NCBI GenBank assembly: GCA_013334245.1
Contig: JAAXXZ010000006.1
Span: 1-59,054, forward strand
Length of the DNA: 59,054 nucleotides
Direction of reading: 5' to 3'
Origin: Candidatus Moraniibacteriota bacterium
GTDB lineage: Bacteria; Patescibacteriota; Minisyncoccia; Moranbacterales; UBA1568
Positions 1 to 59,054 of the stretch are shown piece by piece (position 1 is the stretch's first letter; each line of letters starts with the position of its first letter). A program made the translations under genes and the position numbers. The notes beneath the pieces were generated by a model. It made no database searches, was not told where the DNA came from, and was given only the letters and a program-made list of their open reading frames with translations.

Positions 1-114
1 TCTGTCGCACGTTTGAGAAAAGCGATTCTGGAATATCTCCCGTATTACAACGGGGAACGGATCCATATGGGAATCGGGTACCAAACACCCGAAGAAGTGA
101 TGCAAAGGTATTGA
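1..114 (+). CDS. C-terminal end of DDE/integrase-core transposase (IS481/IS3-like), truncated by window edge
   Basis: Frame 1 reads SVARLRKAILEYLPYYNGERIHMGIGYQTPEEVMQRY*, typical C-terminus of integrase-core transposases (YYNxERxHxxxGYxTPxE). Confidence 0.75.
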   Translation, partial: SVARLRKAILEYLPYYNGERIHMGIGYQTPEEVMQRY

Positions 115-317
115 CTAGGAAACGCGACGAATGCCCCATTCGCTCGCATTTAGTTATAGTCAGCAGTCAAGGGCACGAGGCAACGGGAGTTTCGTCCTCA
201 GCGCCTGCTAGCGCTTCGTAGTCCAGGGCAGAGCCGAATGTTTCCTATTCGGTCGCATTCATCGACGCTCGAAGACTCGCTTCTGCCCGTCACGTCGCTC
301 GCGAGCGATCGTGACCA

Positions 318-335
318 GTTCGACTCCCGTTACCC
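318..335 (+). repeat. 18-nt copy of the 3' end (T-loop to acceptor) of tRNA-Gly(GCC), inverted relative to the tRNA at 9614-9685
   Basis: GTTCGACTCCCGTTACCC at 318-335 is the exact reverse complement of 9617-9634. Confidence 0.85.
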
Positions 336-339
336 ATAA

Positions 340-377
340 GAAAGAAGAAGGGGCTCATATGAGCCCCTTCTTCTTTC
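340..377. terminator. 38-bp perfect palindrome, bidirectional terminator-like
   Basis: GAAAGAAGAAGGGGCTCAT|ATGAGCCCCTTCTTCTTTC. Confidence 0.7.
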
Positions 378-478
378 CTTTGAGCTGGCTGGTGCAGAGC
401 GTTAGAACTGAATCAATGTATAAAACCGGGATTTCTACAGTTCAAAAGTAGAAGCCCAATAAATTAAACTCTGCCTCT

Positions 479-3400
479 CTATTCAACGAATTTCATCTGC
501 ATTCTACCTACAATGTTTCTTATTTTATCTACATGATATACCCCATTCATCTCTAGCCTACCAATATAGTCTTCTCTTGCATGAGAGCCTCCTATTAGCT
601 GTTTTTCTCCTAGAATTGTCCAAAATATCTCACATTCATTTTTCTCAAGAAAATCGAGTAATGCCTTTTTGTTAATCAATAAAACTGATGGAAAACTTTC
701 TTCAAAAATACTTGTTGGCATAGCCACTAGGTGATTTTTCCTATCGAAGAATCTTCCGTCAAGAAGTTTATGTTTCAGCCCCATTTTATTTACCAACCAC
801 TTGCAGGGCATTCTAACCGAGACAGCTCCTGTATGCGAGCCATCCATCGTGAACTCTTTTGCATAAGAATCGTCTGGTACGACTACCTTAATTGGTAAAC
901 TACCCTCTTTTATTCCTGTCTTAGTCCAAATGTTATAATTTCCCCTCAAGTTATCAAATGCTAGAGAGTTAGGGTACTCATCCAGAAATACTTCGTGAAA
1001 ATCGTGCGACTCTGGCATTGATCTCCCCATTAACCTTCTACTTTTTACCAACCTATAGAATGTTTTCGCATCTTTCTTCTTTACAATGTAGCTTTTAAGC
1101 TTATACCAAAGACTACGCGATGGCACATCGTATCTTTCATTTTCTGGGGGAACATCTTCCTGCCAATCAATAAATCCGTCTAAGACAAGCCATTCCCTTG
1201 CGCTATCTCCGGTAATTTGAATAACCTCTTCTGGCTTTGGAATATCTTCTTTTGTTTTCATCCAGTTCTTATCTGACTTTCTACTTTTCCAACCATCGTA
1301 TTTCCCTGAGTCAGACAACCATTGAGAAAAACTCTCTGATACTTTTAAATGATTGTCATTTTGAATAATAAGCGAGGGATCAATGTCTCTTATGTGCGGA
1401 TTCCACGGACCGAGATAATCCTCTTTCTTATCGCTACTCCAACTATTGCCTTTGAACTCGAAGTTATCAGAAAGAAGAGCCATAAATTCATGGTATGCAA
1501 TCCACTGGTATTTTTTCCCAATCCTTTCAGTTTTGCTTTCAGATCTGTCGGGGCTTTCATAACGACTCACTGAACTATCAAATTCTCCATGTAGAGCTTG
1601 ACTATACCCGAGTTCAATCACCCTACTAAACATCCACCGCTGAGCTAATTTAAGATCAAAGCGATCGAGAGGGTCGTTTATTTGTCCGTTACTATTCAGA
1701 AATGGTTTGATGTTTCTGTAAAAAAACTTTCTCTTTATAGGGGAGAGGGATTTTTCAAAATCAGCATGAGCTTTACTCATTTCTATTTTCTGCCTTCTAT
1801 CATATTCCTCTGACTTTTTGAGATCGAACTCCTCATCTTTGAAAGAAGATACTTTGATTGATGCGACTATTTTTGATAAATCTATACCGAAAAAAGGATT
1901 AGTTGCTTTACCAAATAGATTTTGTTGTTGTTTAGTTAAGTCTTTTTTAAATTTATCAAATAAGACTTTTCTATTTACTTCATTACCGTTAAGTCTTCTT
2001 CCAGACCAATGGCCGATAGAATAATCTATGCTCTTTTCGAAATCATCCAGTGGCGCAAAATCATGCATGATCGATGACCATATATCAAGAAATCCACGCT
2101 CCTTGGTTTTATTCTGGAAGAAGTCTTCTGGATAATACTTTCTCTTCAATGTCTTTTCAGATGTGATTCTTTTTGGCCACTTACTTTTAAACGGCGGGTT
2201 CAGGTTAGCCTCCACCACACTTAGTTTTACTTTTTCTTGTATTGCAATTTCAATAAGCCCACGCGCATAATCACGAATTAGGACATTGACTGGGGGGTTT
2301 CCAGTCTTAAAAACAACATTATAAATCCATGTAGCCAGTTCACCTAATTCACGCCTATCTTCTCTGGAATGTGCTGCACATCCATAAGCGACAGCATATA
2401 AACGCTCTAGGATATAGGAATCGTTTATATCCCTGAACTGCTTCAGCAAAATTAATACTACACTTAATCTATTTTTTAAGAGCATGACTAATGCTCTGGT
2501 ACTTTTGTCTCTTAAAAATCTATTCGGTGTGGCAAGAAACCAAACAAGTGTCGTACAACAAAGGCGGATTGATTCATTACTTATGTGTTTTTTGTCTTCA
2601 CCCGACCAACCCCATTCGATCAATCTATCAACTGCATCTCTTTCTCCATATTGATAATGCAGAAAGGTTGACCACCACGAATCCCTATCTGGCATCGAAA
2701 ACCCAGATAGATGTTTATGTAAAAAATCCGCATTAAAGGGGTGGGTCGGTACTGATGCTACAGATAAAAAAGCATTTAGTAAGTTGTTGTGACCCGAGTT
2801 AGTTTTTATAACCCTAGTATTTATATAATCCAGAACGCTCTTTAAGTCCTTTGAAAAGGCGCTCGGCCGTCTCCATATTAGACTCCCAATAAATGCATCC
2901 TCAGCAGCATCTGAGTGTTTTAAGTAGGGTGCAACCTCAATTAATTCGTGCCCCTGTAGGTATTCTGGGCATTGGATAGACAGCGCTTCAATAACACCCC
3001 TGTTCCATGATTTCGCGAGAAATCTTCCAAGCTTTCTTCTTTTTGAAAAAAATACCTTTGCGGTCTCTAAACTCTTATTGCCTTTTCCTATTTCAATTTC
3101 ATACTTTTTGAAGATATACCTTGCTATTAAATGATCACTGAACTTTTGAAATGGGAATCGGAAATCAAACCCTTCGTAGCTACCTTTTTCAACCGAGTAT
3201 CTTGGGACTTTAACTAGAAGCAAGTCTCTCTCCAGAGCCTGCGTAAAGGCTACGGGGTCTACTAATGGATAGGCTTTTTTTACAATTTGGAAAACCTGCT
3301 CTTCTGATACTCTGTCATCATTTTTTTCAACCATTGTGGCCGAGATTCTTTTAATCACAGTATCCCAAATCACATACTCGCCATTACCACTCTTTCCTTT

Positions 3401-4660
3401 TGGAAGCCTAAAGTCAGAAGCGATCTTGTCAGCTGCTTGTTTAATGAATGCCTCGAAGATGTGGGTGGCTCCAATATGCCCCTTAAATGGCTTAATGCTT
3501 TTTAATTGAGTCTCTGTTTTGTCTGATAGATCCTTATTCTTTTTTCCAAACGCAGCACAGAATAGAAGAAGAAACAGCGGTTCTTTAAACTCAGGCAACA
3601 AGAGGGGAATCTCTGGTAGGGGTATTGAAAATTCTTTAAAAAACTTATTCGCTGCTTCCCATTCACGAAATTCGAACCCCCGGTGTTTTTCTTGAACAAA
3701 AAACTTGTTCAGTTTTTTTGTTATTATCTCTTCTTCGAACCCCTCCCTTACACTTACAATCAATCCGATATTTGGATATTTTTTAATTTCTTCAACAAGC
3801 TTACCCAAATTTCTCTTCCAAAAAAGCTGTTGCTTTGTTTCATTTAAAGCGTCAATCATAAGAATTGATCGAGCGCCTGAGCGTTTTCCTGCTGTATTTA
3901 GCATTTTTAAAAACTTACTCTTTGAGACCTTTAGCTCAAGCTGTTTAATAGTCTGTTGTATCGGATCATCGGATGTTGAAAAAAACTCGCCAAAAACAAG
4001 AGCTGTTGGAAGTGGCTTTTTCTTTTGTACCCTGTTCTCTGTAAGATCACACAGTAGGTGAGTTTTTCCAGTTCCAGCCACGCCTGTTAAAAGTAAAAAT
4101 GGAGAGTTTGATAGATTCGCCCCAGTACTAAGAGCAAATTTTATAAAGTAATTTAGCTCCTTTTGAACCTCATAAATATAATGAATATCAGAACCAAATC
4201 TTTCAGTACTTGATTGATAACCCCCTTGGTTTTCAGCTACTTTTTCCTTCTCATGCTTACTCTTTTCTTCTCTTAGTCTATCTGAAAGTTTCCACGAAAA
4301 CTCCTCTGCCTTTTGTGCATTCTTATTAATTTTCTCCCAAGGAATGTCAGAGACGTTGTATTCTTTAACTTTTTTTAAAAGCTCTAAAAGACGAGAGATT
4401 TCGTATTTAAAAGTCGAGTACAGTTTCTTGATTTCTTTATCTTCATAATTTGACGAGACCCAACGAAACTCACGCCTCAATGTGCCGTGGTGCTTCCTTA
4501 TTACAGTATAAAAACCTTCAGTTCGACCGAGTCCATCAAAAATCTCCGCGATTGGTAGATCAACGTTTAACTCAGGAGTGTACCTATTACCCGCGTTTTT
4601 TTTAATTTTCTTTAGGTGGTTTTTAAGCCACGCTACTTGTAGAAAAGTATTATTAGACAT
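479..4660 (-). CDS. Large STAND/NACHT-like P-loop NTPase, candidate antiviral (Avs-like) protein
   Basis: 1393 aa; Walker A GVAGTGKTH, Walker B-like SILMIDALNE; conserved-looking N-terminus (NRYTPELNVDLPIAEIFDGLGRT); helical-repeat-like middle and long C-terminus. Confidence 0.7.
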   Translation of the reverse strand: MSNNTFLQVAWLKNHLKKIKKNAGNRYTPELNVDLPIAEIFDGLGRTEGFYTVIRKHHGTLRREFRWVSSNYEDKEIKKLYSTFKYEISRLLELLKKVKEYNVSDIPWEKINKNAQKAEEFSWKLSDRLREEKSKHEKEKVAENQGGYQSSTERFGSDIHYIYEVQKELNYFIKFALSTGANLSNSPFLLLTGVAGTGKTHLLCDLTENRVQKKKPLPTALVFGEFFSTSDDPIQQTIKQLELKVSKSKFLKMLNTAGKRSGARSILMIDALNETKQQLFWKRNLGKLVEEIKKYPNIGLIVSVREGFEEEIITKKLNKFFVQEKHRGFEFREWEAANKFFKEFSIPLPEIPLLLPEFKEPLFLLLFCAAFGKKNKDLSDKTETQLKSIKPFKGHIGATHIFEAFIKQAADKIASDFRLPKGKSGNGEYVIWDTVIKRISATMVEKNDDRVSEEQVFQIVKKAYPLVDPVAFTQALERDLLLVKVPRYSVEKGSYEGFDFRFPFQKFSDHLIARYIFKKYEIEIGKGNKSLETAKVFFSKRRKLGRFLAKSWNRGVIEALSIQCPEYLQGHELIEVAPYLKHSDAAEDAFIGSLIWRRPSAFSKDLKSVLDYINTRVIKTNSGHNNLLNAFLSVASVPTHPFNADFLHKHLSGFSMPDRDSWWSTFLHYQYGERDAVDRLIEWGWSGEDKKHISNESIRLCCTTLVWFLATPNRFLRDKSTRALVMLLKNRLSVVLILLKQFRDINDSYILERLYAVAYGCAAHSREDRRELGELATWIYNVVFKTGNPPVNVLIRDYARGLIEIAIQEKVKLSVVEANLNPPFKSKWPKRITSEKTLKRKYYPEDFFQNKTKERGFLDIWSSIMHDFAPLDDFEKSIDYSIGHWSGRRLNGNEVNRKVLFDKFKKDLTKQQQNLFGKATNPFFGIDLSKIVASIKVSSFKDEEFDLKKSEEYDRRQKIEMSKAHADFEKSLSPIKRKFFYRNIKPFLNSNGQINDPLDRFDLKLAQRWMFSRVIELGYSQALHGEFDSSVSRYESPDRSESKTERIGKKYQWIAYHEFMALLSDNFEFKGNSWSSDKKEDYLGPWNPHIRDIDPSLIIQNDNHLKVSESFSQWLSDSGKYDGWKSRKSDKNWMKTKEDIPKPEEVIQITGDSAREWLVLDGFIDWQEDVPPENERYDVPSRSLWYKLKSYIVKKKDAKTFYRLVKSRRLMGRSMPESHDFHEVFLDEYPNSLAFDNLRGNYNIWTKTGIKEGSLPIKVVVPDDSYAKEFTMDGSHTGAVSVRMPCKWLVNKMGLKHKLLDGRFFDRKNHLVAMPTSIFEESFPSVLLINKKALLDFLEKNECEIFWTILGEKQLIGGSHAREDYIGRLEMNGVYHVDKIRNIVGRMQMKFVE

Positions 4661-4702
4661 AGTTAAGTTAAAAGTAGAACCAGCACTTGTTTCTCAAATA
4701 AA

Positions 4703-4731
4703 ACACCCCGTCTCATGCAAGCGCGGGGTGT
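4703..4731. terminator. Hairpin ACACCCCG-N13-CGGGGTGT
   Basis: 8-bp GC-rich stem upstream of the STAND gene. Confidence 0.4.
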
Positions 4732-5175
4732 GGGATAGTCAGGCGAAGATTCAAAACCTTCGTATAGCTCTTTCCGTACTTTCTTGATTATTTGGGGTAA
4801 TTTTTATCTTGATTTTAAGAAAGCATACCACGAACAGACCTCTCTATCAATAAAAATGCACTACGCCCTTTCTTGAGTGCTCCTCAACTCACTCTGGCAT
4901 GGTCGAGGGGTTCGGAATAAGAAAAGTCATAAAAGTATGTATCTACCAAAAAATGGTTCCTCTAGGGTCATTTTTTGATGCCAAAAACTGATTCTTTGAT
5001 TTTTAAATCAGTTTCTAGGAGTTTTTGAAGCAGCAAAATAGCAGTCCTATATAGGTAGCGCCATTTTGCCGATTCACACTAAAGCCGTTCTGGTGTGATA
5101 AATAAAGCATTTTGAACTTGGAATCTTGATTTTTTAACCAAATTGGAGCATAATTGAGCCACAATCTGTCCTAAC

Positions 5176-5327
5176 CCTAGAGCTTCAAAACTCTAGGTAT
5201 GGCGTAATAAATCCTAGATGAATAAAAACGGCCTTATGGCTGGCGCTTATTCATCTAGGTCGATGTCTCGAAAGGGATATCGTGCGGCTTCGAAAGGAGC
5301 TGTAGCCATGTCGTAAGGCCCTTTTTG
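5176..5327 (+). promoter_or_regulatory. Structured leader with terminator-like 3' end upstream of the PD-(D/E)XK-like ORF
   Basis: Stems CCTAGAG(5176-5182)/CTCTAGG(5191-5197), CCTAGATGAATAA(5213-5225)/TTATTCATCTAGG(5247-5259), and loop GGCCTTAT(5230-5237) complementary to GTAAGGCC(5313-5320) followed by CTTTTTG. Confidence 0.5.
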
Positions 5328-5337
5328 TTTGCGCAAT

Positions 5338-5754
5338 ATGTTCCATAGGAACAAGATCGAATACAAGGATTTAAACTCCCGAGCTCAAGAAAACTATAAC
5401 TACCACAAGTTATCGGCTGTTCTGGCTGACTACGGCTATACAACTCTCAGACTTTCAGACGACTGGCAATCAGCAGACTGCATCGCAGTTCATCGGGACG
5501 GTAGCTCTATCAAGATCCAACTCAAAGGAAGATTCGTTCTGAACAAGGACTACATGGGGAAAGACCTCTGGATTGCGTTTATGGACAGAAAGTCTTATAA
5601 TTGGTATCTTTATCCACACGATGAGCTTTTGTCAGAACTGGAACTAGATAAAGAATCCTTCAAGTTTGTGGATTGGTTCAAAAATGCTGGCTCCTATACT
5701 GCTGCGACTCTCTCGAGCTCCCTCTCAAAAATCCTAGGGAAACACAAAATCTAA
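5338..5754 (+). CDS. Putative PD-(D/E)XK-like nuclease-fold protein
   Basis: ENYNYHKLSAVLADYGYTTLRLSDDWQSADCIAVHRDGSSIKIQLKGR: D...(Q)xK arrangement. ATG at 5338 inside the supplied ORF. Confidence 0.5.
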   Translation: MFHRNKIEYKDLNSRAQENYNYHKLSAVLADYGYTTLRLSDDWQSADCIAVHRDGSSIKIQLKGRFVLNKDYMGKDLWIAFMDRKSYNWYLYPHDELLSELELDKESFKFVDWFKNAGSYTAATLSSSLSKILGKHKI

Positions 5755-5931
5755 TACTTCCGAAAAGCCATAAGTCACGAAATCTAGTAAAAAGGCCTAT
5801 ACTCATAATAGAGGGGCGGACATTCACTACTCATACAACTATGTAATACATCGACAATAAATTTCTCTAAATTCCCCGCTTTTGAATTTCTAGCGACTTA
5901 TTGTGTCCTAGAAATCAGCTACCAATACAAT

Positions 5932-6036
5932 GGAGCTGGCGGTAATATGGCTCATCTTAGCTAATTTTTGCTAAGAAGATATATCTCAAGTATTTGAGTT
6001 ATCTTGAAGCCTTTATTACCTCCTGGCTCCTTTTTG
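5932..6036 (+). ncRNA. Three-way-junction RNA/leader ending in a T-run, upstream of 6064 ORF
   Basis: P1 5932-5946/6015-6030, P2 GGCT 5949-5952/AGCC 6008-6011, P3 CTTAGC 5956-5961/GCTAAG 5970-5975, P4 AAGATA 5976-5981/TATCTT 6000-6005 with inner CTCAA/TTGAG, then TTTTTGTTTTG. Confidence 0.45.
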
Positions 6037-6063
6037 TTTTGTTAACCAGTAACTGCAACTTTC

Positions 6064-6336
6064 ATGTATCCAGTTATCTATGAGAAAGCCCCGGTCGTGC
6101 ATGTTTCGCTCGATGAATTGGTCGGCAAAGAGATTTCCTTAGGCCTGTACCAGGCCAACGACACATGGGAAAAACACCTTTCCTTGGATTTAGAGAGGGT
6201 CTCATCTACTCTCAATCCTACCGAACGGGAGTCTTTCCAGAAGAAGCGTTTGGGATATGCGCTTTCCCCAAAAGAAAGAAAGGCATTTTCTCGAGCGAAA
6301 GACAAGGTTCAGCTTCTGTTAAACATTAACTCCTAA
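6064..6336 (+). CDS. Hypothetical small protein of the mobile element
   Basis: 90-aa ORF, tightly spaced with downstream ORFs in the same direction. Confidence 0.6.
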   Translation: MYPVIYEKAPVVHVSLDELVGKEISLGLYQANDTWEKHLSLDLERVSSTLNPTERESFQKKRLGYALSPKERKAFSRAKDKVQLLLNINS

Positions 6337-6339
6337 GTT

Positions 6340-6588
6340 ATGGCTTGCAAGCAATGCGACAAGAAAACGTACTTTGCGGAAGACCTCTACACTGCCGCCC
6401 TGCTGATTCACTTCGGGTTCAAGGTTGTGGAAATCCAGAGAAGCAAAGTCGGTGTGAGCTTGGGTTTCCGCGAAACAGACGACCTGTGGGAACTCATTGA
6501 AACGGATAGACTGACCCAGAAGCTCCGGGTTAAACCGAGTAAGTTTTGGGAATCCGTAGATTTCGCGAAAGAATTGATGTACCGCTAG
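6340..6588 (+). CDS. Hypothetical small protein (CxxC near N-terminus)
   Basis: 82-aa ORF starting 3 nt after the upstream ORF and ending 4 nt before the next. Confidence 0.6.
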   Translation: MACKQCDKKTYFAEDLYTAALLIHFGFKVVEIQRSKVGVSLGFRETDDLWELIETDRLTQKLRVKPSKFWESVDFAKELMYR

Positions 6589-6592
6589 ACCT

Positions 6593-7657
6593 ATGGAATC
6601 GTTCAAACGCCTGGCGGAAGAGAAAGAGCGTAAGAGGCTTGAAAAAATCAGAGAAAAATTAAAATTGATCAGTTGGAAAGATCTCAGTCAAGAGGAGTAT
6701 GGCGCCTGCGAGTGGATTGTGGACAGAGTCGTCCCTATGGAAGGGGTAACGATCATGTCAGGAGCACCGGCCTCCTATAAAACATGGCTTCTCCTCCAAT
6801 TGGCATCAGACATCGTCCAAGGAACTTCGTTCTTGGGTCAGTTCAGGTGCGAGAAAAAACGTGTCCTCATCGTTGATGAGGAGAACCACGCTCGGCTTCT
6901 ACAAAAGCGACTCCACTCGCTTGGAACTCCTACGGATGTAGAAATTCACCTGATGTCCCAAAAAAACTTTCTCGTAACCGACGAAGCGATGCGAGCAGTT
7001 CTTCTTGAACACTGTGAGAAGACTAAGTCGGAAGTAATCATCTTCGATTCACTCATCCGAATAAGCCATGCGGACGAGAATGACGCAAGGAGTATGGATG
7101 ATGTCTTCCGTGGATTGAAAGCCCTATGCGGGGCGCATAAGACCGTGATCGTAACACACCATGAACGAAAGGAAGGGCTGCAGCAGAGATCATCTGCTCA
7201 GAACAGGATGCGTGGTTCATCCAACATTTCCGCTCAAATTGATTCTCATGTAGCCATTTCGCGCGACAAATTCGATCGAAGGTTGATCACAGTCGAACAT
7301 GCGAAAAGCCGAGAAGAGGAAGAACTTCCATCCTTTAAGGTGGCGGTTCGCTCCGAGAACGATCGGGTGTGGTTTGAGTACCTCGGCGAGCACGACGAGG
7401 GAAAAACGAAGAAGGAAACAGCCGCTGAGGTGATTCCATTAATCCTTCAGGATAATCCGGGTGGCTTCACAAAGACCGAAATTACCACCAAGGTTCTTGA
7501 GTTAGTTGACGTAGGCGGCAAGAATGCGCAAAAGGCTTTGGACGAACTCATCACGAAGGGCGTCGTTGGGACGCGGAAAGGAAAAGGAAATACCCAGGTC
7601 TGTTTGCTGTTGTCTTCGGAAGACGAAGTTTCCGACCACCCTGAAATGGTGATCTGA
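6593..7657 (+). CDS. RepA-like / AAA_25 RecA-fold ATPase
   Basis: Walker A MSGAPASYKTWL, Walker B VIIFDSLIRI, DENDARSMDDVFRGLKAL and THHERK motifs typical of RepA-type hexameric ATPases. Confidence 0.75.
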   Translation: MESFKRLAEEKERKRLEKIREKLKLISWKDLSQEEYGACEWIVDRVVPMEGVTIMSGAPASYKTWLLLQLASDIVQGTSFLGQFRCEKKRVLIVDEENHARLLQKRLHSLGTPTDVEIHLMSQKNFLVTDEAMRAVLLEHCEKTKSEVIIFDSLIRISHADENDARSMDDVFRGLKALCGAHKTVIVTHHERKEGLQQRSSAQNRMRGSSNISAQIDSHVAISRDKFDRRLITVEHAKSREEEELPSFKVAVRSENDRVWFEYLGEHDEGKTKKETAAEVIPLILQDNPGGFTKTEITTKVLELVDVGGKNAQKALDELITKGVVGTRKGKGNTQVCLLLSSEDEVSDHPEMVI

Positions 7658-7717
7658 CTTGGTCTATATACTATCACCGTTTCACCGCTTCAGATCACAA
7701 CAAAGGACCATCTGGTT

Positions 7718-7897
7718 ATGAACGAGACGGACGTAATCAAATTCAAGGAACTCTACGAGGAGGAAACGGGGGATTTCATCTCTCTCGAAGAGTCCTTGAA
7801 GTCCGTCCAAAGCCTGGTCGAGATGGTCCGACTGATCTATAAACCCATAAGAAAAGACTTGTATAAGCGGTGTACAAGAGACGAGGACGCTATATAG
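7718..7897 (+). CDS. Small 59-aa protein preceding the serine recombinase
   Basis: MNETDVIKFKELYEEETGDFISLEESLKSVQSLVEMVRLIYKPIRKDLYKRCTRDEDAI*; not in the supplied ORF list. Resembles short FKxLYxxxxGxxxSxEEA proteins I associate with CPR elements (recollection, unverified). Confidence 0.55.
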   Translation: MNETDVIKFKELYEEETGDFISLEESLKSVQSLVEMVRLIYKPIRKDLYKRCTRDEDAI

Positions 7898-7995
7898 TGA
7901 ACCCGTTGACCCAACCAGTATGAACGAGCGTCATAGTGAACCCAGAAAGGCAGCCCTACCGATAGTCCGCTCGATTATTGGGTCAACGAGGGCTG
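7894..7995. promoter_or_regulatory. Inverted and direct repeats upstream of the serine recombinase
   Basis: IR CGTTGACCCAA 7904-7914 / TTGGGTCAACG 7978-7988; direct repeat ATAGTGAACCC 7894-7904 and 7933-7943; inner CAGCCCT/AGGGCTG. Confidence 0.5.
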
Positions 7996-8014
7996 TCTTT
8001 TTGGCTTTCTGATT

Positions 8015-9622
8015 ATGAAAAACGACATAAAATACCTCGTATATCTGCGGAAATCGACCGACTCGGAGGATCGTCAGATCCAGTCTATCGAGGACCAGAG
8101 AAAGGAGCTGCGGCGTATCGCCGATCAGCTTCATGTCGACATAGTCGGATATTACCAGGAGAACATGTCGGCGAAGCGTCCGGGACGTCCGGAATTCAAC
8201 CGAATGTTGTCCGACATCAGGAAAGGGAAGGCTACTGGTATTCTCTGTTGGAAACTGAACCGACTTGCGAGAAATCCGGTCGACGGAGGTGAAATCATGT
8301 GGCTCGTCCAGGAGGGAATCATACAATCGGTACAAACACCCGGACGGGAATACAAGACTGGGGACAACGTCATCATCATGAGCGTCGAATTGGGTATGGC
8401 GAGTCAGTATGTCCTCGACCTGAGTCGGGACGTAAAAAGAGGCATGCAGTCAAAAGCCGAGAAGGGGTGGCGTCCCGGAAGGGCACCGCTCGGATACCTG
8501 AACGACAAAGGAGGGGAGCAGGGGAACAAAATCATACATGTGGATGAGGAGAAATTTCCACTCGTCCGGAAACTGTGGGACCTCATGCTTTCCGGTGAAT
8601 ACTCGGTTCCCAAGCTGACAGATATCGCAAACGACGACTGGGGACTGAAACGGTCCACCTCCAAGGGTGATAAACGGCTTCATGAGAGCCATATCCACAA
8701 GTTGTTAACTAATCCCTTCTACTACGGTGAGTACACCTGGAACGGAGTTACCCATCAAGGGAAACACCAACCCATGATTTCACAAGACGAGTTCGACCGC
8801 GTGCAATCACTGCTCGGCCTCAAAGCGAAACCTCAGACCAGACACCGCTTCCTTCCATACCGGGGGATCCTTCGTTGCGGGGAATGCGGATGTTATATAA
8901 CAACCGAAAAAAAGACCAAACTAATCAAATCTGAGGGGAAACTTCGTTCCTATATCTATCACCATTGCACCCACAGGAAAGCTGATGCGAATTGCAGACA
9001 AATGCCTGTCAGTCATGAGGAAATAAACTCGCAAATACTTGAAATCTTGAAAAATATATCAATCCCGGAGAGTTTTCTCGCGTTCGCTTTGGACATCCTG
9101 CGACGTGACAATGAAATTCAGACGGAAAACAGGGCGACTATGGAAAAGAACCACCGGAAGACCCTGGCAAGCTGTAATCAGAGGATAGACAACCTGATCA
9201 AGGCATACATCTCACAGGAAAACCAGGATAGGGACCTCATCAGCGATCAGGAGTTCAAGGACCAGAAATCTTCTCTGATTAAGGAAAAGACCACCGTTCA
9301 GACAAGAATCGAGGGTCTCGAACGACAGGCGGAGGAGTGGTTCAACCTGACGGAACAGAGTTTCAGATTCGCGACCCACGCAAGACATGAGTTCGAAACG
9401 GGTGATTTCGAGACGAAAACGCGTATTCTGATGGCTCTCGGTCAGAACTTTGTCCTGAAGGACGGAAAAGTCACTATTCAATTGAAAAAACCATACCAGA
9501 TCATGGAAGAAGGGAGGAAACGGATACAAGCGGAAAACCCAGGGTTAGAACTAGACTCTTTAGCTTTAGATAAAACAAAAACAGCCTCTTTCGAGGCCGT
9601 TTCTGCTACTCTGAGCGGGTAA
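8015..9622 (+). CDS. Large serine recombinase
   Basis: YLRKSTDSEDRQIQSIEDQ catalytic N-terminus, recombinase domain, Cys zinc ribbon (RCGECGCYI...HHCTHRKADANC), coiled coil. Confidence 0.93.
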   Translation: MKNDIKYLVYLRKSTDSEDRQIQSIEDQRKELRRIADQLHVDIVGYYQENMSAKRPGRPEFNRMLSDIRKGKATGILCWKLNRLARNPVDGGEIMWLVQEGIIQSVQTPGREYKTGDNVIIMSVELGMASQYVLDLSRDVKRGMQSKAEKGWRPGRAPLGYLNDKGGEQGNKIIHVDEEKFPLVRKLWDLMLSGEYSVPKLTDIANDDWGLKRSTSKGDKRLHESHIHKLLTNPFYYGEYTWNGVTHQGKHQPMISQDEFDRVQSLLGLKAKPQTRHRFLPYRGILRCGECGCYITTEKKTKLIKSEGKLRSYIYHHCTHRKADANCRQMPVSHEEINSQILEILKNISIPESFLAFALDILRRDNEIQTENRATMEKNHRKTLASCNQRIDNLIKAYISQENQDRDLISDQEFKDQKSSLIKEKTTVQTRIEGLERQAEEWFNLTEQSFRFATHARHEFETGDFETKTRILMALGQNFVLKDGKVTIQLKKPYQIMEEGRKRIQAENPGLELDSLALDKTKTASFEAVSATLSG

Positions 9623-9685
9623 CGGGAGTCGAACCCGTATTTCGTCCTTGGCAAGGACGCGTAATAGCCGCTATACGATACCCGC
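9614..9685 (-). tRNA. tRNA-Gly(GCC)
   Basis: GCGGGTATCGTATAGCGGCTATTACGCGTCCTTGCCAAGGACGAAATACGGGTTCGACTCCCGTTACCCGCT; U73 discriminator. Confidence 0.95.
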
Positions 9686-9800
9686 CTTCGCGCTCCGCGC
9701 TTCGGCGTGGCAGGCCCGCTTTTCACCGACGCTACGGCTTGGCACATCACTCGAGAGCGATATCGTGACAGGCACGCTTTTCACCGATCTTCACCGCCTG

Positions 9801-9873
9801 TGGGACTGGCTGGATTCGAACCAGCGACCAAGCGGTTATGAGCCGCCTGCTCTAACCGCTGAGCTACAGTCCC
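9801..9873 (-). tRNA. tRNA-Ile2(CAT, lysidine type) or tRNA-Met(CAT)
   Basis: GGGACTGTAGCTCAGCGGTTAGAGCAGGCGGCTCATAACCGCTTGGTCGCTGGTTCGAATCCAGCCAGTCCCA; body resembles bacterial tRNA-Ile2 more than elongator Met. Confidence 0.85.
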
Positions 9874-9926
9874 GGCCGGAACATGGCTATAAATGGTATT
9901 ATACACCACTTATACACATTTTCCTG

Positions 9927-9998
9927 TGCCTGGGGACAGAATCGAACTGTCGACACGAGGATTTTCAGTCCTCTGCTCTACCACTGAGCTACCCAGGC
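9927..9998 (-). tRNA. tRNA-Phe(GAA)
   Basis: GCCTGGGTAGCTCAGTGGTAGAGCAGAGGACTGAAAATCCTCGTGTCGACAGTTCGATTCTGTCCCCAGGCA. Confidence 0.95.
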
Positions 9999-10060
9999 GA
10001 AACACAAATATGAGTGTACAAGACTTTTCCTGACCCGTAAATACCCCGGCCGATTGTCTG

Positions 10061-10134
10061 TGGGCAATGGAGGACTTGAACCTCCGACCCCCTCGGTGTA
10101 AACGAGGTGCTCTAACCAACTGAGCTAATTGCCC
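10061..10134 (-). tRNA. tRNA-Val(TAC)
   Basis: GGGCAATTAGCTCAGTTGGTTAGAGCACCTCGTTTACACCGAGGGGGTCGGAGGTTCAAGTCCTCCATTGCCCA. Confidence 0.95.
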
Positions 10135-10171
10135 ATCAAAACTGGACTCGCCCCGCATCCGCGGGGCGCCC

Positions 10172-10245
10172 GGCGAATGCCTGGGCGAACCCCCGACCCC
10201 CTCGGTGTAAACGAGGTGCTCTAACCCGCTTGAGCTAAGCGTGCC
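10172..10245 (-). pseudogene. Degenerate tandem copy of tRNA-Val(TAC)
   Basis: Shares GTTAGAGCACCTCGTTTACACCGAGGGGGTCGG exactly with the functional copy, but the T-arm and 3' acceptor do not pair. Confidence 0.7.
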
Positions 10246-10296
10246 TTGATTTCCACACCTCTCAAGTATAGGGCACGGAATCCAAATGGCAAGCAA

Positions 10297-10320
10297 AAGG
10301 AACAGGCCGTCCTGTTCCTT
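10297..10320. terminator. Hairpin AAGGAACAGG-CCGT-CCTGTTCCTT
   Basis: 10-bp perfect stem between tRNA-Leu and the tRNA-Val copy. Confidence 0.55.
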
Positions 10321-10330
10321 CGTTCCGTTG

Positions 10331-10414
10331 TGCCCAAGAGAGGACTCGAACCTCCAATCCCTTGCGGGAACTAGCACCTCAAGCTAGCGCGTATACCAAT
10401 TCCGCCACCTGGGC
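10331..10414 (-). tRNA. tRNA-Leu(GAG)
   Basis: Class II tRNA: GCCCAGGTGGCGGAATTGGTATACGCGCTAGCTTGAGGTGCTAGTTCCCGCAAGGGATTGGAGGTTCGAGTCCTCTCTTGGGCA. Confidence 0.95.
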
Positions 10415-10426
10415 AGGTGGGAAGAA

Positions 10427-10921
10427 CTACTTCCCGGACTCCTTACCGCCATCGTCATTCACCTCCTCAACCGAAGTCTCGCTCTCTTCAACCGAGACTT
10501 CTTCCGCTTCTGTCTCGGACGCCTCCAAAGCCAACTCTTCTTCCGGCTTCAGGCCCTTTCCGATCTTCAATCCCACCTCCTTAAGCTTGCGACGAAGCAG
10601 TTTTGCCGACTTCTCACGAACGAAATACAGCTTGGCACGACGCGAACGAGTGCTCTTCAGAACCTCGATCTTCTCGATGTTCGGAGAATATATCGGGACG
10701 ACGATCTCTACGCCTATTCCAAAGGACGTCTTTCGTACGGTAATGGTAGGGGACGAGCTCTGTCCTCCGCGCATGGCGATGACCATGCCCTGGAAAATCT
10801 GTACCCGCTCCTTGCCTCCCTCTACGATTTTTCGATGAATCTTCACAACATCTCCAGCATGAAGCACCGGAACGTCCTTTGTCCTGCGTTCCATGTTGAA
10901 CGCTATGAGGTCTTTGTGCAT
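10427..10921 (-). CDS. rplS: 50S ribosomal protein L19 with acidic C-terminal tail
   Basis: HAGDVVKIHRKIVEGGKERVQIFQGMVIAMRG...RSRRAKLYFVRE; ATG at 10921 is the likely start. Confidence 0.93.
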   Translation of the reverse strand: MHKDLIAFNMERRTKDVPVLHAGDVVKIHRKIVEGGKERVQIFQGMVIAMRGGQSSSPTITVRKTSFGIGVEIVVPIYSPNIEKIEVLKSTRSRRAKLYFVREKSAKLLRRKLKEVGLKIGKGLKPEEELALEASETEAEEVSVEESETSVEEVNDDGGKESGK

Positions 10922-10985
10922 ACGGTTATTTGCCCTATTCCAAGCGGTTTCCGCCACGGAAAATCGGAATGATAGAAAAAAAGAT

Positions 10986-11993
10986 TCAGTCCTCGCGCTT
11001 GCGATTCGAAGCTTCCCCAGGATAACCCGGATTTTCAGCGGCGTCAATACCTGAAATGAAATCCGCGAAGTCCGCAGGCAACGGCGCCTCATAGACACGA
11101 ATGCCGTCCTTAAAAGGGAACGCTATCCGCGAAGCGTGCAGCAGCTGTCTTCTCGGCATGCCCTCCCGTCTCATGCGTCGACCTCCATAGAGACTATCGC
11201 CGAGTACGGGATGTCCGATGGCCGCAAGGTGGATACGTATCTGATGCGTCCGGCCCGTTTTCGGAAAGATCTCCAAAAGGTCATACTCGGCATATCGATG
11301 CTTCAGCCGATATTCCGTCAGCGCCTCTTTCATCTCGCCATCGAACGACTGCGGATCTTTGACGGCCTGTCTCTGCAGCGTTCCCGTGCGTTGCGCGAGC
11401 GGATAGTCGATTTTTCCTTCCTCATCCGGCACATGCCCAACGACGAGCGCGAGATAGGCCTTCTCCGTTTTCCGCTCGCGAAACGCCTCGCGCATCACAT
11501 CACAAGATTCGTCCGTCTTGGCAAGCACGACGACTCCGCTGGTGTTCCGATCCAAACGATGGACGATACCCGGCCGGATCGGGTCGCCTCCCACCATCGC
11601 CATTTCTGGCCTCGTTGCCGCGATCCAGTTCGCTACGGTATAGGTCCGGTCATTTCCCCCCGGATGCATCTGCACTCCGAACGGCTTGGAAAGGATCAAC
11701 AGGTCGTCGTCCTCGAAGATGATCGGAAGTGAGAGATCGGGATTCGCGAACAAACCTTCCTTCGGAGTCGGAGCGATCCTCGACACCACCACGTCCCCGT
11801 ATCGCAGACGTCGAGTCGGGCTCGTTTCGGTCTTACCGTTCAGCGTGACCAATCCAGCCTCGATTCCGGCGCGGGTATCGCTCCGCGAAAGTCCGTCCAT
11901 CCTCGTATATGCCGCCAAAAAGGCGTCCAGCCGCTTTCCGGATGAGATCTGCTGAACCGTCTTTTCTATCACGAATCCGTCTCGCGTCTCCAT
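10986..11993 (-). CDS. RluA/RluD-family 23S rRNA pseudouridine synthase
   Basis: S4-like N-terminus; GIVHRLDRNTSGVVVLAKT motif; GRTHQIRIHLAAIGHPVLGD. Confidence 0.93.
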   Translation of the reverse strand: METRDGFVIEKTVQQISSGKRLDAFLAAYTRMDGLSRSDTRAGIEAGLVTLNGKTETSPTRRLRYGDVVVSRIAPTPKEGLFANPDLSLPIIFEDDDLLILSKPFGVQMHPGGNDRTYTVANWIAATRPEMAMVGGDPIRPGIVHRLDRNTSGVVVLAKTDESCDVMREAFRERKTEKAYLALVVGHVPDEEGKIDYPLAQRTGTLQRQAVKDPQSFDGEMKEALTEYRLKHRYAEYDLLEIFPKTGRTHQIRIHLAAIGHPVLGDSLYGGRRMRREGMPRRQLLHASRIAFPFKDGIRVYEAPLPADFADFISGIDAAENPGYPGEASNRKRED

Positions 11994-12054
11994 ATGTGGC
12001 TGTAGATGATTCGTTCAATGATAGGCCATTCTTCACGGAACGGCAAGCATCCCT

Positions 12055-12082
12055 TTGACATTGACCGTGCGAAGACTAGTAT
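12055..12082 (+). promoter_or_regulatory. Sigma70-like promoter TTGACA-N16-TAGTAT upstream of peroxiredoxin/SOD
   Basis: TTGACA 12055-12060, TAGTAT 12077-12082. Confidence 0.5.
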
Positions 12083-12133
12083 GAGAACAGGATTCGCATG
12101 GGTGATTCCGCCTAAGAAAATAACCGACCACAT

Positions 12134-12781
12134 ATGGATTGTTGCGAAAATAGGGTTTCATGCGCATCGGGATGCGATTGCGACTGTGCGGATAATCGGA
12201 ACGGGAACCTTTGTTTCTCGATAATTGGTGAGGAGATCTCGGATTTCGAAGGGCAGGTCTTCCATGAAGAGTCGTTCAAGGACGTGCGTCTTTCGGATTA
12301 TCGTGGCAAATGGCTCATCCTTTTCTTTTATCCCGCCGACTTCTCCTTCGTGTGCCCGACGGAACTTGAGGACCTGGCGGAAAATTACACGGCCTTTCAG
12401 GAACTCGGAGCGGAAATACTTTCCGTGAGCACGGACACGGTATACGTCCATAAGGCATGGCATGACCAGTCTGCCGCCGTTCGAAAAGTGACCTATCCCA
12501 TGTTCGCCGACCCGACCGGCGAACTGTCCCGGATATTCGGCACCTATATCGATGACGAGGGCATATCCCTCCGGGGAACGTTCATCGTCGACCCGGACGG
12601 CGTATTGCAGTCGGTAGAAATGAGCTCGAACGCGATCGGCAGGAATTCCGCCGAACTATTACGAAAAATTCGTGCGGCACAATTCGTTCGCGAACACAGC
12701 GGCGAAGTCTGCCCGGCCAAATGGATGAAATCCGGCGATCCGACCCTTACCCCAGGTGTGGACCTCGTCGGCAAGATCTGA
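12134..12781 (+). CDS. 2-Cys peroxiredoxin (AhpC/Prx1-like) with Cys-rich N-terminal extension
   Basis: FFYPADFSFVCPTELEDLAENY and second Cys VCPAKW; N-terminus MDCCENRVSCASGCDCDC. Confidence 0.9.
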   Translation: MDCCENRVSCASGCDCDCADNRNGNLCFSIIGEEISDFEGQVFHEESFKDVRLSDYRGKWLILFFYPADFSFVCPTELEDLAENYTAFQELGAEILSVSTDTVYVHKAWHDQSAAVRKVTYPMFADPTGELSRIFGTYIDDEGISLRGTFIVDPDGVLQSVEMSSNAIGRNSAELLRKIRAAQFVREHSGEVCPAKWMKSGDPTLTPGVDLVGKI

Positions 12782-12818
12782 TCGTTCCCGTCGGCGGTAC
12801 CATTGTCATCTTAAACAT

Positions 12819-13382
12819 ATGTACGAGAAAAGGGATTATTCGGAACTACTGGGAACACCAGGCTTTTCCGATATGCTTCTGACAGACCATTTCACCCTGT
12901 ACGAAGGATACGTGAAGAACGTCAACTCGCTTCTCGGGAAGCTTGCCGAGACCGGCGCGGAAACCCAGGAAGGCGCCGAGCTCAGGCGCCGATTCGGATG
13001 GGAATGGAACGGAATGAGACTTCATGAACTCTATTTCGGGAATATCCGGAGCGGAGCCGAAAAGCTGCACGAAGGAAAACTCAGAGAGCGCCTCATCACG
13101 GAATACGGCAGCGTCGAGACCTGGGAAAACGACTTCCGGTCCGTGGGTGCCATGCGCGGCATAGGCTGGGTCATTCTCACAGAAGATCCCGAGAACGGAG
13201 GGCTGCTCAATACGTGGGTGAACGAACATGATGCCGGTCATCTCGCCGGAGGGAGACCGGTCCTTGTCATGGACGTCTTCGAACATGCGTACCTTCGGGA
13301 TTACGGCATAAAGAGATCGGAATACATCGATGCGTTCATGCGCTCGATCGATTGGAACGTCGCGGAGAAAAGACTCTCCTGA
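12819..13382 (+). CDS. Fe/Mn superoxide dismutase
   Basis: LLTDHFTLYEGYV, RLHELYFGNI, DVFEHAYLRDYG; ATG at 12819. Confidence 0.9.
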   Translation: MYEKRDYSELLGTPGFSDMLLTDHFTLYEGYVKNVNSLLGKLAETGAETQEGAELRRRFGWEWNGMRLHELYFGNIRSGAEKLHEGKLRERLITEYGSVETWENDFRSVGAMRGIGWVILTEDPENGGLLNTWVNEHDAGHLAGGRPVLVMDVFEHAYLRDYGIKRSEYIDAFMRSIDWNVAEKRLS

Positions 13383-13409
13383 ACACGTCACGTTATCCGA
13401 TACGGACGA

Positions 13410-13436
13410 AGCCCGGACGTCAGTCCGGGTTTTTTG
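13410..13436 (+). terminator. Intrinsic terminator after SOD
   Basis: CCCGGAC-GTCA-GTCCGGG followed by TTTTTTG. Confidence 0.85.
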
Positions 13437-13477
13437 TTATCCGATATGTGATATACTGGAGAAAATAATAACATCGT

Positions 13478-14401
13478 ATGCGAATCATAAAACGGAAGTA
13501 TACGTGGATGTTTCTTGTCCCGCTTTTTCTTTTCATCTTCCTCCCGAATCCGTCATTCGCAGCAGACGGATTCACCTACACGCCCCTTGAACCGATTCCA
13601 GGATCGGAAGATGCCGCGAAACTACCGGAATACATCACGGCCATCTACAAGTTCGCATTGTGGGCCGTCGGCATCGCCGCCATGTTCATGATAACCATAG
13701 GCGGCGCCATGTATCTCACGAGCGCCGGGAACACGTCGGCACTCGGAAACGCGAAGGGCGTCATCACCGATGCCATCATCGGCCTCGTGCTCGCTCTCGC
13801 GGCCTGGTTTCTGCTCAATCTCATCAATCCTGACATCCTCAGCGGAGACTTGTCGATATTCAGCATCGTCGGAGGCGACACGCCCTCTACCGCAGGCGGC
13901 GGCACCGGAGCCGGCGCGGGAACGACCGCCCTGACGGCTTCCGGCGGCGCCTGTACCGGGGCGAATTCAGGCTGTTGCAAACCCGGAACGAGATGCGCGG
14001 ACTGCCAAGGATGCGTCCGTTTCACGAACTCGTACGCAAATCTTTGCTATACAGGCGCTATAGGCAACACAGGATGCATGTTGAGCTCGACCTTAGCTGG
14101 GAAGCTCAACGCGGCGAACCTTGACAGCGTCAATGCCGAGGTTTCGGAGGCATGGCCGCCCACTGTTATTCATTCCGCCACTTGCCACGCGAACGGCACG
14201 TGCGCTGACGTCAGGTGCAAGAGCGGCTGCGCGAACGCGAGCGTGGCCAGCATCAAAGCGATTTATGACGCGCTGAAAAATGCCGGGCTGAATCCCGTGT
14301 TCGAAAGCTATGCCGCGAATTGTCCAACGTACACCGCGGCAGGAATTACGTGTATTTCACCGTCGACGATGACGGCGCCGTCGTTTCACGTGAATCCGTA
14401 G
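13478..14401 (+). CDS. VirB2-like T4SS pilin module fused to a C-terminal M15-like peptidase domain
   Basis: Signal peptide plus two TM segments typical of CPR T4SS pilins (AVGIAAMFMITIGGAMYLTSAGN...IIGLVLALAAWFLLNLINP); Cys-rich C-terminus with HxxGxxxD (CHANGTCADV) and terminal SFHVNP. Confidence 0.75.
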   Translation: MRIIKRKYTWMFLVPLFLFIFLPNPSFAADGFTYTPLEPIPGSEDAAKLPEYITAIYKFALWAVGIAAMFMITIGGAMYLTSAGNTSALGNAKGVITDAIIGLVLALAAWFLLNLINPDILSGDLSIFSIVGGDTPSTAGGGTGAGAGTTALTASGGACTGANSGCCKPGTRCADCQGCVRFTNSYANLCYTGAIGNTGCMLSSTLAGKLNAANLDSVNAEVSEAWPPTVIHSATCHANGTCADVRCKSGCANASVASIKAIYDALKNAGLNPVFESYAANCPTYTAAGITCISPSTMTAPSFHVNP

Positions 14402-14476
14402 ACCCAGTACGGATCGATCGATGTCGTATCCGCAACCCACTCTCACAGGCACGAAGCGCCCGAACGTATCAGCAAC

Positions 14477-15619
14477 ATGAAACGAAACCTACTTATAATC
14501 GGCTCGCTGTTTGTATTCGCCGCTCTTTTCTACGGCGTGTACATCGTCGTCTTCAAGAATAATCCCAGCAACCCTATCGCGGACGAAAAGAAACGTCTCG
14601 AGTCGAAACAAGAGGAAGCGAAACTGTTTTCTCAGAACGCCTCCGGCGAAACGATATCGACGGTCATCGACTCTCCGACCGTCGGCGCCACGATCGTCGA
14701 CGAAAACCACATCGCCTATTTTTCGGATCGGCAACTGAAGCGGACGTCACTCGGCGGCGGAGGAGAGGAGGTCATGCTGAGCGATCTCCCGGGAGATGTC
14801 TTGGACGCGACATGGTCGCCGGATCGGGAGCGCGTCCTTGCACTATTGGAAACCGAGTCGGGAAAAAAATGGTTTCTGGTTGTCCCTTCCGAGAAAACCG
14901 CTACTCCGCTCAAAGCCGGAATCACTTCGCCAGTGTGGTCGAATCTGTCCGAACGGATCTTCTATTCGTATGCCGATCCGAAATCCGGCACAGCGGAACT
15001 TGATTCCGCGAAACCCGACGGCACGGACTGGAAGCGAGTGGCCACGATGGATGAGCCGAGCGCTTTTCTGTCCACGGTCCCTTCTACCGCGATCATCTCG
15101 TATTGGAACAAGCCTTCGGCATTCGAGGCGACATCTCTCTTTACGGTATCCGCCTCCGGCGGCACCCCGAAGAAGATTTTTTCGGAAAAATTCGGCGCCG
15201 ATTACCTCTGGGCTCCTGACGGAACCAAGGTACTGATCAGCAACACGCTCTCAAAGGGGGGAACGGAGACGCGCCTTGGAATCGCGAACCGGGACGGCGG
15301 AGAATTCAAGACCCTGCAGGCGCCGACGATCACATCGAAGGCGGTATGGTCGAAGGACGCGAAAACGGTCTATTACGCGCTGCCCCTGTCCATTCCGGAC
15401 CATGCCGTTCTTCCGAACGACTACTTCGGAAGGCCTATACATACCCAGGACTCCTTCTGGAAAATGGATGTCGCGACCGGGAAAAGCGACCGGATCATAG
15501 AACCGGACCAGATTGATGGAAACTACGACAGTTTTCGGCCATTTCTTGATTCGAATGAACGATACCTCTACTTCACTGACAGGGTCGACAGGAAACTGCA
15601 TCGGATCCCGCTGAAATGA
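14477..15619 (+). CDS. Membrane-anchored beta-propeller (TolB/PD40-like) protein
   Basis: N-terminal TM then repeated blade-like motifs (ATWSPDRERVLALLE, LWAPDGTKVLIS, VWSKDAKTVYYAL). Confidence 0.75.
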   Translation: MKRNLLIIGSLFVFAALFYGVYIVVFKNNPSNPIADEKKRLESKQEEAKLFSQNASGETISTVIDSPTVGATIVDENHIAYFSDRQLKRTSLGGGGEEVMLSDLPGDVLDATWSPDRERVLALLETESGKKWFLVVPSEKTATPLKAGITSPVWSNLSERIFYSYADPKSGTAELDSAKPDGTDWKRVATMDEPSAFLSTVPSTAIISYWNKPSAFEATSLFTVSASGGTPKKIFSEKFGADYLWAPDGTKVLISNTLSKGGTETRLGIANRDGGEFKTLQAPTITSKAVWSKDAKTVYYALPLSIPDHAVLPNDYFGRPIHTQDSFWKMDVATGKSDRIIEPDQIDGNYDSFRPFLDSNERYLYFTDRVDRKLHRIPLK

Positions 15620-15636
15620 CCTCCTCATCGGAACGG

Positions 15637-15661
15637 CCGCCCCGAGCCGTGGGCGGTTTTT
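15637..15661. terminator. Terminator CCGCCC...GGGCGGTTTTTG
   Basis: GC stem followed by T-run between converging genes. Confidence 0.6.
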
Positions 15662-15674
15662 GTTATCTTGTCGA

Positions 15675-16904
15675 TCAAATATCCGACGTACCGGCTTCGT
15701 ACGGGCCAAGGTTCGACAACGAAAGGATCAATCCGTAGACGGCAAAGAATGCCAAAGAAAGGTCGTTCTTGAAAAAGGGCGTGTCCACAAGGCCGTGCAC
15801 GAAAAAAGTGACGAGAAGTGCCAGCATGACGCCTGCCGCGCCGCTCGTCCTCGTCTGCGGACCGAAAGCAAAAATCGACGACCTTTCGACTAATGAATAG
15901 AGTATCATGACAAACCCGGCGAATCCGATCGCTCCGGTCGAAAGCCAAACAGCCAGAATGAGGTTCTGAGGGTGAGGAACCGCCCACTCGAGATATGTCG
16001 GAAATTGAGGCTGCATATCGAGATAGGCCCGTTCGAAATTTCTCAACCCGATACCGAGAATCGGATGATCGGAAAGCAGCTGAACGGATACGTTCCATAT
16101 CATCACGCGCGAGGCAATCGAGCTCCTCACCTGGCCGGTTTCAAGCACACTCCAAGAAGAACCCACGAACACGGCCGGAACGAGAATAGTCAGAAAACAA
16201 AGAGTAGCGAGAGTAATGACCACCCCCCTTTTAAGCCGAAAGTATGAAGCGACCAGAACGACAGACCCGATAAGTGTCGCTATCAGCGCCCCAAGCGAGC
16301 CGGTTCGCAATATCACGACCACGATCAGTAATAACGAGACCGAAACCAATGTGAATAATCCGTCACGCCCCGCCCTCAGCCTTTCCAGAAGGAAAAACAA
16401 GCCGATCGGCACTCCCGCCTCAAGGAAAAGCGCGAGGTGATTCGGCGATGGAAAATATGAGGCGAGTCGCCCGTCATACGTGACATGAACAAACGGCAAT
16501 GGTGCCATTGATATCGCCGCGACCGCCACGATACCGAGATACCAGAACAAGAGGACGCGCCGTCTTTCGGAATCGCTTTGAACGACCTGGAAGAGCAGCG
16601 TGCCGAATATGGCAGGAAACACGATCCAACTTTTTAACGCGCCGAGTTCGGCATGGCTGAAGCCCGAGGAAGCGGATGAAACGAAAGAACCGACAATGAA
16701 TGCCGAAAGAGCGACGGAGACGAGGGCAGGAATCGGACGCCACTTGATCTCCGCGGCGCGCAAACCAAAGATAAATGCCACCATTCCGACAAGAATGAGC
16801 ACCTCCGGGAGATAAAGGGGGACACCGAAGACGGTCACTCCCGTCTGTGAAAGCGGCAGCGACAGCATCGTCAAAATCACGATCTTTTTCGATAAGTCTT
16901 TCAT
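15675..16904 (-). CDS. O-antigen ligase/polymerase-like membrane protein
   Basis: Multi-TM, Wzy_C-like LLSDHPILGIGLRNFERAY...AVPHPQNLILAVWLSTGAIG. Confidence 0.8.
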   Translation of the reverse strand: MKDLSKKIVILTMLSLPLSQTGVTVFGVPLYLPEVLILVGMVAFIFGLRAAEIKWRPIPALVSVALSAFIVGSFVSSASSGFSHAELGALKSWIVFPAIFGTLLFQVVQSDSERRRVLLFWYLGIVAVAAISMAPLPFVHVTYDGRLASYFPSPNHLALFLEAGVPIGLFFLLERLRAGRDGLFTLVSVSLLLIVVVILRTGSLGALIATLIGSVVLVASYFRLKRGVVITLATLCFLTILVPAVFVGSSWSVLETGQVRSSIASRVMIWNVSVQLLSDHPILGIGLRNFERAYLDMQPQFPTYLEWAVPHPQNLILAVWLSTGAIGFAGFVMILYSLVERSSIFAFGPQTRTSGAAGVMLALLVTFFVHGLVDTPFFKNDLSLAFFAVYGLILSLSNLGPYEAGTSDI

Positions 16905-18223
16905 GTGATCGGACTTTCGGACGAATCGTTCGTCGGGGAGAACCTCACCGTGCCTTCTGCACTATTTGCCGATGGCAACGCGAGAACCATCAGGAGAACG
17001 GGGAGAACATGAACGGAATACATCGGGGTTTCGAAAAGGGAATGACCGAAATATATGGCCAAGGAGACCGCCCCGGCGACAGCCACGCGGGCGCGCGACC
17101 GGGAAAGCCCCATAAAAGCGGTAAAGGTGACGGATAGGAACAATGACGCGCCGATGATCCCGGACTCGGTCGCGATGTCGAGATATTGGTCGTGGGCATA
17201 TATGGGCTCACGGTAATCCGCTGTCGGCTTTACGGCGAGCGGATAATTACCAAGGCCGTACCCGAACGGTCGTTCGGCGATTCGCCGCACCGCCTCGGCA
17301 TAGATTTCAAGTCGCCCCATATTCGATCCTTCCTCGGCCGAAAACGACGACCACGCGCGCTCCCGAACGGGACCCGACGAAAGCGCCGCGGCGAGAACAA
17401 GGCATATGAACGATACCGGCAGGATCGCACTTCTCTCCGAGTCCGATATGCGCCGAAAATATCGCGCAAACAGATACGCAAGTCCGAAACCGAGGCCCAC
17501 GTACCCGCCGCGTGAGAATGTCAGCACGTCGGCCAAAAGTATCATTGCCGTAAGAATAGCATACATGACCCTCTTCCCGACATGATCGGCGTCTATCATC
17601 AAAATGAAGGAAAACGGCAGAGCGAGACCGAAGTAAAACGCTGCCATGTGGGGATCCGGAAAGAAGGCACTTGCACGCAACACCGTCTGGCTCCCTATGC
17701 CGACGAGAAGACTCGGGTATTGCGCGACAGCGGACGAAAAGGACGTTCCGAGAAAAAACGGGAGGATCGTTTCCGTCCAAAATCGGAACACGGTCGGCGC
17801 CCCAAGGACGAATTGGGAAAAGAACTCGAGTACGCCCACAGCGGCAGATATCCCAGCCCCAGCGACGAACGCTCGCATGAGCCTCGCCGCGGCACGTTGA
17901 TATTCGGAGAATATCGAAGAATACACTATGAATAACGGAAAATATCCGGCGATGAAAAACGCACGTCGAACGGCCCATATGCCGTTCTCCGCCCATGAAA
18001 TCGAAAGCAGGGAGACGAATACAAACATCGAAAGAAGAACGGCTTCCCGCGAGACCGGAATCGTGAGCTTCCTTCGCGAAAGACCGACCGCGACAAATAT
18101 CGCGAACAGTACGACGGAAAATACGCGCGAAAACGGCAAGTCAACCCCGGGAACCGGCGAAAGTGCCCACTGAAAGGGGAGCGAAAAGATAAATGCTTCC
18201 GTCAACAGCAGAAGGACATTCAT
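16901..18223 (-). CDS. O-antigen ligase/polymerase-like membrane protein (second copy)
   Basis: Multi-TM; ERPFGYGLGNYP...YAHDQYLDIATESGIIGASLF. Confidence 0.8.
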   Translation of the reverse strand: MNVLLLLTEAFIFSLPFQWALSPVPGVDLPFSRVFSVVLFAIFVAVGLSRRKLTIPVSREAVLLSMFVFVSLLSISWAENGIWAVRRAFFIAGYFPLFIVYSSIFSEYQRAAARLMRAFVAGAGISAAVGVLEFFSQFVLGAPTVFRFWTETILPFFLGTSFSSAVAQYPSLLVGIGSQTVLRASAFFPDPHMAAFYFGLALPFSFILMIDADHVGKRVMYAILTAMILLADVLTFSRGGYVGLGFGLAYLFARYFRRISDSERSAILPVSFICLVLAAALSSGPVRERAWSSFSAEEGSNMGRLEIYAEAVRRIAERPFGYGLGNYPLAVKPTADYREPIYAHDQYLDIATESGIIGASLFLSVTFTAFMGLSRSRARVAVAGAVSLAIYFGHSLFETPMYSVHVLPVLLMVLALPSANSAEGTVRFSPTNDSSESPIT

Positions 18224-19026
18224 ATCTTGAGAAATCGGGAACGGACGATTCGAAACAGGATTCTCTCCCAGCGCGGACGGTGATACGCGAAATACCGGTC
18301 TTGAGAGTCGTGGTAGACCCGTTTCTTTTCCACATCGGAACGGAAACTGGACCCACCGTCATGCCGGAAAACGATTGAGGGCAGGAGAACGGTTCGAAAG
18401 CCAGTTCCACGGGCACGAGTGCAGAGATCCATGTCCTCAAAATACAGAAAGAACCTCTCGTCGAAGCCACCCAACACGTCAAACGTCTCGCGACGCACGA
18501 ACATCGCTCCGCCACTCACCCATCCGACCGCATTCGGACGTCGATACTCCCAGTGACGCTTCGAAAAACGGGGGGCGACGTTGTTACGAATCAGTCGAAA
18601 AAGGGACAGCGGTTGACCCGCGCTCCACGCCTCGATCAAACCCGTGTCCGAAACCAAACGAGCGCCGACGACACCCACCTCCTTATTCGTCTCAAAAAAA
18701 CGCGAAACATAGTCGAAAGACCCGGAAACATACTCCGTATCGGGATTGAGAAAAGCCAGCACTTTACCATTCGCCAGAGCGGCGGCAACGTTCGCCGCGT
18801 TCGCAAACCCCCGATTTTCCGGCAGGAACACCGTCCGGACGTCAACCCGCCGACCGAGCTCCTTGATCCGAGCATACTCCTCCGGATCATTATTTGCGAT
18901 GATTATCTCCGTCGACCCGAGCGCGATTCCCGAATTTCTTACGGAACAAACAGCCCTCTCAAGCGGCTCGGCGCTTCGGTGATTTACGAAAATGAAGGAA
19001 AACTCAGGATGTTCTGAAATCTGCAT
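18220..19026 (-). CDS. Family 2 glycosyltransferase
   Basis: FIFVNHRSAEPLERAVCSV...VLAFLNPDTEY...GWVSGGAMFVRRETFDVLGGFDERFFLYFEDMDLC. Confidence 0.9.
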   Translation of the reverse strand: MQISEHPEFSFIFVNHRSAEPLERAVCSVRNSGIALGSTEIIIANNDPEEYARIKELGRRVDVRTVFLPENRGFANAANVAAALANGKVLAFLNPDTEYVSGSFDYVSRFFETNKEVGVVGARLVSDTGLIEAWSAGQPLSLFRLIRNNVAPRFSKRHWEYRRPNAVGWVSGGAMFVRRETFDVLGGFDERFFLYFEDMDLCTRARGTGFRTVLLPSIVFRHDGGSSFRSDVEKKRVYHDSQDRYFAYHRPRWERILFRIVRSRFLKI

Positions 19027-19873
19027 AGGCCGAGGAAACAGGGAAGGCCTCCTTCTTTCCCCGAAGCTTATCGATACCGTTTTTGACCCGCCTCAGCACT
19101 ATATAGAATGCCACCCAGGGACGCAACGCCAGAGGCGTATGCGACCTGAAAAATCGCAAGCCGGAAATGACCAGCCAGTAGGTCTTTTCCGGATTTTGCG
19201 TGCTTATTTCCGCATGGATGACCGTGGCTTTCGGAACCACGAGCCTTTCGACCCCTTTTCCGGCCGCCCGGACGGAATAATCGGCGTCCTCGTAATAAAG
19301 AAAGTACGCTTCATCGAAAAGACCGACTCTTTCGATTACCTTCCTCGGTATGAACAGGGCACATCCGGAAAGGTATCCCGTCGGATACGGATCGCTTGCC
19401 TTTATCGCATCAACCGATTTGACGTGCAGAGCTCGCATCCGGATATAGTCTATTCGTCCTCCGGCGAACCATTCGACGCCTTCCGGTGTAAGGATCCTGG
19501 GGCTGAAGAGCTCGGGACTTTCAGACGACTGAGCCGCCAAAACAAGCTCCGAAAGGGCATTTCGGTCGCACTCGGTGTCATTGTTCAGTATCCACACGTA
19601 TTCCGCCCCTTTCGAAAGTGCGAATCGGATTCCGACGTTCATTCCCGCCGCGAAACCGATATTTTCCGGATTGAGAACGAAATGAGCCCGCGAAAAAAGA
19701 TTCTTCGCCGCCTCAAGAGAGCCGTCCCTTGACGCGTTATCAACGACGACTACCTCGAAATTGCCGTACGCGAGGGCAAAAACGGAACGAAGGCAGGCGG
19801 CGAGCCTGTCTCCCCCGTTCCAATTGAGGATGACCACGAATACTTTCGGAGAATCACTCATACCGACCATCAT
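19004..19873 (-). CDS. Family 2 glycosyltransferase
   Basis: VFVVILNWNGGDRLAACLRSV...VWILNNDTE...LSGCALFIPRKVIERVGLFDEAYFLYYEDADYSVRA. Confidence 0.92.
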   Translation of the reverse strand: MMVGMSDSPKVFVVILNWNGGDRLAACLRSVFALAYGNFEVVVVDNASRDGSLEAAKNLFSRAHFVLNPENIGFAAGMNVGIRFALSKGAEYVWILNNDTECDRNALSELVLAAQSSESPELFSPRILTPEGVEWFAGGRIDYIRMRALHVKSVDAIKASDPYPTGYLSGCALFIPRKVIERVGLFDEAYFLYYEDADYSVRAAGKGVERLVVPKATVIHAEISTQNPEKTYWLVISGLRFFRSHTPLALRPWVAFYIVLRRVKNGIDKLRGKKEAFPVSSAYADFRTS

Positions 19874-19894
19874 ACCATCCCGATGAGCATCTTT

Positions 19895-21346
19895 CTAGAG
19901 CACCTCCTCGACGAACACCGCCTCTTTTTCCGACTGCTTCGAAAAAAGTCCGGCCACCTCGACGCTTGATACCGCTTTGAACAACCAAAGCGCGGCAACA
20001 TACACGACGACCGAGAGAAAACCGGAGATAACGAACGGCAAGGGGCGTGTGAGCCACAACGCGCCACCCATTATGAATGCGGAAAGTGCCACCCGACCGA
20101 TCTTGTCGAACGAAGGACGATATCCCAGAAGCCGGTACGCCAGAAACCCGGTGACGACGGAAACAAGAAATTCCGTCCCGAGCGACGTACCGGCCGCGCC
20201 CAGATAGGAAAATCTCGGGATAAGAAACGAGTTCGCGATGATATTCGCAACGGCGACGAACAGAAGGGTCTTCATCAGCTCTTTCTGATGATTACCGACG
20301 ATGAGAATCATGTTGAAAAAATTCCCGAAGAAAATGAAGGCAAGTGAGACGATAAGGAGTTCGAGTACGGGAACGGACTCCTGAAAGCCGCTTCCCGAGA
20401 CGATCGGAATGATCTGCTTGGAAAAAAAGACTCCACCGAGAACGAGAGGGATCGCTATGATGGCGAATACTCGAAAGGTGGTATCGGCGATGTCCCGAAA
20501 CCGGCTCCGATCGACGGAAAGGGCTTTTGATAAGAGCGGCAGAATCAATCCGGCAAGCAACGCAGGGAAAAAAGTAAGGTTTTCCATGACCTTGTACGCC
20601 ACGCTGTACGTCCCTACGGCCGCACTGCCCTTCATAACCGAGAGGAGGATGGTGTCCATCTTGAAATAAAAGAACGTTATGAGGGCGCTGCCGCCAAGCG
20701 GGAGCGAATCATGCAGGAATCGTTTCCAGAACGGCACATCCGCCACGAAATGGAATTTCGCGAACTTTCTGCTGAGAAAAAACGCGACCAGGGCATTGAA
20801 CGAAAGGGAGATGAGAAGCGTGGACGCGATGCCGAGAAAGCCGAGCTTGAAGTACACGACACCGTACACGGCCGACACCTGAACGATCTTCCCGAGAAAC
20901 TCCGTCATCGCGATGCGGTCCATCGCGATGTTTTTTTGGAAGATTCCGTTCAGAAATATCGAGAAGGTCGAAAAAACAATCGTTCCCGCAGCAATCCAGA
21001 TGCCGATCTTGACCGGCAGTGAGTACGAGAAAAAAGGGAGAAACAGCGGAACGAGAAGAAAAACAACGAGAGAGGAAGCTATCCTGAGGGAAGCCACCCT
21101 TCCAAGTATGCCGCTCTCGTCCGCCCCTTCACGAGAGATTTCGCGTGCCGTTATGGAGCCGATACCCAGATCGGCGACCGCGGAAAAAAAGGCGAAGTAC
21201 GCAAGCACCGTCGCATAATCGCCAAAGCCCTCCTTCCCAAGGTACCCGGTGATAAGCCGTATTGAGACCAAGGAAAGAACCACGGTCGTCACGACCTTCA
21301 TGAGCGAATTGAAGACGATATTGTATGCTATTTTCCGTGTTGACAT
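19895..21346 (-). CDS. Polysaccharide flippase (Wzx/MATE-like)
   Basis: Multi-TM; MSTRKIAYNIVFNSLMKVVTTVVLSLVSIRLITGYLGKEGFGDYATV. Confidence 0.88.
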   Translation of the reverse strand: MSTRKIAYNIVFNSLMKVVTTVVLSLVSIRLITGYLGKEGFGDYATVLAYFAFFSAVADLGIGSITAREISREGADESGILGRVASLRIASSLVVFLLVPLFLPFFSYSLPVKIGIWIAAGTIVFSTFSIFLNGIFQKNIAMDRIAMTEFLGKIVQVSAVYGVVYFKLGFLGIASTLLISLSFNALVAFFLSRKFAKFHFVADVPFWKRFLHDSLPLGGSALITFFYFKMDTILLSVMKGSAAVGTYSVAYKVMENLTFFPALLAGLILPLLSKALSVDRSRFRDIADTTFRVFAIIAIPLVLGGVFFSKQIIPIVSGSGFQESVPVLELLIVSLAFIFFGNFFNMILIVGNHQKELMKTLLFVAVANIIANSFLIPRFSYLGAAGTSLGTEFLVSVVTGFLAYRLLGYRPSFDKIGRVALSAFIMGGALWLTRPLPFVISGFLSVVVYVAALWLFKAVSSVEVAGLFSKQSEKEAVFVEEVL

Positions 21347-21417
21347 AATTTTTCGACGACTGCTCCCAAGCCCTGACATTGTACGGTTCGGCGGAGGAAA
21401 AGGCAAACGAAAATCCC

Positions 21418-21441
21418 ACGCCGGTCGGTAGCGTGGGATAG
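21418..21441. terminator. Hairpin CCCACGC...GCGTGGG
   Basis: 7-bp stem; flank GTGGGATAGTGAGG resembles GTGGGATAGTCAGG after the hairpin at 4703-4731. Confidence 0.4.
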
Positions 21442-21465
21442 TGAGGACTCTTCGATGCCTGCCGA

Positions 21466-21954
21466 TCACGAAAAGACGGCCTTTGGCTTCACAACGACCT
21501 TCCGCTCCTCGCCTTTCCCGATGCTCCCCGTCTCGACCCGCTCATTCTCGGCAAGCACCGCATGAACGACCTTCCGTTCATATGGAAGCATCGGTCGCAT
21601 AGCGACGGGACGACCTGTCGCGACCACCTCATGTGCCGCTTCTTCCGCATCGCGTCGCAGATGAGCCCGTTTTTCTTTCCAATAACGGTTCACGTCCACG
21701 GAAAAATCCGTGTGATCGCCGAACTTTCGTCGTGCAATCATCTGGAGAAGATGTTGGAAGGAAAACAGGGCTATACCGTGCTGTCCGATGAGCATCTTGG
21801 AATCCTTCCTGTCGACAGTAATGGAAAACGTGACCGTTTCCCGACCACCTTCCCTTCCGGCAAAAATATCGACTTTCGCTTCATTTATGCCCATTATCGC
21901 CAAAAGCTCGATGATCGTCTCCGACATCACGTTCTGAAACTCTTTTTCTGCCAT
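21466..21954 (-). CDS. jag: KH/R3H RNA-binding protein (Jag/KhpB)
   Basis: KH-like MLIGQHGIALFSFQHLLQMIARR and R3H-like RPMLPYERKVVHAVLAENERVETGSIG; position next to yidC. Confidence 0.88.
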   Translation of the reverse strand: MAEKEFQNVMSETIIELLAIMGINEAKVDIFAGREGGRETVTFSITVDRKDSKMLIGQHGIALFSFQHLLQMIARRKFGDHTDFSVDVNRYWKEKRAHLRRDAEEAAHEVVATGRPVAMRPMLPYERKVVHAVLAENERVETGSIGKGEERKVVVKPKAVFS

Positions 21955-21964
21955 ACGGTTTCGA

Positions 21965-22738
21965 TTATTCCTTATTCCCATCGTTTTTTTTCCGATCGAG
22001 TATATACCATTGCTGGACGATGGAAAAGACGGTGGAAACGAGCCAATAAAGAGATAGGGCCGAAGGGAACCTCACGCCGATAAACAGCGTCAGAATCGGC
22101 CCCATGTACAACATCTGCTTGTTCATGATGGTAGCGAAATCAGCCTCTTTTCCATCATCCTGCTTTTTTTCTGCGGGCTTGTCTTGGGACAGCATCTTCA
22201 TCTGATAGAACTGGCCCAATGCCGCCAACACCGCGAAAAGAATGCTCGGCTTCTCTAGATCGGCGATACGGAAGAACTCATGGGAAAGAGTACCTGGATC
22301 GGACACGAACGGGTACAATATTGACGCGTCAACTCCGAACCCGGTCTGCGAAATCCGCATGATTACCTGATAAATCGCGATCAGGAAAACGATCTGCACG
22401 ATAAGCGGCAGACAACCCATGACCGGATTTACCTTGTTCACCTTGTACAGCTCCATCATCGACTTCGACTGCTGTTCCTTGTCATCCTTGTATTTCTCCT
22501 GTATCGCCTTGATTTTCGGTTGGAGATCCTGAAGTTTTTTCTGCGACTCTATCTGCTGTTTGGAAAGCGACACGAACAGCAGTTTGATGACTATGGTCGC
22601 TACGACGATCGCGAGCCCGAAGTTCGCTATCGGAAAGAGATCGGCAAAAAAAATGATAAGGTTGTATACCGGCTGGTAGACGATGGTGGTGAATATCTCG
22701 TTCATACGTGTTTTCAGTTTCGGCGCGTTGAGGCGCAA
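21965..22738 (-). CDS. yidC: YidC/Oxa1 membrane insertase
   Basis: IVVATIVIKLLFVSLSKQQIESQKKLQDLQPKIKAIQEKYKDDKEQQ. Confidence 0.93.
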   Translation of the reverse strand: MRLNAPKLKTRMNEIFTTIVYQPVYNLIIFFADLFPIANFGLAIVVATIVIKLLFVSLSKQQIESQKKLQDLQPKIKAIQEKYKDDKEQQSKSMMELYKVNKVNPVMGCLPLIVQIVFLIAIYQVIMRISQTGFGVDASILYPFVSDPGTLSHEFFRIADLEKPSILFAVLAALGQFYQMKMLSQDKPAEKKQDDGKEADFATIMNKQMLYMGPILTLFIGVRFPSALSLYWLVSTVFSIVQQWYILDRKKNDGNKE

Positions 22739-23064
22739 ATTGCATTTATAAGACCATCCAGGTCATGTCGGACAGCCCCCATTTCCAAATGTTCAGGCTT
22801 GCTTCTGAAGAATAGCACTATATGGGCATCCTCAGGAAATGACGAGGCTACCGGCGCCACCGCCTCAGAAAGTATCCTTCGGGCCCGGTTCCGCTCGACA
22901 GAGAGACGAAACATTTTTTTTGCCGATAAAAAGCCAAATTTCCGACCGGATTTTGCGGAAAAAACGATTCGGCATCCTACATTCCCGAAGAAAAAGGCCC
23001 TTCCGAAGCGAAAAGCCTTTTGAAACGACAGGGGGTTTTTCAGCCGAAGCGCGCTGGGCAACAT
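22714..23064 (-). CDS. rnpA: Ribonuclease P protein component
   Basis: FRLSVERNRARRILSEAV; location between rpmH and yidC. Confidence 0.85.
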   Translation of the reverse strand: MLPSALRLKNPLSFQKAFRFGRAFFFGNVGCRIVFSAKSGRKFGFLSAKKMFRLSVERNRARRILSEAVAPVASSFPEDAHIVLFFRSKPEHLEMGAVRHDLDGLINAICASTRRN

Positions 23065-23072
23065 AGCCGAGG

Positions 23073-23207
23073 CTAGACCGAGAGCTTTCTGCGTCCCTTC
23101 TGACGACGGCTGCGAAGAACGCTCCTTCCCCCGGCGGTGCTCATCCGCTCAAGGAAACCATGTCTCCGGGTCCGACGCCTGGTTTTCGGCTGATACGTAC
23201 GCTTCAT
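23073..23207 (-). CDS. rpmH: 50S ribosomal protein L34
   Basis: [44 protein letters not shown]. Confidence 0.97.
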
Positions 23208-23414
23208 ATTGGTGGAGGAAGAAATACTTAAAACGCACTCCCATGAGTCACTCACTAGGATATGACACCTTCGGACATATGTCAATTCCCATTCGAACCA
23301 AAGGCTCATATCTACGACGCAGGAACCGCAACACCAGGAATCCGAAAACTACAAAATGGGCGATTCTTCAGTTCCGGTAACGTTTTATTGTTTTAAATAT
23401 AGGATAATCTCAGG

Positions 23415-23423
23415 TTATCCACC
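23415..23423 (+). promoter_or_regulatory. DnaA-box-like TTATCCACC
   Basis: One mismatch to TTATCCACA in the rpmH-dnaA spacer. Confidence 0.5.
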
Positions 23424-23485
23424 GGATGTACACTGCGAGAGATGACCACTGTACGACCTGCGTGATATAATCGGATTTGTCACGT

Positions 23486-24928
23486 ATGGAACATCAGGAA
23501 CTCTGGAAATCGGTACTCGGTCAGATAGAGCTTTCGATATCGAAGGCTAATTTCGTGACGTGGTTTCAGGGAACGGCGATCGTCTCAGTCGAAGACGGTA
23601 CCGCCATAATTAGCGTCCCAAACGGATTCGCAAAAGAATGGCTTGAAAACAAGTACAATCATACGATCATTCAGGCATTGCGAGGCTTCGATGAGACGAT
23701 ACGGTCCATACGATGCATCATTTCCGGCCCTCAACCGATCAAGAAATCGTTCGATGCGGTAGTACAACCCGGAAGTCAGGCGACCATGAAGCCTGATGTC
23801 CAAAGTCAGCAGCGCACGAATTCCAATACGCAGACCACTCGCCCCGCAGGCGGATTCATTCAAACGGCGCCGAAACAGGCCACCGCGATGTTCCATGAAT
23901 CGAATCTCAATCCGCGTTATACCTTCGCGGACTATATCGTTGCCGAAAACAACGAACTCGCCAACGCGGCATGTGTAGCCGTCTCCAGGAACCTTGGACA
24001 GATTTACAACCCTCTCTTCATATACGGAGGAGTGGGGCTCGGTAAGACGCATCTCCTCCAGGCTCTCGGCAACGAGGTGAAACGTGAACATCCGGAGAAA
24101 AACATCAAATATATCACCTCGGAACGTTTCACAAGCGAACTCGTGGACTCGATAAAGAACCAGAGAACGGACAAATTCAAGGAATACTATCAGCAGATGG
24201 ACCTCCTTATCATCGACGACGTACAGTTTCTTTCCGGCAGGGAGAAGACGCAGAACGAATTCTTTCACATCTTTAACGCGCTTTACCAGATCAATAAGCA
24301 GATCGTCATCTCGAGCGATCGGCCGCCTAAGGCGATTCCGACGCTCGAAGACCGACTCCGATCAAGGTTCGAGGGCGGCATGATAACGGATATCAGCCAG
24401 CCGAATGAGGAAACACGACTGGCAATCCTTAGAAAAAAGGTTGCGGAGAAAGGCATCTCCATAGAAGAGGACGCCCTCCGCTTCATAGCGGAGAATATCA
24501 CGCAGAATATCAGGGAAATCGAAGGAGCATTGAATCGCGTGATCGCCTATTCGGAATTCTATAAGACAGCACCATCGATTTCACTCGTGGAAAAAGTGCT
24601 TTCCCAACTCATCATCCAAAACAAAAAGAATATTCAGACGAAAGACATCGTCGCCGCGATCGAGAAACTGTATTCCGTCTCGGAAGAAGACCTCCTGAAA
24701 AAAGGACGCAAGAAGGGGATCTCGAATGCGCGACAAGTCGCTATGTATCTCATGCGCACGGAACTGAATATGCCTTTCTCCTCCATCGGTGACTTTTTCG
24801 GGGGCAGGGATCATACCACCGCTCTCCATGCATTTGAAAAAGTCAGTGGCGAGATCGAGAAGAACCTCCGGCTCAAAGGAGAGCTTTCCACCCTAAAGAA
24901 CGAACTCTATCAATCGAACGGTGCATAA
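23486..24928 (+). CDS. dnaA: Chromosomal replication initiator DnaA
   Basis: FIYGGVGLGKTHLLQALGNE, LLIIDDVQFLSGRE, FGGRDHTTALHAFEKV; ATG at 23486, TATAAT just upstream. Confidence 0.97.
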   Translation: MEHQELWKSVLGQIELSISKANFVTWFQGTAIVSVEDGTAIISVPNGFAKEWLENKYNHTIIQALRGFDETIRSIRCIISGPQPIKKSFDAVVQPGSQATMKPDVQSQQRTNSNTQTTRPAGGFIQTAPKQATAMFHESNLNPRYTFADYIVAENNELANAACVAVSRNLGQIYNPLFIYGGVGLGKTHLLQALGNEVKREHPEKNIKYITSERFTSELVDSIKNQRTDKFKEYYQQMDLLIIDDVQFLSGREKTQNEFFHIFNALYQINKQIVISSDRPPKAIPTLEDRLRSRFEGGMITDISQPNEETRLAILRKKVAEKGISIEEDALRFIAENITQNIREIEGALNRVIAYSEFYKTAPSISLVEKVLSQLIIQNKKNIQTKDIVAAIEKLYSVSEEDLLKKGRKKGISNARQVAMYLMRTELNMPFSSIGDFFGGRDHTTALHAFEKVSGEIEKNLRLKGELSTLKNELYQSNGA

Positions 24929-25215
24929 AGAGTGTATAAGTTCCATTTTTAACCGCATAGATGGTGGAAAAGTCGGGTACTTATCAACGTATGAAATGGG
25001 AGATGTACGTTTTCCACAACACGAAGCGACTCTCCGTATAAGTCGCGACAGATAGAGACAGACATATTTCAGCAACAGAAAAGCTAAAATCCGCCCTATC
25101 CACATTTCCACCACGCTAATAATCATAATAGTATACATAATATATATAATACTATTCATTACAGCACCGAAGACCATGTCGACATCCGAATACTAATCAG
25201 CAGATCGAAATACCT
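24929..25215. other. Candidate oriC (dnaA-dnaN spacer)
   Basis: Near-consensus DnaA boxes TTTTCCACA 25010-25018, CTATCCACA 25096-25104, ATTTCCACC 25104-25112, TTATCAACG 24981-24989, reverse TTTTCCACC 24963-24971; AT-rich stretch ~25115-25157. Confidence 0.6.
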
Positions 25216-26367
25216 ATGAAAGTCACCTGTACTCAAGAAAATCTTTCCAAAGCCCTCTCGTTTTTAGAAAGAGCCACCGGAAAACAGACCGCATTGCCTA
25301 TCCTCAGCAATTTTCTACTCCGGGTCGAAAAGGGAAAACTGAAGCTCTCATCTACGAATCTTGAGATCGGCGTCACCACCTACGTGAACGCGAAGATAGA
25401 GGGTGCGGGGGAGATAGCTGCTCCCGTGAAAATCATTTCCAACTTCGTCGGTAATCTGCCGAGTGGGGAGGTTGTTGTCATAGATGTCCAAGGAAGTGCC
25501 ATATCCCTTGAAAGCGGAGGATATGATATGAAGGTCAGGGGTCTGGATCCGAAGGATTTTCCAATCATACCGGAGAAAAAAGGGGATACGTCGTTTCATC
25601 TTCCCGCACAGGCGTTGAAATCGGCTCTCCAGAGGATATTGCCATGCGTTTCAATGAATGAGAGCCGGCTTGAGCTGACAGGCGTCAATATGCTCTTCTT
25701 AGACGATGAGGTGCATATAGCCGCCACAGACAGCTTCAGGCTCGCGGAACAGGTCCTGAGGCTTCCTGATGGTACTTCCGGCGAAGGCTACGCCTTGTTC
25801 CGGAGTCAGAATTCGTCGCTCATCCTGCCTCACATCACGATGCAGGAATTGGCCCGCATCATTTCGCCCGAAACCGATACCGTCGCCGTGACCTTCGAGG
25901 AAAATCAGGTCTTCTTCGATATCGACGGCGTGTCGGTGGTTTCGCGTATTATCAATGGAAAATATCCCGACTACAAACAGATATTGCCGAAGGAGTTTGC
26001 GTATGCGGCGAAACTGTCCCGGGAGGAGTTGCTTCGGGCTGTCAGGATGGCGGGCGTATTCGCGTCGCAAATGAGCGGAGAGATGCTTGTTTCGGTTTCA
26101 CCGGACGGCGGGGAGGTGTTGGTCGCGGCCCGATCGTCGGAGGTGGGGGAGAATCGGACGGTCATTCATGGTGAGATTTCCGGAGGTGAGCCTGTACAGA
26201 TCCTTTTCAATCCTCGTTATGTTATCGATGGCTTGAATGCGATTTCTACGGATTCCGTCTATTTTCTTCTGAATTCGCCATCCTCGCCGGCCGGATTTCG
26301 AATGATAGGCTCCGATGGGGTTATTGACCAGGATTATCTCTATATCGCCATGCCGATCAGGAAATAG
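25216..26367 (+). CDS. dnaN: DNA polymerase III beta sliding clamp
   Basis: MKVTCTQENLSKALSFLERATGKQTALPILSNFLL...; order dnaA-dnaN. Confidence 0.96.
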   Translation: MKVTCTQENLSKALSFLERATGKQTALPILSNFLLRVEKGKLKLSSTNLEIGVTTYVNAKIEGAGEIAAPVKIISNFVGNLPSGEVVVIDVQGSAISLESGGYDMKVRGLDPKDFPIIPEKKGDTSFHLPAQALKSALQRILPCVSMNESRLELTGVNMLFLDDEVHIAATDSFRLAEQVLRLPDGTSGEGYALFRSQNSSLILPHITMQELARIISPETDTVAVTFEENQVFFDIDGVSVVSRIINGKYPDYKQILPKEFAYAAKLSREELLRAVRMAGVFASQMSGEMLVSVSPDGGEVLVAARSSEVGENRTVIHGEISGGEPVQILFNPRYVIDGLNAISTDSVYFLLNSPSSPAGFRMIGSDGVIDQDYLYIAMPIRK

Positions 26368-26720
26368 TGGCACGAAATAATTTTTTATCTAGGAGAGATC
26401 ATAAATCGAATCAGCGTATGCGGCGGATCGGTGACATGATGGTAATAATGCCTGTCGCTTCCGAAACGAAGGCAAGGAAGACGGTCGCAGCCGACGAAAA
26501 GACCGTGTTTTTTCTTGCTGAAAAGGCGGTTTCCGAGTTATACGGCGTTCGAGGTCGTGAAAACGTGACGCCGAGGTATTGGAAGAGCGGAAAGCTGTTC
26601 CTTTCCTGCCGGAGTCCTCTCTGGGCGAATGAGTTGTGGATAACCCGTGATACTTTGCGGAGTCGCATCAATAATGAGCTTGGTTATGAGGGCGTGAAGG
26701 AGATTAAGACGTCGGAATAG
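26367..26720 (+). CDS. DUF721/DciA-like protein
   Basis: GTG start overlaps the dnaN stop by 1 nt (TAGTG); GKLFLSCRSPLWANELWITRDTLRSRINNELG resembles the DUF721 core. Confidence 0.65.
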   Translation: MARNNFLSRRDHKSNQRMRRIGDMMVIMPVASETKARKTVAADEKTVFFLAEKAVSELYGVRGRENVTPRYWKSGKLFLSCRSPLWANELWITRDTLRSRINNELGYEGVKEIKTSE

Positions 26721-26734
26721 GAAAAAAGGTGGGT

Positions 26735-27412
26735 ATGGCTGATTTCAAGACCCATATTTCCTTCGGAATCGCGCTCGGCATACTCGGAATGATAGGAATC
26801 GTTTCCGTTTCACTCTCGAGCGACCCCGGGTTATTATTGGCGGCATTCGTGGCGGCAACCCTAGGATCGGTATTGCCTGATATCGACAGCGATTCCGGCG
26901 TTCCATACCACGTGACGTTCGGTTCGCTTGCGCTTGTGGCGGGAGCGCTCGCGTTTGCGGAATACTCCAGATATGGAGTGGTGGATTGGAGGTTGTTTCT
27001 GTATTATGCCGTCGGGACGGCGCTTTTCGTGTGGGTCGTCGTCGGGACCGTTTTCAAGCACTTCACAAGACATCGGGGAATGGCACACTCTATCCCTGCC
27101 GCGATCCTTACGGGATTATGCGCATTTATGCTCTGTTCCCGATGTGCATTCGACGACCCGGAATCATTTCTTATCGGTTCGGCCGCGTCGGTCGGATATC
27201 TCATCCATCTCGTTCTTGACGAGGTATATGCCGCGGCTAATTTCAACGGGATCATATTCTCTCCGAGCCGTTCTTTGGGGAGCGCCCTCAAGATGTTCTC
27301 ACATTCCCTGTTCATGAATGTCGTCATGTATGGAACGATCGTCTTTCTCTGCGTAGTCAATCTTCTTCGGCTGCGAACACTCTTCACGTTTTTCGTGGGG
27401 CGTTTTGACTAG
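26735..27412 (+). CDS. YdjM/DUF457-like membrane-bound metal-dependent hydrolase
   Basis: MADFKTHISFGIALGI...GSVLPDIDSDSG...RHRGMAHSIPAA...GYLIHLVLDE. Confidence 0.8.
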   Translation: MADFKTHISFGIALGILGMIGIVSVSLSSDPGLLLAAFVAATLGSVLPDIDSDSGVPYHVTFGSLALVAGALAFAEYSRYGVVDWRLFLYYAVGTALFVWVVVGTVFKHFTRHRGMAHSIPAAILTGLCAFMLCSRCAFDDPESFLIGSAASVGYLIHLVLDEVYAAANFNGIIFSPSRSLGSALKMFSHSLFMNVVMYGTIVFLCVVNLLRLRTLFTFFVGRFD

Positions 27413-27510
27413 GCTGGGACCCGGTATCTCGGAACACCGAAGCGGAATCGATCCATCCCTGAAAAATGAACGCAACGAGGCTGCCGCGCGGATTTTCCGT
27501 GGGAAGAAAA

Positions 27511-27541
27511 ACGGCCATGACCCGAAGTCATGACCGTTATT
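27511..27541. terminator. Terminator ACGGCCATGAC-CCGAA-GTCATGACCGT
   Basis: 11-bp stem with one mismatch, A/T-rich flanks. Confidence 0.65.
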
Positions 27542-27553
27542 TGAAAAACTGAC

Positions 27554-30115
27554 TTACCAACTAACCGATACGCTTTTCTCGCCACCAGCCGTATTCCCAT
27601 TCTTATCCTTGACGAGAGCTTGGATATGTATCGAAGAACCGTTCCTTTCGCTCGGGACCGCGTAGGAGGTTTCGAGAGAGTTGTTGCCCGTAGACGCGAC
27701 CTCATTCCCGTCGACGAGTATTTTCAGTGAATCCACACCGTAGGGCGCGTCGGCCTTTACCTGAATCGTTACGGACGGACCGGAACCGTCGGAAGAGACC
27801 GAAACATCCGGTCGGTAGCTCGAAAAATCGCTCTCTTTGCACTCGTCGGTCGGTGCGTCGGCGTTGACGTCACCCTTTCCTTTGTTTTTCTTGTACCAGT
27901 CTTTTACTCCCTCCTCCCACTTTTTGAATTGAGGATCGTTTTCCGGCTTTTCAGGCGCTTTGCCGAGAGGGTCGGAGCGATCAACATAGAAAAGGATGTC
28001 ATGAACGTTCACGAAGTCCTTCTTGTCCGCCTTGCTGTCCGGACAATACTCGTTCGCGAGGCAGTACTTGTTGTTCTTGCCCGGAATCTCACAGACTTTA
28101 AGGTTTTCCTGCTTGTCGAGCTCGCCGTTTAACAGTGGTTTCTTCATCCAATCCTGATCCTTGTTCTCGTCCCGAAGTCGGTTCGCGTCATATTCCGGGA
28201 ATTTCTCGATAGCCTGGTTTTGGAGCGCGAAATCCATGAATTTCCGAAAAATCGGGGCAGCTACGTTGATTCCGTCCGCGCCGGATACCATCGCCGTATT
28301 ATCGTTGTTTCCAGCCCAAACTCCCACGGCGATCTGCGGGGTGAAACCGACGGTCCAGCCGTCACGAAACTCGTTCGTCGTTCCGGTCTTCGCCGCGACC
28401 GGACGATTATCGAACCGCAATGGGTTGTTTGTGCCGAAAACCGGGGCCCGATAGTCGTTGGTCGACATGATGTGATCGAGCATGGCGACATACTTCTCAT
28501 CGACGACGCGCTCGCCGGCCGAATCCTTGAACTCTTCGAGCACGTTTCCTTTCGCGTCCTCGATCTTGAGTATGGCCGTCTTGTCCCGTCGAACGCCACC
28601 TTGTGCCAGGGTTGAGTAGGCATTCACGTGGTCGAGAAGGGTGATTTCTCCTCCTCCAAGAACGAGCGACAATCCGTACCGGTTCTCATCCTGGAGACTC
28701 GTGATGCCGAGGCTTTTCGCGAAAGTGATTGCGTCCTTCACGCCGACGAGGTAGAGCGTCTTTACGGCGGGAATGTTGAGTGACTGCGCGAGTGTCTCCT
28801 TCATCGGCATCGGGCCATTGAACTTCCCGTTGTAATTCTGCGGCTTGTAATCCTTTCCCTCGTCCGTGCTGAAATTCGTTTCTGTGTCGTAGAGGATCGT
28901 CTCCGGGGTATAGCCTTTCGTGAACGCATCGAGATAGACATACGGCTTGAAGGACGAGCCCGGCTGCCGTTCCCGGATAGCGACGTTCACCTGGCCGTCG
29001 ATTGCCCTGTCGAAGTAGTCGCGCGAGCCGACCATGGCGAGTACCTGTCCCGTTTTCGGGTCCATAGCGACAAGAGAGGCGTTCTCCGCCTTCCATTTCC
29101 GCTCGTTCTCTACCGCCTGATCGTGAACGATCCGCTGTGCCTCCTCCTGTTTGTCCCAGTCAAGTGTCGTATAGACCTTGAGACCCATCGACTCCACGGC
29201 GCTCTCGCCGTATTTTTGTGAAAGATAGTCCTTTACGAACATGACGAAGTGGGGAGCCGCGATGATGTCTTTCTGTGTAGCTATCTTGTCGAGCGTCTTC
29301 TCCGCGATGGCGGCATCCGCTTCCTCTTGGGTGATATAACCGAGCTTCGCCATCTGTTGGAGCGCCTTGTCTTTGCGGACGATCAGCCGGTCGACATGGG
29401 AGCCATACGGCGAATAGTAGGTCGGCGCATTCGGAAGCGATGCGAGGACGGCCGATTCATCGAGCGAAAGATCTTTCGCGGGCTTTCCGAAAAATGTCTG
29501 TGCGGCCGCCTCGATCCCGTACGCGTTCGATCCGTAGGGAATCTCGTTCAGATACATGCCGAGAATCTCGTCCTTGCCGAATTTTTGCTCGATTTCAAGC
29601 GAGAGCAGGACCTCCTTCACCTTTCGGACAAGCGTTTTTTCGTTCGTCAGAAGCGAGTTTTTCACGAATTGCTGGGTTATGGTCGATCCTCCCTGGGCGG
29701 CGCCGCCCCGTACGACATCCTTGAAGACGGCACGGAGAATGGAGGACAGTTTGATGCCGTGGTGCGAATAGAAATCCTGATCTTCGAGGACAAGCGTCGC
29801 GACCTGGACGCTTTTCGGGATATCGGCAAACGCGACGATAGTCCTTTTTTCCTCGCCGTGAACGTCATAGAGCAGGTGTTCGCCGGATCGGTCGTAAATC
29901 TTCGTGGATTCCGGTATGACGCGAGAGTTGACTTTCCCAGGGCTCGGCAAATCCTTCGCGACCCATGCGAAGAGCGCAATCGCGATGATGAACACCGTTC
30001 CGGCGCCCCAAAGGGCGATACGCCCGAGGATTTTCGGCCATTCGCGCCTGTCAGCTTCGGACAATCTCCGCCACCTGCCGTCCGATGGCCGGAATCGGTC
30101 AAAAAGTCTTTTCAT
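27554..30115 (-). CDS. Class A penicillin-binding protein (PBP1A-like)
   Basis: GT51 LEDQDFYSHHGIKLSSILRAVFKDVVRGGAAQGGSTITQQFVKN; transpeptidase PGSSFKPYVY, SLN, KTGTTNEFRDGWTVGFTP. Confidence 0.95.
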   Translation of the reverse strand: MKRLFDRFRPSDGRWRRLSEADRREWPKILGRIALWGAGTVFIIAIALFAWVAKDLPSPGKVNSRVIPESTKIYDRSGEHLLYDVHGEEKRTIVAFADIPKSVQVATLVLEDQDFYSHHGIKLSSILRAVFKDVVRGGAAQGGSTITQQFVKNSLLTNEKTLVRKVKEVLLSLEIEQKFGKDEILGMYLNEIPYGSNAYGIEAAAQTFFGKPAKDLSLDESAVLASLPNAPTYYSPYGSHVDRLIVRKDKALQQMAKLGYITQEEADAAIAEKTLDKIATQKDIIAAPHFVMFVKDYLSQKYGESAVESMGLKVYTTLDWDKQEEAQRIVHDQAVENERKWKAENASLVAMDPKTGQVLAMVGSRDYFDRAIDGQVNVAIRERQPGSSFKPYVYLDAFTKGYTPETILYDTETNFSTDEGKDYKPQNYNGKFNGPMPMKETLAQSLNIPAVKTLYLVGVKDAITFAKSLGITSLQDENRYGLSLVLGGGEITLLDHVNAYSTLAQGGVRRDKTAILKIEDAKGNVLEEFKDSAGERVVDEKYVAMLDHIMSTNDYRAPVFGTNNPLRFDNRPVAAKTGTTNEFRDGWTVGFTPQIAVGVWAGNNDNTAMVSGADGINVAAPIFRKFMDFALQNQAIEKFPEYDANRLRDENKDQDWMKKPLLNGELDKQENLKVCEIPGKNNKYCLANEYCPDSKADKKDFVNVHDILFYVDRSDPLGKAPEKPENDPQFKKWEEGVKDWYKKNKGKGDVNADAPTDECKESDFSSYRPDVSVSSDGSGPSVTIQVKADAPYGVDSLKILVDGNEVASTGNNSLETSYAVPSERNGSSIHIQALVKDKNGNTAGGEKSVSVSW

Positions 30116-30118
30116 AAG

Positions 30119-30147
30119 CAAAAATCAGCTTTTGTAGGCTGATTTTA
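30119..30147 (-). terminator. Intrinsic terminator ending the ATP-grasp/DUF1704 operon
   Basis: Minus strand AAAATCAGC-CTACAAAA-GCTGATTTTTG. Confidence 0.7.
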
Positions 30148-30181
30148 CCATGAAACACGACCGAATTCAACGTGCGAAACC

Positions 30182-32110
30182 TCAGTGTTTTCCATCAAGC
30201 GTATAGTTTCCTTTTATCCGATCCCAGATTTCCAAGCTATAAAATTTCGGATCGATAACGTTATCCGGATCGACAAATCCGTTTCCGCAAAGAAAACGTA
30301 GCGCTTCGGAGTTCGCGCTTCCTATATAGAGCAGTTTCTCGATGCCTTGTTCCTTGAATGCCCGAAAAACCTCGGTTTGTTCCAGGTATGCCGTATCCTT
30401 GCTGTGAACAAGGAATGACGACTGCCTGTCAAGGCCCAGTTCGTTCACGAACAGTCGTTTCGCTCTATTGATTGAGCGTTTTAGCGCCGAAACCGCTTCG
30501 TTTCGAAAGCCATCCTTATCCAGTATGCCCGCATCCCGTTTCGCTCGGGACAGGGAAAGCATGCTCTCATAGTGAGCCTCGACGCACTCGAGATATGAGC
30601 CGCCTTCGAGTTTCTTGCTCATGGCGCGCGTATAATGCGGTCCGGGAAGAAAGGATGTGCCGAAGGCGTTTCGTGAAACGAAGTCCTGGTTACGCATCGC
30701 GGCGCATTCCGCGAACGGGGCCCATCTGCCGGCGCCTGAGCGCTTGAATATCCGAAGGGGAAGAAGTTCCTTGTTTGTATGCTGGAGTACATGGCCCTCG
30801 ATTTCATGGGCAAGGGTCGGAAGAACGTCCATGACTGAAAGATCTTTCCTCGGCCCTTTCACTGTTTTTGACTTCGGATCAGTTGAGAATCCGCTCGCAT
30901 CATATCGTTCATGGAGTACAAAACGCCATTTGCCATCGGGTGCTGGCGTTGGATCGTCCGGGTCGAATGTGTCTGAGCCGAACGCGCTAAGTAGTCCGTA
31001 CCGGCTGAGTAGCTCGTCGCCTATCGACTGGGTTTCTCCGAACGTCAGTGACTTGGCGCCAATTCTTTCGGGGTCAAGGCCGAGGTTTTCCAACGAGTCC
31101 TTCTCGTGAAGCGTGGATTTGATGATTTCTTCCTCGATTGAGTCGGCATAACGCGCCAGTTCCTCCCCGACCTGTTTTTGCCAGCCGTTCGAATCGTGCT
31201 CCTCGGAAGCGCCGTGAATGACCTTGTCCATTCGGGAGAGGTCCGTTTCCGGGTTTTCCGTAATGGAAGAAAGCTGCAGAAGCGCTTTTTCCGGATCGCT
31301 CAAGGATTCCTGGCCGAGCAGGGTGCGTTTTTCTTTCAATGACGCCGCAGCCTGGGATGACCCGATAATCATCTCGTTGACTCGTCTCGAATACAGGTCC
31401 AACGTGTCCGATAACACACGTTCCATTTCCTGGCCGAGATGCGGACCGTTCACGAGCTCCGAATGGAATTTTTTCAACGCCCCTTTGAACTGTCTGAGCC
31501 GCTCAGAACGCCGAAGACTTTCTTCCGGCGTGAGAAGGAGATGAATCCTGTCAGGGGCGGTGGCGTTCCGAATGTCTATAGCCGCGTCTTCATCCATGGT
31601 CGCGGAGAGTTCCGAGAACAGGCTCTGCTCGTGATAGTCGTTCGAGCGTCGAAAGAAATTGGTGCGGTCCTTTCCGTTTGCCGAGAGTATCTCCGGAACG
31701 TGCCCGAGAAGGAAGCGCTTCACGGAATCGGAATCATCGCCGTCCACGGATATGCCGAACAGCTTTTCAAATGAGGCCCGACCTTTCTCGGTAAGGAGGT
31801 ATTCCGTATACGCGGTGGCGCTTTTCGGAGAGAGAGAGTATATCTTTTCCAACGTTTCTCCCAGCGCGTTCTCGAATCGGATGAACGCCGCCCTTTCGGA
31901 TTCGCTTAGCGGATGCCTGTCCTGCGCCGCCTCCATCTCGCTCCTGATTTCCTTCGCGTCTTCGCCGACGCGTTCAAACACGCGTGGCTTATAGAGCGGT
32001 TGCTGTTCCTGTTTCCGGGGAATCGATGTCGACAGTTCCGATGGTGTCATGGCGTTTCGTGTCGTTGCGGAGGCTGGGAAAAATTTCCTCAAGAAGGATC
32101 GATGAGACAT
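30182..32110 (-). CDS. DUF1704 (MATCAP-like) HExxxH metallopeptidase
   Basis: VLPTLAHEIEGHVLQHTNKELLPL with conserved flanks; possible internal start at 32050. Confidence 0.75.
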   Translation of the reverse strand: MSHRSFLRKFFPASATTRNAMTPSELSTSIPRKQEQQPLYKPRVFERVGEDAKEIRSEMEAAQDRHPLSESERAAFIRFENALGETLEKIYSLSPKSATAYTEYLLTEKGRASFEKLFGISVDGDDSDSVKRFLLGHVPEILSANGKDRTNFFRRSNDYHEQSLFSELSATMDEDAAIDIRNATAPDRIHLLLTPEESLRRSERLRQFKGALKKFHSELVNGPHLGQEMERVLSDTLDLYSRRVNEMIIGSSQAAASLKEKRTLLGQESLSDPEKALLQLSSITENPETDLSRMDKVIHGASEEHDSNGWQKQVGEELARYADSIEEEIIKSTLHEKDSLENLGLDPERIGAKSLTFGETQSIGDELLSRYGLLSAFGSDTFDPDDPTPAPDGKWRFVLHERYDASGFSTDPKSKTVKGPRKDLSVMDVLPTLAHEIEGHVLQHTNKELLPLRIFKRSGAGRWAPFAECAAMRNQDFVSRNAFGTSFLPGPHYTRAMSKKLEGGSYLECVEAHYESMLSLSRAKRDAGILDKDGFRNEAVSALKRSINRAKRLFVNELGLDRQSSFLVHSKDTAYLEQTEVFRAFKEQGIEKLLYIGSANSEALRFLCGNGFVDPDNVIDPKFYSLEIWDRIKGNYTLDGKH

Positions 32111-33080
32111 CGGTATCGCCGCCTTCGACGAGTGGGGCCTCGTGCATATTGTAATACGGATTGCAGTTCACTTCGAGGACGACGTAATTTCCCGGCTCGG
32201 CTTCGGCCGAGATGTCCTTTACGAGGAAATCGATTCCGGCGAAATCGAGCCCGGCTATTTCCATGGACCGGATACAGATATCGCGAAACGAGGGGTGCAT
32301 CAGATGGAGTGAATTTATGGCGCGACCTCCGTCCGTCATGTTCATGTTGTTTCGGAGTCGGACCGTCCGTCCGGCCTCGACGACCGAATCCGTCGTCAGT
32401 CGTTCGCGTTTCAGGGTATCCATCGCGACCTCGTCGAGACGAAGCTTGTATCCTGCCGGCCTCGAATCATTGAAGGCCTCGATGAGCTCGCGGACGGTCG
32501 AAACGCCGGTTCCCGTCACCGATGCGGGGGTCTTTTCCGTGCACGCGATGACGGATCCCTTGAAGACGAGCAAACGATACTCCCGTCCGACGAACATCTC
32601 CTCGACCAGGAACGTATCCCGCTTGAAGTCATGTTCCCGTTTCGCGGAGCGGAAATCGCGGATCGCCTGCCGGAGTTCGGAGGCGTTCCGTATATCCCAG
32701 CTTACCCCGCGAGACATCGAACCGTGGGTCGGCTTGAGAATGACCGGGTATCGGAGTACTCCCTCCCTCATCGCGCGGAGCGCGCTTTCCGTGGAGTCGG
32801 CTACGAATCCCTTCGGGACTTCCACGCCGACTTCGTTCAAGATGAGCTTGGTCATTTCCTTGTCTCTCGTGAGGTTGGTCATGAGCTTCCACGCGGGAGC
32901 ATTCGCTCCGTTCATGAAAAAAGACTTTCCGCCGTGCCGCATGCGTATAAGCGCCTTCTCTCCCTCCTCCGACAAAAGCGCGACCTCGATGCCATATCGG
33001 ACGGCTCTCTTCAGCAGGGATCGGAATCCTCCATGACGTATCTTTTTCTGCACCGCCTCCTCGTCGAGTATCGTTATCAT
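31989..33080 (-). CDS. ATP-grasp ligase (RimK/cyanophycin-synthetase-like)
   Basis: MTNLTRDKEMTKLILNEVGVEVPKGF, PVILKPTHGSMSRGV, LVEEMFVGREYRLLVF, GIDFLVKD...VVLEVNCNPYYNMHEAP. Confidence 0.88.
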   Translation of the reverse strand: MITILDEEAVQKKIRHGGFRSLLKRAVRYGIEVALLSEEGEKALIRMRHGGKSFFMNGANAPAWKLMTNLTRDKEMTKLILNEVGVEVPKGFVADSTESALRAMREGVLRYPVILKPTHGSMSRGVSWDIRNASELRQAIRDFRSAKREHDFKRDTFLVEEMFVGREYRLLVFKGSVIACTEKTPASVTGTGVSTVRELIEAFNDSRPAGYKLRLDEVAMDTLKRERLTTDSVVEAGRTVRLRNNMNMTDGGRAINSLHLMHPSFRDICIRSMEIAGLDFAGIDFLVKDISAEAEPGNYVVLEVNCNPYYNMHEAPLVEGGDTDVSSILLEEIFPSLRNDTKRHDTIGTVDIDSPETGTATAL

Positions 33081-33092
33081 GACGTGGTTCGA

Positions 33093-34520
33093 TTACCGTT
33101 TAGCGGGACTGCTGCCCGTGTTTGTGCGTTTCGTGACGTCGACCAAAAAACGGGCAAGGCTTTTTCTTCCTATAATCATCGGATATTCGAGACCCGATCG
33201 GTCGATGATGGTTGCCCGGGCCGGAATCCGTAGCCCGTCAACCTCGATTTCCGTGCGGATGGCGACTCGGTATGTCGTGCCGCTGGCGGACTTGATCGGG
33301 ATGGTCGCGACGACGTCTTGGATGTGTTCGAACATCTTCCAACGTTCCGTACGCGTGAGTTCCGATATCTCGTCCCAGTCCTTGGCGGCCTCGAGGTATC
33401 CGTCGACCGTCTTTCCGTATCCGAGATCGCGAGCCAGGTCGATATCTATCGACGTCGAGTCGGCTCCCGTGTCTATCTTGGCCTCGACGACTATTTCCTT
33501 TCCGTCCTTTCCGAAGAGGCGAACCTTTTCTACGGACCCGATGACACGCTTTCCGGAGAGCTCCTCGATTTCCTCCTCGATCTCTCCGCCGAAGAGGTTC
33601 TTCCCGAGGAGGATGCCTCGCTCGGTCGTCTTCACCTTGAGGCCCTTCACCCTATCCAGCCGACCCTTGAGTCCCGTGAGATTGGCGATCTGTATGGAGA
33701 GGCCAGGACGGGCGTTGAGTTCGAGAAGCACCGGGCCGCGATCGCGATCGATGGCGATATCCGCCCCGAGAAAGCCGAGTCCGGAAACGGATTGTGACTC
33801 GACCGCTATCCGCAGAATCTCGTTCCAGTAGGGGATCCGGATTCCGGAGAGAGCGAGCCGTGTTTTCGGAACGTATTCGATGATGAACGATTTTCCAACG
33901 ACGGCACTTGTCGTGGTTCCGGTCGCGAGGTCGATGCCGAGTCCTATCGCGCCCTGTTGCAGGTTCGCCTTGCCGTCGGATTCCCGTGTGGGGAGACGGA
34001 GCATGGCCATGACGGGAACCTTGTTAAAAACGATGACGCGGATGTCGGGGATTCCCTTGTATGCGTACGGCTTGAACAGCTTGAGCAGCTTCAGACGTTC
34101 CTCGAAGAACGCGATATCCGGCGTGTTCGTAAGCGAATACGATCCGTCGAGAATGTTGCGAATGTGCGCCTTGAGATCGTCGACGGTCACGACGGACCCG
34201 TTCGCCTTGACCCAGGCGTCGGTTCGACCGCGCCTCCGTCCGTAAACGATGAGTATACCTTCTCCGCCGAAGCCCCGATTCGGTTTGAGCGCGAAGCTTC
34301 CCGGTAGCGAATCCCAGTCGAAGGTATCGAGCTCCGCATGGTTTCTGATGCGCGCGACAAGGCCCGGAACGGGAAGTCCGTTCTTTCGGAGCAACCGTTT
34401 CGCGAGAAGTTTGTTGTCGGCGAACTCTCGGCTGCGGCGCCGGTTCAACGGACGCACGTAGTCGAGATTTCGTGCGTTCATGCCGAGGACCTCGCGGCTG
34501 TTTCGAAGCAGTTCGAACAT
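33093..34520 (-). CDS. Alpha-L-glutamate ligase-type ATP-grasp fused to a retropepsin-like (RimB/PF05618-type) domain
   Basis: N-terminal ATP-grasp (SFALKPNRGFGGEGILIV, LLELNARPGLSIQIAN); C-terminal VEAKIDTGADSTSIDIDLARDLGYG and MIIGRKSLARFLVDVTK. Confidence 0.85.
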   Translation of the reverse strand: MFELLRNSREVLGMNARNLDYVRPLNRRRSREFADNKLLAKRLLRKNGLPVPGLVARIRNHAELDTFDWDSLPGSFALKPNRGFGGEGILIVYGRRRGRTDAWVKANGSVVTVDDLKAHIRNILDGSYSLTNTPDIAFFEERLKLLKLFKPYAYKGIPDIRVIVFNKVPVMAMLRLPTRESDGKANLQQGAIGLGIDLATGTTTSAVVGKSFIIEYVPKTRLALSGIRIPYWNEILRIAVESQSVSGLGFLGADIAIDRDRGPVLLELNARPGLSIQIANLTGLKGRLDRVKGLKVKTTERGILLGKNLFGGEIEEEIEELSGKRVIGSVEKVRLFGKDGKEIVVEAKIDTGADSTSIDIDLARDLGYGKTVDGYLEAAKDWDEISELTRTERWKMFEHIQDVVATIPIKSASGTTYRVAIRTEIEVDGLRIPARATIIDRSGLEYPMIIGRKSLARFLVDVTKRTNTGSSPAKR

Positions 34521-34524
34521 ACGA

Positions 34525-35181
34525 CTATTTCTGTCTCAAAACGTTCAGGAACCGTACGTACTCCGTCAGTCGAAGCCCGGTCCACTTGCCAAGAAGCACG
34601 TTGAGCGGAATCGTGAGTAGGACGGTCCACGGATAGGCGAGGATGAACAATACGAACGACGGCCATGAGATGAGCGCGTACCCGACCAGGGAGATGCCGA
34701 GCGTCTCGGCTGCCAAGAGAAGCGCGGCCTGAGTTCCCTTTTCAAGCTGTAAGGCGACGAATTTCTCGGTGATCGTGATCATGATGAGTAACGGGAATAT
34801 CGACACGCCCGCCAGGCCGGTCCGGTGATATGCGCCTCCAATGACGAGAATGCCTAGCATGGAGAACGAGATGACCGAGAGCGTTATGGCTACACGAGGG
34901 AGATACAGCAGACGGAAACGACGAAGGACGTACCGGGTCACCATTCCGATTACGATGACGCTCGCAAAAATCGCGATGCCGTATTTGAGGCCGTTCGGAT
35001 CGAAGGCGAGGAGGGCGAACGTGATTATGGAGGGCGTATATATGCCGAACGCTTTTATGCCGACGACCTGTCGGAAAAATGACGCGAGCGTCGCGACGAC
35101 CGGCAGAAGCAGAAGAAGCGCCATCGTCTGCGCCGGAACGTTCTGGTCGACGATGAATTGCGTGATCGGACTGAATTCCAT
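34525..35181 (-). CDS. 7TM protein like the 7TM module of inactive-transglutaminase/7TM (UUP1) proteins
   Basis: VVGIKAFGIYTPSIITFALLA...YLPRVAITLSVISFSMLGILVIGG; adjacent to the glutamate-ligase/retropepsin gene. Confidence 0.75.
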   Translation of the reverse strand: MEFSPITQFIVDQNVPAQTMALLLLLPVVATLASFFRQVVGIKAFGIYTPSIITFALLAFDPNGLKYGIAIFASVIVIGMVTRYVLRRFRLLYLPRVAITLSVISFSMLGILVIGGAYHRTGLAGVSIFPLLIMITITEKFVALQLEKGTQAALLLAAETLGISLVGYALISWPSFVLFILAYPWTVLLTIPLNVLLGKWTGLRLTEYVRFLNVLRQK

Positions 35182-35247
35182 AGTGGCGACGTAACAATGA
35201 TTCGTACCTTGTATCTCGGCGGGATGCGAGATCGCGATATCCCGCGC

Positions 35248-35742
35248 CTATCGGTTCCCGTACACGCTCCGTGCCTTTCGGGAGAATGCGTGGCATACCG
35301 CTACCGCGATCGCGTCGGCCGTATCGTCCGGTTTCGGAATCTCCGGGAGTCGGAGAATATTCTTTGTCATCATCTGTACCTGGCGCTTGTCCGCGGAGCC
35401 GTAGCCCGTGACCGACTGTTTGACTTGATTCGGAGTATAACCAGCGATAATAACACCGAAGCGTCTCAATGTCAAGAGGATAACTCCGCGTGCCTGGGCG
35501 ACTGAAATGGCGGTTTTTGCGTTCGTGGAGAAGAAGAGTTCTTCGACGGATGCTTCTTGTGGTTCATGGAGGCGGAGTACCGACTCGAGTTCGTCCGCGA
35601 GCGCGCAGAGTCGGTCCGCCGGATCAAGGCCTTTCTCCGTGACGATGTGTCCGTAGGCGATGGGCGTAAGGTTCCCGCCGTTTTCATCAATGACGCCCCA
35701 GCCGATGATCGCCGTTCCGGGATCGATGCCGATGATTCTCAT
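35248..35742 (-). CDS. ruvC: Holliday junction resolvase RuvC
   Basis: MRIIGIDPGTAIIGWGVID, EELFFSTNAKTAISVAQARGVI, DDTADAIAVAVCH. Confidence 0.95.
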   Translation of the reverse strand: MRIIGIDPGTAIIGWGVIDENGGNLTPIAYGHIVTEKGLDPADRLCALADELESVLRLHEPQEASVEELFFSTNAKTAISVAQARGVILLTLRRFGVIIAGYTPNQVKQSVTGYGSADKRQVQMMTKNILRLPEIPKPDDTADAIAVAVCHAFSRKARSVYGNR

Positions 35743-35821
35743 ATATCAGTCGACAATTAACAGATGACGATCGATCCGTCGCTCATTATGCGTATGCCGC
35801 AAAATGATCCAGGGCTCCTGC

Positions 35822-36547
35822 TCACTGCTGATTGTCGAGATTGTCCCAGACGGTTTGGACATCCTGATGATCTTCGAGCGCTTCCAGAAGCCTGTCGAGT
35901 TCCGCCGCGCTCCCGGCAGGTAATGATGTTTTCTGAGTCGGAAGGTAGGACAGTCCCGCGGAGAGGACCTCGAAGCCGTTACGTTCGAGAGACTCTTTCA
36001 CCGATTGGAGATCCTCCTGTCGGGAATAGACGTACAGCGTATCCGCATCGCGGGTGACGTCCTCGGCGCCGGCCTCTATGGCGGACAACTCTGCCTCGTC
36101 CGGATCGCGCTGTCCGAGCGAGCAGGATATCTCACCGACCGGCCGGAACAGGTATGCCACCGAGCCTTCGGGAACGATCTTGCCGCCGTTCTTCGTAAGC
36201 AGGGTACGGATCTCTCCGAACGTGCGATTCCGATTGTCGGTCGCCGTGCCGATCAACAGCGCCACCTGTCCCGGTCCATAGGCCTCGTACACGAGCTCCT
36301 CGAACAGCGCTCCGTCCTTCAACTCACCCGTTCCGCGTTTGATAGCCTTCTCGATGCGGTCTTTCGGCATATTCGCGGCGCGTGCCGTGTCGATGGCGAG
36401 ACGGAGACGGAAGTTCATATCGGGGTCGCCGCCATGGCGGGCAGCTATGGTGACCATGTTTCCGAGCTTCGTGAAAACGGACGCCCGCTTCGCGTCCGTC
36501 AGCGCTTTCTTATGGCGGATACCGGCCCAGTGGGAATGTCCCGACAT
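35822..36547 (-). CDS. yebC: YebC/PmpR/TACO1 family protein
   Basis: MSGHSHWAGIRHKKALTDAKRASVFTKLGNMVTIAARHGGDPDMNFRLRLAIDTARAANMPKDRIEKAIKRGTGE. Confidence 0.95.
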   Translation of the reverse strand: MSGHSHWAGIRHKKALTDAKRASVFTKLGNMVTIAARHGGDPDMNFRLRLAIDTARAANMPKDRIEKAIKRGTGELKDGALFEELVYEAYGPGQVALLIGTATDNRNRTFGEIRTLLTKNGGKIVPEGSVAYLFRPVGEISCSLGQRDPDEAELSAIEAGAEDVTRDADTLYVYSRQEDLQSVKESLERNGFEVLSAGLSYLPTQKTSLPAGSAAELDRLLEALEDHQDVQTVWDNLDNQQ

Positions 36548-36602
36548 ACTCGATCGATAATCAACGATAGACAATCCAGTATAACGCGATCCTTCGGTGA
36601 GT

Positions 36603-37172
36603 TCAAGCTGCCGGAGCGTCCGATTCCGGGGTGGTTCCGGCATGTCTCCGCCCACGTTCGGCGAGCTTCATGATCGTGTCTTTCACTCCGACGGGATTCG
36701 GAATGTTGTGAAAAATGAACCGGGGACTCTCACCGGCTGTCTGTACGAGAACATCGCCGAAATCGAGTATGCTCGGCAGTATGCCGTTCACCTCGCTTGT
36801 CACGTCCTGGATCGTGTGGAAACGGAGTTCGCTCACCCTGCGTGTGAAGAGATCTTTCTGTTCGATATTCACGATGCGTTCGTTCGTGATGATCCAGACA
36901 TCGAAATATACGTCGATCCAGATAAGAAAAAGGGATACCCAGAGGAACAGCAGGAAAGAGTTTTGCAGAAAAAAGAAGAACGACACATTCGGACTCTCCG
37001 TGATTCCTGGGAACAGGCCGGGAAGGATGAGGAATCCTCCGAGCAGTATGACCGATAGGAACACGGATAGGAACAGGTGCGAGAAAATGTCGAACCAATG
37101 CCGATGATACACCGCGATCACCCGCTCCTCCTCGTGCTTGCCCGGAAAACGGACGAAGGAAAGATTTCTCAT
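36603..37172 (-). CDS. Membrane protein with bacterial PH-like domain
   Basis: Two TM segments then WIITNERIVNIEQKDLFTRRVSELRFHTIQDVTSEVNGILPSILDFGDVLVQTAG. Confidence 0.8.
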   Translation of the reverse strand: MRNLSFVRFPGKHEEERVIAVYHRHWFDIFSHLFLSVFLSVILLGGFLILPGLFPGITESPNVSFFFFLQNSFLLFLWVSLFLIWIDVYFDVWIITNERIVNIEQKDLFTRRVSELRFHTIQDVTSEVNGILPSILDFGDVLVQTAGESPRFIFHNIPNPVGVKDTIMKLAERGRRHAGTTPESDAPAA

Positions 37173-37176
37173 ATGT

Positions 37177-37431
37177 TTAGAAACTGGAGTAGGTTGAAGG
37201 GAACGAGGAGAACGAACTTGAACTCTTCAGCAAGGCGGTCCAATCGATGCGGAAGAACGTTATGGCGTTCGTGGCGAGGAAGAACAGGAACACGGTCGCG
37301 AAAACGAACACGGTCGCGAACGCGGCCCCTTTGGACAGCGAATAGCGAAGGATGTGGTAACAGACGTACATGCCTACCGTCGTTAATCCGAGAAAGAGTA
37401 TGAGATACAGGAGATTGATGATGCCGATCAT
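37177..37431 (-). CDS. Small two-TM membrane protein
   Basis: 84 aa, hydrophobic; overlaps the ruvB stop (ATGA). Confidence 0.55.
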
Positions 37432-38441
37432 AGGAGTTTTGTTTGTTGATCTTCGGGAACAGGGAGTCCGACATGGAGGAAGCCGTCCGGCGTCACGACG
37501 CGCCCCCGCGGGGTGCGGACCAGAAAACCGAGCTGTATGAGATAGGGTTCGTAGACGTCTTCTATGGTTTCCGTTTCTTCGCCGGTGACTGCCGCGATCG
37601 CCTGGATGCCGGCGGGGCCGCCTTTGAATTTTTTCGCGATGGCGGTGATGATGTTCCGATCCGTCGGCTCGAGCCCGATCTCGTCGACCTCGAAGAGCGA
37701 GAGCGCCTCGCGAGCGACGTCTCTGGATACGTTGTCCCGGCCATGGATCTCGGCGAAATCGCGAACCCGTTTGAGAAGGCGGTTCGCTACCCGTGGAGTC
37801 TGACGGCTTGCCGCGGCGATGGCGTCCGCGCCGCCATCGTCGATCGGAACGCCGAGAATCCGCGCGGAGCGTGTGATTATTTTCCGCATCTCGTCATGCT
37901 CATAGAACTCAAGCCGGTTTGTCGAGCCGAAACGGTTCCGAAGCGGATTCGATATGGACCCGAGTCGGGTCGTCGCCCCGACGAGGGTGAATCTCGGGAG
38001 ATCGAGTTGGATCGTCCGCGCCGACGGACCCTTCCCGATGATGATGTCCAGCTTGTAATCCTCCATGGCCGGATACAGGACCTCTTCGATGGTCTTGTTC
38101 AGTCGATGGATCTCGTCAATAAAGAGAACGTCACCTTCTTCCAGGTTCGTCAATATTGATCCCAGGTCCCCGACCCGTTCGATGGCCGGCCCCGAAGTGA
38201 TGCGGATATTGACGCCCATCTCTTTGGCGATGATGTTCGCGAGCGTGGTTTTTCCGAGTCCGGCCGGCCCGTACAACAGGACGTGGTCGACGCTTTCCTT
38301 GCGTCTCTTCGCGGCCTCGATGAATATCCCGAGGTTTCTTTTTATCTTTTCCTGTCCCACATACTCACCGAAAGAGCCCGGCCGCAGGGTGGTTTCGAGC
38401 ACGACGTCATCCGACTCGATCTTTTCGGGAGCGGTAAGCAT
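37428..38441 (-). CDS. ruvB: Holliday junction helicase RuvB
   Basis: [70 protein letters not shown]. Confidence 0.97.
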
Positions 38442-38506
38442 GTGGTTCGGTCTTTGATGGCTTGCCGGAGCGGCTCTACGGTGATTCTGACTAATTCTAG
38501 CACTTC

Positions 38507-38535
38507 TTGACAGGAATACAAACCTATGCTAGGAT
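38507..38535 (+). promoter_or_regulatory. Sigma70-like promoter TTGACA-N17-TAGGAT for the candidate ncRNA
   Basis: TTGACA 38507-38512, 17-nt spacer, TAGGAT 38530-38535. Confidence 0.7.
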
Positions 38536-38541
38536 GGAAGG

Positions 38542-38822
38542 TCCCGCTGAAAAAACGGACGACATTTTGAGGGCACATTCACCTGCAGGCAAATTGGGGA
38601 TTTCTATCTTTTATCCTCAAGACAGGGGGCTTACCCTCGCGCTTACCGTTTCTCACGGATTCCGTCGGAAACGGCAAGCGCGAGATGTCCAGACATGGGT
38701 TGGGTGGTTTCGGCTGCGCTCCTCCTCGACACTGTCCCTTCCCGAGATGTCCTTGACGTCTCGGATTGCCTGCAGCTGAATGATCCTCCAAGCGGAGACT
38801 CCCGTCATCGGAGTCTTTTCTT
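38542..38822 (+). ncRNA. Orphan structured ncRNA gene candidate (~280 nt)
   Basis: P1 CTGCAGGCAA 38583-38592/TTGCCTGCAG 38766-38775; P2 38594-38601/38613-38620; P3 CTCGCGCTTACCGTTT 38636-38651/AAACGGCAAGCGCGAG 38669-38684; P5 CCGAGATGTC 38742-38751/GACGTCTCGG 38755-38764; own promoter and terminator. Confidence 0.65.
38796..38820 (+). terminator. Intrinsic terminator of the ncRNA candidate
   Basis: AGACTCC-CGTCATC-GGAGTCT followed by TTTC/TT. Confidence 0.75.
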
Positions 38823-38869
38823 ATATCCGAAAGCGGAGTATCATGGAGCCTCATCCAAAGGAAAAGACC

Positions 38870-39313
38870 ATGAGTTACAGCGAGAAAAACCGTGCGGTCC
38901 GTGCTTCAAGCAATGCGTCACAAGGAGTCGTGGTCCGTCGGTCGTCCGCCGGGCTGGGACTGTTCGCCGCGAAGGATTTCGCCAAAGGGGAGACGGTTAT
39001 CGAGTACGTGGGGAATAGGATAGCGGCTTCGGAAGCTGAGAGTCGGCCGAACCGATACCTTTTCCGGGTGAGCACGAAGCAAGATATCGACGGCAGCCCC
39101 CGGTGGAATACCGCAAGATACGCGAACCATTCCTGCAAACCGAATTGCGAAGCTGAGAACCGGGGGGGAAGGATATACCTGGTGACGCGTCGAAAGGTGA
39201 GCGCCGGCGAGGAAATATGTTATGATTACGGGCGCGAATACGTCGACGAGTTCATTCGCCCTTCGGGTTGCCGTTGTAGGAAATGCATCGACATGAAAAA
39301 AGACCCCGTCTGA
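38870..39313 (+). CDS. SET-domain protein (putative lysine methyltransferase) with post-SET cysteines
   Basis: SSAGLGLFAAKDFAKGETVIEYVG, ARYANHSCKPNCEAEN, GEEICYDYG, CRCRKC; start at MSYSEKN or the upstream ATG at 38843. Confidence 0.85.
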   Translation: MSYSEKNRAVRASSNASQGVVVRRSSAGLGLFAAKDFAKGETVIEYVGNRIAASEAESRPNRYLFRVSTKQDIDGSPRWNTARYANHSCKPNCEAENRGGRIYLVTRRKVSAGEEICYDYGREYVDEFIRPSGCRCRKCIDMKKDPV

Positions 39314-39328
39314 CGACGGGGTCTTTTC
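39295..39328. terminator. Bidirectional terminator AAAAAAGACCCCGTC-TGAC-GACGGGGTCTTTT
   Basis: 9-bp perfect GC stem with A/T arms; encodes the last codons of the SET protein. Confidence 0.85.
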
Positions 39329-39339
39329 GTTCCCTCGTT

Positions 39340-42300
39340 CTATTCGTCGGTGACGCGTCGCACCTCGTCGATCGTCGTACGGCCTTCAAAAACAGCCAAG
39401 AGACCGTCCGCGGAGAGCGGGAGCATCCCGTTCTTCAGCGCCGCATCCTCTATCTCCGATGTCAACGCGTTTTCGGAGATGAGTTTCTCGATGTCCCTGT
39501 CTTTTTCCAGGACTTCCGAGAGTACGATCTGTCCCGAATAACCGACCCCGTTACATTCCGGGCATCCGACGGCGCGATAGACCATATCGGTACGAAGCGT
39601 ATCGGGATGCAACTTCTCCGGAATCATCGCGCTGATGCGACCGATCATTTCCGCCTCGTCGGCGGTAGGCCGGTCTTCCTTCCTGCAGTGCGGGCACAGT
39701 TTCCGCACGAGCCTTTGCGAAATGAGGCAGTTTGCGGCGTTCGCGAGGTCGTCGGTCGATATGCCCATCCCGAGAATGCGGGCGATCGCACCGGCCGCGC
39801 TGTTCGCATGGACCGTCGAAAGCACGAGGTGTCCGGTAACGGCTGCCTGCACGGCTATTTTCGCCGTCTCTTCGTCCCGGATCTCCCCGAGCATGAGGAT
39901 GTCCGGGTTTTGTCGGAGCAGTACCGAAAGCGCTTCCGGGAACGAGTATCCCTCTTCCGCATTCACCTGCGTCTGCAGGATTCCGGGAAGCTGGTATTCG
40001 ATCGGATCCTCGACCGTGATGATCTTCACTTCGGGCGTGTTGAGTTTCGCGAGCATGCTATACAGAGTGGTCGTTTTCCCGGATCCGGTCGGTCCGACGT
40101 TCACGATGATCCCGTTCGGCCGTTTGATGGCCGCCTCGATGCGCTCAAGGTTTTCCTTCCGGAAGGCGAGTGCGTCGAGAGAAAGTTCGACTTCCGATCC
40201 GCCGAGGACGCGCATGACGGCCGTTTCGCCGTATCCGCCAAGAATGATCGAGAGGCGGACATCCGTGCGTCCCGCTTTGACGGTATCGAACGGTGTAAGG
40301 ACGGAAAGTGAGAAGCGACCGTCGACGACGCCGGAGCGTTCACCCGTCTTCAGGCCGCTCCACAACTTGATCTCGCCGAGTACGGAAGGATAGGTATTTT
40401 TCGGAAATGACAGGACGGTCTGCAGTATGCCGTCTATCCGGAACCTGACGAGGATGGTATCGTCCGTCGGTTCGAAGTGGACATCCCCGGCGTGCAGCAG
40501 AAGGGCGGCGGCGAAGATCGCGCGGAGAAGGGCGTTCTCGTCGAGTGTGGCCGCATAGGTACGGAAATCCTCGAACGAAGAAAGGCGCTCTTTCGCATCC
40601 GCAAGGGCTGACGCCGAAATGACCGACGCGCGCGAAAGCAGGCTCGGCATAAGGTCCTCGTAAATCTCCTGGAGCGTATCCCGCTGCCCGGTAGCCCGCC
40701 ACACTTCTTCGAGCGTCGTTATTCCGCGAAGGGCCTTGATCATGCCGTCCTGGATCATCGTTACCATGCCGTCCTCGACCGCCGCCCGTGTGATTTCACG
40801 CTCGGTTCCAAGATTCAAAATGAGCTCCTCGATCGACTTCGTTATCGTGAACGCCTCGAAGATGCCGATCCGTCCGCGGTATCCCGTGAGTCCGCACTTC
40901 TGACAGCCGACCGATTTCCACAATTTCTTCGTTTCGTGCGGAATGGAAATCTTCGCTTTGGGAGAGATGATGGAGAGAATCTGTTCGATGCCGTCGAGCG
41001 TCTCTTTCGCCGGATCATACGACTCCTTGCAGTCGTCGCAGAGAACGCGCACGAGGCGCTGTCCGATGATGATGTTCGTCGCCGAGGCGATGAGCGACGG
41101 CTTCACTCCGAGTTCGACGAAACGGCCTACGGCGCCCGGAGCGGTGTTTGCGTGGATGGTCGAGAATAGGAGGTGACCGGTGAGCGCCGCGTTCACGGCG
41201 ACCTCGGCGGTCTCTTCGTCGCGGATTTCGCCGACGAGGATGACGTCAGGGTCCTGTCGGACGATGGCTCGGAGCGCGGCGGCGAACGTATAGGAACGGT
41301 CCTTGGAGACCTCGGTCTGCACGATTCCGGGTAGTTGGTATTCCACCGGGTCCTCGACGGTGATGATCTTCACCTCCGACTTGTTGATGGAGTGCAACAG
41401 GCTATAGAGCGTGGTCGTTTTTCCGGATCCGGTCGGACCGGTGTTCAGGATCATGCCATGTGGGAGGTTGATCGCGTGTCGTACTTTTTCGAGGGTTTCC
41501 CCTTCGAGGCCGAGCGTCGGCATATCGAGCAGGACGCTTTCCGCGTTCAGGATCCGGAGATTGATGCTTTCCCCGTGATTGCCCGGGATGACGCTTGCTC
41601 GGAGATCCGTCTTCTTGCCGTCGACGGTCATTTCGAAGTGCCCGTCTTGGGAACGGTCGCGGATGTTTATCTTCATCTTCGAGAGCATCTTGACCCGCGA
41701 GAGCGTGAGCCGATAGATGTCCTTGGGGATGTTGCCGACGTCCTGAAGGACGCCGTCGATCCGATACCGGAGTCGGACGGAGTCAGCCTCGGGTTCGATA
41801 TGGATGTCACTTGCGCGGAGCTTGTTCGCGCCGGCCAGAATGATTTCGACCGTCTGTGAGATCGAAACCGTCGTGGCGTTTTTCAGGCTGAGCAGCTCGT
41901 CGAAATTTTCCTCGAATTTTCGAAGATCCTCTCCCGAAAGAGAAATCCGCAGCAGGTCGAGACTTCGCAGGATCGGCGCGGACTTGTACGTCCCCCAGAC
42001 CTTTTCGAGCGATTGAGTGGAAACGACGAACGGTTCGATGGACCATCGGTTCGCTTTGGCGAACTCGGTAACGAACGCCTCGGCCTCGGCATTTTCGGGG
42101 TTCGCGAAAGCCACCCGGATGGTATCGCCCGTCTTGTCGAACGCGGCGATTCCGAGTCTTCGGGCGTCTTCTTCGGCGATGAGGGTCACGTCCTCGGAAT
42201 TGGCGGGAAAGATATGAAGATCGAGATAGGGAAGGCCGAGCGCCGACGCTCGTCGCGCCGCCTCCTGCTCCATCGATTCTCCCTGGAGCTCCTGGAGCAG

Positions 42301-42366
42301 CTTCGCGGTCTTGGCCGCCTTACTGTCCTTCCAGCCCTGCCCGGACTTCTGGATGACGTGGACCAT
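39340..42366 (-). CDS. Tandem (two-ATPase-domain) PilB/GspE-like type IV pilus assembly ATPase
   Basis: MshEN-like N-terminus; two complete GspE modules, each with GPTGSGKTTTLYS, ITVEDPxEYQLPGI, ILxGEIRDEETA, HANxAxGA and zinc Cys pairs (CDDC/CQKC and CPHC/CPEC). Confidence 0.9.
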   Translation of the reverse strand: MVHVIQKSGQGWKDSKAAKTAKLLQELQGESMEQEAARRASALGLPYLDLHIFPANSEDVTLIAEEDARRLGIAAFDKTGDTIRVAFANPENAEAEAFVTEFAKANRWSIEPFVVSTQSLEKVWGTYKSAPILRSLDLLRISLSGEDLRKFEENFDELLSLKNATTVSISQTVEIILAGANKLRASDIHIEPEADSVRLRYRIDGVLQDVGNIPKDIYRLTLSRVKMLSKMKINIRDRSQDGHFEMTVDGKKTDLRASVIPGNHGESINLRILNAESVLLDMPTLGLEGETLEKVRHAINLPHGMILNTGPTGSGKTTTLYSLLHSINKSEVKIITVEDPVEYQLPGIVQTEVSKDRSYTFAAALRAIVRQDPDVILVGEIRDEETAEVAVNAALTGHLLFSTIHANTAPGAVGRFVELGVKPSLIASATNIIIGQRLVRVLCDDCKESYDPAKETLDGIEQILSIISPKAKISIPHETKKLWKSVGCQKCGLTGYRGRIGIFEAFTITKSIEELILNLGTEREITRAAVEDGMVTMIQDGMIKALRGITTLEEVWRATGQRDTLQEIYEDLMPSLLSRASVISASALADAKERLSSFEDFRTYAATLDENALLRAIFAAALLLHAGDVHFEPTDDTILVRFRIDGILQTVLSFPKNTYPSVLGEIKLWSGLKTGERSGVVDGRFSLSVLTPFDTVKAGRTDVRLSIILGGYGETAVMRVLGGSEVELSLDALAFRKENLERIEAAIKRPNGIIVNVGPTGSGKTTTLYSMLAKLNTPEVKIITVEDPIEYQLPGILQTQVNAEEGYSFPEALSVLLRQNPDILMLGEIRDEETAKIAVQAAVTGHLVLSTVHANSAAGAIARILGMGISTDDLANAANCLISQRLVRKLCPHCRKEDRPTADEAEMIGRISAMIPEKLHPDTLRTDMVYRAVGCPECNGVGYSGQIVLSEVLEKDRDIEKLISENALTSEIEDAALKNGMLPLSADGLLAVFEGRTTIDEVRRVTDE

Positions 42367-42490
42367 ATCGTTTTTCGTTTATTTCGTGTCGGAACCGGTA
42401 ATGCCCGTAAACGCAAAATTCCGCTTCCACACACCTGTTCACAGTACATTGTACCGGAAAAGGGGTGAAAGCGGAACGGGTTTCGCATGA

Positions 42491-43090
42491 TCATGTGGTA
42501 GGCGATTTCCGTCGCCTCCTTGTCGGGGCGAGCGCCTCAAGTATCGCATCGAAGAACAATTGCCCGTAGTCGGGTAATTGAGGCTTTCTCAGGCTGCGGC
42601 GTTCCAAGATGTCTTCCTTCGGTATTTCCTCGAAAAACTTCGGAACCTGCTCAAAAAAAGCGCTGAGCTTGTTTTCCAGCCATTGTCCTTTGTATCGAAA
42701 GGTGATTTGCTTGGCGCCGATAATGACGAGTACTTCGTTAAGGGAGTCAAAGTCTTTCAACATTCTCAAGACGTCATCGGCATTGTCTGAGCCCTTTGGG
42801 CACGGTATCAAGATCAGCGCAAAGCTTCTGATCTCATCCGGACAAAGCTGTTCGCCGGGAACTGCGATCCAGGATTTCTGATTGACTGTCACCTGGAGGA
42901 ATTTTTTAAAAACGAATCCGGATGTCGCTTCGGGCTCGGAGCTGAAATCAATCCTGAATGACCAGCGTCCCAATCCAGTCTCGCTTTTGCTTGGAGTTTT
43001 TCTTCCCTCCCTTCTTTTCATTAACTGGTAGGCTGTTCTGGCGAGGTTTTTGCCGGGAATAGGGAATTGTTGGAACGTGTGAATGTTCAT
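42491..43090 (-). CDS. Hypothetical protein
   Basis: 199-aa ORF, no recognised motif. Confidence 0.5.
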   Translation of the reverse strand: MNIHTFQQFPIPGKNLARTAYQLMKRREGRKTPSKSETGLGRWSFRIDFSSEPEATSGFVFKKFLQVTVNQKSWIAVPGEQLCPDEIRSFALILIPCPKGSDNADDVLRMLKDFDSLNEVLVIIGAKQITFRYKGQWLENKLSAFFEQVPKFFEEIPKEDILERRSLRKPQLPDYGQLFFDAILEALAPTRRRRKSPTT

Positions 43091-43126
43091 GGGGCAGGGT
43101 TGTTAAGGTGTTGCTTCAAATACAAA

Positions 43127-43148
43127 AAAGCCTGCAACAGGCTTTTCC
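43127..43148 (-). terminator. Terminator AAGCCTG-CAA-CAGGCTT
   Basis: 7-bp stem with A/T tracts downstream of the minus-strand DHH-like gene. Confidence 0.65.
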
Positions 43149-43192
43149 CAAGGGTAGAGGAATCTTACGGTTCGGTCAAGGTCCCGGGCTGA

Positions 43193-44338
43193 TCAGGCCG
43201 TTTCCGAGGCACGTCGTATCGTGTCGAGCAGTCCTGCTTCGGCGTCCGCGCCGGTCGGGTACGGCAAGGCGAAAGACAACATATCGCCCCGGAGATTCGC
43301 TCCGGGAATACGTGCCGCGAGGGCGGTGGCGATGGCGGTCTCGGACGTGCGGACGACAATCGCCGAAACGACCGGCGTTTCCGGATAGATGGCGGCGAAC
43401 AGCGTCCCGGACGAGAAGTTTGCCCGGACCTTGTCGAGGATTTCCGGGAGGTCTTCCGGACGGGTACGGCTCTGGATGAAATCATCGAGCGAAAGCGTGG
43501 CATAGGCGAGGCGGAGGCCTTCGTCCCACTTCAGGGCGGACATGAACCGGCCCCACAACTTGAGGACGCCGAACGGCTGGGTCTTGTAGAGCGCCAGGAC
43601 GATCTTCTCGCGGTCCGCGCCGAGCTCAATGAGGCGGGAAGCTGCTTGGAGCGCTTTCGGGGTCGTGTTTTTTCTCTGAAAACTGTCGGTCGCGGCGATA
43701 ATGCCGGTCAGGAGGCTTTCGGCTACCGAGTCGCTGATCCGAGTCGGATCTACGGAGAGCAGCGATTCGAAAAGGATTTCGGAAACCGAGGACGCGGTCA
43801 TGTCTACGAGATTCACCTGCCCGAAACGCTCGTTTCCGGCGGACGTATCGATATCCGCAATCGGAATCTCATAAAAAATATCCGGGTTTTCGACATATAT
43901 CGACCCAAGCGATTCCTTGTCGGCCGACCCGATCACGAACGCGACGTCATATTGGAGTCTGGCGGGGATGAACGAAAAATCTCGCGGATCGATGGTGCCG
44001 CGCTCCGGTGTGATATGGATGCGGAATTCGTTTCCGTCCTGCTCACTTCGTATGCCGAGGATGCGGTTTCGGTCCGTATTGAACGACAGGACGAACTCAC
44101 GGGTCCCGGAGAGCGAATCCAAGATGTCGGCCGGCAGACCGAGGAATGCGAGCTCCTGGATATGTGCGGACAAGCCTTCCCCGACGACGGTCGCGGCTTT
44201 TCCTGATGCCGAGATGAAACGTTCGAGGGCGAGCGCGGACGCGAGCGCGTCTTTCGACGGATGGGCTGGAAGAAGAATGAGCGGGTGTTCGCTCTTTCGT
44301 ACGAGTTCGGCAAACTGTTCGACCGGGGAGAGGGACAT
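43193..44338 (-). CDS. DHH phosphoesterase-like protein with degenerate catalytic motifs
   Basis: HPSKDALASALALERFISASGK and IADIDTSAGNERFGQVNLVDMTASSVSEI align with NrnA/RecJ-type motifs but lack DHH. Confidence 0.65.
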   Translation of the reverse strand: MSLSPVEQFAELVRKSEHPLILLPAHPSKDALASALALERFISASGKAATVVGEGLSAHIQELAFLGLPADILDSLSGTREFVLSFNTDRNRILGIRSEQDGNEFRIHITPERGTIDPRDFSFIPARLQYDVAFVIGSADKESLGSIYVENPDIFYEIPIADIDTSAGNERFGQVNLVDMTASSVSEILFESLLSVDPTRISDSVAESLLTGIIAATDSFQRKNTTPKALQAASRLIELGADREKIVLALYKTQPFGVLKLWGRFMSALKWDEGLRLAYATLSLDDFIQSRTRPEDLPEILDKVRANFSSGTLFAAIYPETPVVSAIVVRTSETAIATALAARIPGANLRGDMLSFALPYPTGADAEAGLLDTIRRASETA

Positions 44339-44644
44339 AGGCGGGGGTAGGTCAGAGAGAGGTTCGGTCGTGTTCTCGCAGAGCTTCCGGGAGTCGGTCT
44401 GTCCATGTGCCGGAATACGCCTGTGAAGGGGTAAAATAGCAGGGAAAAACAGTCATGTCAAATGTCCGTTCCCGGTTGGAAGTCGAAAGCGAAAAGTGAA
44501 AAGCGCGTCGCGAAAAAAGCGCGCCTGAATGAGCTGTCGAAAGTCTTTTTCGCGCGGGCTCGAGGAGGTCGCACTTCAGGCGATCACGATGACAAGAGTG
44601 GAGATATGGGCTATGCTTCTGGAACCGACCAATAGCACCGACGT

Positions 44645-45115
44645 ATGGACACCGTTTCGCATTCCGAGGAAGAGACGAAAATAATCGCGCGTGATTTCAC
44701 GAAAAAGATACCTGCCGCGAGCGTCGTCGCGCTTCGCGGTGATCTCGGCGCCGGAAAGACGTCGTTCTCGGCTGGCGTTTTGGCGGCCCTTGGCGCCGTT
44801 GGGCCTTTCCAAAGCCCCACGTTCGTTATCATGCACCGCTACGATCTGCCTCGGTCATCCGTACAGGGTATCCGGCGCGTGTATCACGTCGACGCGTACC
44901 GCATCAACGCTCCGGAAGAACTCGCCCGGCTCGGATTTGACGAGTGGGTCTCCGATCCCGAAGGGCTGGTGCTTATCGAGTGGCCTGAGCGCGTGGAGAC
45001 GTTGTTGCCGGCGTCTGTGACTTCCGTTTCACTTGAGGCGCTTTCGGATACCGAGCGACGTATTTCATGGGAGAGTCTGTCGGTTGGCGGGCTCATGCGC
45101 GGAGCGGGTGAATGA
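44645..45115 (+). CDS. tsaE: tRNA threonylcarbamoyladenosine biosynthesis ATPase TsaE
   Basis: VVALRGDLGAGKTSFSAGVLAALG, VYHVDAYRINAPEELARLGFDEW, VLIEWPERVETLLP. Confidence 0.93.
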   Translation: MDTVSHSEEETKIIARDFTKKIPAASVVALRGDLGAGKTSFSAGVLAALGAVGPFQSPTFVIMHRYDLPRSSVQGIRRVYHVDAYRINAPEELARLGFDEWVSDPEGLVLIEWPERVETLLPASVTSVSLEALSDTERRISWESLSVGGLMRGAGE

Positions 45116-45265
45116 CGGAAACGGGCGGCATCGCATGGCGGAGCGGAAGCTGGTTGGCCTGGGACGTTTACATTTTCCCTCAGAGGGGATGTAATAGGAA
45201 AGTCGAAAGTGAAAAGTCAAAAGTCAAAAAAAGAGAAAGGCGAATCGCCAACAATCCGATACACT

Positions 45266-47977
45266 ATGGCGAAGAAATCCGACGAAAAAATACTGGTGTT
45301 GCTCGATGGGAACGCGCTTATTCATCGCGCGTATCACGCGTTGCCGCCATTGACGAATAAGGCCGGGCAGACGGTCGGGGCGGTGTATGGCGTAGCGATG
45401 ACGCTCATGTCGGTACTCGAGAAATTTCATCCGGAATATATCGCGGCGTCTTTCGACCTGGCAGCGCCGACGTTTCGGCATGAGAAATACGAGGAGTATA
45501 AGGCGACCCGGGTGAAGGCGCCGGACGACCTGTATGAACAGATTCCGCTCGTGAAGGACCTGGTGCACGCATTCAATATCCCCATTTATGAGAAGGAGGG
45601 GTTCGAAGCTGATGATTGCGTTGGCACCTTGGCTCGGCAGGCGTCGGAGCGGGGCATACCGACGGTCATCGTGACGGGCGACAACGATGCCTTGCAGCTC
45701 GTGACTCCCCTGGTGAAGGTCTTCGCGCTTCGCAAGGGAGTGAAGGATATCGTGCTCTATGATGAAGCGGCCGTGCGGGAGAAGTACGGATTCCCCCCGT
45801 CCGCGATTCCCGACTATAAAGGGCTTGCGGGAGACAGTTCGGACAATATCCCCGGGGTTGCCGGAATCGGCGCGAAGACCGCGACGGATTTGCTCCGGGA
45901 ATTCGGGTCTCTCGAAAAAGTTTACGACTCCCTGGACGAGGTGAAGGAATCGGTTCGGAAAAAGCTGTCCGTGGACAAGGAGATGGCATTCTTTTCGAAG
46001 GAACTCGGAACGATCGACACGGCGGCGCCGGTCACATTCGACCCGCAGGCATGCGTGGCCCGGGATTTCGACTTGGCGGCCGTTTCCGAATTCTTCAAGT
46101 CGATGGGATTTTACAGTCTGTTGAAGAGGATACCGGAGAACAAACTCACAACTCACAACTCACAACTCACAACCGGGAACGACGGTCAGATAACAGGGGT
46201 ATTGGGAGAAGGGAGAAGTGAGAAGTCGGAAGCGAGGAGGGGGGGAATCGAAAAAAGAAGGACTGGAAAGAATGTCCGAGTACGCCTATTGAAGACGGCG
46301 GCGGAGGTGGAGGCGTTCTTCAAGGGGGCGAAGGATAAGCCGGTCGCGGTGCGTATCGTCGTAGGCGAAGCGTCGCTTTTTGGGAGTGCCGGTATTGCGA
46401 TGGTCGAGCTTGCGCATGAGACCGGGGCGGTCGTTGTGGAATGGAGTGAGGAAACGAAGCCCCCTATGAAGGCGTTTTTTTCCGATGTGACCGCCTCAAA
46501 GATATTCCACGACGCGAAGGCTGCATGGCACGAGCTTCGACGCGAGGGTATCGTTCTTGCGGGTATCGCTTCGGATACGATGATTGCGGGGTATCTGTTA
46601 CAGGCCGGCGCGCGGATCGAACTCGAGCACCTGTTGCATGAGGAATTCGGAGACAGGTCGTTCGGGACCGTCGCCGAAGGGATTTATTGGCTTGCGGCGC
46701 GGCTTCGTGAAAAGATGGAGACGGTATCGGGGGAGCAGGTCGGACCATGGACACTCGGGCGTCTGTTCACGGATGTCGAGATGCCGCTCATTCCGATCCT
46801 TGCGGAAATGGAGGTGACGGGCATACGGCTCAACACGGGGAAATTCCGTGAGCTCTCGGACGAGCTTGGCGGGGAGATACGGCGGATCGAAAAAAAAATT
46901 TACGATCTTGCCGGAAAAGAATTCAATATCAATTCGACGAAGCAGCTTGCCGAGGTGCTCTTTACCGACCTTCATATCCCGACGGCCGGACTGAAGCGGA
47001 CGAAGACCGGCATTTCCACGGCATCTCCCGAGCTGGCAAAACTCAAGGAATACCCTATCGTCGGCCTCGTAGAGGAGGAGCGTGAGCTGTTCAAGCTGAA
47101 AACGACGTATCTCGATGCGTTTCCCTCGCTCGTGGACGCGCAGTCCCGGATCCACACGACGTATCAGCAGGCGGTGACGGCCACGGGACGGCTTTCTTCG
47201 ACAGACCCGAACCTGCAGAATATTCCCGCCCGGGAGAAGTGGAGCCGGGGCATTCGCGGGGCATTCGAAGCGGAGCCCGGACGAGTGCTCGTCGGCGCCG
47301 ATTATTCGCAAATCGAGCTCCGGGTCATGGCACATGTGAGCGGGGACGAAGCGCTCGTGTCCGCGTTCGCGATCGGTGAGGATATCCACAGCACCACGGC
47401 GTCCGCCGTGTACGGGGTCCCGGTCGCCGATGTGACCAGCGACATGCGTCGGCAGGCGAAGGTATTCAACTTCGGACTCATGTACGGGATGAGTGCGTAC
47501 GGACTCTCGCAAAGTCTTGGTATCACGCCGGCCGAAGCCGCGGAATTCATCGACACCTATTTCAAGAAGTTTCCGGGCGTGACGCGCTACATGGAAGGAA
47601 TGAAGGAGAGCGCCCGAGAGAAAGGGTTCGTCGAGACGGAACTCGGTCGCAGGAGATACGTGCCGGAAATATTGAGCCAGAACCGCAACCTTTCACAGGC
47701 AGGCGAGCGTATGGCGATCAATATGCCGATACAGGGCCTTGCCGCGGATATCATGAAGCTCGCGATGCTTCGCGTCGCGGACACGCTTCCGGAATACGGC
47801 GATTCCGTCCGGATGCTGCTTCAGGTACATGACGAACTGATTTTCGAGGCGGAGGAAAGCATCGCGCCCGAATTCGCGATGCTCATCAAACGGAGCATGG
47901 AGTCCGCGTACGCGCTTCGTGTGCCGCTCATCGCCGAGACGGCCGTCGGAAAGGACTGGGGCGAATTGAAGGGGTAG
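45266..47977 (+). CDS. polA: DNA polymerase I
   Basis: 5'-nuclease N-terminus (LLDGNALIHRAYHALPPL), polymerase motifs VGADYSQIELRVMAH, RRQAKVFNFGLMYGMSAYGLS, LLQVHDELIFEAEE; ATG at 45266. Confidence 0.95.
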   Translation: MAKKSDEKILVLLDGNALIHRAYHALPPLTNKAGQTVGAVYGVAMTLMSVLEKFHPEYIAASFDLAAPTFRHEKYEEYKATRVKAPDDLYEQIPLVKDLVHAFNIPIYEKEGFEADDCVGTLARQASERGIPTVIVTGDNDALQLVTPLVKVFALRKGVKDIVLYDEAAVREKYGFPPSAIPDYKGLAGDSSDNIPGVAGIGAKTATDLLREFGSLEKVYDSLDEVKESVRKKLSVDKEMAFFSKELGTIDTAAPVTFDPQACVARDFDLAAVSEFFKSMGFYSLLKRIPENKLTTHNSQLTTGNDGQITGVLGEGRSEKSEARRGGIEKRRTGKNVRVRLLKTAAEVEAFFKGAKDKPVAVRIVVGEASLFGSAGIAMVELAHETGAVVVEWSEETKPPMKAFFSDVTASKIFHDAKAAWHELRREGIVLAGIASDTMIAGYLLQAGARIELEHLLHEEFGDRSFGTVAEGIYWLAARLREKMETVSGEQVGPWTLGRLFTDVEMPLIPILAEMEVTGIRLNTGKFRELSDELGGEIRRIEKKIYDLAGKEFNINSTKQLAEVLFTDLHIPTAGLKRTKTGISTASPELAKLKEYPIVGLVEEERELFKLKTTYLDAFPSLVDAQSRIHTTYQQAVTATGRLSSTDPNLQNIPAREKWSRGIRGAFEAEPGRVLVGADYSQIELRVMAHVSGDEALVSAFAIGEDIHSTTASAVYGVPVADVTSDMRRQAKVFNFGLMYGMSAYGLSQSLGITPAEAAEFIDTYFKKFPGVTRYMEGMKESAREKGFVETELGRRRYVPEILSQNRNLSQAGERMAINMPIQGLAADIMKLAMLRVADTLPEYGDSVRMLLQVHDELIFEAEESIAPEFAMLIKRSMESAYALRVPLIAETAVGKDWGELKG
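46144..46173. repeat. (ACTCACA)x4 heptanucleotide tandem repeat inside polA
   Basis: ACTCACAACTCACAACTCACAACTCACAAC read directly. Confidence 0.95.
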
Positions 47978-48049
47978 GTCGGAATCCGCGCCTCTTTTTT
48001 CTTTTTGAGTCATGGTATACTGGTGGCGTCGTAATACGTAGCTTATCGT

Positions 48050-49243
48050 ATGGATAAAAAACAGAAGGTCATCGTCGCCATCGTCGCGATTGTCGCCGCG
48101 CTCGGGGTGCTGTATTTCACGGTCGGCCGGGACGCGTTTCGGAAATCGCGGGTGGATCGGATAAAGATGGAGAACGAGGCGGCGCAGGTTTCGTCGGGCC
48201 CTATCAACGAGGGGAATGTAAGTCCGATTTCCGGACTCGCATGCGATAACTGGAACCGTCGGCCGTTCGCGTTCATGCAGCCGGTGGACAAACAGGCGCG
48301 CCCGGTGGCCGGCTTCTCACAGGCCGACATGGTCTTCGAGATGCCGAATCCCGCGGCCGGCATTTTCGTCACTCGTCTCATGGGTGTGTACCTGTGCAAC
48401 ATACCGAATGAGATCGGTGCCCTGCGGAGCGCGCGACACGACTACATCAACATCGCGAAGGGGCTGGATGCGGTATTCGTCGGGTGGGGCGGATCGGCAT
48501 TCGCGGTGAAGAAACTCAACGACGGAGTCATCGACAATATCGACTGCAACGGCGAAGGCGGGAAGAAGGCTCCTCAGTGCTGCTTCCGCAAAGAGCGGAC
48601 CGGGCTCATGAGAGCCGAAGATACCGGATTCGCGAAGGGCGAGTCGATACTGTCCTGCGCGAAGGAGTTCGGCTATCGGTCCGAGAACAAATTCGTCGGG
48701 TATCCGCACCAGGCCGAGACGGCCGAGGCCGATCGCCCGGCAGGAGGGCATCTCCGCGTCGGATATCCGGGCATGATGGAGGCGGAGTATGATTACGACA
48801 AAGCGACGAACTCGTATCCTCGCACCTGGGGAAACGAGCCTGATACGGACCGGAACAACGGGCAGCGCATCGCGCCGAAGAATATCGTCGTCGTGACGGC
48901 CGAGAACGAGCAGATCATGGCAAACGTCGATTATACCGCCAGAGGTGTGCAGGATCCCTGGGCGGGCCTCCCAGAGGCGGAAAAGACCGGTCCGACGAAT
49001 ATTTCCGGCCGGTACAACAACCTTCAGCTCGGCGATCCATGGTTCGATACGAAGGAGGGCGGTTCCGCGCGGTTCTTCATGAACGGCCAGGAAATCAAAG
49101 GCACGTGGAAGAAATCCAAGGCGAGTTCCGATTCCAAGCTGTTTTTCTACGATGCGAACGGCCAGGAGATCAAATTCGTTCCGGGGCAGATTTGGGTCGA
49201 GGTGGTCATTCCGGAACAGGAGGTCGAATGGAAACAGCTCTAG
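48050..49243 (+). CDS. DUF3048 (YerB-like) surface protein with N-terminal TM
   Basis: RRPFAFMQPVDKQARPVAGFSQADMVFEMPNPAAGIFVTRLMGVYLCNIPNEIGALRSARHDYINIA. Confidence 0.85.
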   Translation: MDKKQKVIVAIVAIVAALGVLYFTVGRDAFRKSRVDRIKMENEAAQVSSGPINEGNVSPISGLACDNWNRRPFAFMQPVDKQARPVAGFSQADMVFEMPNPAAGIFVTRLMGVYLCNIPNEIGALRSARHDYINIAKGLDAVFVGWGGSAFAVKKLNDGVIDNIDCNGEGGKKAPQCCFRKERTGLMRAEDTGFAKGESILSCAKEFGYRSENKFVGYPHQAETAEADRPAGGHLRVGYPGMMEAEYDYDKATNSYPRTWGNEPDTDRNNGQRIAPKNIVVVTAENEQIMANVDYTARGVQDPWAGLPEAEKTGPTNISGRYNNLQLGDPWFDTKEGGSARFFMNGQEIKGTWKKSKASSDSKLFFYDANGQEIKFVPGQIWVEVVIPEQEVEWKQL

Positions 49244-49407
49244 CTTCATTCCGGCTCGTTTTCCGAGTCTGATATACTGGGAGGGTCATCCGACTCTCCC
49301 TTTCCGTATCTACCGCCCAAGCGCGGCAAAATCGAATTTCGAAGGAAATCAGAAATTTGAATGATGAAAATCCGAAACGAAGTCGAATATCAGAATCTGA
49401 ATACTCT

Positions 49408-50361
49408 ATGATCGTTCTCCTCACCGGCAAGGACCGGTTCCGGCTCGTGAGACGACGCACGGAATTGAAGAAGGGATTTCTCGCGAAATATCCGTCGGGA
49501 AGCATCATCATCATCGACGCTTCCACGGATCCCGCTTCGGTTTCACGGAAAATGCTTGAAGCCGGTTCGGCGGACCTGTTTTCTTCGGAATGTCTGCTCG
49601 ATGTGCGTGAAGCGCTTTCGCTTCCCGACGACGATGCGAGAGCGATCAGTGATGCGATCAAACGGCTCGGGGAAAATGCCTCCATGGTGTTTTCACAGAC
49701 CGATGTGCCGAAGGCGAAGGACAAACTGTTCGGATATCTCAAAAAACATGCGGGCAAGGTCGAGCTCTTCGAGCCGCTTTCTTCCCGCGAGGCGGAGTCG
49801 TTCGTGATCGCCGAAGCGAAGGCGGTCGTTCCCGGTATTACGTTTTCGCGGTCCGCCCTGGCGAAAATCATATCCGTATGTGGAACCGATTCCGCCAGGC
49901 TCTCGTCGGAAGCCAAGAAAATCGCCCAGTTCAGGGGCGAGGGAGAAGTGTCGGTGCAAGACGTGGACCTGTTCCTTCGGGAGGACTCGCACGAGAAGGT
50001 GTTCGTCGCGCTCGACGCACTCGTATCCGGCAATCGGGCGCGTGCGCTCGAGCTGTTGCTGCATGAGGCGCGGTCGGATTCGGGAGGCATTCACAAACTG
50101 TTCGGGCTGCTCGCGTGGCAGATCCGCGAACTATTCAAGGTCCGGGGCGAATATGACCGCGGAAACATGCGGGCCGACGATATCGCGCGCGCGACCGGCA
50201 TGAAACCGTTCGTCGTGGGAAAACTGCTTTCGAGAATGGGTGTCTTTTCGCTTTCCCGTCTCAAGTCGGGACTGTCCCTTCTCGCCGACCTCGATGCCGA
50301 TATGAAAATCGGAAAGATCGAACCCGAACTCGCGTTGACTTTGTTCGTAGAGAAACTGTGA
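49408..50361 (+). CDS. holA: DNA polymerase III delta subunit
   Basis: HolA-like: LLTGKDRFRLVRRRTELKKGF, FFCGTDSARLSSEAKKIA-type core, FGLLAWQIRELFKV. Confidence 0.82.
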   Translation: MIVLLTGKDRFRLVRRRTELKKGFLAKYPSGSIIIIDASTDPASVSRKMLEAGSADLFSSECLLDVREALSLPDDDARAISDAIKRLGENASMVFSQTDVPKAKDKLFGYLKKHAGKVELFEPLSSREAESFVIAEAKAVVPGITFSRSALAKIISVCGTDSARLSSEAKKIAQFRGEGEVSVQDVDLFLREDSHEKVFVALDALVSGNRARALELLLHEARSDSGGIHKLFGLLAWQIRELFKVRGEYDRGNMRADDIARATGMKPFVVGKLLSRMGVFSLSRLKSGLSLLADLDADMKIGKIEPELALTLFVEKL

Positions 50362-50427
50362 TTCTTGTAATAAGATTTAGGCTTTGTTGAAATCCCCTCG
50401 CGGGGTCAATTTTTGCTTTGCTGAAAA

Positions 50428-50462
50428 ATGCTAATTATAGTATGTAGAACTAAAATTAGCAT
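50428..50462. promoter_or_regulatory. Operator-like inverted repeat upstream of the C-type regulator
   Basis: ATGCTAATTATAGT-N7-ACTAAAATTAGCAT (one mismatch). Confidence 0.65.
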
Positions 50463-50499
50463 TCTCATATACTACTGTCAGTTTATAGATCACGGAAAT

Positions 50500-50715
50500 A
50501 TGAGTAAAAAGACATTGGAAAAATTTGGAACGAAAGTCAGAGAAGAACGACAGAAGAGAGGTCTTTCTCAGGAGGAGCTAGCTGTTAGGGCAGGAGTGCA
50601 TCGAACCTATATAGGGATGATTGAGCGAGCTGAGAAGAACATAACCTTGGATAATATAGAAAAAATTGCCGGCGCATTAGAAATGAAGCTAGCTGAAATA
50701 TTTGGTGATTTATGA
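50500..50715 (+). CDS. XRE-family regulator, candidate R-M controller (C) protein
   Basis: MSKKTLEKFGTKVREERQKRGLSQEELAVRAGVHRTYIGMIERAEKNITLDNIEKIAGALEMKLAEIFGDL. Confidence 0.88.
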   Translation: MSKKTLEKFGTKVREERQKRGLSQEELAVRAGVHRTYIGMIERAEKNITLDNIEKIAGALEMKLAEIFGDL

Positions 50716-51512
50716 GTATGAATATACAGCCGATTTTGTGTCAAATCAAAAACGATTTTGAACGCACAATAACAACGTCGACATTTAATGGAAAAAGATA
50801 TGCAAATGGAAATAAGGCGAAAGAGGCATTAATTCGCTCTCAAAAGATCATCAATCTGATTCATGAGTTCATCAAAGAGGATTTCATTAGCTGTGGAATA
50901 CCAGATAACTTCGTGTACCCACCAGTAGGTTCTTCCAAGCCAGAAATCAAAGTGAAAGGGTTCTTAAAGTCGAAAAATCAAGATGTAACAATCGTTCCTA
51001 ATCCGGGATTGTTGGAATCATCAAATCAGAATGACCAACTGAATGAGAAAATCCTTTGCGTGAATATTAGGAGTCAATTAAGTAGCTTGAGCAAGAACAT
51101 CGATACTCTTTATGAAAGGACTTTTGCAGAAGCATTAAATCTTCATTTAAGTTACCCTAAACAATGTTTAGGTGAGGTCTATCTGATACCCACGCATGAA
51201 TATGATGATAAAGCTATGCTGTATGGCAGAGTAAGTTTTAAGTCTGCTTCAAAAATAGAGGATTATATACGGATGTTTCAAGCGATAAATAATCGGCGAA
51301 ATACAACCGAAGATGGATATAAATATGAAAGAGTGTGTCTATTGATCGTGGATTTTCGTCCGGCGAATCCAAAAATGTATGGAACAATATCCGAATTGAA
51401 AAAAGATGGTTTGCTGCCGGTTAGTTCTACGGCAAGTCTCGAAAAATTGACAACAAAAAACTTCGCCAAAGATCTGCTGGCAGTCTATACTAAGCGATTT
51501 GGCGCGTTTTGA
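50712..51512 (+). CDS. Putative type II restriction endonuclease
   Basis: ATGA overlap with the C-protein gene, convergent with an N6-adenine methyltransferase; LCVNIRSQLSSLSKNIDTLYERTFAEALNLH resembles REase cores. Confidence 0.65.
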   Translation: MSMNIQPILCQIKNDFERTITTSTFNGKRYANGNKAKEALIRSQKIINLIHEFIKEDFISCGIPDNFVYPPVGSSKPEIKVKGFLKSKNQDVTIVPNPGLLESSNQNDQLNEKILCVNIRSQLSSLSKNIDTLYERTFAEALNLHLSYPKQCLGEVYLIPTHEYDDKAMLYGRVSFKSASKIEDYIRMFQAINNRRNTTEDGYKYERVCLLIVDFRPANPKMYGTISELKKDGLLPVSSTASLEKLTTKNFAKDLLAVYTKRFGAF

Positions 51513-51516
51513 GCAA

Positions 51517-53361
51517 TTAGAAGACAAGACCATATTTTTTTATCAAGAAATTATCGATTTTCAATTGGTCCGTTTCCGCTCTGAGGAATTCGAGATCGTT
51601 TCTTGAAAAAGAAGGGACGCCGAACAGCTCAATAAAATTTTTTTGGTAGCACGGATAGCCGCCGTCTATTGAGACGCTGGTAGTTTTTATGTAATACCCC
51701 ATTACTTTTGAGTTCAAAATTTTTCCAAGCACATGTAGATCCAACTCGCATTCTGTATCGGAAAATAAATTTTTCCTATTGATAAGGTATACCGCATAGC
51801 CATTGCAAAATAATGAGTCATCATCTTCTTCCAATAAGAATCGTGGTTTTGCACTAAATGTGGGGGTAAGCAGCTTTTTTCCCTTGAAATTTAGGCCTTG
51901 CGTTCTTGCGTAAGAATACCACTCTGGATAATCAACTTTCCCCTTATCTCTGGTGAGTAGCTCGGTTTTTGCCGCAGAAAGATAGTTAAAGCAATAAGGG
52001 TAGTTTTCTTTAAGTTCAGATTCGCTGAGTACTTGCATTTTTCCGGCTCGCTTAACGTATGGGAAAATAATCCTTCTTTGATTAGATGACAAGCTATCTT
52101 GATCATTAAAGTCAGAAATTTTAGCGATTGGCTTAGTAATTGCTTGCTCGACTTTGTAATCGATATTCTGATACGTTTTGATATAGTATCCGTCAACTAA
52201 CTTATTTCCATCTATAAAGTAAACCGAATCTTTACATGTCGCGATTCCGACTCGTATATCAACAATATTACCGAGCTTGTCGCCTGCTGATTCAATTTTT
52301 GAGACGTTTTCCTTATCGATTTGTCTAAGAAGTCTCCATTTTTTTTTATTCAGTTCCCTGAATAAGATTTTTGTATATCGTCGCTCGCTTAGCGTTTTTA
52401 GAGCGTTATAGTCGTCTATTTTTTCGTACTCAAAAAAATCCTCCTCGTTCCATTTGAGGAACGTAATGCAGGTATATGTTTGGGCTTCAAATACTTTGAG
52501 ATGATTAAAATCTAGTATTCTTTCCAAAAGCTTGTTTGACTCAAAGTAGTCTCGGAGAGGGATGGCTGCTAATGATGTGAAATAATTATTCGGCGTAATA
52601 AAACAAAGCCTCCCGGACTTTTTCATTATGCTGGCGCCTAGTTCAAAAAAGGCAAAATATAGGTTAAAGCTCCCAGTATTGAGTGTTTGCCAATTCGTAT
52701 TTAATTTCACCCTAAGTGATCTATCCAAATCTTGAAATTTTACATAGGGTGGATTGCCTATTACTAAGTCAAACTTTTCAGAAAACAATTCTTTCCAGTC
52801 CGCTGACAAACTGTCAGCAGTTTTCAGATTAAAATGAATATTTGCGACATCCTCGCCATGCTGCAACGCAAATAGCGTCAATAAAGTCATCGTTCTTTTT
52901 ACGCTATAATCGGCAATGTCTACGCCGTAAAGATTTTGTTCGATTGTATCTACGACAGGTTTTCCGAAATATTCAAAAAAGTGTTCTGCTGAGGCAATAA
53001 GGAACGCTCCGCAGCCACAGCTTGGGTCACAAATCCTATCGTCTGGAGATTCAATTGTTTGTTTGACGATGTAATCCGTGATTAGTTTTGGGGTAAAAAA
53101 GGCACCGTTTATTTTTTTGTCATTTTGTGGAACTAATAACTCAAAAATGTTTACAAAATCAGTTATATCATTTGATAAAAAATCATTTCGAAAAAAGTTT
53201 TTCGCATCTAAAACGGCAGGAGAATTATCCGCGGCCATTCCCTTTATGAGTACGTTTTGACTTACTTTGATATCGTTTAGCTCAATAAACAATTGAACCA
53301 GGGCAGTCTCAATTACCTGTACGTCAAATTTTTCTAATGCTTTAGTGAGAATTTTTTTCAT
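51517..53361 (-). CDS. N6-adenine DNA methyltransferase (type II, TaqI/Eco57I-like specificity region)
   Basis: GAFFTPKLITDYIV, DPSCGCGAFLIASAEHF, FDLVIGNPPYVKF. Confidence 0.93.
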   Translation of the reverse strand: MKKILTKALEKFDVQVIETALVQLFIELNDIKVSQNVLIKGMAADNSPAVLDAKNFFRNDFLSNDITDFVNIFELLVPQNDKKINGAFFTPKLITDYIVKQTIESPDDRICDPSCGCGAFLIASAEHFFEYFGKPVVDTIEQNLYGVDIADYSVKRTMTLLTLFALQHGEDVANIHFNLKTADSLSADWKELFSEKFDLVIGNPPYVKFQDLDRSLRVKLNTNWQTLNTGSFNLYFAFFELGASIMKKSGRLCFITPNNYFTSLAAIPLRDYFESNKLLERILDFNHLKVFEAQTYTCITFLKWNEEDFFEYEKIDDYNALKTLSERRYTKILFRELNKKKWRLLRQIDKENVSKIESAGDKLGNIVDIRVGIATCKDSVYFIDGNKLVDGYYIKTYQNIDYKVEQAITKPIAKISDFNDQDSLSSNQRRIIFPYVKRAGKMQVLSESELKENYPYCFNYLSAAKTELLTRDKGKVDYPEWYSYARTQGLNFKGKKLLTPTFSAKPRFLLEEDDDSLFCNGYAVYLINRKNLFSDTECELDLHVLGKILNSKVMGYYIKTTSVSIDGGYPCYQKNFIELFGVPSFSRNDLEFLRAETDQLKIDNFLIKKYGLVF

Positions 53362-53377
53362 GTTGCCGATAGCTAAT

Positions 53378-53392
53378 TGCTAACTTTAGTAT
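53378..53392. promoter_or_regulatory. Second copy of the operator-like motif, upstream of the methyltransferase
   Basis: TGCTAACTTTAGTAT versus TGCTAATTATAGTAT at 50429-50443. Confidence 0.55.
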
Positions 53393-53441
53393 ACACATTT
53401 TTAAGCTAGCCTACAAGTACGTTCAGTCTGAGATGCTATCG

Positions 53442-53468
53442 AAAACCCCGCCGGAATGACGGGGTTTT
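53442..53468. terminator. Terminator AAAACCCCG...CGGGGTTTT
   Basis: 9-bp stem downstream of rpsT (minus). Confidence 0.8.
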
Positions 53469-53490
53469 TACTGTCTGAAATCGGTGGGGA

Positions 53491-53760
53491 CTACTTCGTC
53501 GCGGCTTTCTTGATGGCGGCGTTGAGGCGGGACTTCTTGCGGGCGGCGGTGTTTTTCTTGAGTACGCCCTTCGCGACGGCCTTGTCGATGGCCTTCTGAG
53601 CCTTCTTGAACGCTTCTTTGGCGGCATCCAGCTTCTCGGTAGCGACCGCCTCACGGGTGGCCTTGATGGCGCTCTTGAACACGCCTTTCACGACCTTGTT
53701 TTGGGCCGTCTTGTGGTCGGTCACGCGCATGTACTTCTTGGCGTTCTTCTTGATCGGCAT
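53491..53760 (-). CDS. rpsT: 30S ribosomal protein S20
   Basis: MPIKKNAKKYMRVTDHKTAQNKVVKGVFKSAIKATREAV...KGVLKKNTAARKKSRLNAAIKK. Confidence 0.92.
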   Translation of the reverse strand: MPIKKNAKKYMRVTDHKTAQNKVVKGVFKSAIKATREAVATEKLDAAKEAFKKAQKAIDKAVAKGVLKKNTAARKKSRLNAAIKKAATK

Positions 53761-54124
53761 AGCGGTTGTCTTGATGATGAAAAAACGACCCGATTAAGGT
53801 CTCCTCTTTTGTATCATGTTGGGTGGATTCTGGCAAGTCTCGTCGCTCGCGACCGACGTGACTTGCCTATATTATTTTCGCGAAGGGCGGGGCGAGTCTG
53901 ACTGCTCGCGATCGATGCACTGGGACCCGGATTCTTTCAAATGTCAGTATTCATTGCTGGAAAGAATATCAAAAAGGAGTTAAAATCCCTCCCCTCGAAG
54001 ACTCGGTACTCCCTTTTTTGAAAAGGGAGAAACGACAATTGATTATGGTTGAAAATATAGTTTTGTGGCGGGTTTTAGGGAATTCCGGTATTATATAGGG
54101 GATTTCACCAGTCAGATCGAACGT

Positions 54125-54700
54125 ATGATCGCATGGATTACGGGGAAAAATCTGGGTATCCGCGGCGGAGCCGTCATCGTGGACGTGGCCGGAATCGGAT
54201 ACAGGGTACAGACGTCGGCATATGTCCTCGGAAAGGTCGCCGGTTCCGAAAACGTATCTTTTCATATCCATACGCATGTCCGTGAAGACGTGCTCGCGCT
54301 CTACGGCTTTCTCTCCGAGGAAGAGTTATCCATGTTCGAATCGCTGATTTCTGTGTCCGGCATCGGTCCGAAGGCGGCGCTCGGAATACTTTCCATCGCG
54401 GATACGGACACCATTCGAACCGCCATCGTACAGAAAGACCCGTCGCTTCTCACTCAGGTTTCGGGCGTCGGGAAGAAGACCGCAGAACGAGTCATCGTGG
54501 AACTGCAGAACAAGGTGACCGCGCCGACCGGCAAGGGTGCCGGCGTGGTGACAGCCGACGGCGAGGCGATCGAAGCGCTCCTGTCGCTCGGGTACAAGGT
54601 CAGCGAGGCGCGCGATGCGTTGAAAGCGGTTCCTGCCGATACGAAGGACGTCGGCGAGAAAGTACGCGCGGCTCTCAGATTGTTGGGGAAGAAGAAATAA
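54125..54700 (+). CDS. ruvA: Holliday junction helicase subunit RuvA
   Basis: MIAWITGKNLGIRGGAVIVDVAGIGYRV, LISVSGIGPKAALGILS, VSGVGKKTAERVIVELQNK. Confidence 0.95.
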   Translation: MIAWITGKNLGIRGGAVIVDVAGIGYRVQTSAYVLGKVAGSENVSFHIHTHVREDVLALYGFLSEEELSMFESLISVSGIGPKAALGILSIADTDTIRTAIVQKDPSLLTQVSGVGKKTAERVIVELQNKVTAPTGKGAGVVTADGEAIEALLSLGYKVSEARDALKAVPADTKDVGEKVRAALRLLGKKK

Positions 54701-54889
54701 AAATAAGTCACAAGTCGAAAGTCTAGAGTGCCAACAACTTACAACTGACAACGGAGACGCGCAGTGATGATGCGGAGTATGTGAAAGGTTGTATCGTTGA
54801 CAGTATAAAGTCTATAAGGTCGAAACGGAGGCAATTTCGAATCAATATCGAATGAATTCAATTCTGCAATCTGAAAATCGGAAAAACGC

Positions 54890-55891
54890 ATGAATATGAC
54901 GGACGAGTTGCTCCAGTCGGAGGAGTGGATGCGGTTTCAGGAGGCGGCCGGAAGGCGCGTCGTGCGTCTTTGCGGTAAGTATTGGAGTGCGAACGGAGTT
55001 GTGCACCGGTTGCCGATCGTGGGGGAATACCTGTATGTTCCACGCGGACCACGCGTGGAAAGCACAAAGCCCAAAATACAAATACCAAACGAAACACAAA
55101 ACCCGGATCACAAAACCCGGATAGAACCTGTAATGGAAGCGTTACGAGCGAAAGCGAAGGAACTGAGTGTCGGATGGATACGGATCGAACCGGAGACGGA
55201 TACGGCGCTTTCGGAGATTCGCGAAGCGACGAAGGGAGCGAAGATCACGAAGGCGCCGCATGACATGCAGCCGCGCGAGACGTTCGTAGTCGACCTTGCG
55301 CCGACCGAAGAGGAACTGCTTGCACAGATGAAACCCAAAGCAAGGTACAATATCGGCGTCGCGAAAAAACGTGGCGTGAACGTGGTGATGTCGTCCGATG
55401 CGAAATATGTGGAGGCGTTCATCCGGTTGGTGATGGGAACCGCAGACCGCAAGGGGATCGTTCCGCATCCGAAGGGCTACTATGAAGCGATGTGTGCGTC
55501 GCTTCTCGATGAGAACGGAAAAATCTTTGCAGCGGAAAAAGATGGTGAGATCATCGCCGCGAACGTGGTCATTTTCCATGGGAACACGGCGACGTATCTG
55601 CACGGCGGATCCGATGAGGCATTCCGGGCGGATATGGCACCGTTTCTTCTGCAGTGGGAGGCGATGCGCGAAGCGAAGCGGCACGGATGTTCGCGGTATG
55701 ATTTTGGTGGAGTTTCCATGGCGGAGCTTGAGGCGGGTACGGGAAAGTGGCTCGGCATCACCCGGTTCAAGACCGGTTTTTCTCCCACGACTTCCGCGAC
55801 CGTATTTCCGGGCGCGTATGATGTCGTCCTTTCTCCGGTGCGGTACTGGGCGTATAAGATGATACAGAGAGTGAAGAGGGTTGTCAGGTGA
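54890..55891 (+). CDS. FemAB/FemX-like peptidoglycan bridge aminoacyltransferase
   Basis: LLAQMKPKARYNIGVAKKRGV, YLHGGSDEAFRADMAPFLLQWEAMREAKRHGCSRYDFGGVSM, GITRFKTGFSP. Confidence 0.9.
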   Translation: MNMTDELLQSEEWMRFQEAAGRRVVRLCGKYWSANGVVHRLPIVGEYLYVPRGPRVESTKPKIQIPNETQNPDHKTRIEPVMEALRAKAKELSVGWIRIEPETDTALSEIREATKGAKITKAPHDMQPRETFVVDLAPTEEELLAQMKPKARYNIGVAKKRGVNVVMSSDAKYVEAFIRLVMGTADRKGIVPHPKGYYEAMCASLLDENGKIFAAEKDGEIIAANVVIFHGNTATYLHGGSDEAFRADMAPFLLQWEAMREAKRHGCSRYDFGGVSMAELEAGTGKWLGITRFKTGFSPTTSATVFPGAYDVVLSPVRYWAYKMIQRVKRVVR

Positions 55892-55916
55892 TTCAAAATA
55901 ATAAATCTTCTCCGTT

Positions 55917-56031
55917 GTCATTCCGACCGAGTCCGCAAGTGGAGGAATCTGCCTTACAACACGATTCACCTCCGTTTATTGCAGATCCCTCGACTCCTCC
56001 GGCATGCGCCGGACTTCGGCTCGGGATGACA
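55917..56031. repeat. MITE-like hairpin repeat, full copy A
   Basis: GTCATTCCGACCGAG..GAGGAATCTG (55917-55951) facing GCAGATCCCTCGACT..CTCGGGATGACA (55981-56031). Confidence 0.8.
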
Positions 56032-56048
56032 GACTATGTTGTGAATGT

Positions 56049-56330
56049 ATGAAGGCATACTGCGTTTACATTCTCGCGAGTATCAATAAAACGCTCTATA
56101 TCGGGGTGACAAGTGATTTGAAGCGGCGTATTTGGGAACATAAAAACAAGGTTGTGCCGGGATTCACGGAACGGTACAATGTCGACAGGCTGGTGTATTA
56201 TGAACAGACGGAGAATGTCTATTCGGCACTGGAACGCGAGAAACAGCTAAAGAAGTGGCGAAGGGATAAGAAGATATCCCTGATCGAGAAAGAGAATCCG
56301 CTGTGGGAGGATTTGTATCCGACATTGTGA
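56049..56330 (+). CDS. GIY-YIG nuclease (UPF0213/YhbQ-like)
   Basis: CVYILASINKTLYIGVTSDLKRRIWEHKNKVVPGFTERYNVDRLVYYEQTENVYSALEREKQLKKWRRDKK. Confidence 0.93.
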   Translation: MKAYCVYILASINKTLYIGVTSDLKRRIWEHKNKVVPGFTERYNVDRLVYYEQTENVYSALEREKQLKKWRRDKKISLIEKENPLWEDLYPTL

Positions 56331-56350
56331 GCGACGGCGTGTCAATTGCT

Positions 56351-56398
56351 GGTCCCTCGACTATTCCGGCATGCGCCGGATTTCGGCTCGGGACGACA
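56351..56398. repeat. Solo right-half copy of the hairpin repeat
   Basis: GGTCCCTCGACTATTCCGGCATGCGCCGGATTTCGGCTCGGGACGACA. Confidence 0.75.
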
Positions 56399-56424
56399 AA
56401 CAAAAAGAATTGAGTATAGTCGTT

Positions 56425-56519
56425 GTCATTCCGACCGAGTCGGCGAGTGGAGGAATCTGAATGGAACGAAGGAATTGATCTTGTTTGTAGCAGATCCCTC
56501 GACTACGCTCGGGATGACA
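56425..56519. repeat. MITE-like hairpin repeat, full copy B
   Basis: GTCATTCCGACCGAGTCGGCGAGTGGAGGAATCTG (56425-56459) facing GCAGATCCCTCGACTACGCTCGGGATGACA (56490-56519). Confidence 0.8.
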
Positions 56520-56525
56520 ACATTA

Positions 56526-56572
56526 GGTCCCTCGACTATTCCAGCATGAGTCAGATTTCGGCTCGGGATGAC
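56526..56572. repeat. Solo right-half copy of the hairpin repeat
   Basis: GGTCCCTCGACTATTCCAGCATGAGTCAGATTTCGGCTCGGGATGACA. Confidence 0.75.
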
Positions 56573-56592
56573 AATATTAGAAAGTATTTCCT

Positions 56593-57870
56593 ATGAAATC
56601 CTTCAAACGACTCGTCTCGAAAATCGTGCCACAACGATCCAAGAATGTCGCACATGGCGCGGAGGCATGGCTGTCCGCCGCACTGTTCGGATTCCCAGCG
56701 AAGGGGATGACGATTGCGGGGGTCACGGGGACGGACGGCAAGACGACGACGGCGAATTTCCTCGCGAACATGCTCGAGGCCGGCGGGAAGCGCGTCGCGC
56801 TCGCGTCGACGGTATCGTTTAAGGTCGCTGGCAGCGTACGGGTGAACGCGTCGAAATACACCACGCTCGGCGGATACCATCTTCAGAAGTTCCTGCGCGA
56901 TGCGAAAAAAGCGGGATGCACGCATGTCGTGCTCGAAGCGTCCTCTCACGCACTCGATCAGGGGCGACTGTCGGGCGTCCGTTTTGCGGTCGCCGTCATC
57001 ACGAACGTGACCCGCGAACACCTCGATTATCACAAGACGATGGAAGAATACCGTCGGGCGAAGCGTCGTCTGTTCGATCACGCGGATGCGGCGGTCGTGA
57101 ATCTCGACATGTGGGAGCCGGAGTTTTTCCTGCGTCGGGCGAAGCGGAAGTCGACCTATTCCACGATCGAATCCTCGGCGGACCTCCTTGCCGAAAACCT
57201 GACACTTTCGCTCGACGGATCGAAATTCTCGATCGGTGAGACCGACTTCGAACTTCGCCTCCCAGGCAAATTCAATGTAGAGAACGTGCTCGCCGCGGCG
57301 GCGGCCGCGTCGCTTCTCGGCATTCCGATGGACGTGATCGCGCAGGCCGCATCGGAGCTCGTGCTGGTGCCGGGGCGCATGGAATCCGTGAAAAACGGAC
57401 TCGGCGCGACGATCATCATCGACTATGCGGTGACACCGGACGCACTCGGCAAGCTCTACGAACTCGTTTCGTCGATGCGGACCGTCGGGACGAAGATCGT
57501 TTCCGTGTTCGGGGCCTGCGGGGACCGCGATCGGGGCAAGCGACCGATCATGGGAGAGATCGTCTCATCGAATGCGGACATCATAATCCTGACCGATGAA
57601 GACCCGTATTACGAAAATCCGGAGCGCATCCTTGACGAAATCCAGGAAGGTATCCGCAACAAGGAAATCGGAGAATCGTTTTTCCGCATACGTGACCGAC
57701 GAACGGCGATACGAAAAGGACTTTCACTGCTCTCTCCGGGCGACATCATGCTCGTGACCGGCAAGGGCGCCGAGGAGGTCATGCTCGTCGGCGACGAACG
57801 CATCCCGTGGAACGATAAGAAAGTCATTGCCGAGGAGTTGGAATCGCTTTCTGAAATATCGCGTAGCTGA
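56593..57870 (+). CDS. murE: MurE-like Mur ligase
   Basis: IAGVTGTDGKTTTANFLANMLEAGG, VLEASSHALDQGRL, NVTREHLDYHKTMEEYRRAKRRLF, VSVFGACGDRDRGKRPIMGEI. Confidence 0.9.
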   Translation: MKSFKRLVSKIVPQRSKNVAHGAEAWLSAALFGFPAKGMTIAGVTGTDGKTTTANFLANMLEAGGKRVALASTVSFKVAGSVRVNASKYTTLGGYHLQKFLRDAKKAGCTHVVLEASSHALDQGRLSGVRFAVAVITNVTREHLDYHKTMEEYRRAKRRLFDHADAAVVNLDMWEPEFFLRRAKRKSTYSTIESSADLLAENLTLSLDGSKFSIGETDFELRLPGKFNVENVLAAAAAASLLGIPMDVIAQAASELVLVPGRMESVKNGLGATIIIDYAVTPDALGKLYELVSSMRTVGTKIVSVFGACGDRDRGKRPIMGEIVSSNADIIILTDEDPYYENPERILDEIQEGIRNKEIGESFFRIRDRRTAIRKGLSLLSPGDIMLVTGKGAEEVMLVGDERIPWNDKKVIAEELESLSEISRS

Positions 57871-57920
57871 CGAAGATTTTTTCGCGTGATATACTTTCTT
57901 ATAAACGGTAAAGGAACGAC

Positions 57921-58697
57921 ATGACACCAAAGGAATGGAAAATCGATAAGAAGACGGGCTTTCTGATGAATCCGGATGTACCGGATGATCGTGACGATAT
58001 GCCGATTCCGAGCTTGAAAGCCGATGACGAGGTGAAGGCCGGAAGCGGAATCGACGATGTCACGAGTGTCGATGAGCTCCGTGGTGGAGGATATGACGCG
58101 AAAACGCTTCGTGATTTCAATAGAAGAAAGGAGGCGGAGCGGCAGAAGAAAGAAGGAAGTGTCTATGAATCCCCGGAAGAGCTTGAACGGACGTATGCCG
58201 AGCTGAAAGGAAAGCTCGACGAGGTCGCGCCGCGGATGGAGAGTGCACTGAGGAAGCTCTGCGGGTGTGCCGGAATCGAATTGGGAGAAGATATTTCCGA
58301 TACTCAGCCCGAAAGTCCGAAGGAGGAGGCGCTCATGGAAGAAATCCGTTCGCTGATCACGGCCGCGTACGCCAAGGAAGTCGCCGGAAACGGGCCTGAA
58401 ACGAAACTGAGCTTCGAACAGGCGAACGAGGCGTTCGATGCATACAAGGAATATGGGCCGGTCCGGAAGGAATACAGTGCTTTGGACGACGAGCTTTTCC
58501 CGGTCATATCGAGAATGCGGCGCGGAGGACTTCTTCCGGAAGATCCGGCGGTGATTGCGGAGAGGGAAAGGCGTGAGCAGGAGCGTGTCCAGAAGCAGGA
58601 AGAGCAGAAACGGCTTGCCGAACAGGCGGATCATGAGGCATCGGAAAAAATCAGAAAAGGATTACTGGACTTTTTTTCAAAAAAGAAAGGGGATTAG
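57921..58697 (+). CDS. Hypothetical charged/coiled-coil protein
   Basis: 258 aa, upstream TATACT (57892 region), Glu/Lys/Arg-rich C-terminus. Confidence 0.65.
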   Translation: MTPKEWKIDKKTGFLMNPDVPDDRDDMPIPSLKADDEVKAGSGIDDVTSVDELRGGGYDAKTLRDFNRRKEAERQKKEGSVYESPEELERTYAELKGKLDEVAPRMESALRKLCGCAGIELGEDISDTQPESPKEEALMEEIRSLITAAYAKEVAGNGPETKLSFEQANEAFDAYKEYGPVRKEYSALDDELFPVISRMRRGGLLPEDPAVIAERERREQERVQKQEEQKRLAEQADHEASEKIRKGLLDFFSKKKGD

Positions 58698-58739
58698 CAG
58701 TATCTCGTCTTTCCCCTTTACTTTCGGCTTGAAAAGGTG

Positions 58740-58835
58740 TATACTGGTCTTGTAGTGAAAACGGGTGCCCCAGCCGGGGAACCCGTATTTCGTTTGAAGA
58801 ACTACAAAAGTCGGTGTTAAGCCGTAACACAAACC
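58740..58835 (+). promoter_or_regulatory. Promoter plus structured 5' leader of a small membrane protein
   Basis: TATACT 58740-58745; TTGTAGT 58750-58756/ACTACAA 58801-58807; CGGGT-g-CCCC 58762-58771/GGGG-a-ACCCG 58776-58785; GTGTTA 58814-58819/TAACAC 58825-58830. Confidence 0.5.
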
Positions 58836-58836
58836 T

Positions 58837-59010
58837 ATGGAAAACAACTCCATGGTTGAGTCGGGTCAGGTGCACAGCGCGAACGAAGGTTCGAAGACAT
58901 GCGCCTCGTGTCGACGGGCACAGGAGGCAGAGGAAATGGCATTCGCTTTTCTTCTGGCCCTGATGCCGGTCATCACGTTGACCCTCTTCGGGAACATGGG
59001 ACTGGTGTGA
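58837..59010 (+). CDS. Small (57 aa) single-TM protein with CxxC
   Basis: MENNSMVESGQVHSANEGSKTCASCRRAQEAEEMAFAFLLALMPVITLTLFGNMGLV*; not in the supplied ORF list. Confidence 0.55.
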   Translation: MENNSMVESGQVHSANEGSKTCASCRRAQEAEEMAFAFLLALMPVITLTLFGNMGLV

Positions 59011-59032
59011 ATGTGTCCCTGAGTTTCCAAAA

Positions 59033-59054
59033 AACCGCCCGATATCGGGCGGTT
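59033..59054. terminator. Palindromic terminator AACCGCCCGATATCGGGCGGTT
   Basis: 22-bp perfect palindrome at window end following the small ORF. Confidence 0.75.

Follow-up and report, generated by a model that had tools for sequence, protein, structure and literature searches.

Organization of the locus and its promoter

What is encoded between ruvB and a small SET-domain gene in this Candidatus Moraniibacteriota genome, where two genes diverge and the DNA between them is rich in inverted repeats? A first-pass annotation of the window (the whole 59,054-nt stretch of contig JAAXXZ010000006.1 that was analysed) had placed there a free-standing structured ncRNA gene of no identified class, and this proposal is supported by the Rfam negatives, the covariation and the conserved promoter described below. 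As read from the sequence, the element occupies positions 38507-38822 on the + strand and comprises a promoter, a folded domain of ~193 nt and an intrinsic terminator (Table 1).

The annotated TTGACA-N17-TAGGAT promoter is indeed present, and it is the sole sigma70-type promoter-like match on either strand within positions 38300-39400. Among order-level copies the perfect TTGACA box is kept together with its 17-bp spacer in 36/36, and five bases of the extended -10 element (T, G, T, A and the last T) are likewise unchanged in 36/36. At the class level, 59% of the promoters score at least 11/12 as compared to 0.1% of shuffles. Transcription is predicted to start near a conserved (G)TC at 38541-38543; counted from the -35 box, position +35 is T in 36/36 order-level copies and position +36 is C in 32/36. 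The end of the -10 box is 4-6 nt from the closing stem P1 in L172, L175 and L163, and therefore the transcript in these members would be essentially the folded domain alone. At L087 and L091 the RNA is preceded by a pair of TTGACA/TATAAT-type promoters in tandem, the second of which lies near P1. A terminator-like hairpin lies between the promoter and the RNA in some members (31% of leaders vs 11% of shuffles); a short hairpin and T-run between a strong promoter and P1 can be seen, for example, at the class loci L079, L082, L097, L100 and L164. It may represent an attenuator or some 5′ element, and it counts against a plain constitutive gene, which needs none.

At the 3′ end, the terminator that had been annotated as perfect is present, matched at 38794-38818, but it is not significant on its own, since 1.0 terminator matches are expected by chance within 38300-39400. 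Most relatives have either a terminator of their own or a P1 stem that ends in a U-run, and the latter arrangement, found in several class members, indicates that P1 itself can act as a terminator.

ruvB and the RNA are transcribed divergently at almost every locus of the class, as they are in a second class, and usually lie within 40-360 nt of each other; this fixed neighbourhood could mean a local role. In the distant members L177, L178 and L180 the RNA is not beside ruvB. Within the order, a probable extended -10 element of ruvB (TGnTAnAAT on the - strand) is conserved at positions -13 to -5 (A in 32/36, T in 33/36, A in 32/36, C in 32/36, and so on). Conservation of its position against the RNA -35 box stops at the order and does not extend to other members of the class; therefore overlapping promoters do not explain the ruvB synteny in general, and we rejected them as its general cause. 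On the opposite side, it is only in the genus of the window and some of its nearest relatives that the SET-domain gene separates the RNA from the PilB gene. The 1008-aa product of the PilB gene contains two T2SSE (PilB/GspE) ATPase regions, both of them complete and arranged one after the other in a single polypeptide. A 90-aa open reading frame spanning 38507-38779 was rejected as protein-coding: its first codon falls within the -35 box, and in relatives the frame is broken by indels and interrupted by inserted hairpins with the pairing kept.

Table 1. Coordinates of the RNA element, its parts and its neighbours in the window.
Feature	Position	Strand	Remarks
ruvB	37428-38441	-	Pfam RuvB_N/RuvB_C; divergent neighbour kept across class and second class
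Probable extended -10 (TGCTAGAAT) of divergent ruvB promoter	38494-38502	-	abuts RNA -35 box
-35 box TTGACA of RNA promoter	38507-38512	+	perfect; invariant in 36/36 order-level homologues
Extended -10 (TG-C-TAGGAT)	38527-38535	+	TG 38527-38528, TAGGAT 38530-38535; 17-bp spacer
5′ leader	38541-38575	+	length and sequence vary among relatives
P1 closing stem, 5′ strand	38576-38592	+	pairs with 38766-38782; one C.C mismatch
P2 hairpin	38594-38620	+	loop UUCUAUCUUUU conserved in order; hairpin optional in class
P3, 5′ strand	38625-38630	+	pairs with 38734-38739; 6/6 pairs with double changes
Long insertion hairpin	38636-38684	+	lineage-specific; confined to close relatives
Conserved internal loop, 5′ strand	38689-38696	+	CCAGACAU; family YYAGNNN
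P4 hairpin	38697-38725	+	UNCG/GNRA-type tetraloop 38709-38712; most conserved core
Conserved internal loop, 3′ strand	38726-38733	+	UCGACACU; family UCGRNA
P3, 3′ strand	38734-38739	+	covariation test
P5 hairpin	38742-38764	+	9/9 pairs with double changes; optional outside class
P1 closing stem, 3′ strand	38766-38782	+	minimum-energy fold; covariation
Intrinsic terminator GGAGACTCC...GGAGTCTTTTCTT	about 38794-38822	+	sole terminator match in 38300-39400
SET-domain gene, small, stand-alone	38870-39313	+	lies between RNA and PilB gene
PilB/GspE-type ATPase gene	39340-42366	-	Pfam T2SSE; convergent neighbour in most of class

Secondary structure and covariation

The predicted transcript would be about 280 nt long here and about 110-200 nt in many relatives. 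When 38541-38823 was folded alone it reached -127 kcal/mol (z = -7.1), and 0/200 dinucleotide shuffles were as stable. The perfect 10-bp stem 38583-38592/38766-38775 that the annotation had described turned out to be part of a longer P1: past a C.C mismatch, CATTCA/TGAATG extends it to 16 bp, and P1 reaches up to about 22 bp in other members. Similarly, the 8-bp hairpin (P2) and the 10-bp hairpin with a 3-nt loop (P5) both recur in the minimum-energy fold. The 16-position stem with one mismatch is also present, but it does not belong to the core of the family, being an insertion of close relatives that most members lack. That core consists of P3, an asymmetric internal loop and P4, and can be summarized as YYAGNNN-GG...UGGY-UNCG-RCUGG...CC-UCGRNA, with conserved tandem wobble pairs within P4 and an invariant GG/CC at its base.

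To evaluate this fold by comparison, we aligned 37 order-level copies with MAFFT without any structure. Double-sided changes with pairing kept were found in 34/47 pairs, against a shuffled mean of 20, and 0/500 shuffles reached this number. The corresponding class-level values were 49/55 pairs and 0/500 shuffles for 65 sequences, in an alignment that had been fitted to an order-level covariance model (R1, below) and may thus favour the proposed structure; its covariation score was 0.622 vs 0.222, and sliding the partners destroyed the signal. In this alignment P1 showed double-sided changes at 19/20 pairs and was 94% paired. Worry over the fitted alignment is lessened by two analyses. Mutual information, calculated without a structure model, recovered the helices together with five P1 pairs and one P4 pair absent from R1. 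Furthermore, an R-scape-style tree-aware null returned 20 significant pairs of 13,041 tested, and 20/20 of them fall within the structure and cover all five helices. A lack of covariation among homologues, which the first pass had named as a refuter, is thus not observed. G-U pairs outnumber A-C mismatches on the + strand (533 vs 109), and therefore the + strand is the functional RNA. Together, these comparisons settle the fold.

The periphery of the structure is more variable. The hairpins P2 and P5, which sit in the P1/P3 junction, are not always kept: P2 is absent from some class members, and the second class appears to have neither. In L028 and L030 a different short segment (AGCUC.U) replaces P2, without the conserved CUAUCUUUU loop, and the remaining RNA is intact. 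The P4 tetraloop is of the UNCG type, or of the GNRA type in L036 and L071. At the P4 alignment columns 175/204, G.U and A.C alternate (34 and 16 of 65 sequences), an exchange that corresponds to an isosteric non-Watson-Crick pair and suggests a defined three-dimensional motif in P4. Two further elements were considered and rejected: a pseudoknot seen by eye between the P5 loop and an AUGGG segment has no support from mutual information or the tree-aware test, and a K-turn at the P3/P4 internal loop would need GA on both strands, where it is not kept. At L032:1844-2080 a near-perfect hairpin of ~70 nt (CCCCACACCAATTCTTAAT...) is inserted exactly in the P4 tetraloop, and resembles a small mobile element that may be tolerated in an exposed loop.

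Distribution of the family

A DNA search located the element in 37/57 relatives, and in the alignment of these 37 copies two cores are well conserved and the promoter is nearly invariant. To broaden the search we used two covariance models, R1 built from the order-level copies and R2 from 65 class-wide sequences, whose E-values are approximate owing to a shortened calibration. The narrow model R1 detected a single locus in each of 130/335 class genomes. With R2 and sensitive filters, 28/36 class genomes at least 95% complete gave one locus each, second matches being the same locus on the opposite strand; the other 8/36 gave no match, reflecting either loss or divergence. We read the class of these near-complete genomes as Paceibacteria. 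R2 also matched 12/13 genomes of the second class, as well as a small number of others in the phylum. Within the 59-kb window it has a single match, at a rough E = 1e-24, with none other up to E = 10. In addition, a search with the core pattern over 84,980 species returned 24 loci, all of which score with R2, and 24/24 belong to Patescibacteria (Parcubacteria, Yanofskybacteria, Portnoybacteria and the like) or to unnamed bacterial bins. Presence in viruses was rejected, as 11 pattern hits in viral contigs are attributable to chance.

Collectively, the genomic comparisons establish, at the level of sequence, a family with a defined fold, a functional + strand, a sigma70-type promoter and one copy per genome next to ruvB, and its distribution indicates vertical inheritance with synteny.

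Comparison with known RNA families

None of the 4227 models of Rfam 15 matched the element at its gathering score. Permissive searches likewise gave nothing credible at E<10 in the window element or at E<3 in 20 distant relatives, so that the Rfam check proposed by the first-pass annotation, applied to the window and these relatives, brought up no known class. The only models that touch the element in the permissive search are animal microRNA hairpins, which align to the long inverted repeat on both strands with 30 of the 82 bits required; being far under their cut-offs, these hits are due to chance. The RNA is also nowhere described in the open-access journal literature that we searched. Absent, as it seems, both from Rfam and from this part of the literature, it is overlooked by standard annotation.

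The annotation had seen no signature of tmRNA, RNase P RNA or SRP RNA, and this reading holds. RNase P RNA and tmRNA, which are likewise structured housekeeping RNAs, have no motifs in common with the element and are excluded by the genome's own copies at G000:C31:85204-85626 (112 bits) and G000:C21:15873-16274 (116 bits), respectively. The element resembles bacterial SRP RNA (RF00169) in being housekeeping-like and single-copy, with paired ends and a hairpin arm. However, SRP RNA is excluded as its identity, as the element has no RF00169 match and no helix-8 motif, and the host lineage is also without the Ffh M-domain. Indeed, RF00169 found no SRP RNA in the genome itself, in 38 relatives or in 335/335 class genomes (controls, 11/14 positive), and the Ffh M-domain was found in 0/19 relatives (controls, 14/14). 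These absences are consistent with the published loss of SRP in Parcubacteria (Nelson and Stegen 2015, PMC4508563) and wider in range.

The first pass had also allowed for a 6S-like RNA. Like 6S RNA (RF00013), the element is free-standing and single-copy, with a strong sigma70 promoter, a long closing stem, a terminal arm and a length of 110-280 nt. As membership of the 6S family, however, this possibility is not supported: RF00013 has no match in the window, in the genome itself or in 20 relatives, and the large open central bubble that marks 6S RNA is not consistently present, its place being filled by P2/P5 or reduced to a 5′ strand of 0-1 nt in L172 and L175, even though an internal loop is present between P1 and P3 in the second class. 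In contrast to 6S RNA, the element has a conserved tetraloop stem (P4) with an invariant internal loop, and is so far confined to Patescibacteria.

Proposed role and alternative explanations

On balance, the locus quite probably encodes an ncRNA that is structured, single-copy and constitutively transcribed, and that belongs to an undescribed family of the Patescibacteria (CPR). The promoter leads us to infer constitutive and abundant expression. That the RNA acts in trans, in a housekeeping capacity, is suggested by the single copy, the breadth of the family, and conservation that is concentrated in one internal loop and hairpin and not in a seed or an expression platform. Whether it would be a housekeeping ribonucleoprotein RNA particular to Patescibacteria, rather than a derived 6S, SRP, tmRNA or RNase P RNA, is to our mind an evenly balanced matter; such an RNA would go back to the ancestor of at least two classes, and would have been kept single-copy beside ruvB in a lineage without SRP.

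Much of bacterial diversity belongs to the Patescibacteria, whose very small genomes contain little that is dispensable. A single-copy RNA that is near-universal in such genomes and stands behind a very strong promoter is thus likely to matter to its hosts, and it seems that these poorly understood cells depend on a core RNA that has gone undescribed. The family provides several handles for pursuing it: the covariance model, the invariant core, which can serve as bait in pull-downs, and the unchanging location beside ruvB. It also makes testable the question of which core RNAs replace 6S and SRP in Patescibacteria.

A ribonucleoprotein role is, tentatively, the likeliest function. The long P1 stem would join both ends of the RNA and shield them, and may double as the terminator in some relatives, while P2, P5 and the long hairpin would be peripheral insertions. 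The functional site would then be the P3/internal loop/P4 core, which as an RNP scaffold could offer an invariant surface to one protein or RNP. The partner might be sought among the translation, export or transcription machinery retained by these reduced cells.

The main rival is a 6S-like decoy. 6S RNA is a widespread housekeeping RNA, and since none was found in this genome, the element might act as a functional analogue whose P1/bubble/P3-P4 rod would trap the housekeeping RNA polymerase by imitating an open promoter. Its similar size, strong sigma70 promoter and single copy would fit, as would the order of closing stem, junction and terminal arm, in which P2 and P5 sit at the places of the bubble hairpins, and the internal loop that the second class, without P2, leaves between P1 and P3. 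We nevertheless regard this explanation as unlikely. Besides the RF00013 negatives, the minimal members L172 and L175, with 0-1 nt between P1 and P3 on the 5′ strand, would have no open bubble there, and sequence conservation peaks in the P4 tetraloop stem and internal loop instead of around a bubble. The second rival starts from the neighbouring gene: transcription from the overlapping back-to-back promoters, or the RNA itself, would control ruvB. The divergent ruvB position is kept across the class and the second class, and within the order the conserved ruvB extended -10 abuts the RNA -35 box; yet the overlap is lost outside the order, the L177, L178 and L180 RNAs lie elsewhere, and the RNA core is conserved beyond the needs of regulation by transcription alone, which makes such a regulator decidedly unlikely.

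Other explanations carry still less weight. Near invariance of the P2 loop across the order might point to a base-pairing regulatory sRNA with this loop (UUNCUAUCUUUU) as its seed, but the loop and its hairpin are lost or replaced in many class members and in L028 and L030, with P1, P3 and P4 retained, and the bases of the conserved core lie in helices or in an internal loop; we hold this to be improbable. Replacement of SRP RNA, with the element as the RNA part of a different co-translational targeting particle, would fit the absence of SRP RNA and of the Ffh M-domain noted above (their controls being positive), the published SRP loss, and a new single-copy RNA in the same lineage. However, the link is a coincidence of distribution only, no Ffh is present to bind the RNA, and P4 is a UNCG/GNRA tetraloop stem without the symmetric and asymmetric loops of SRP RNA, so that this replacement, too, is quite improbable. 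Finally, several perfect inverted repeats beside the gene of a Holliday-junction helicase might suggest a structured DNA element, that is, a cruciform or recombination site near ruvB, and not an RNA. Against this, G-U exceeds A-C five to one on the + strand, U.G/G.U pairs are nearly invariant, the loops are of the UNCG type, and promoter and terminator stand in order; the DNA cruciform was rejected on the G-U bias, and a DNA element of any such kind is extremely improbable. The preferred reading thus remains a housekeeping RNA with a ribonucleoprotein role.

Other RNAs in the window

In its general character the element is comparable to raiA, OLE and LOOT RNA, orphan ncRNAs that are abundant, structured and conserved, whose function is unknown or partly known, and whose taxonomic range is narrow. 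Like these, it is a conserved structured RNA of narrow range, and it differs from them in that no Rfam model matches it. LOOT RNA itself (RF03000, 59 bits), an Rfam orphan whose function is unknown, sits elsewhere in the window, apart from the element, at 5168-5304 (+), and Rfam also identifies a cluster of five tRNAs at 9614-10414 (-).
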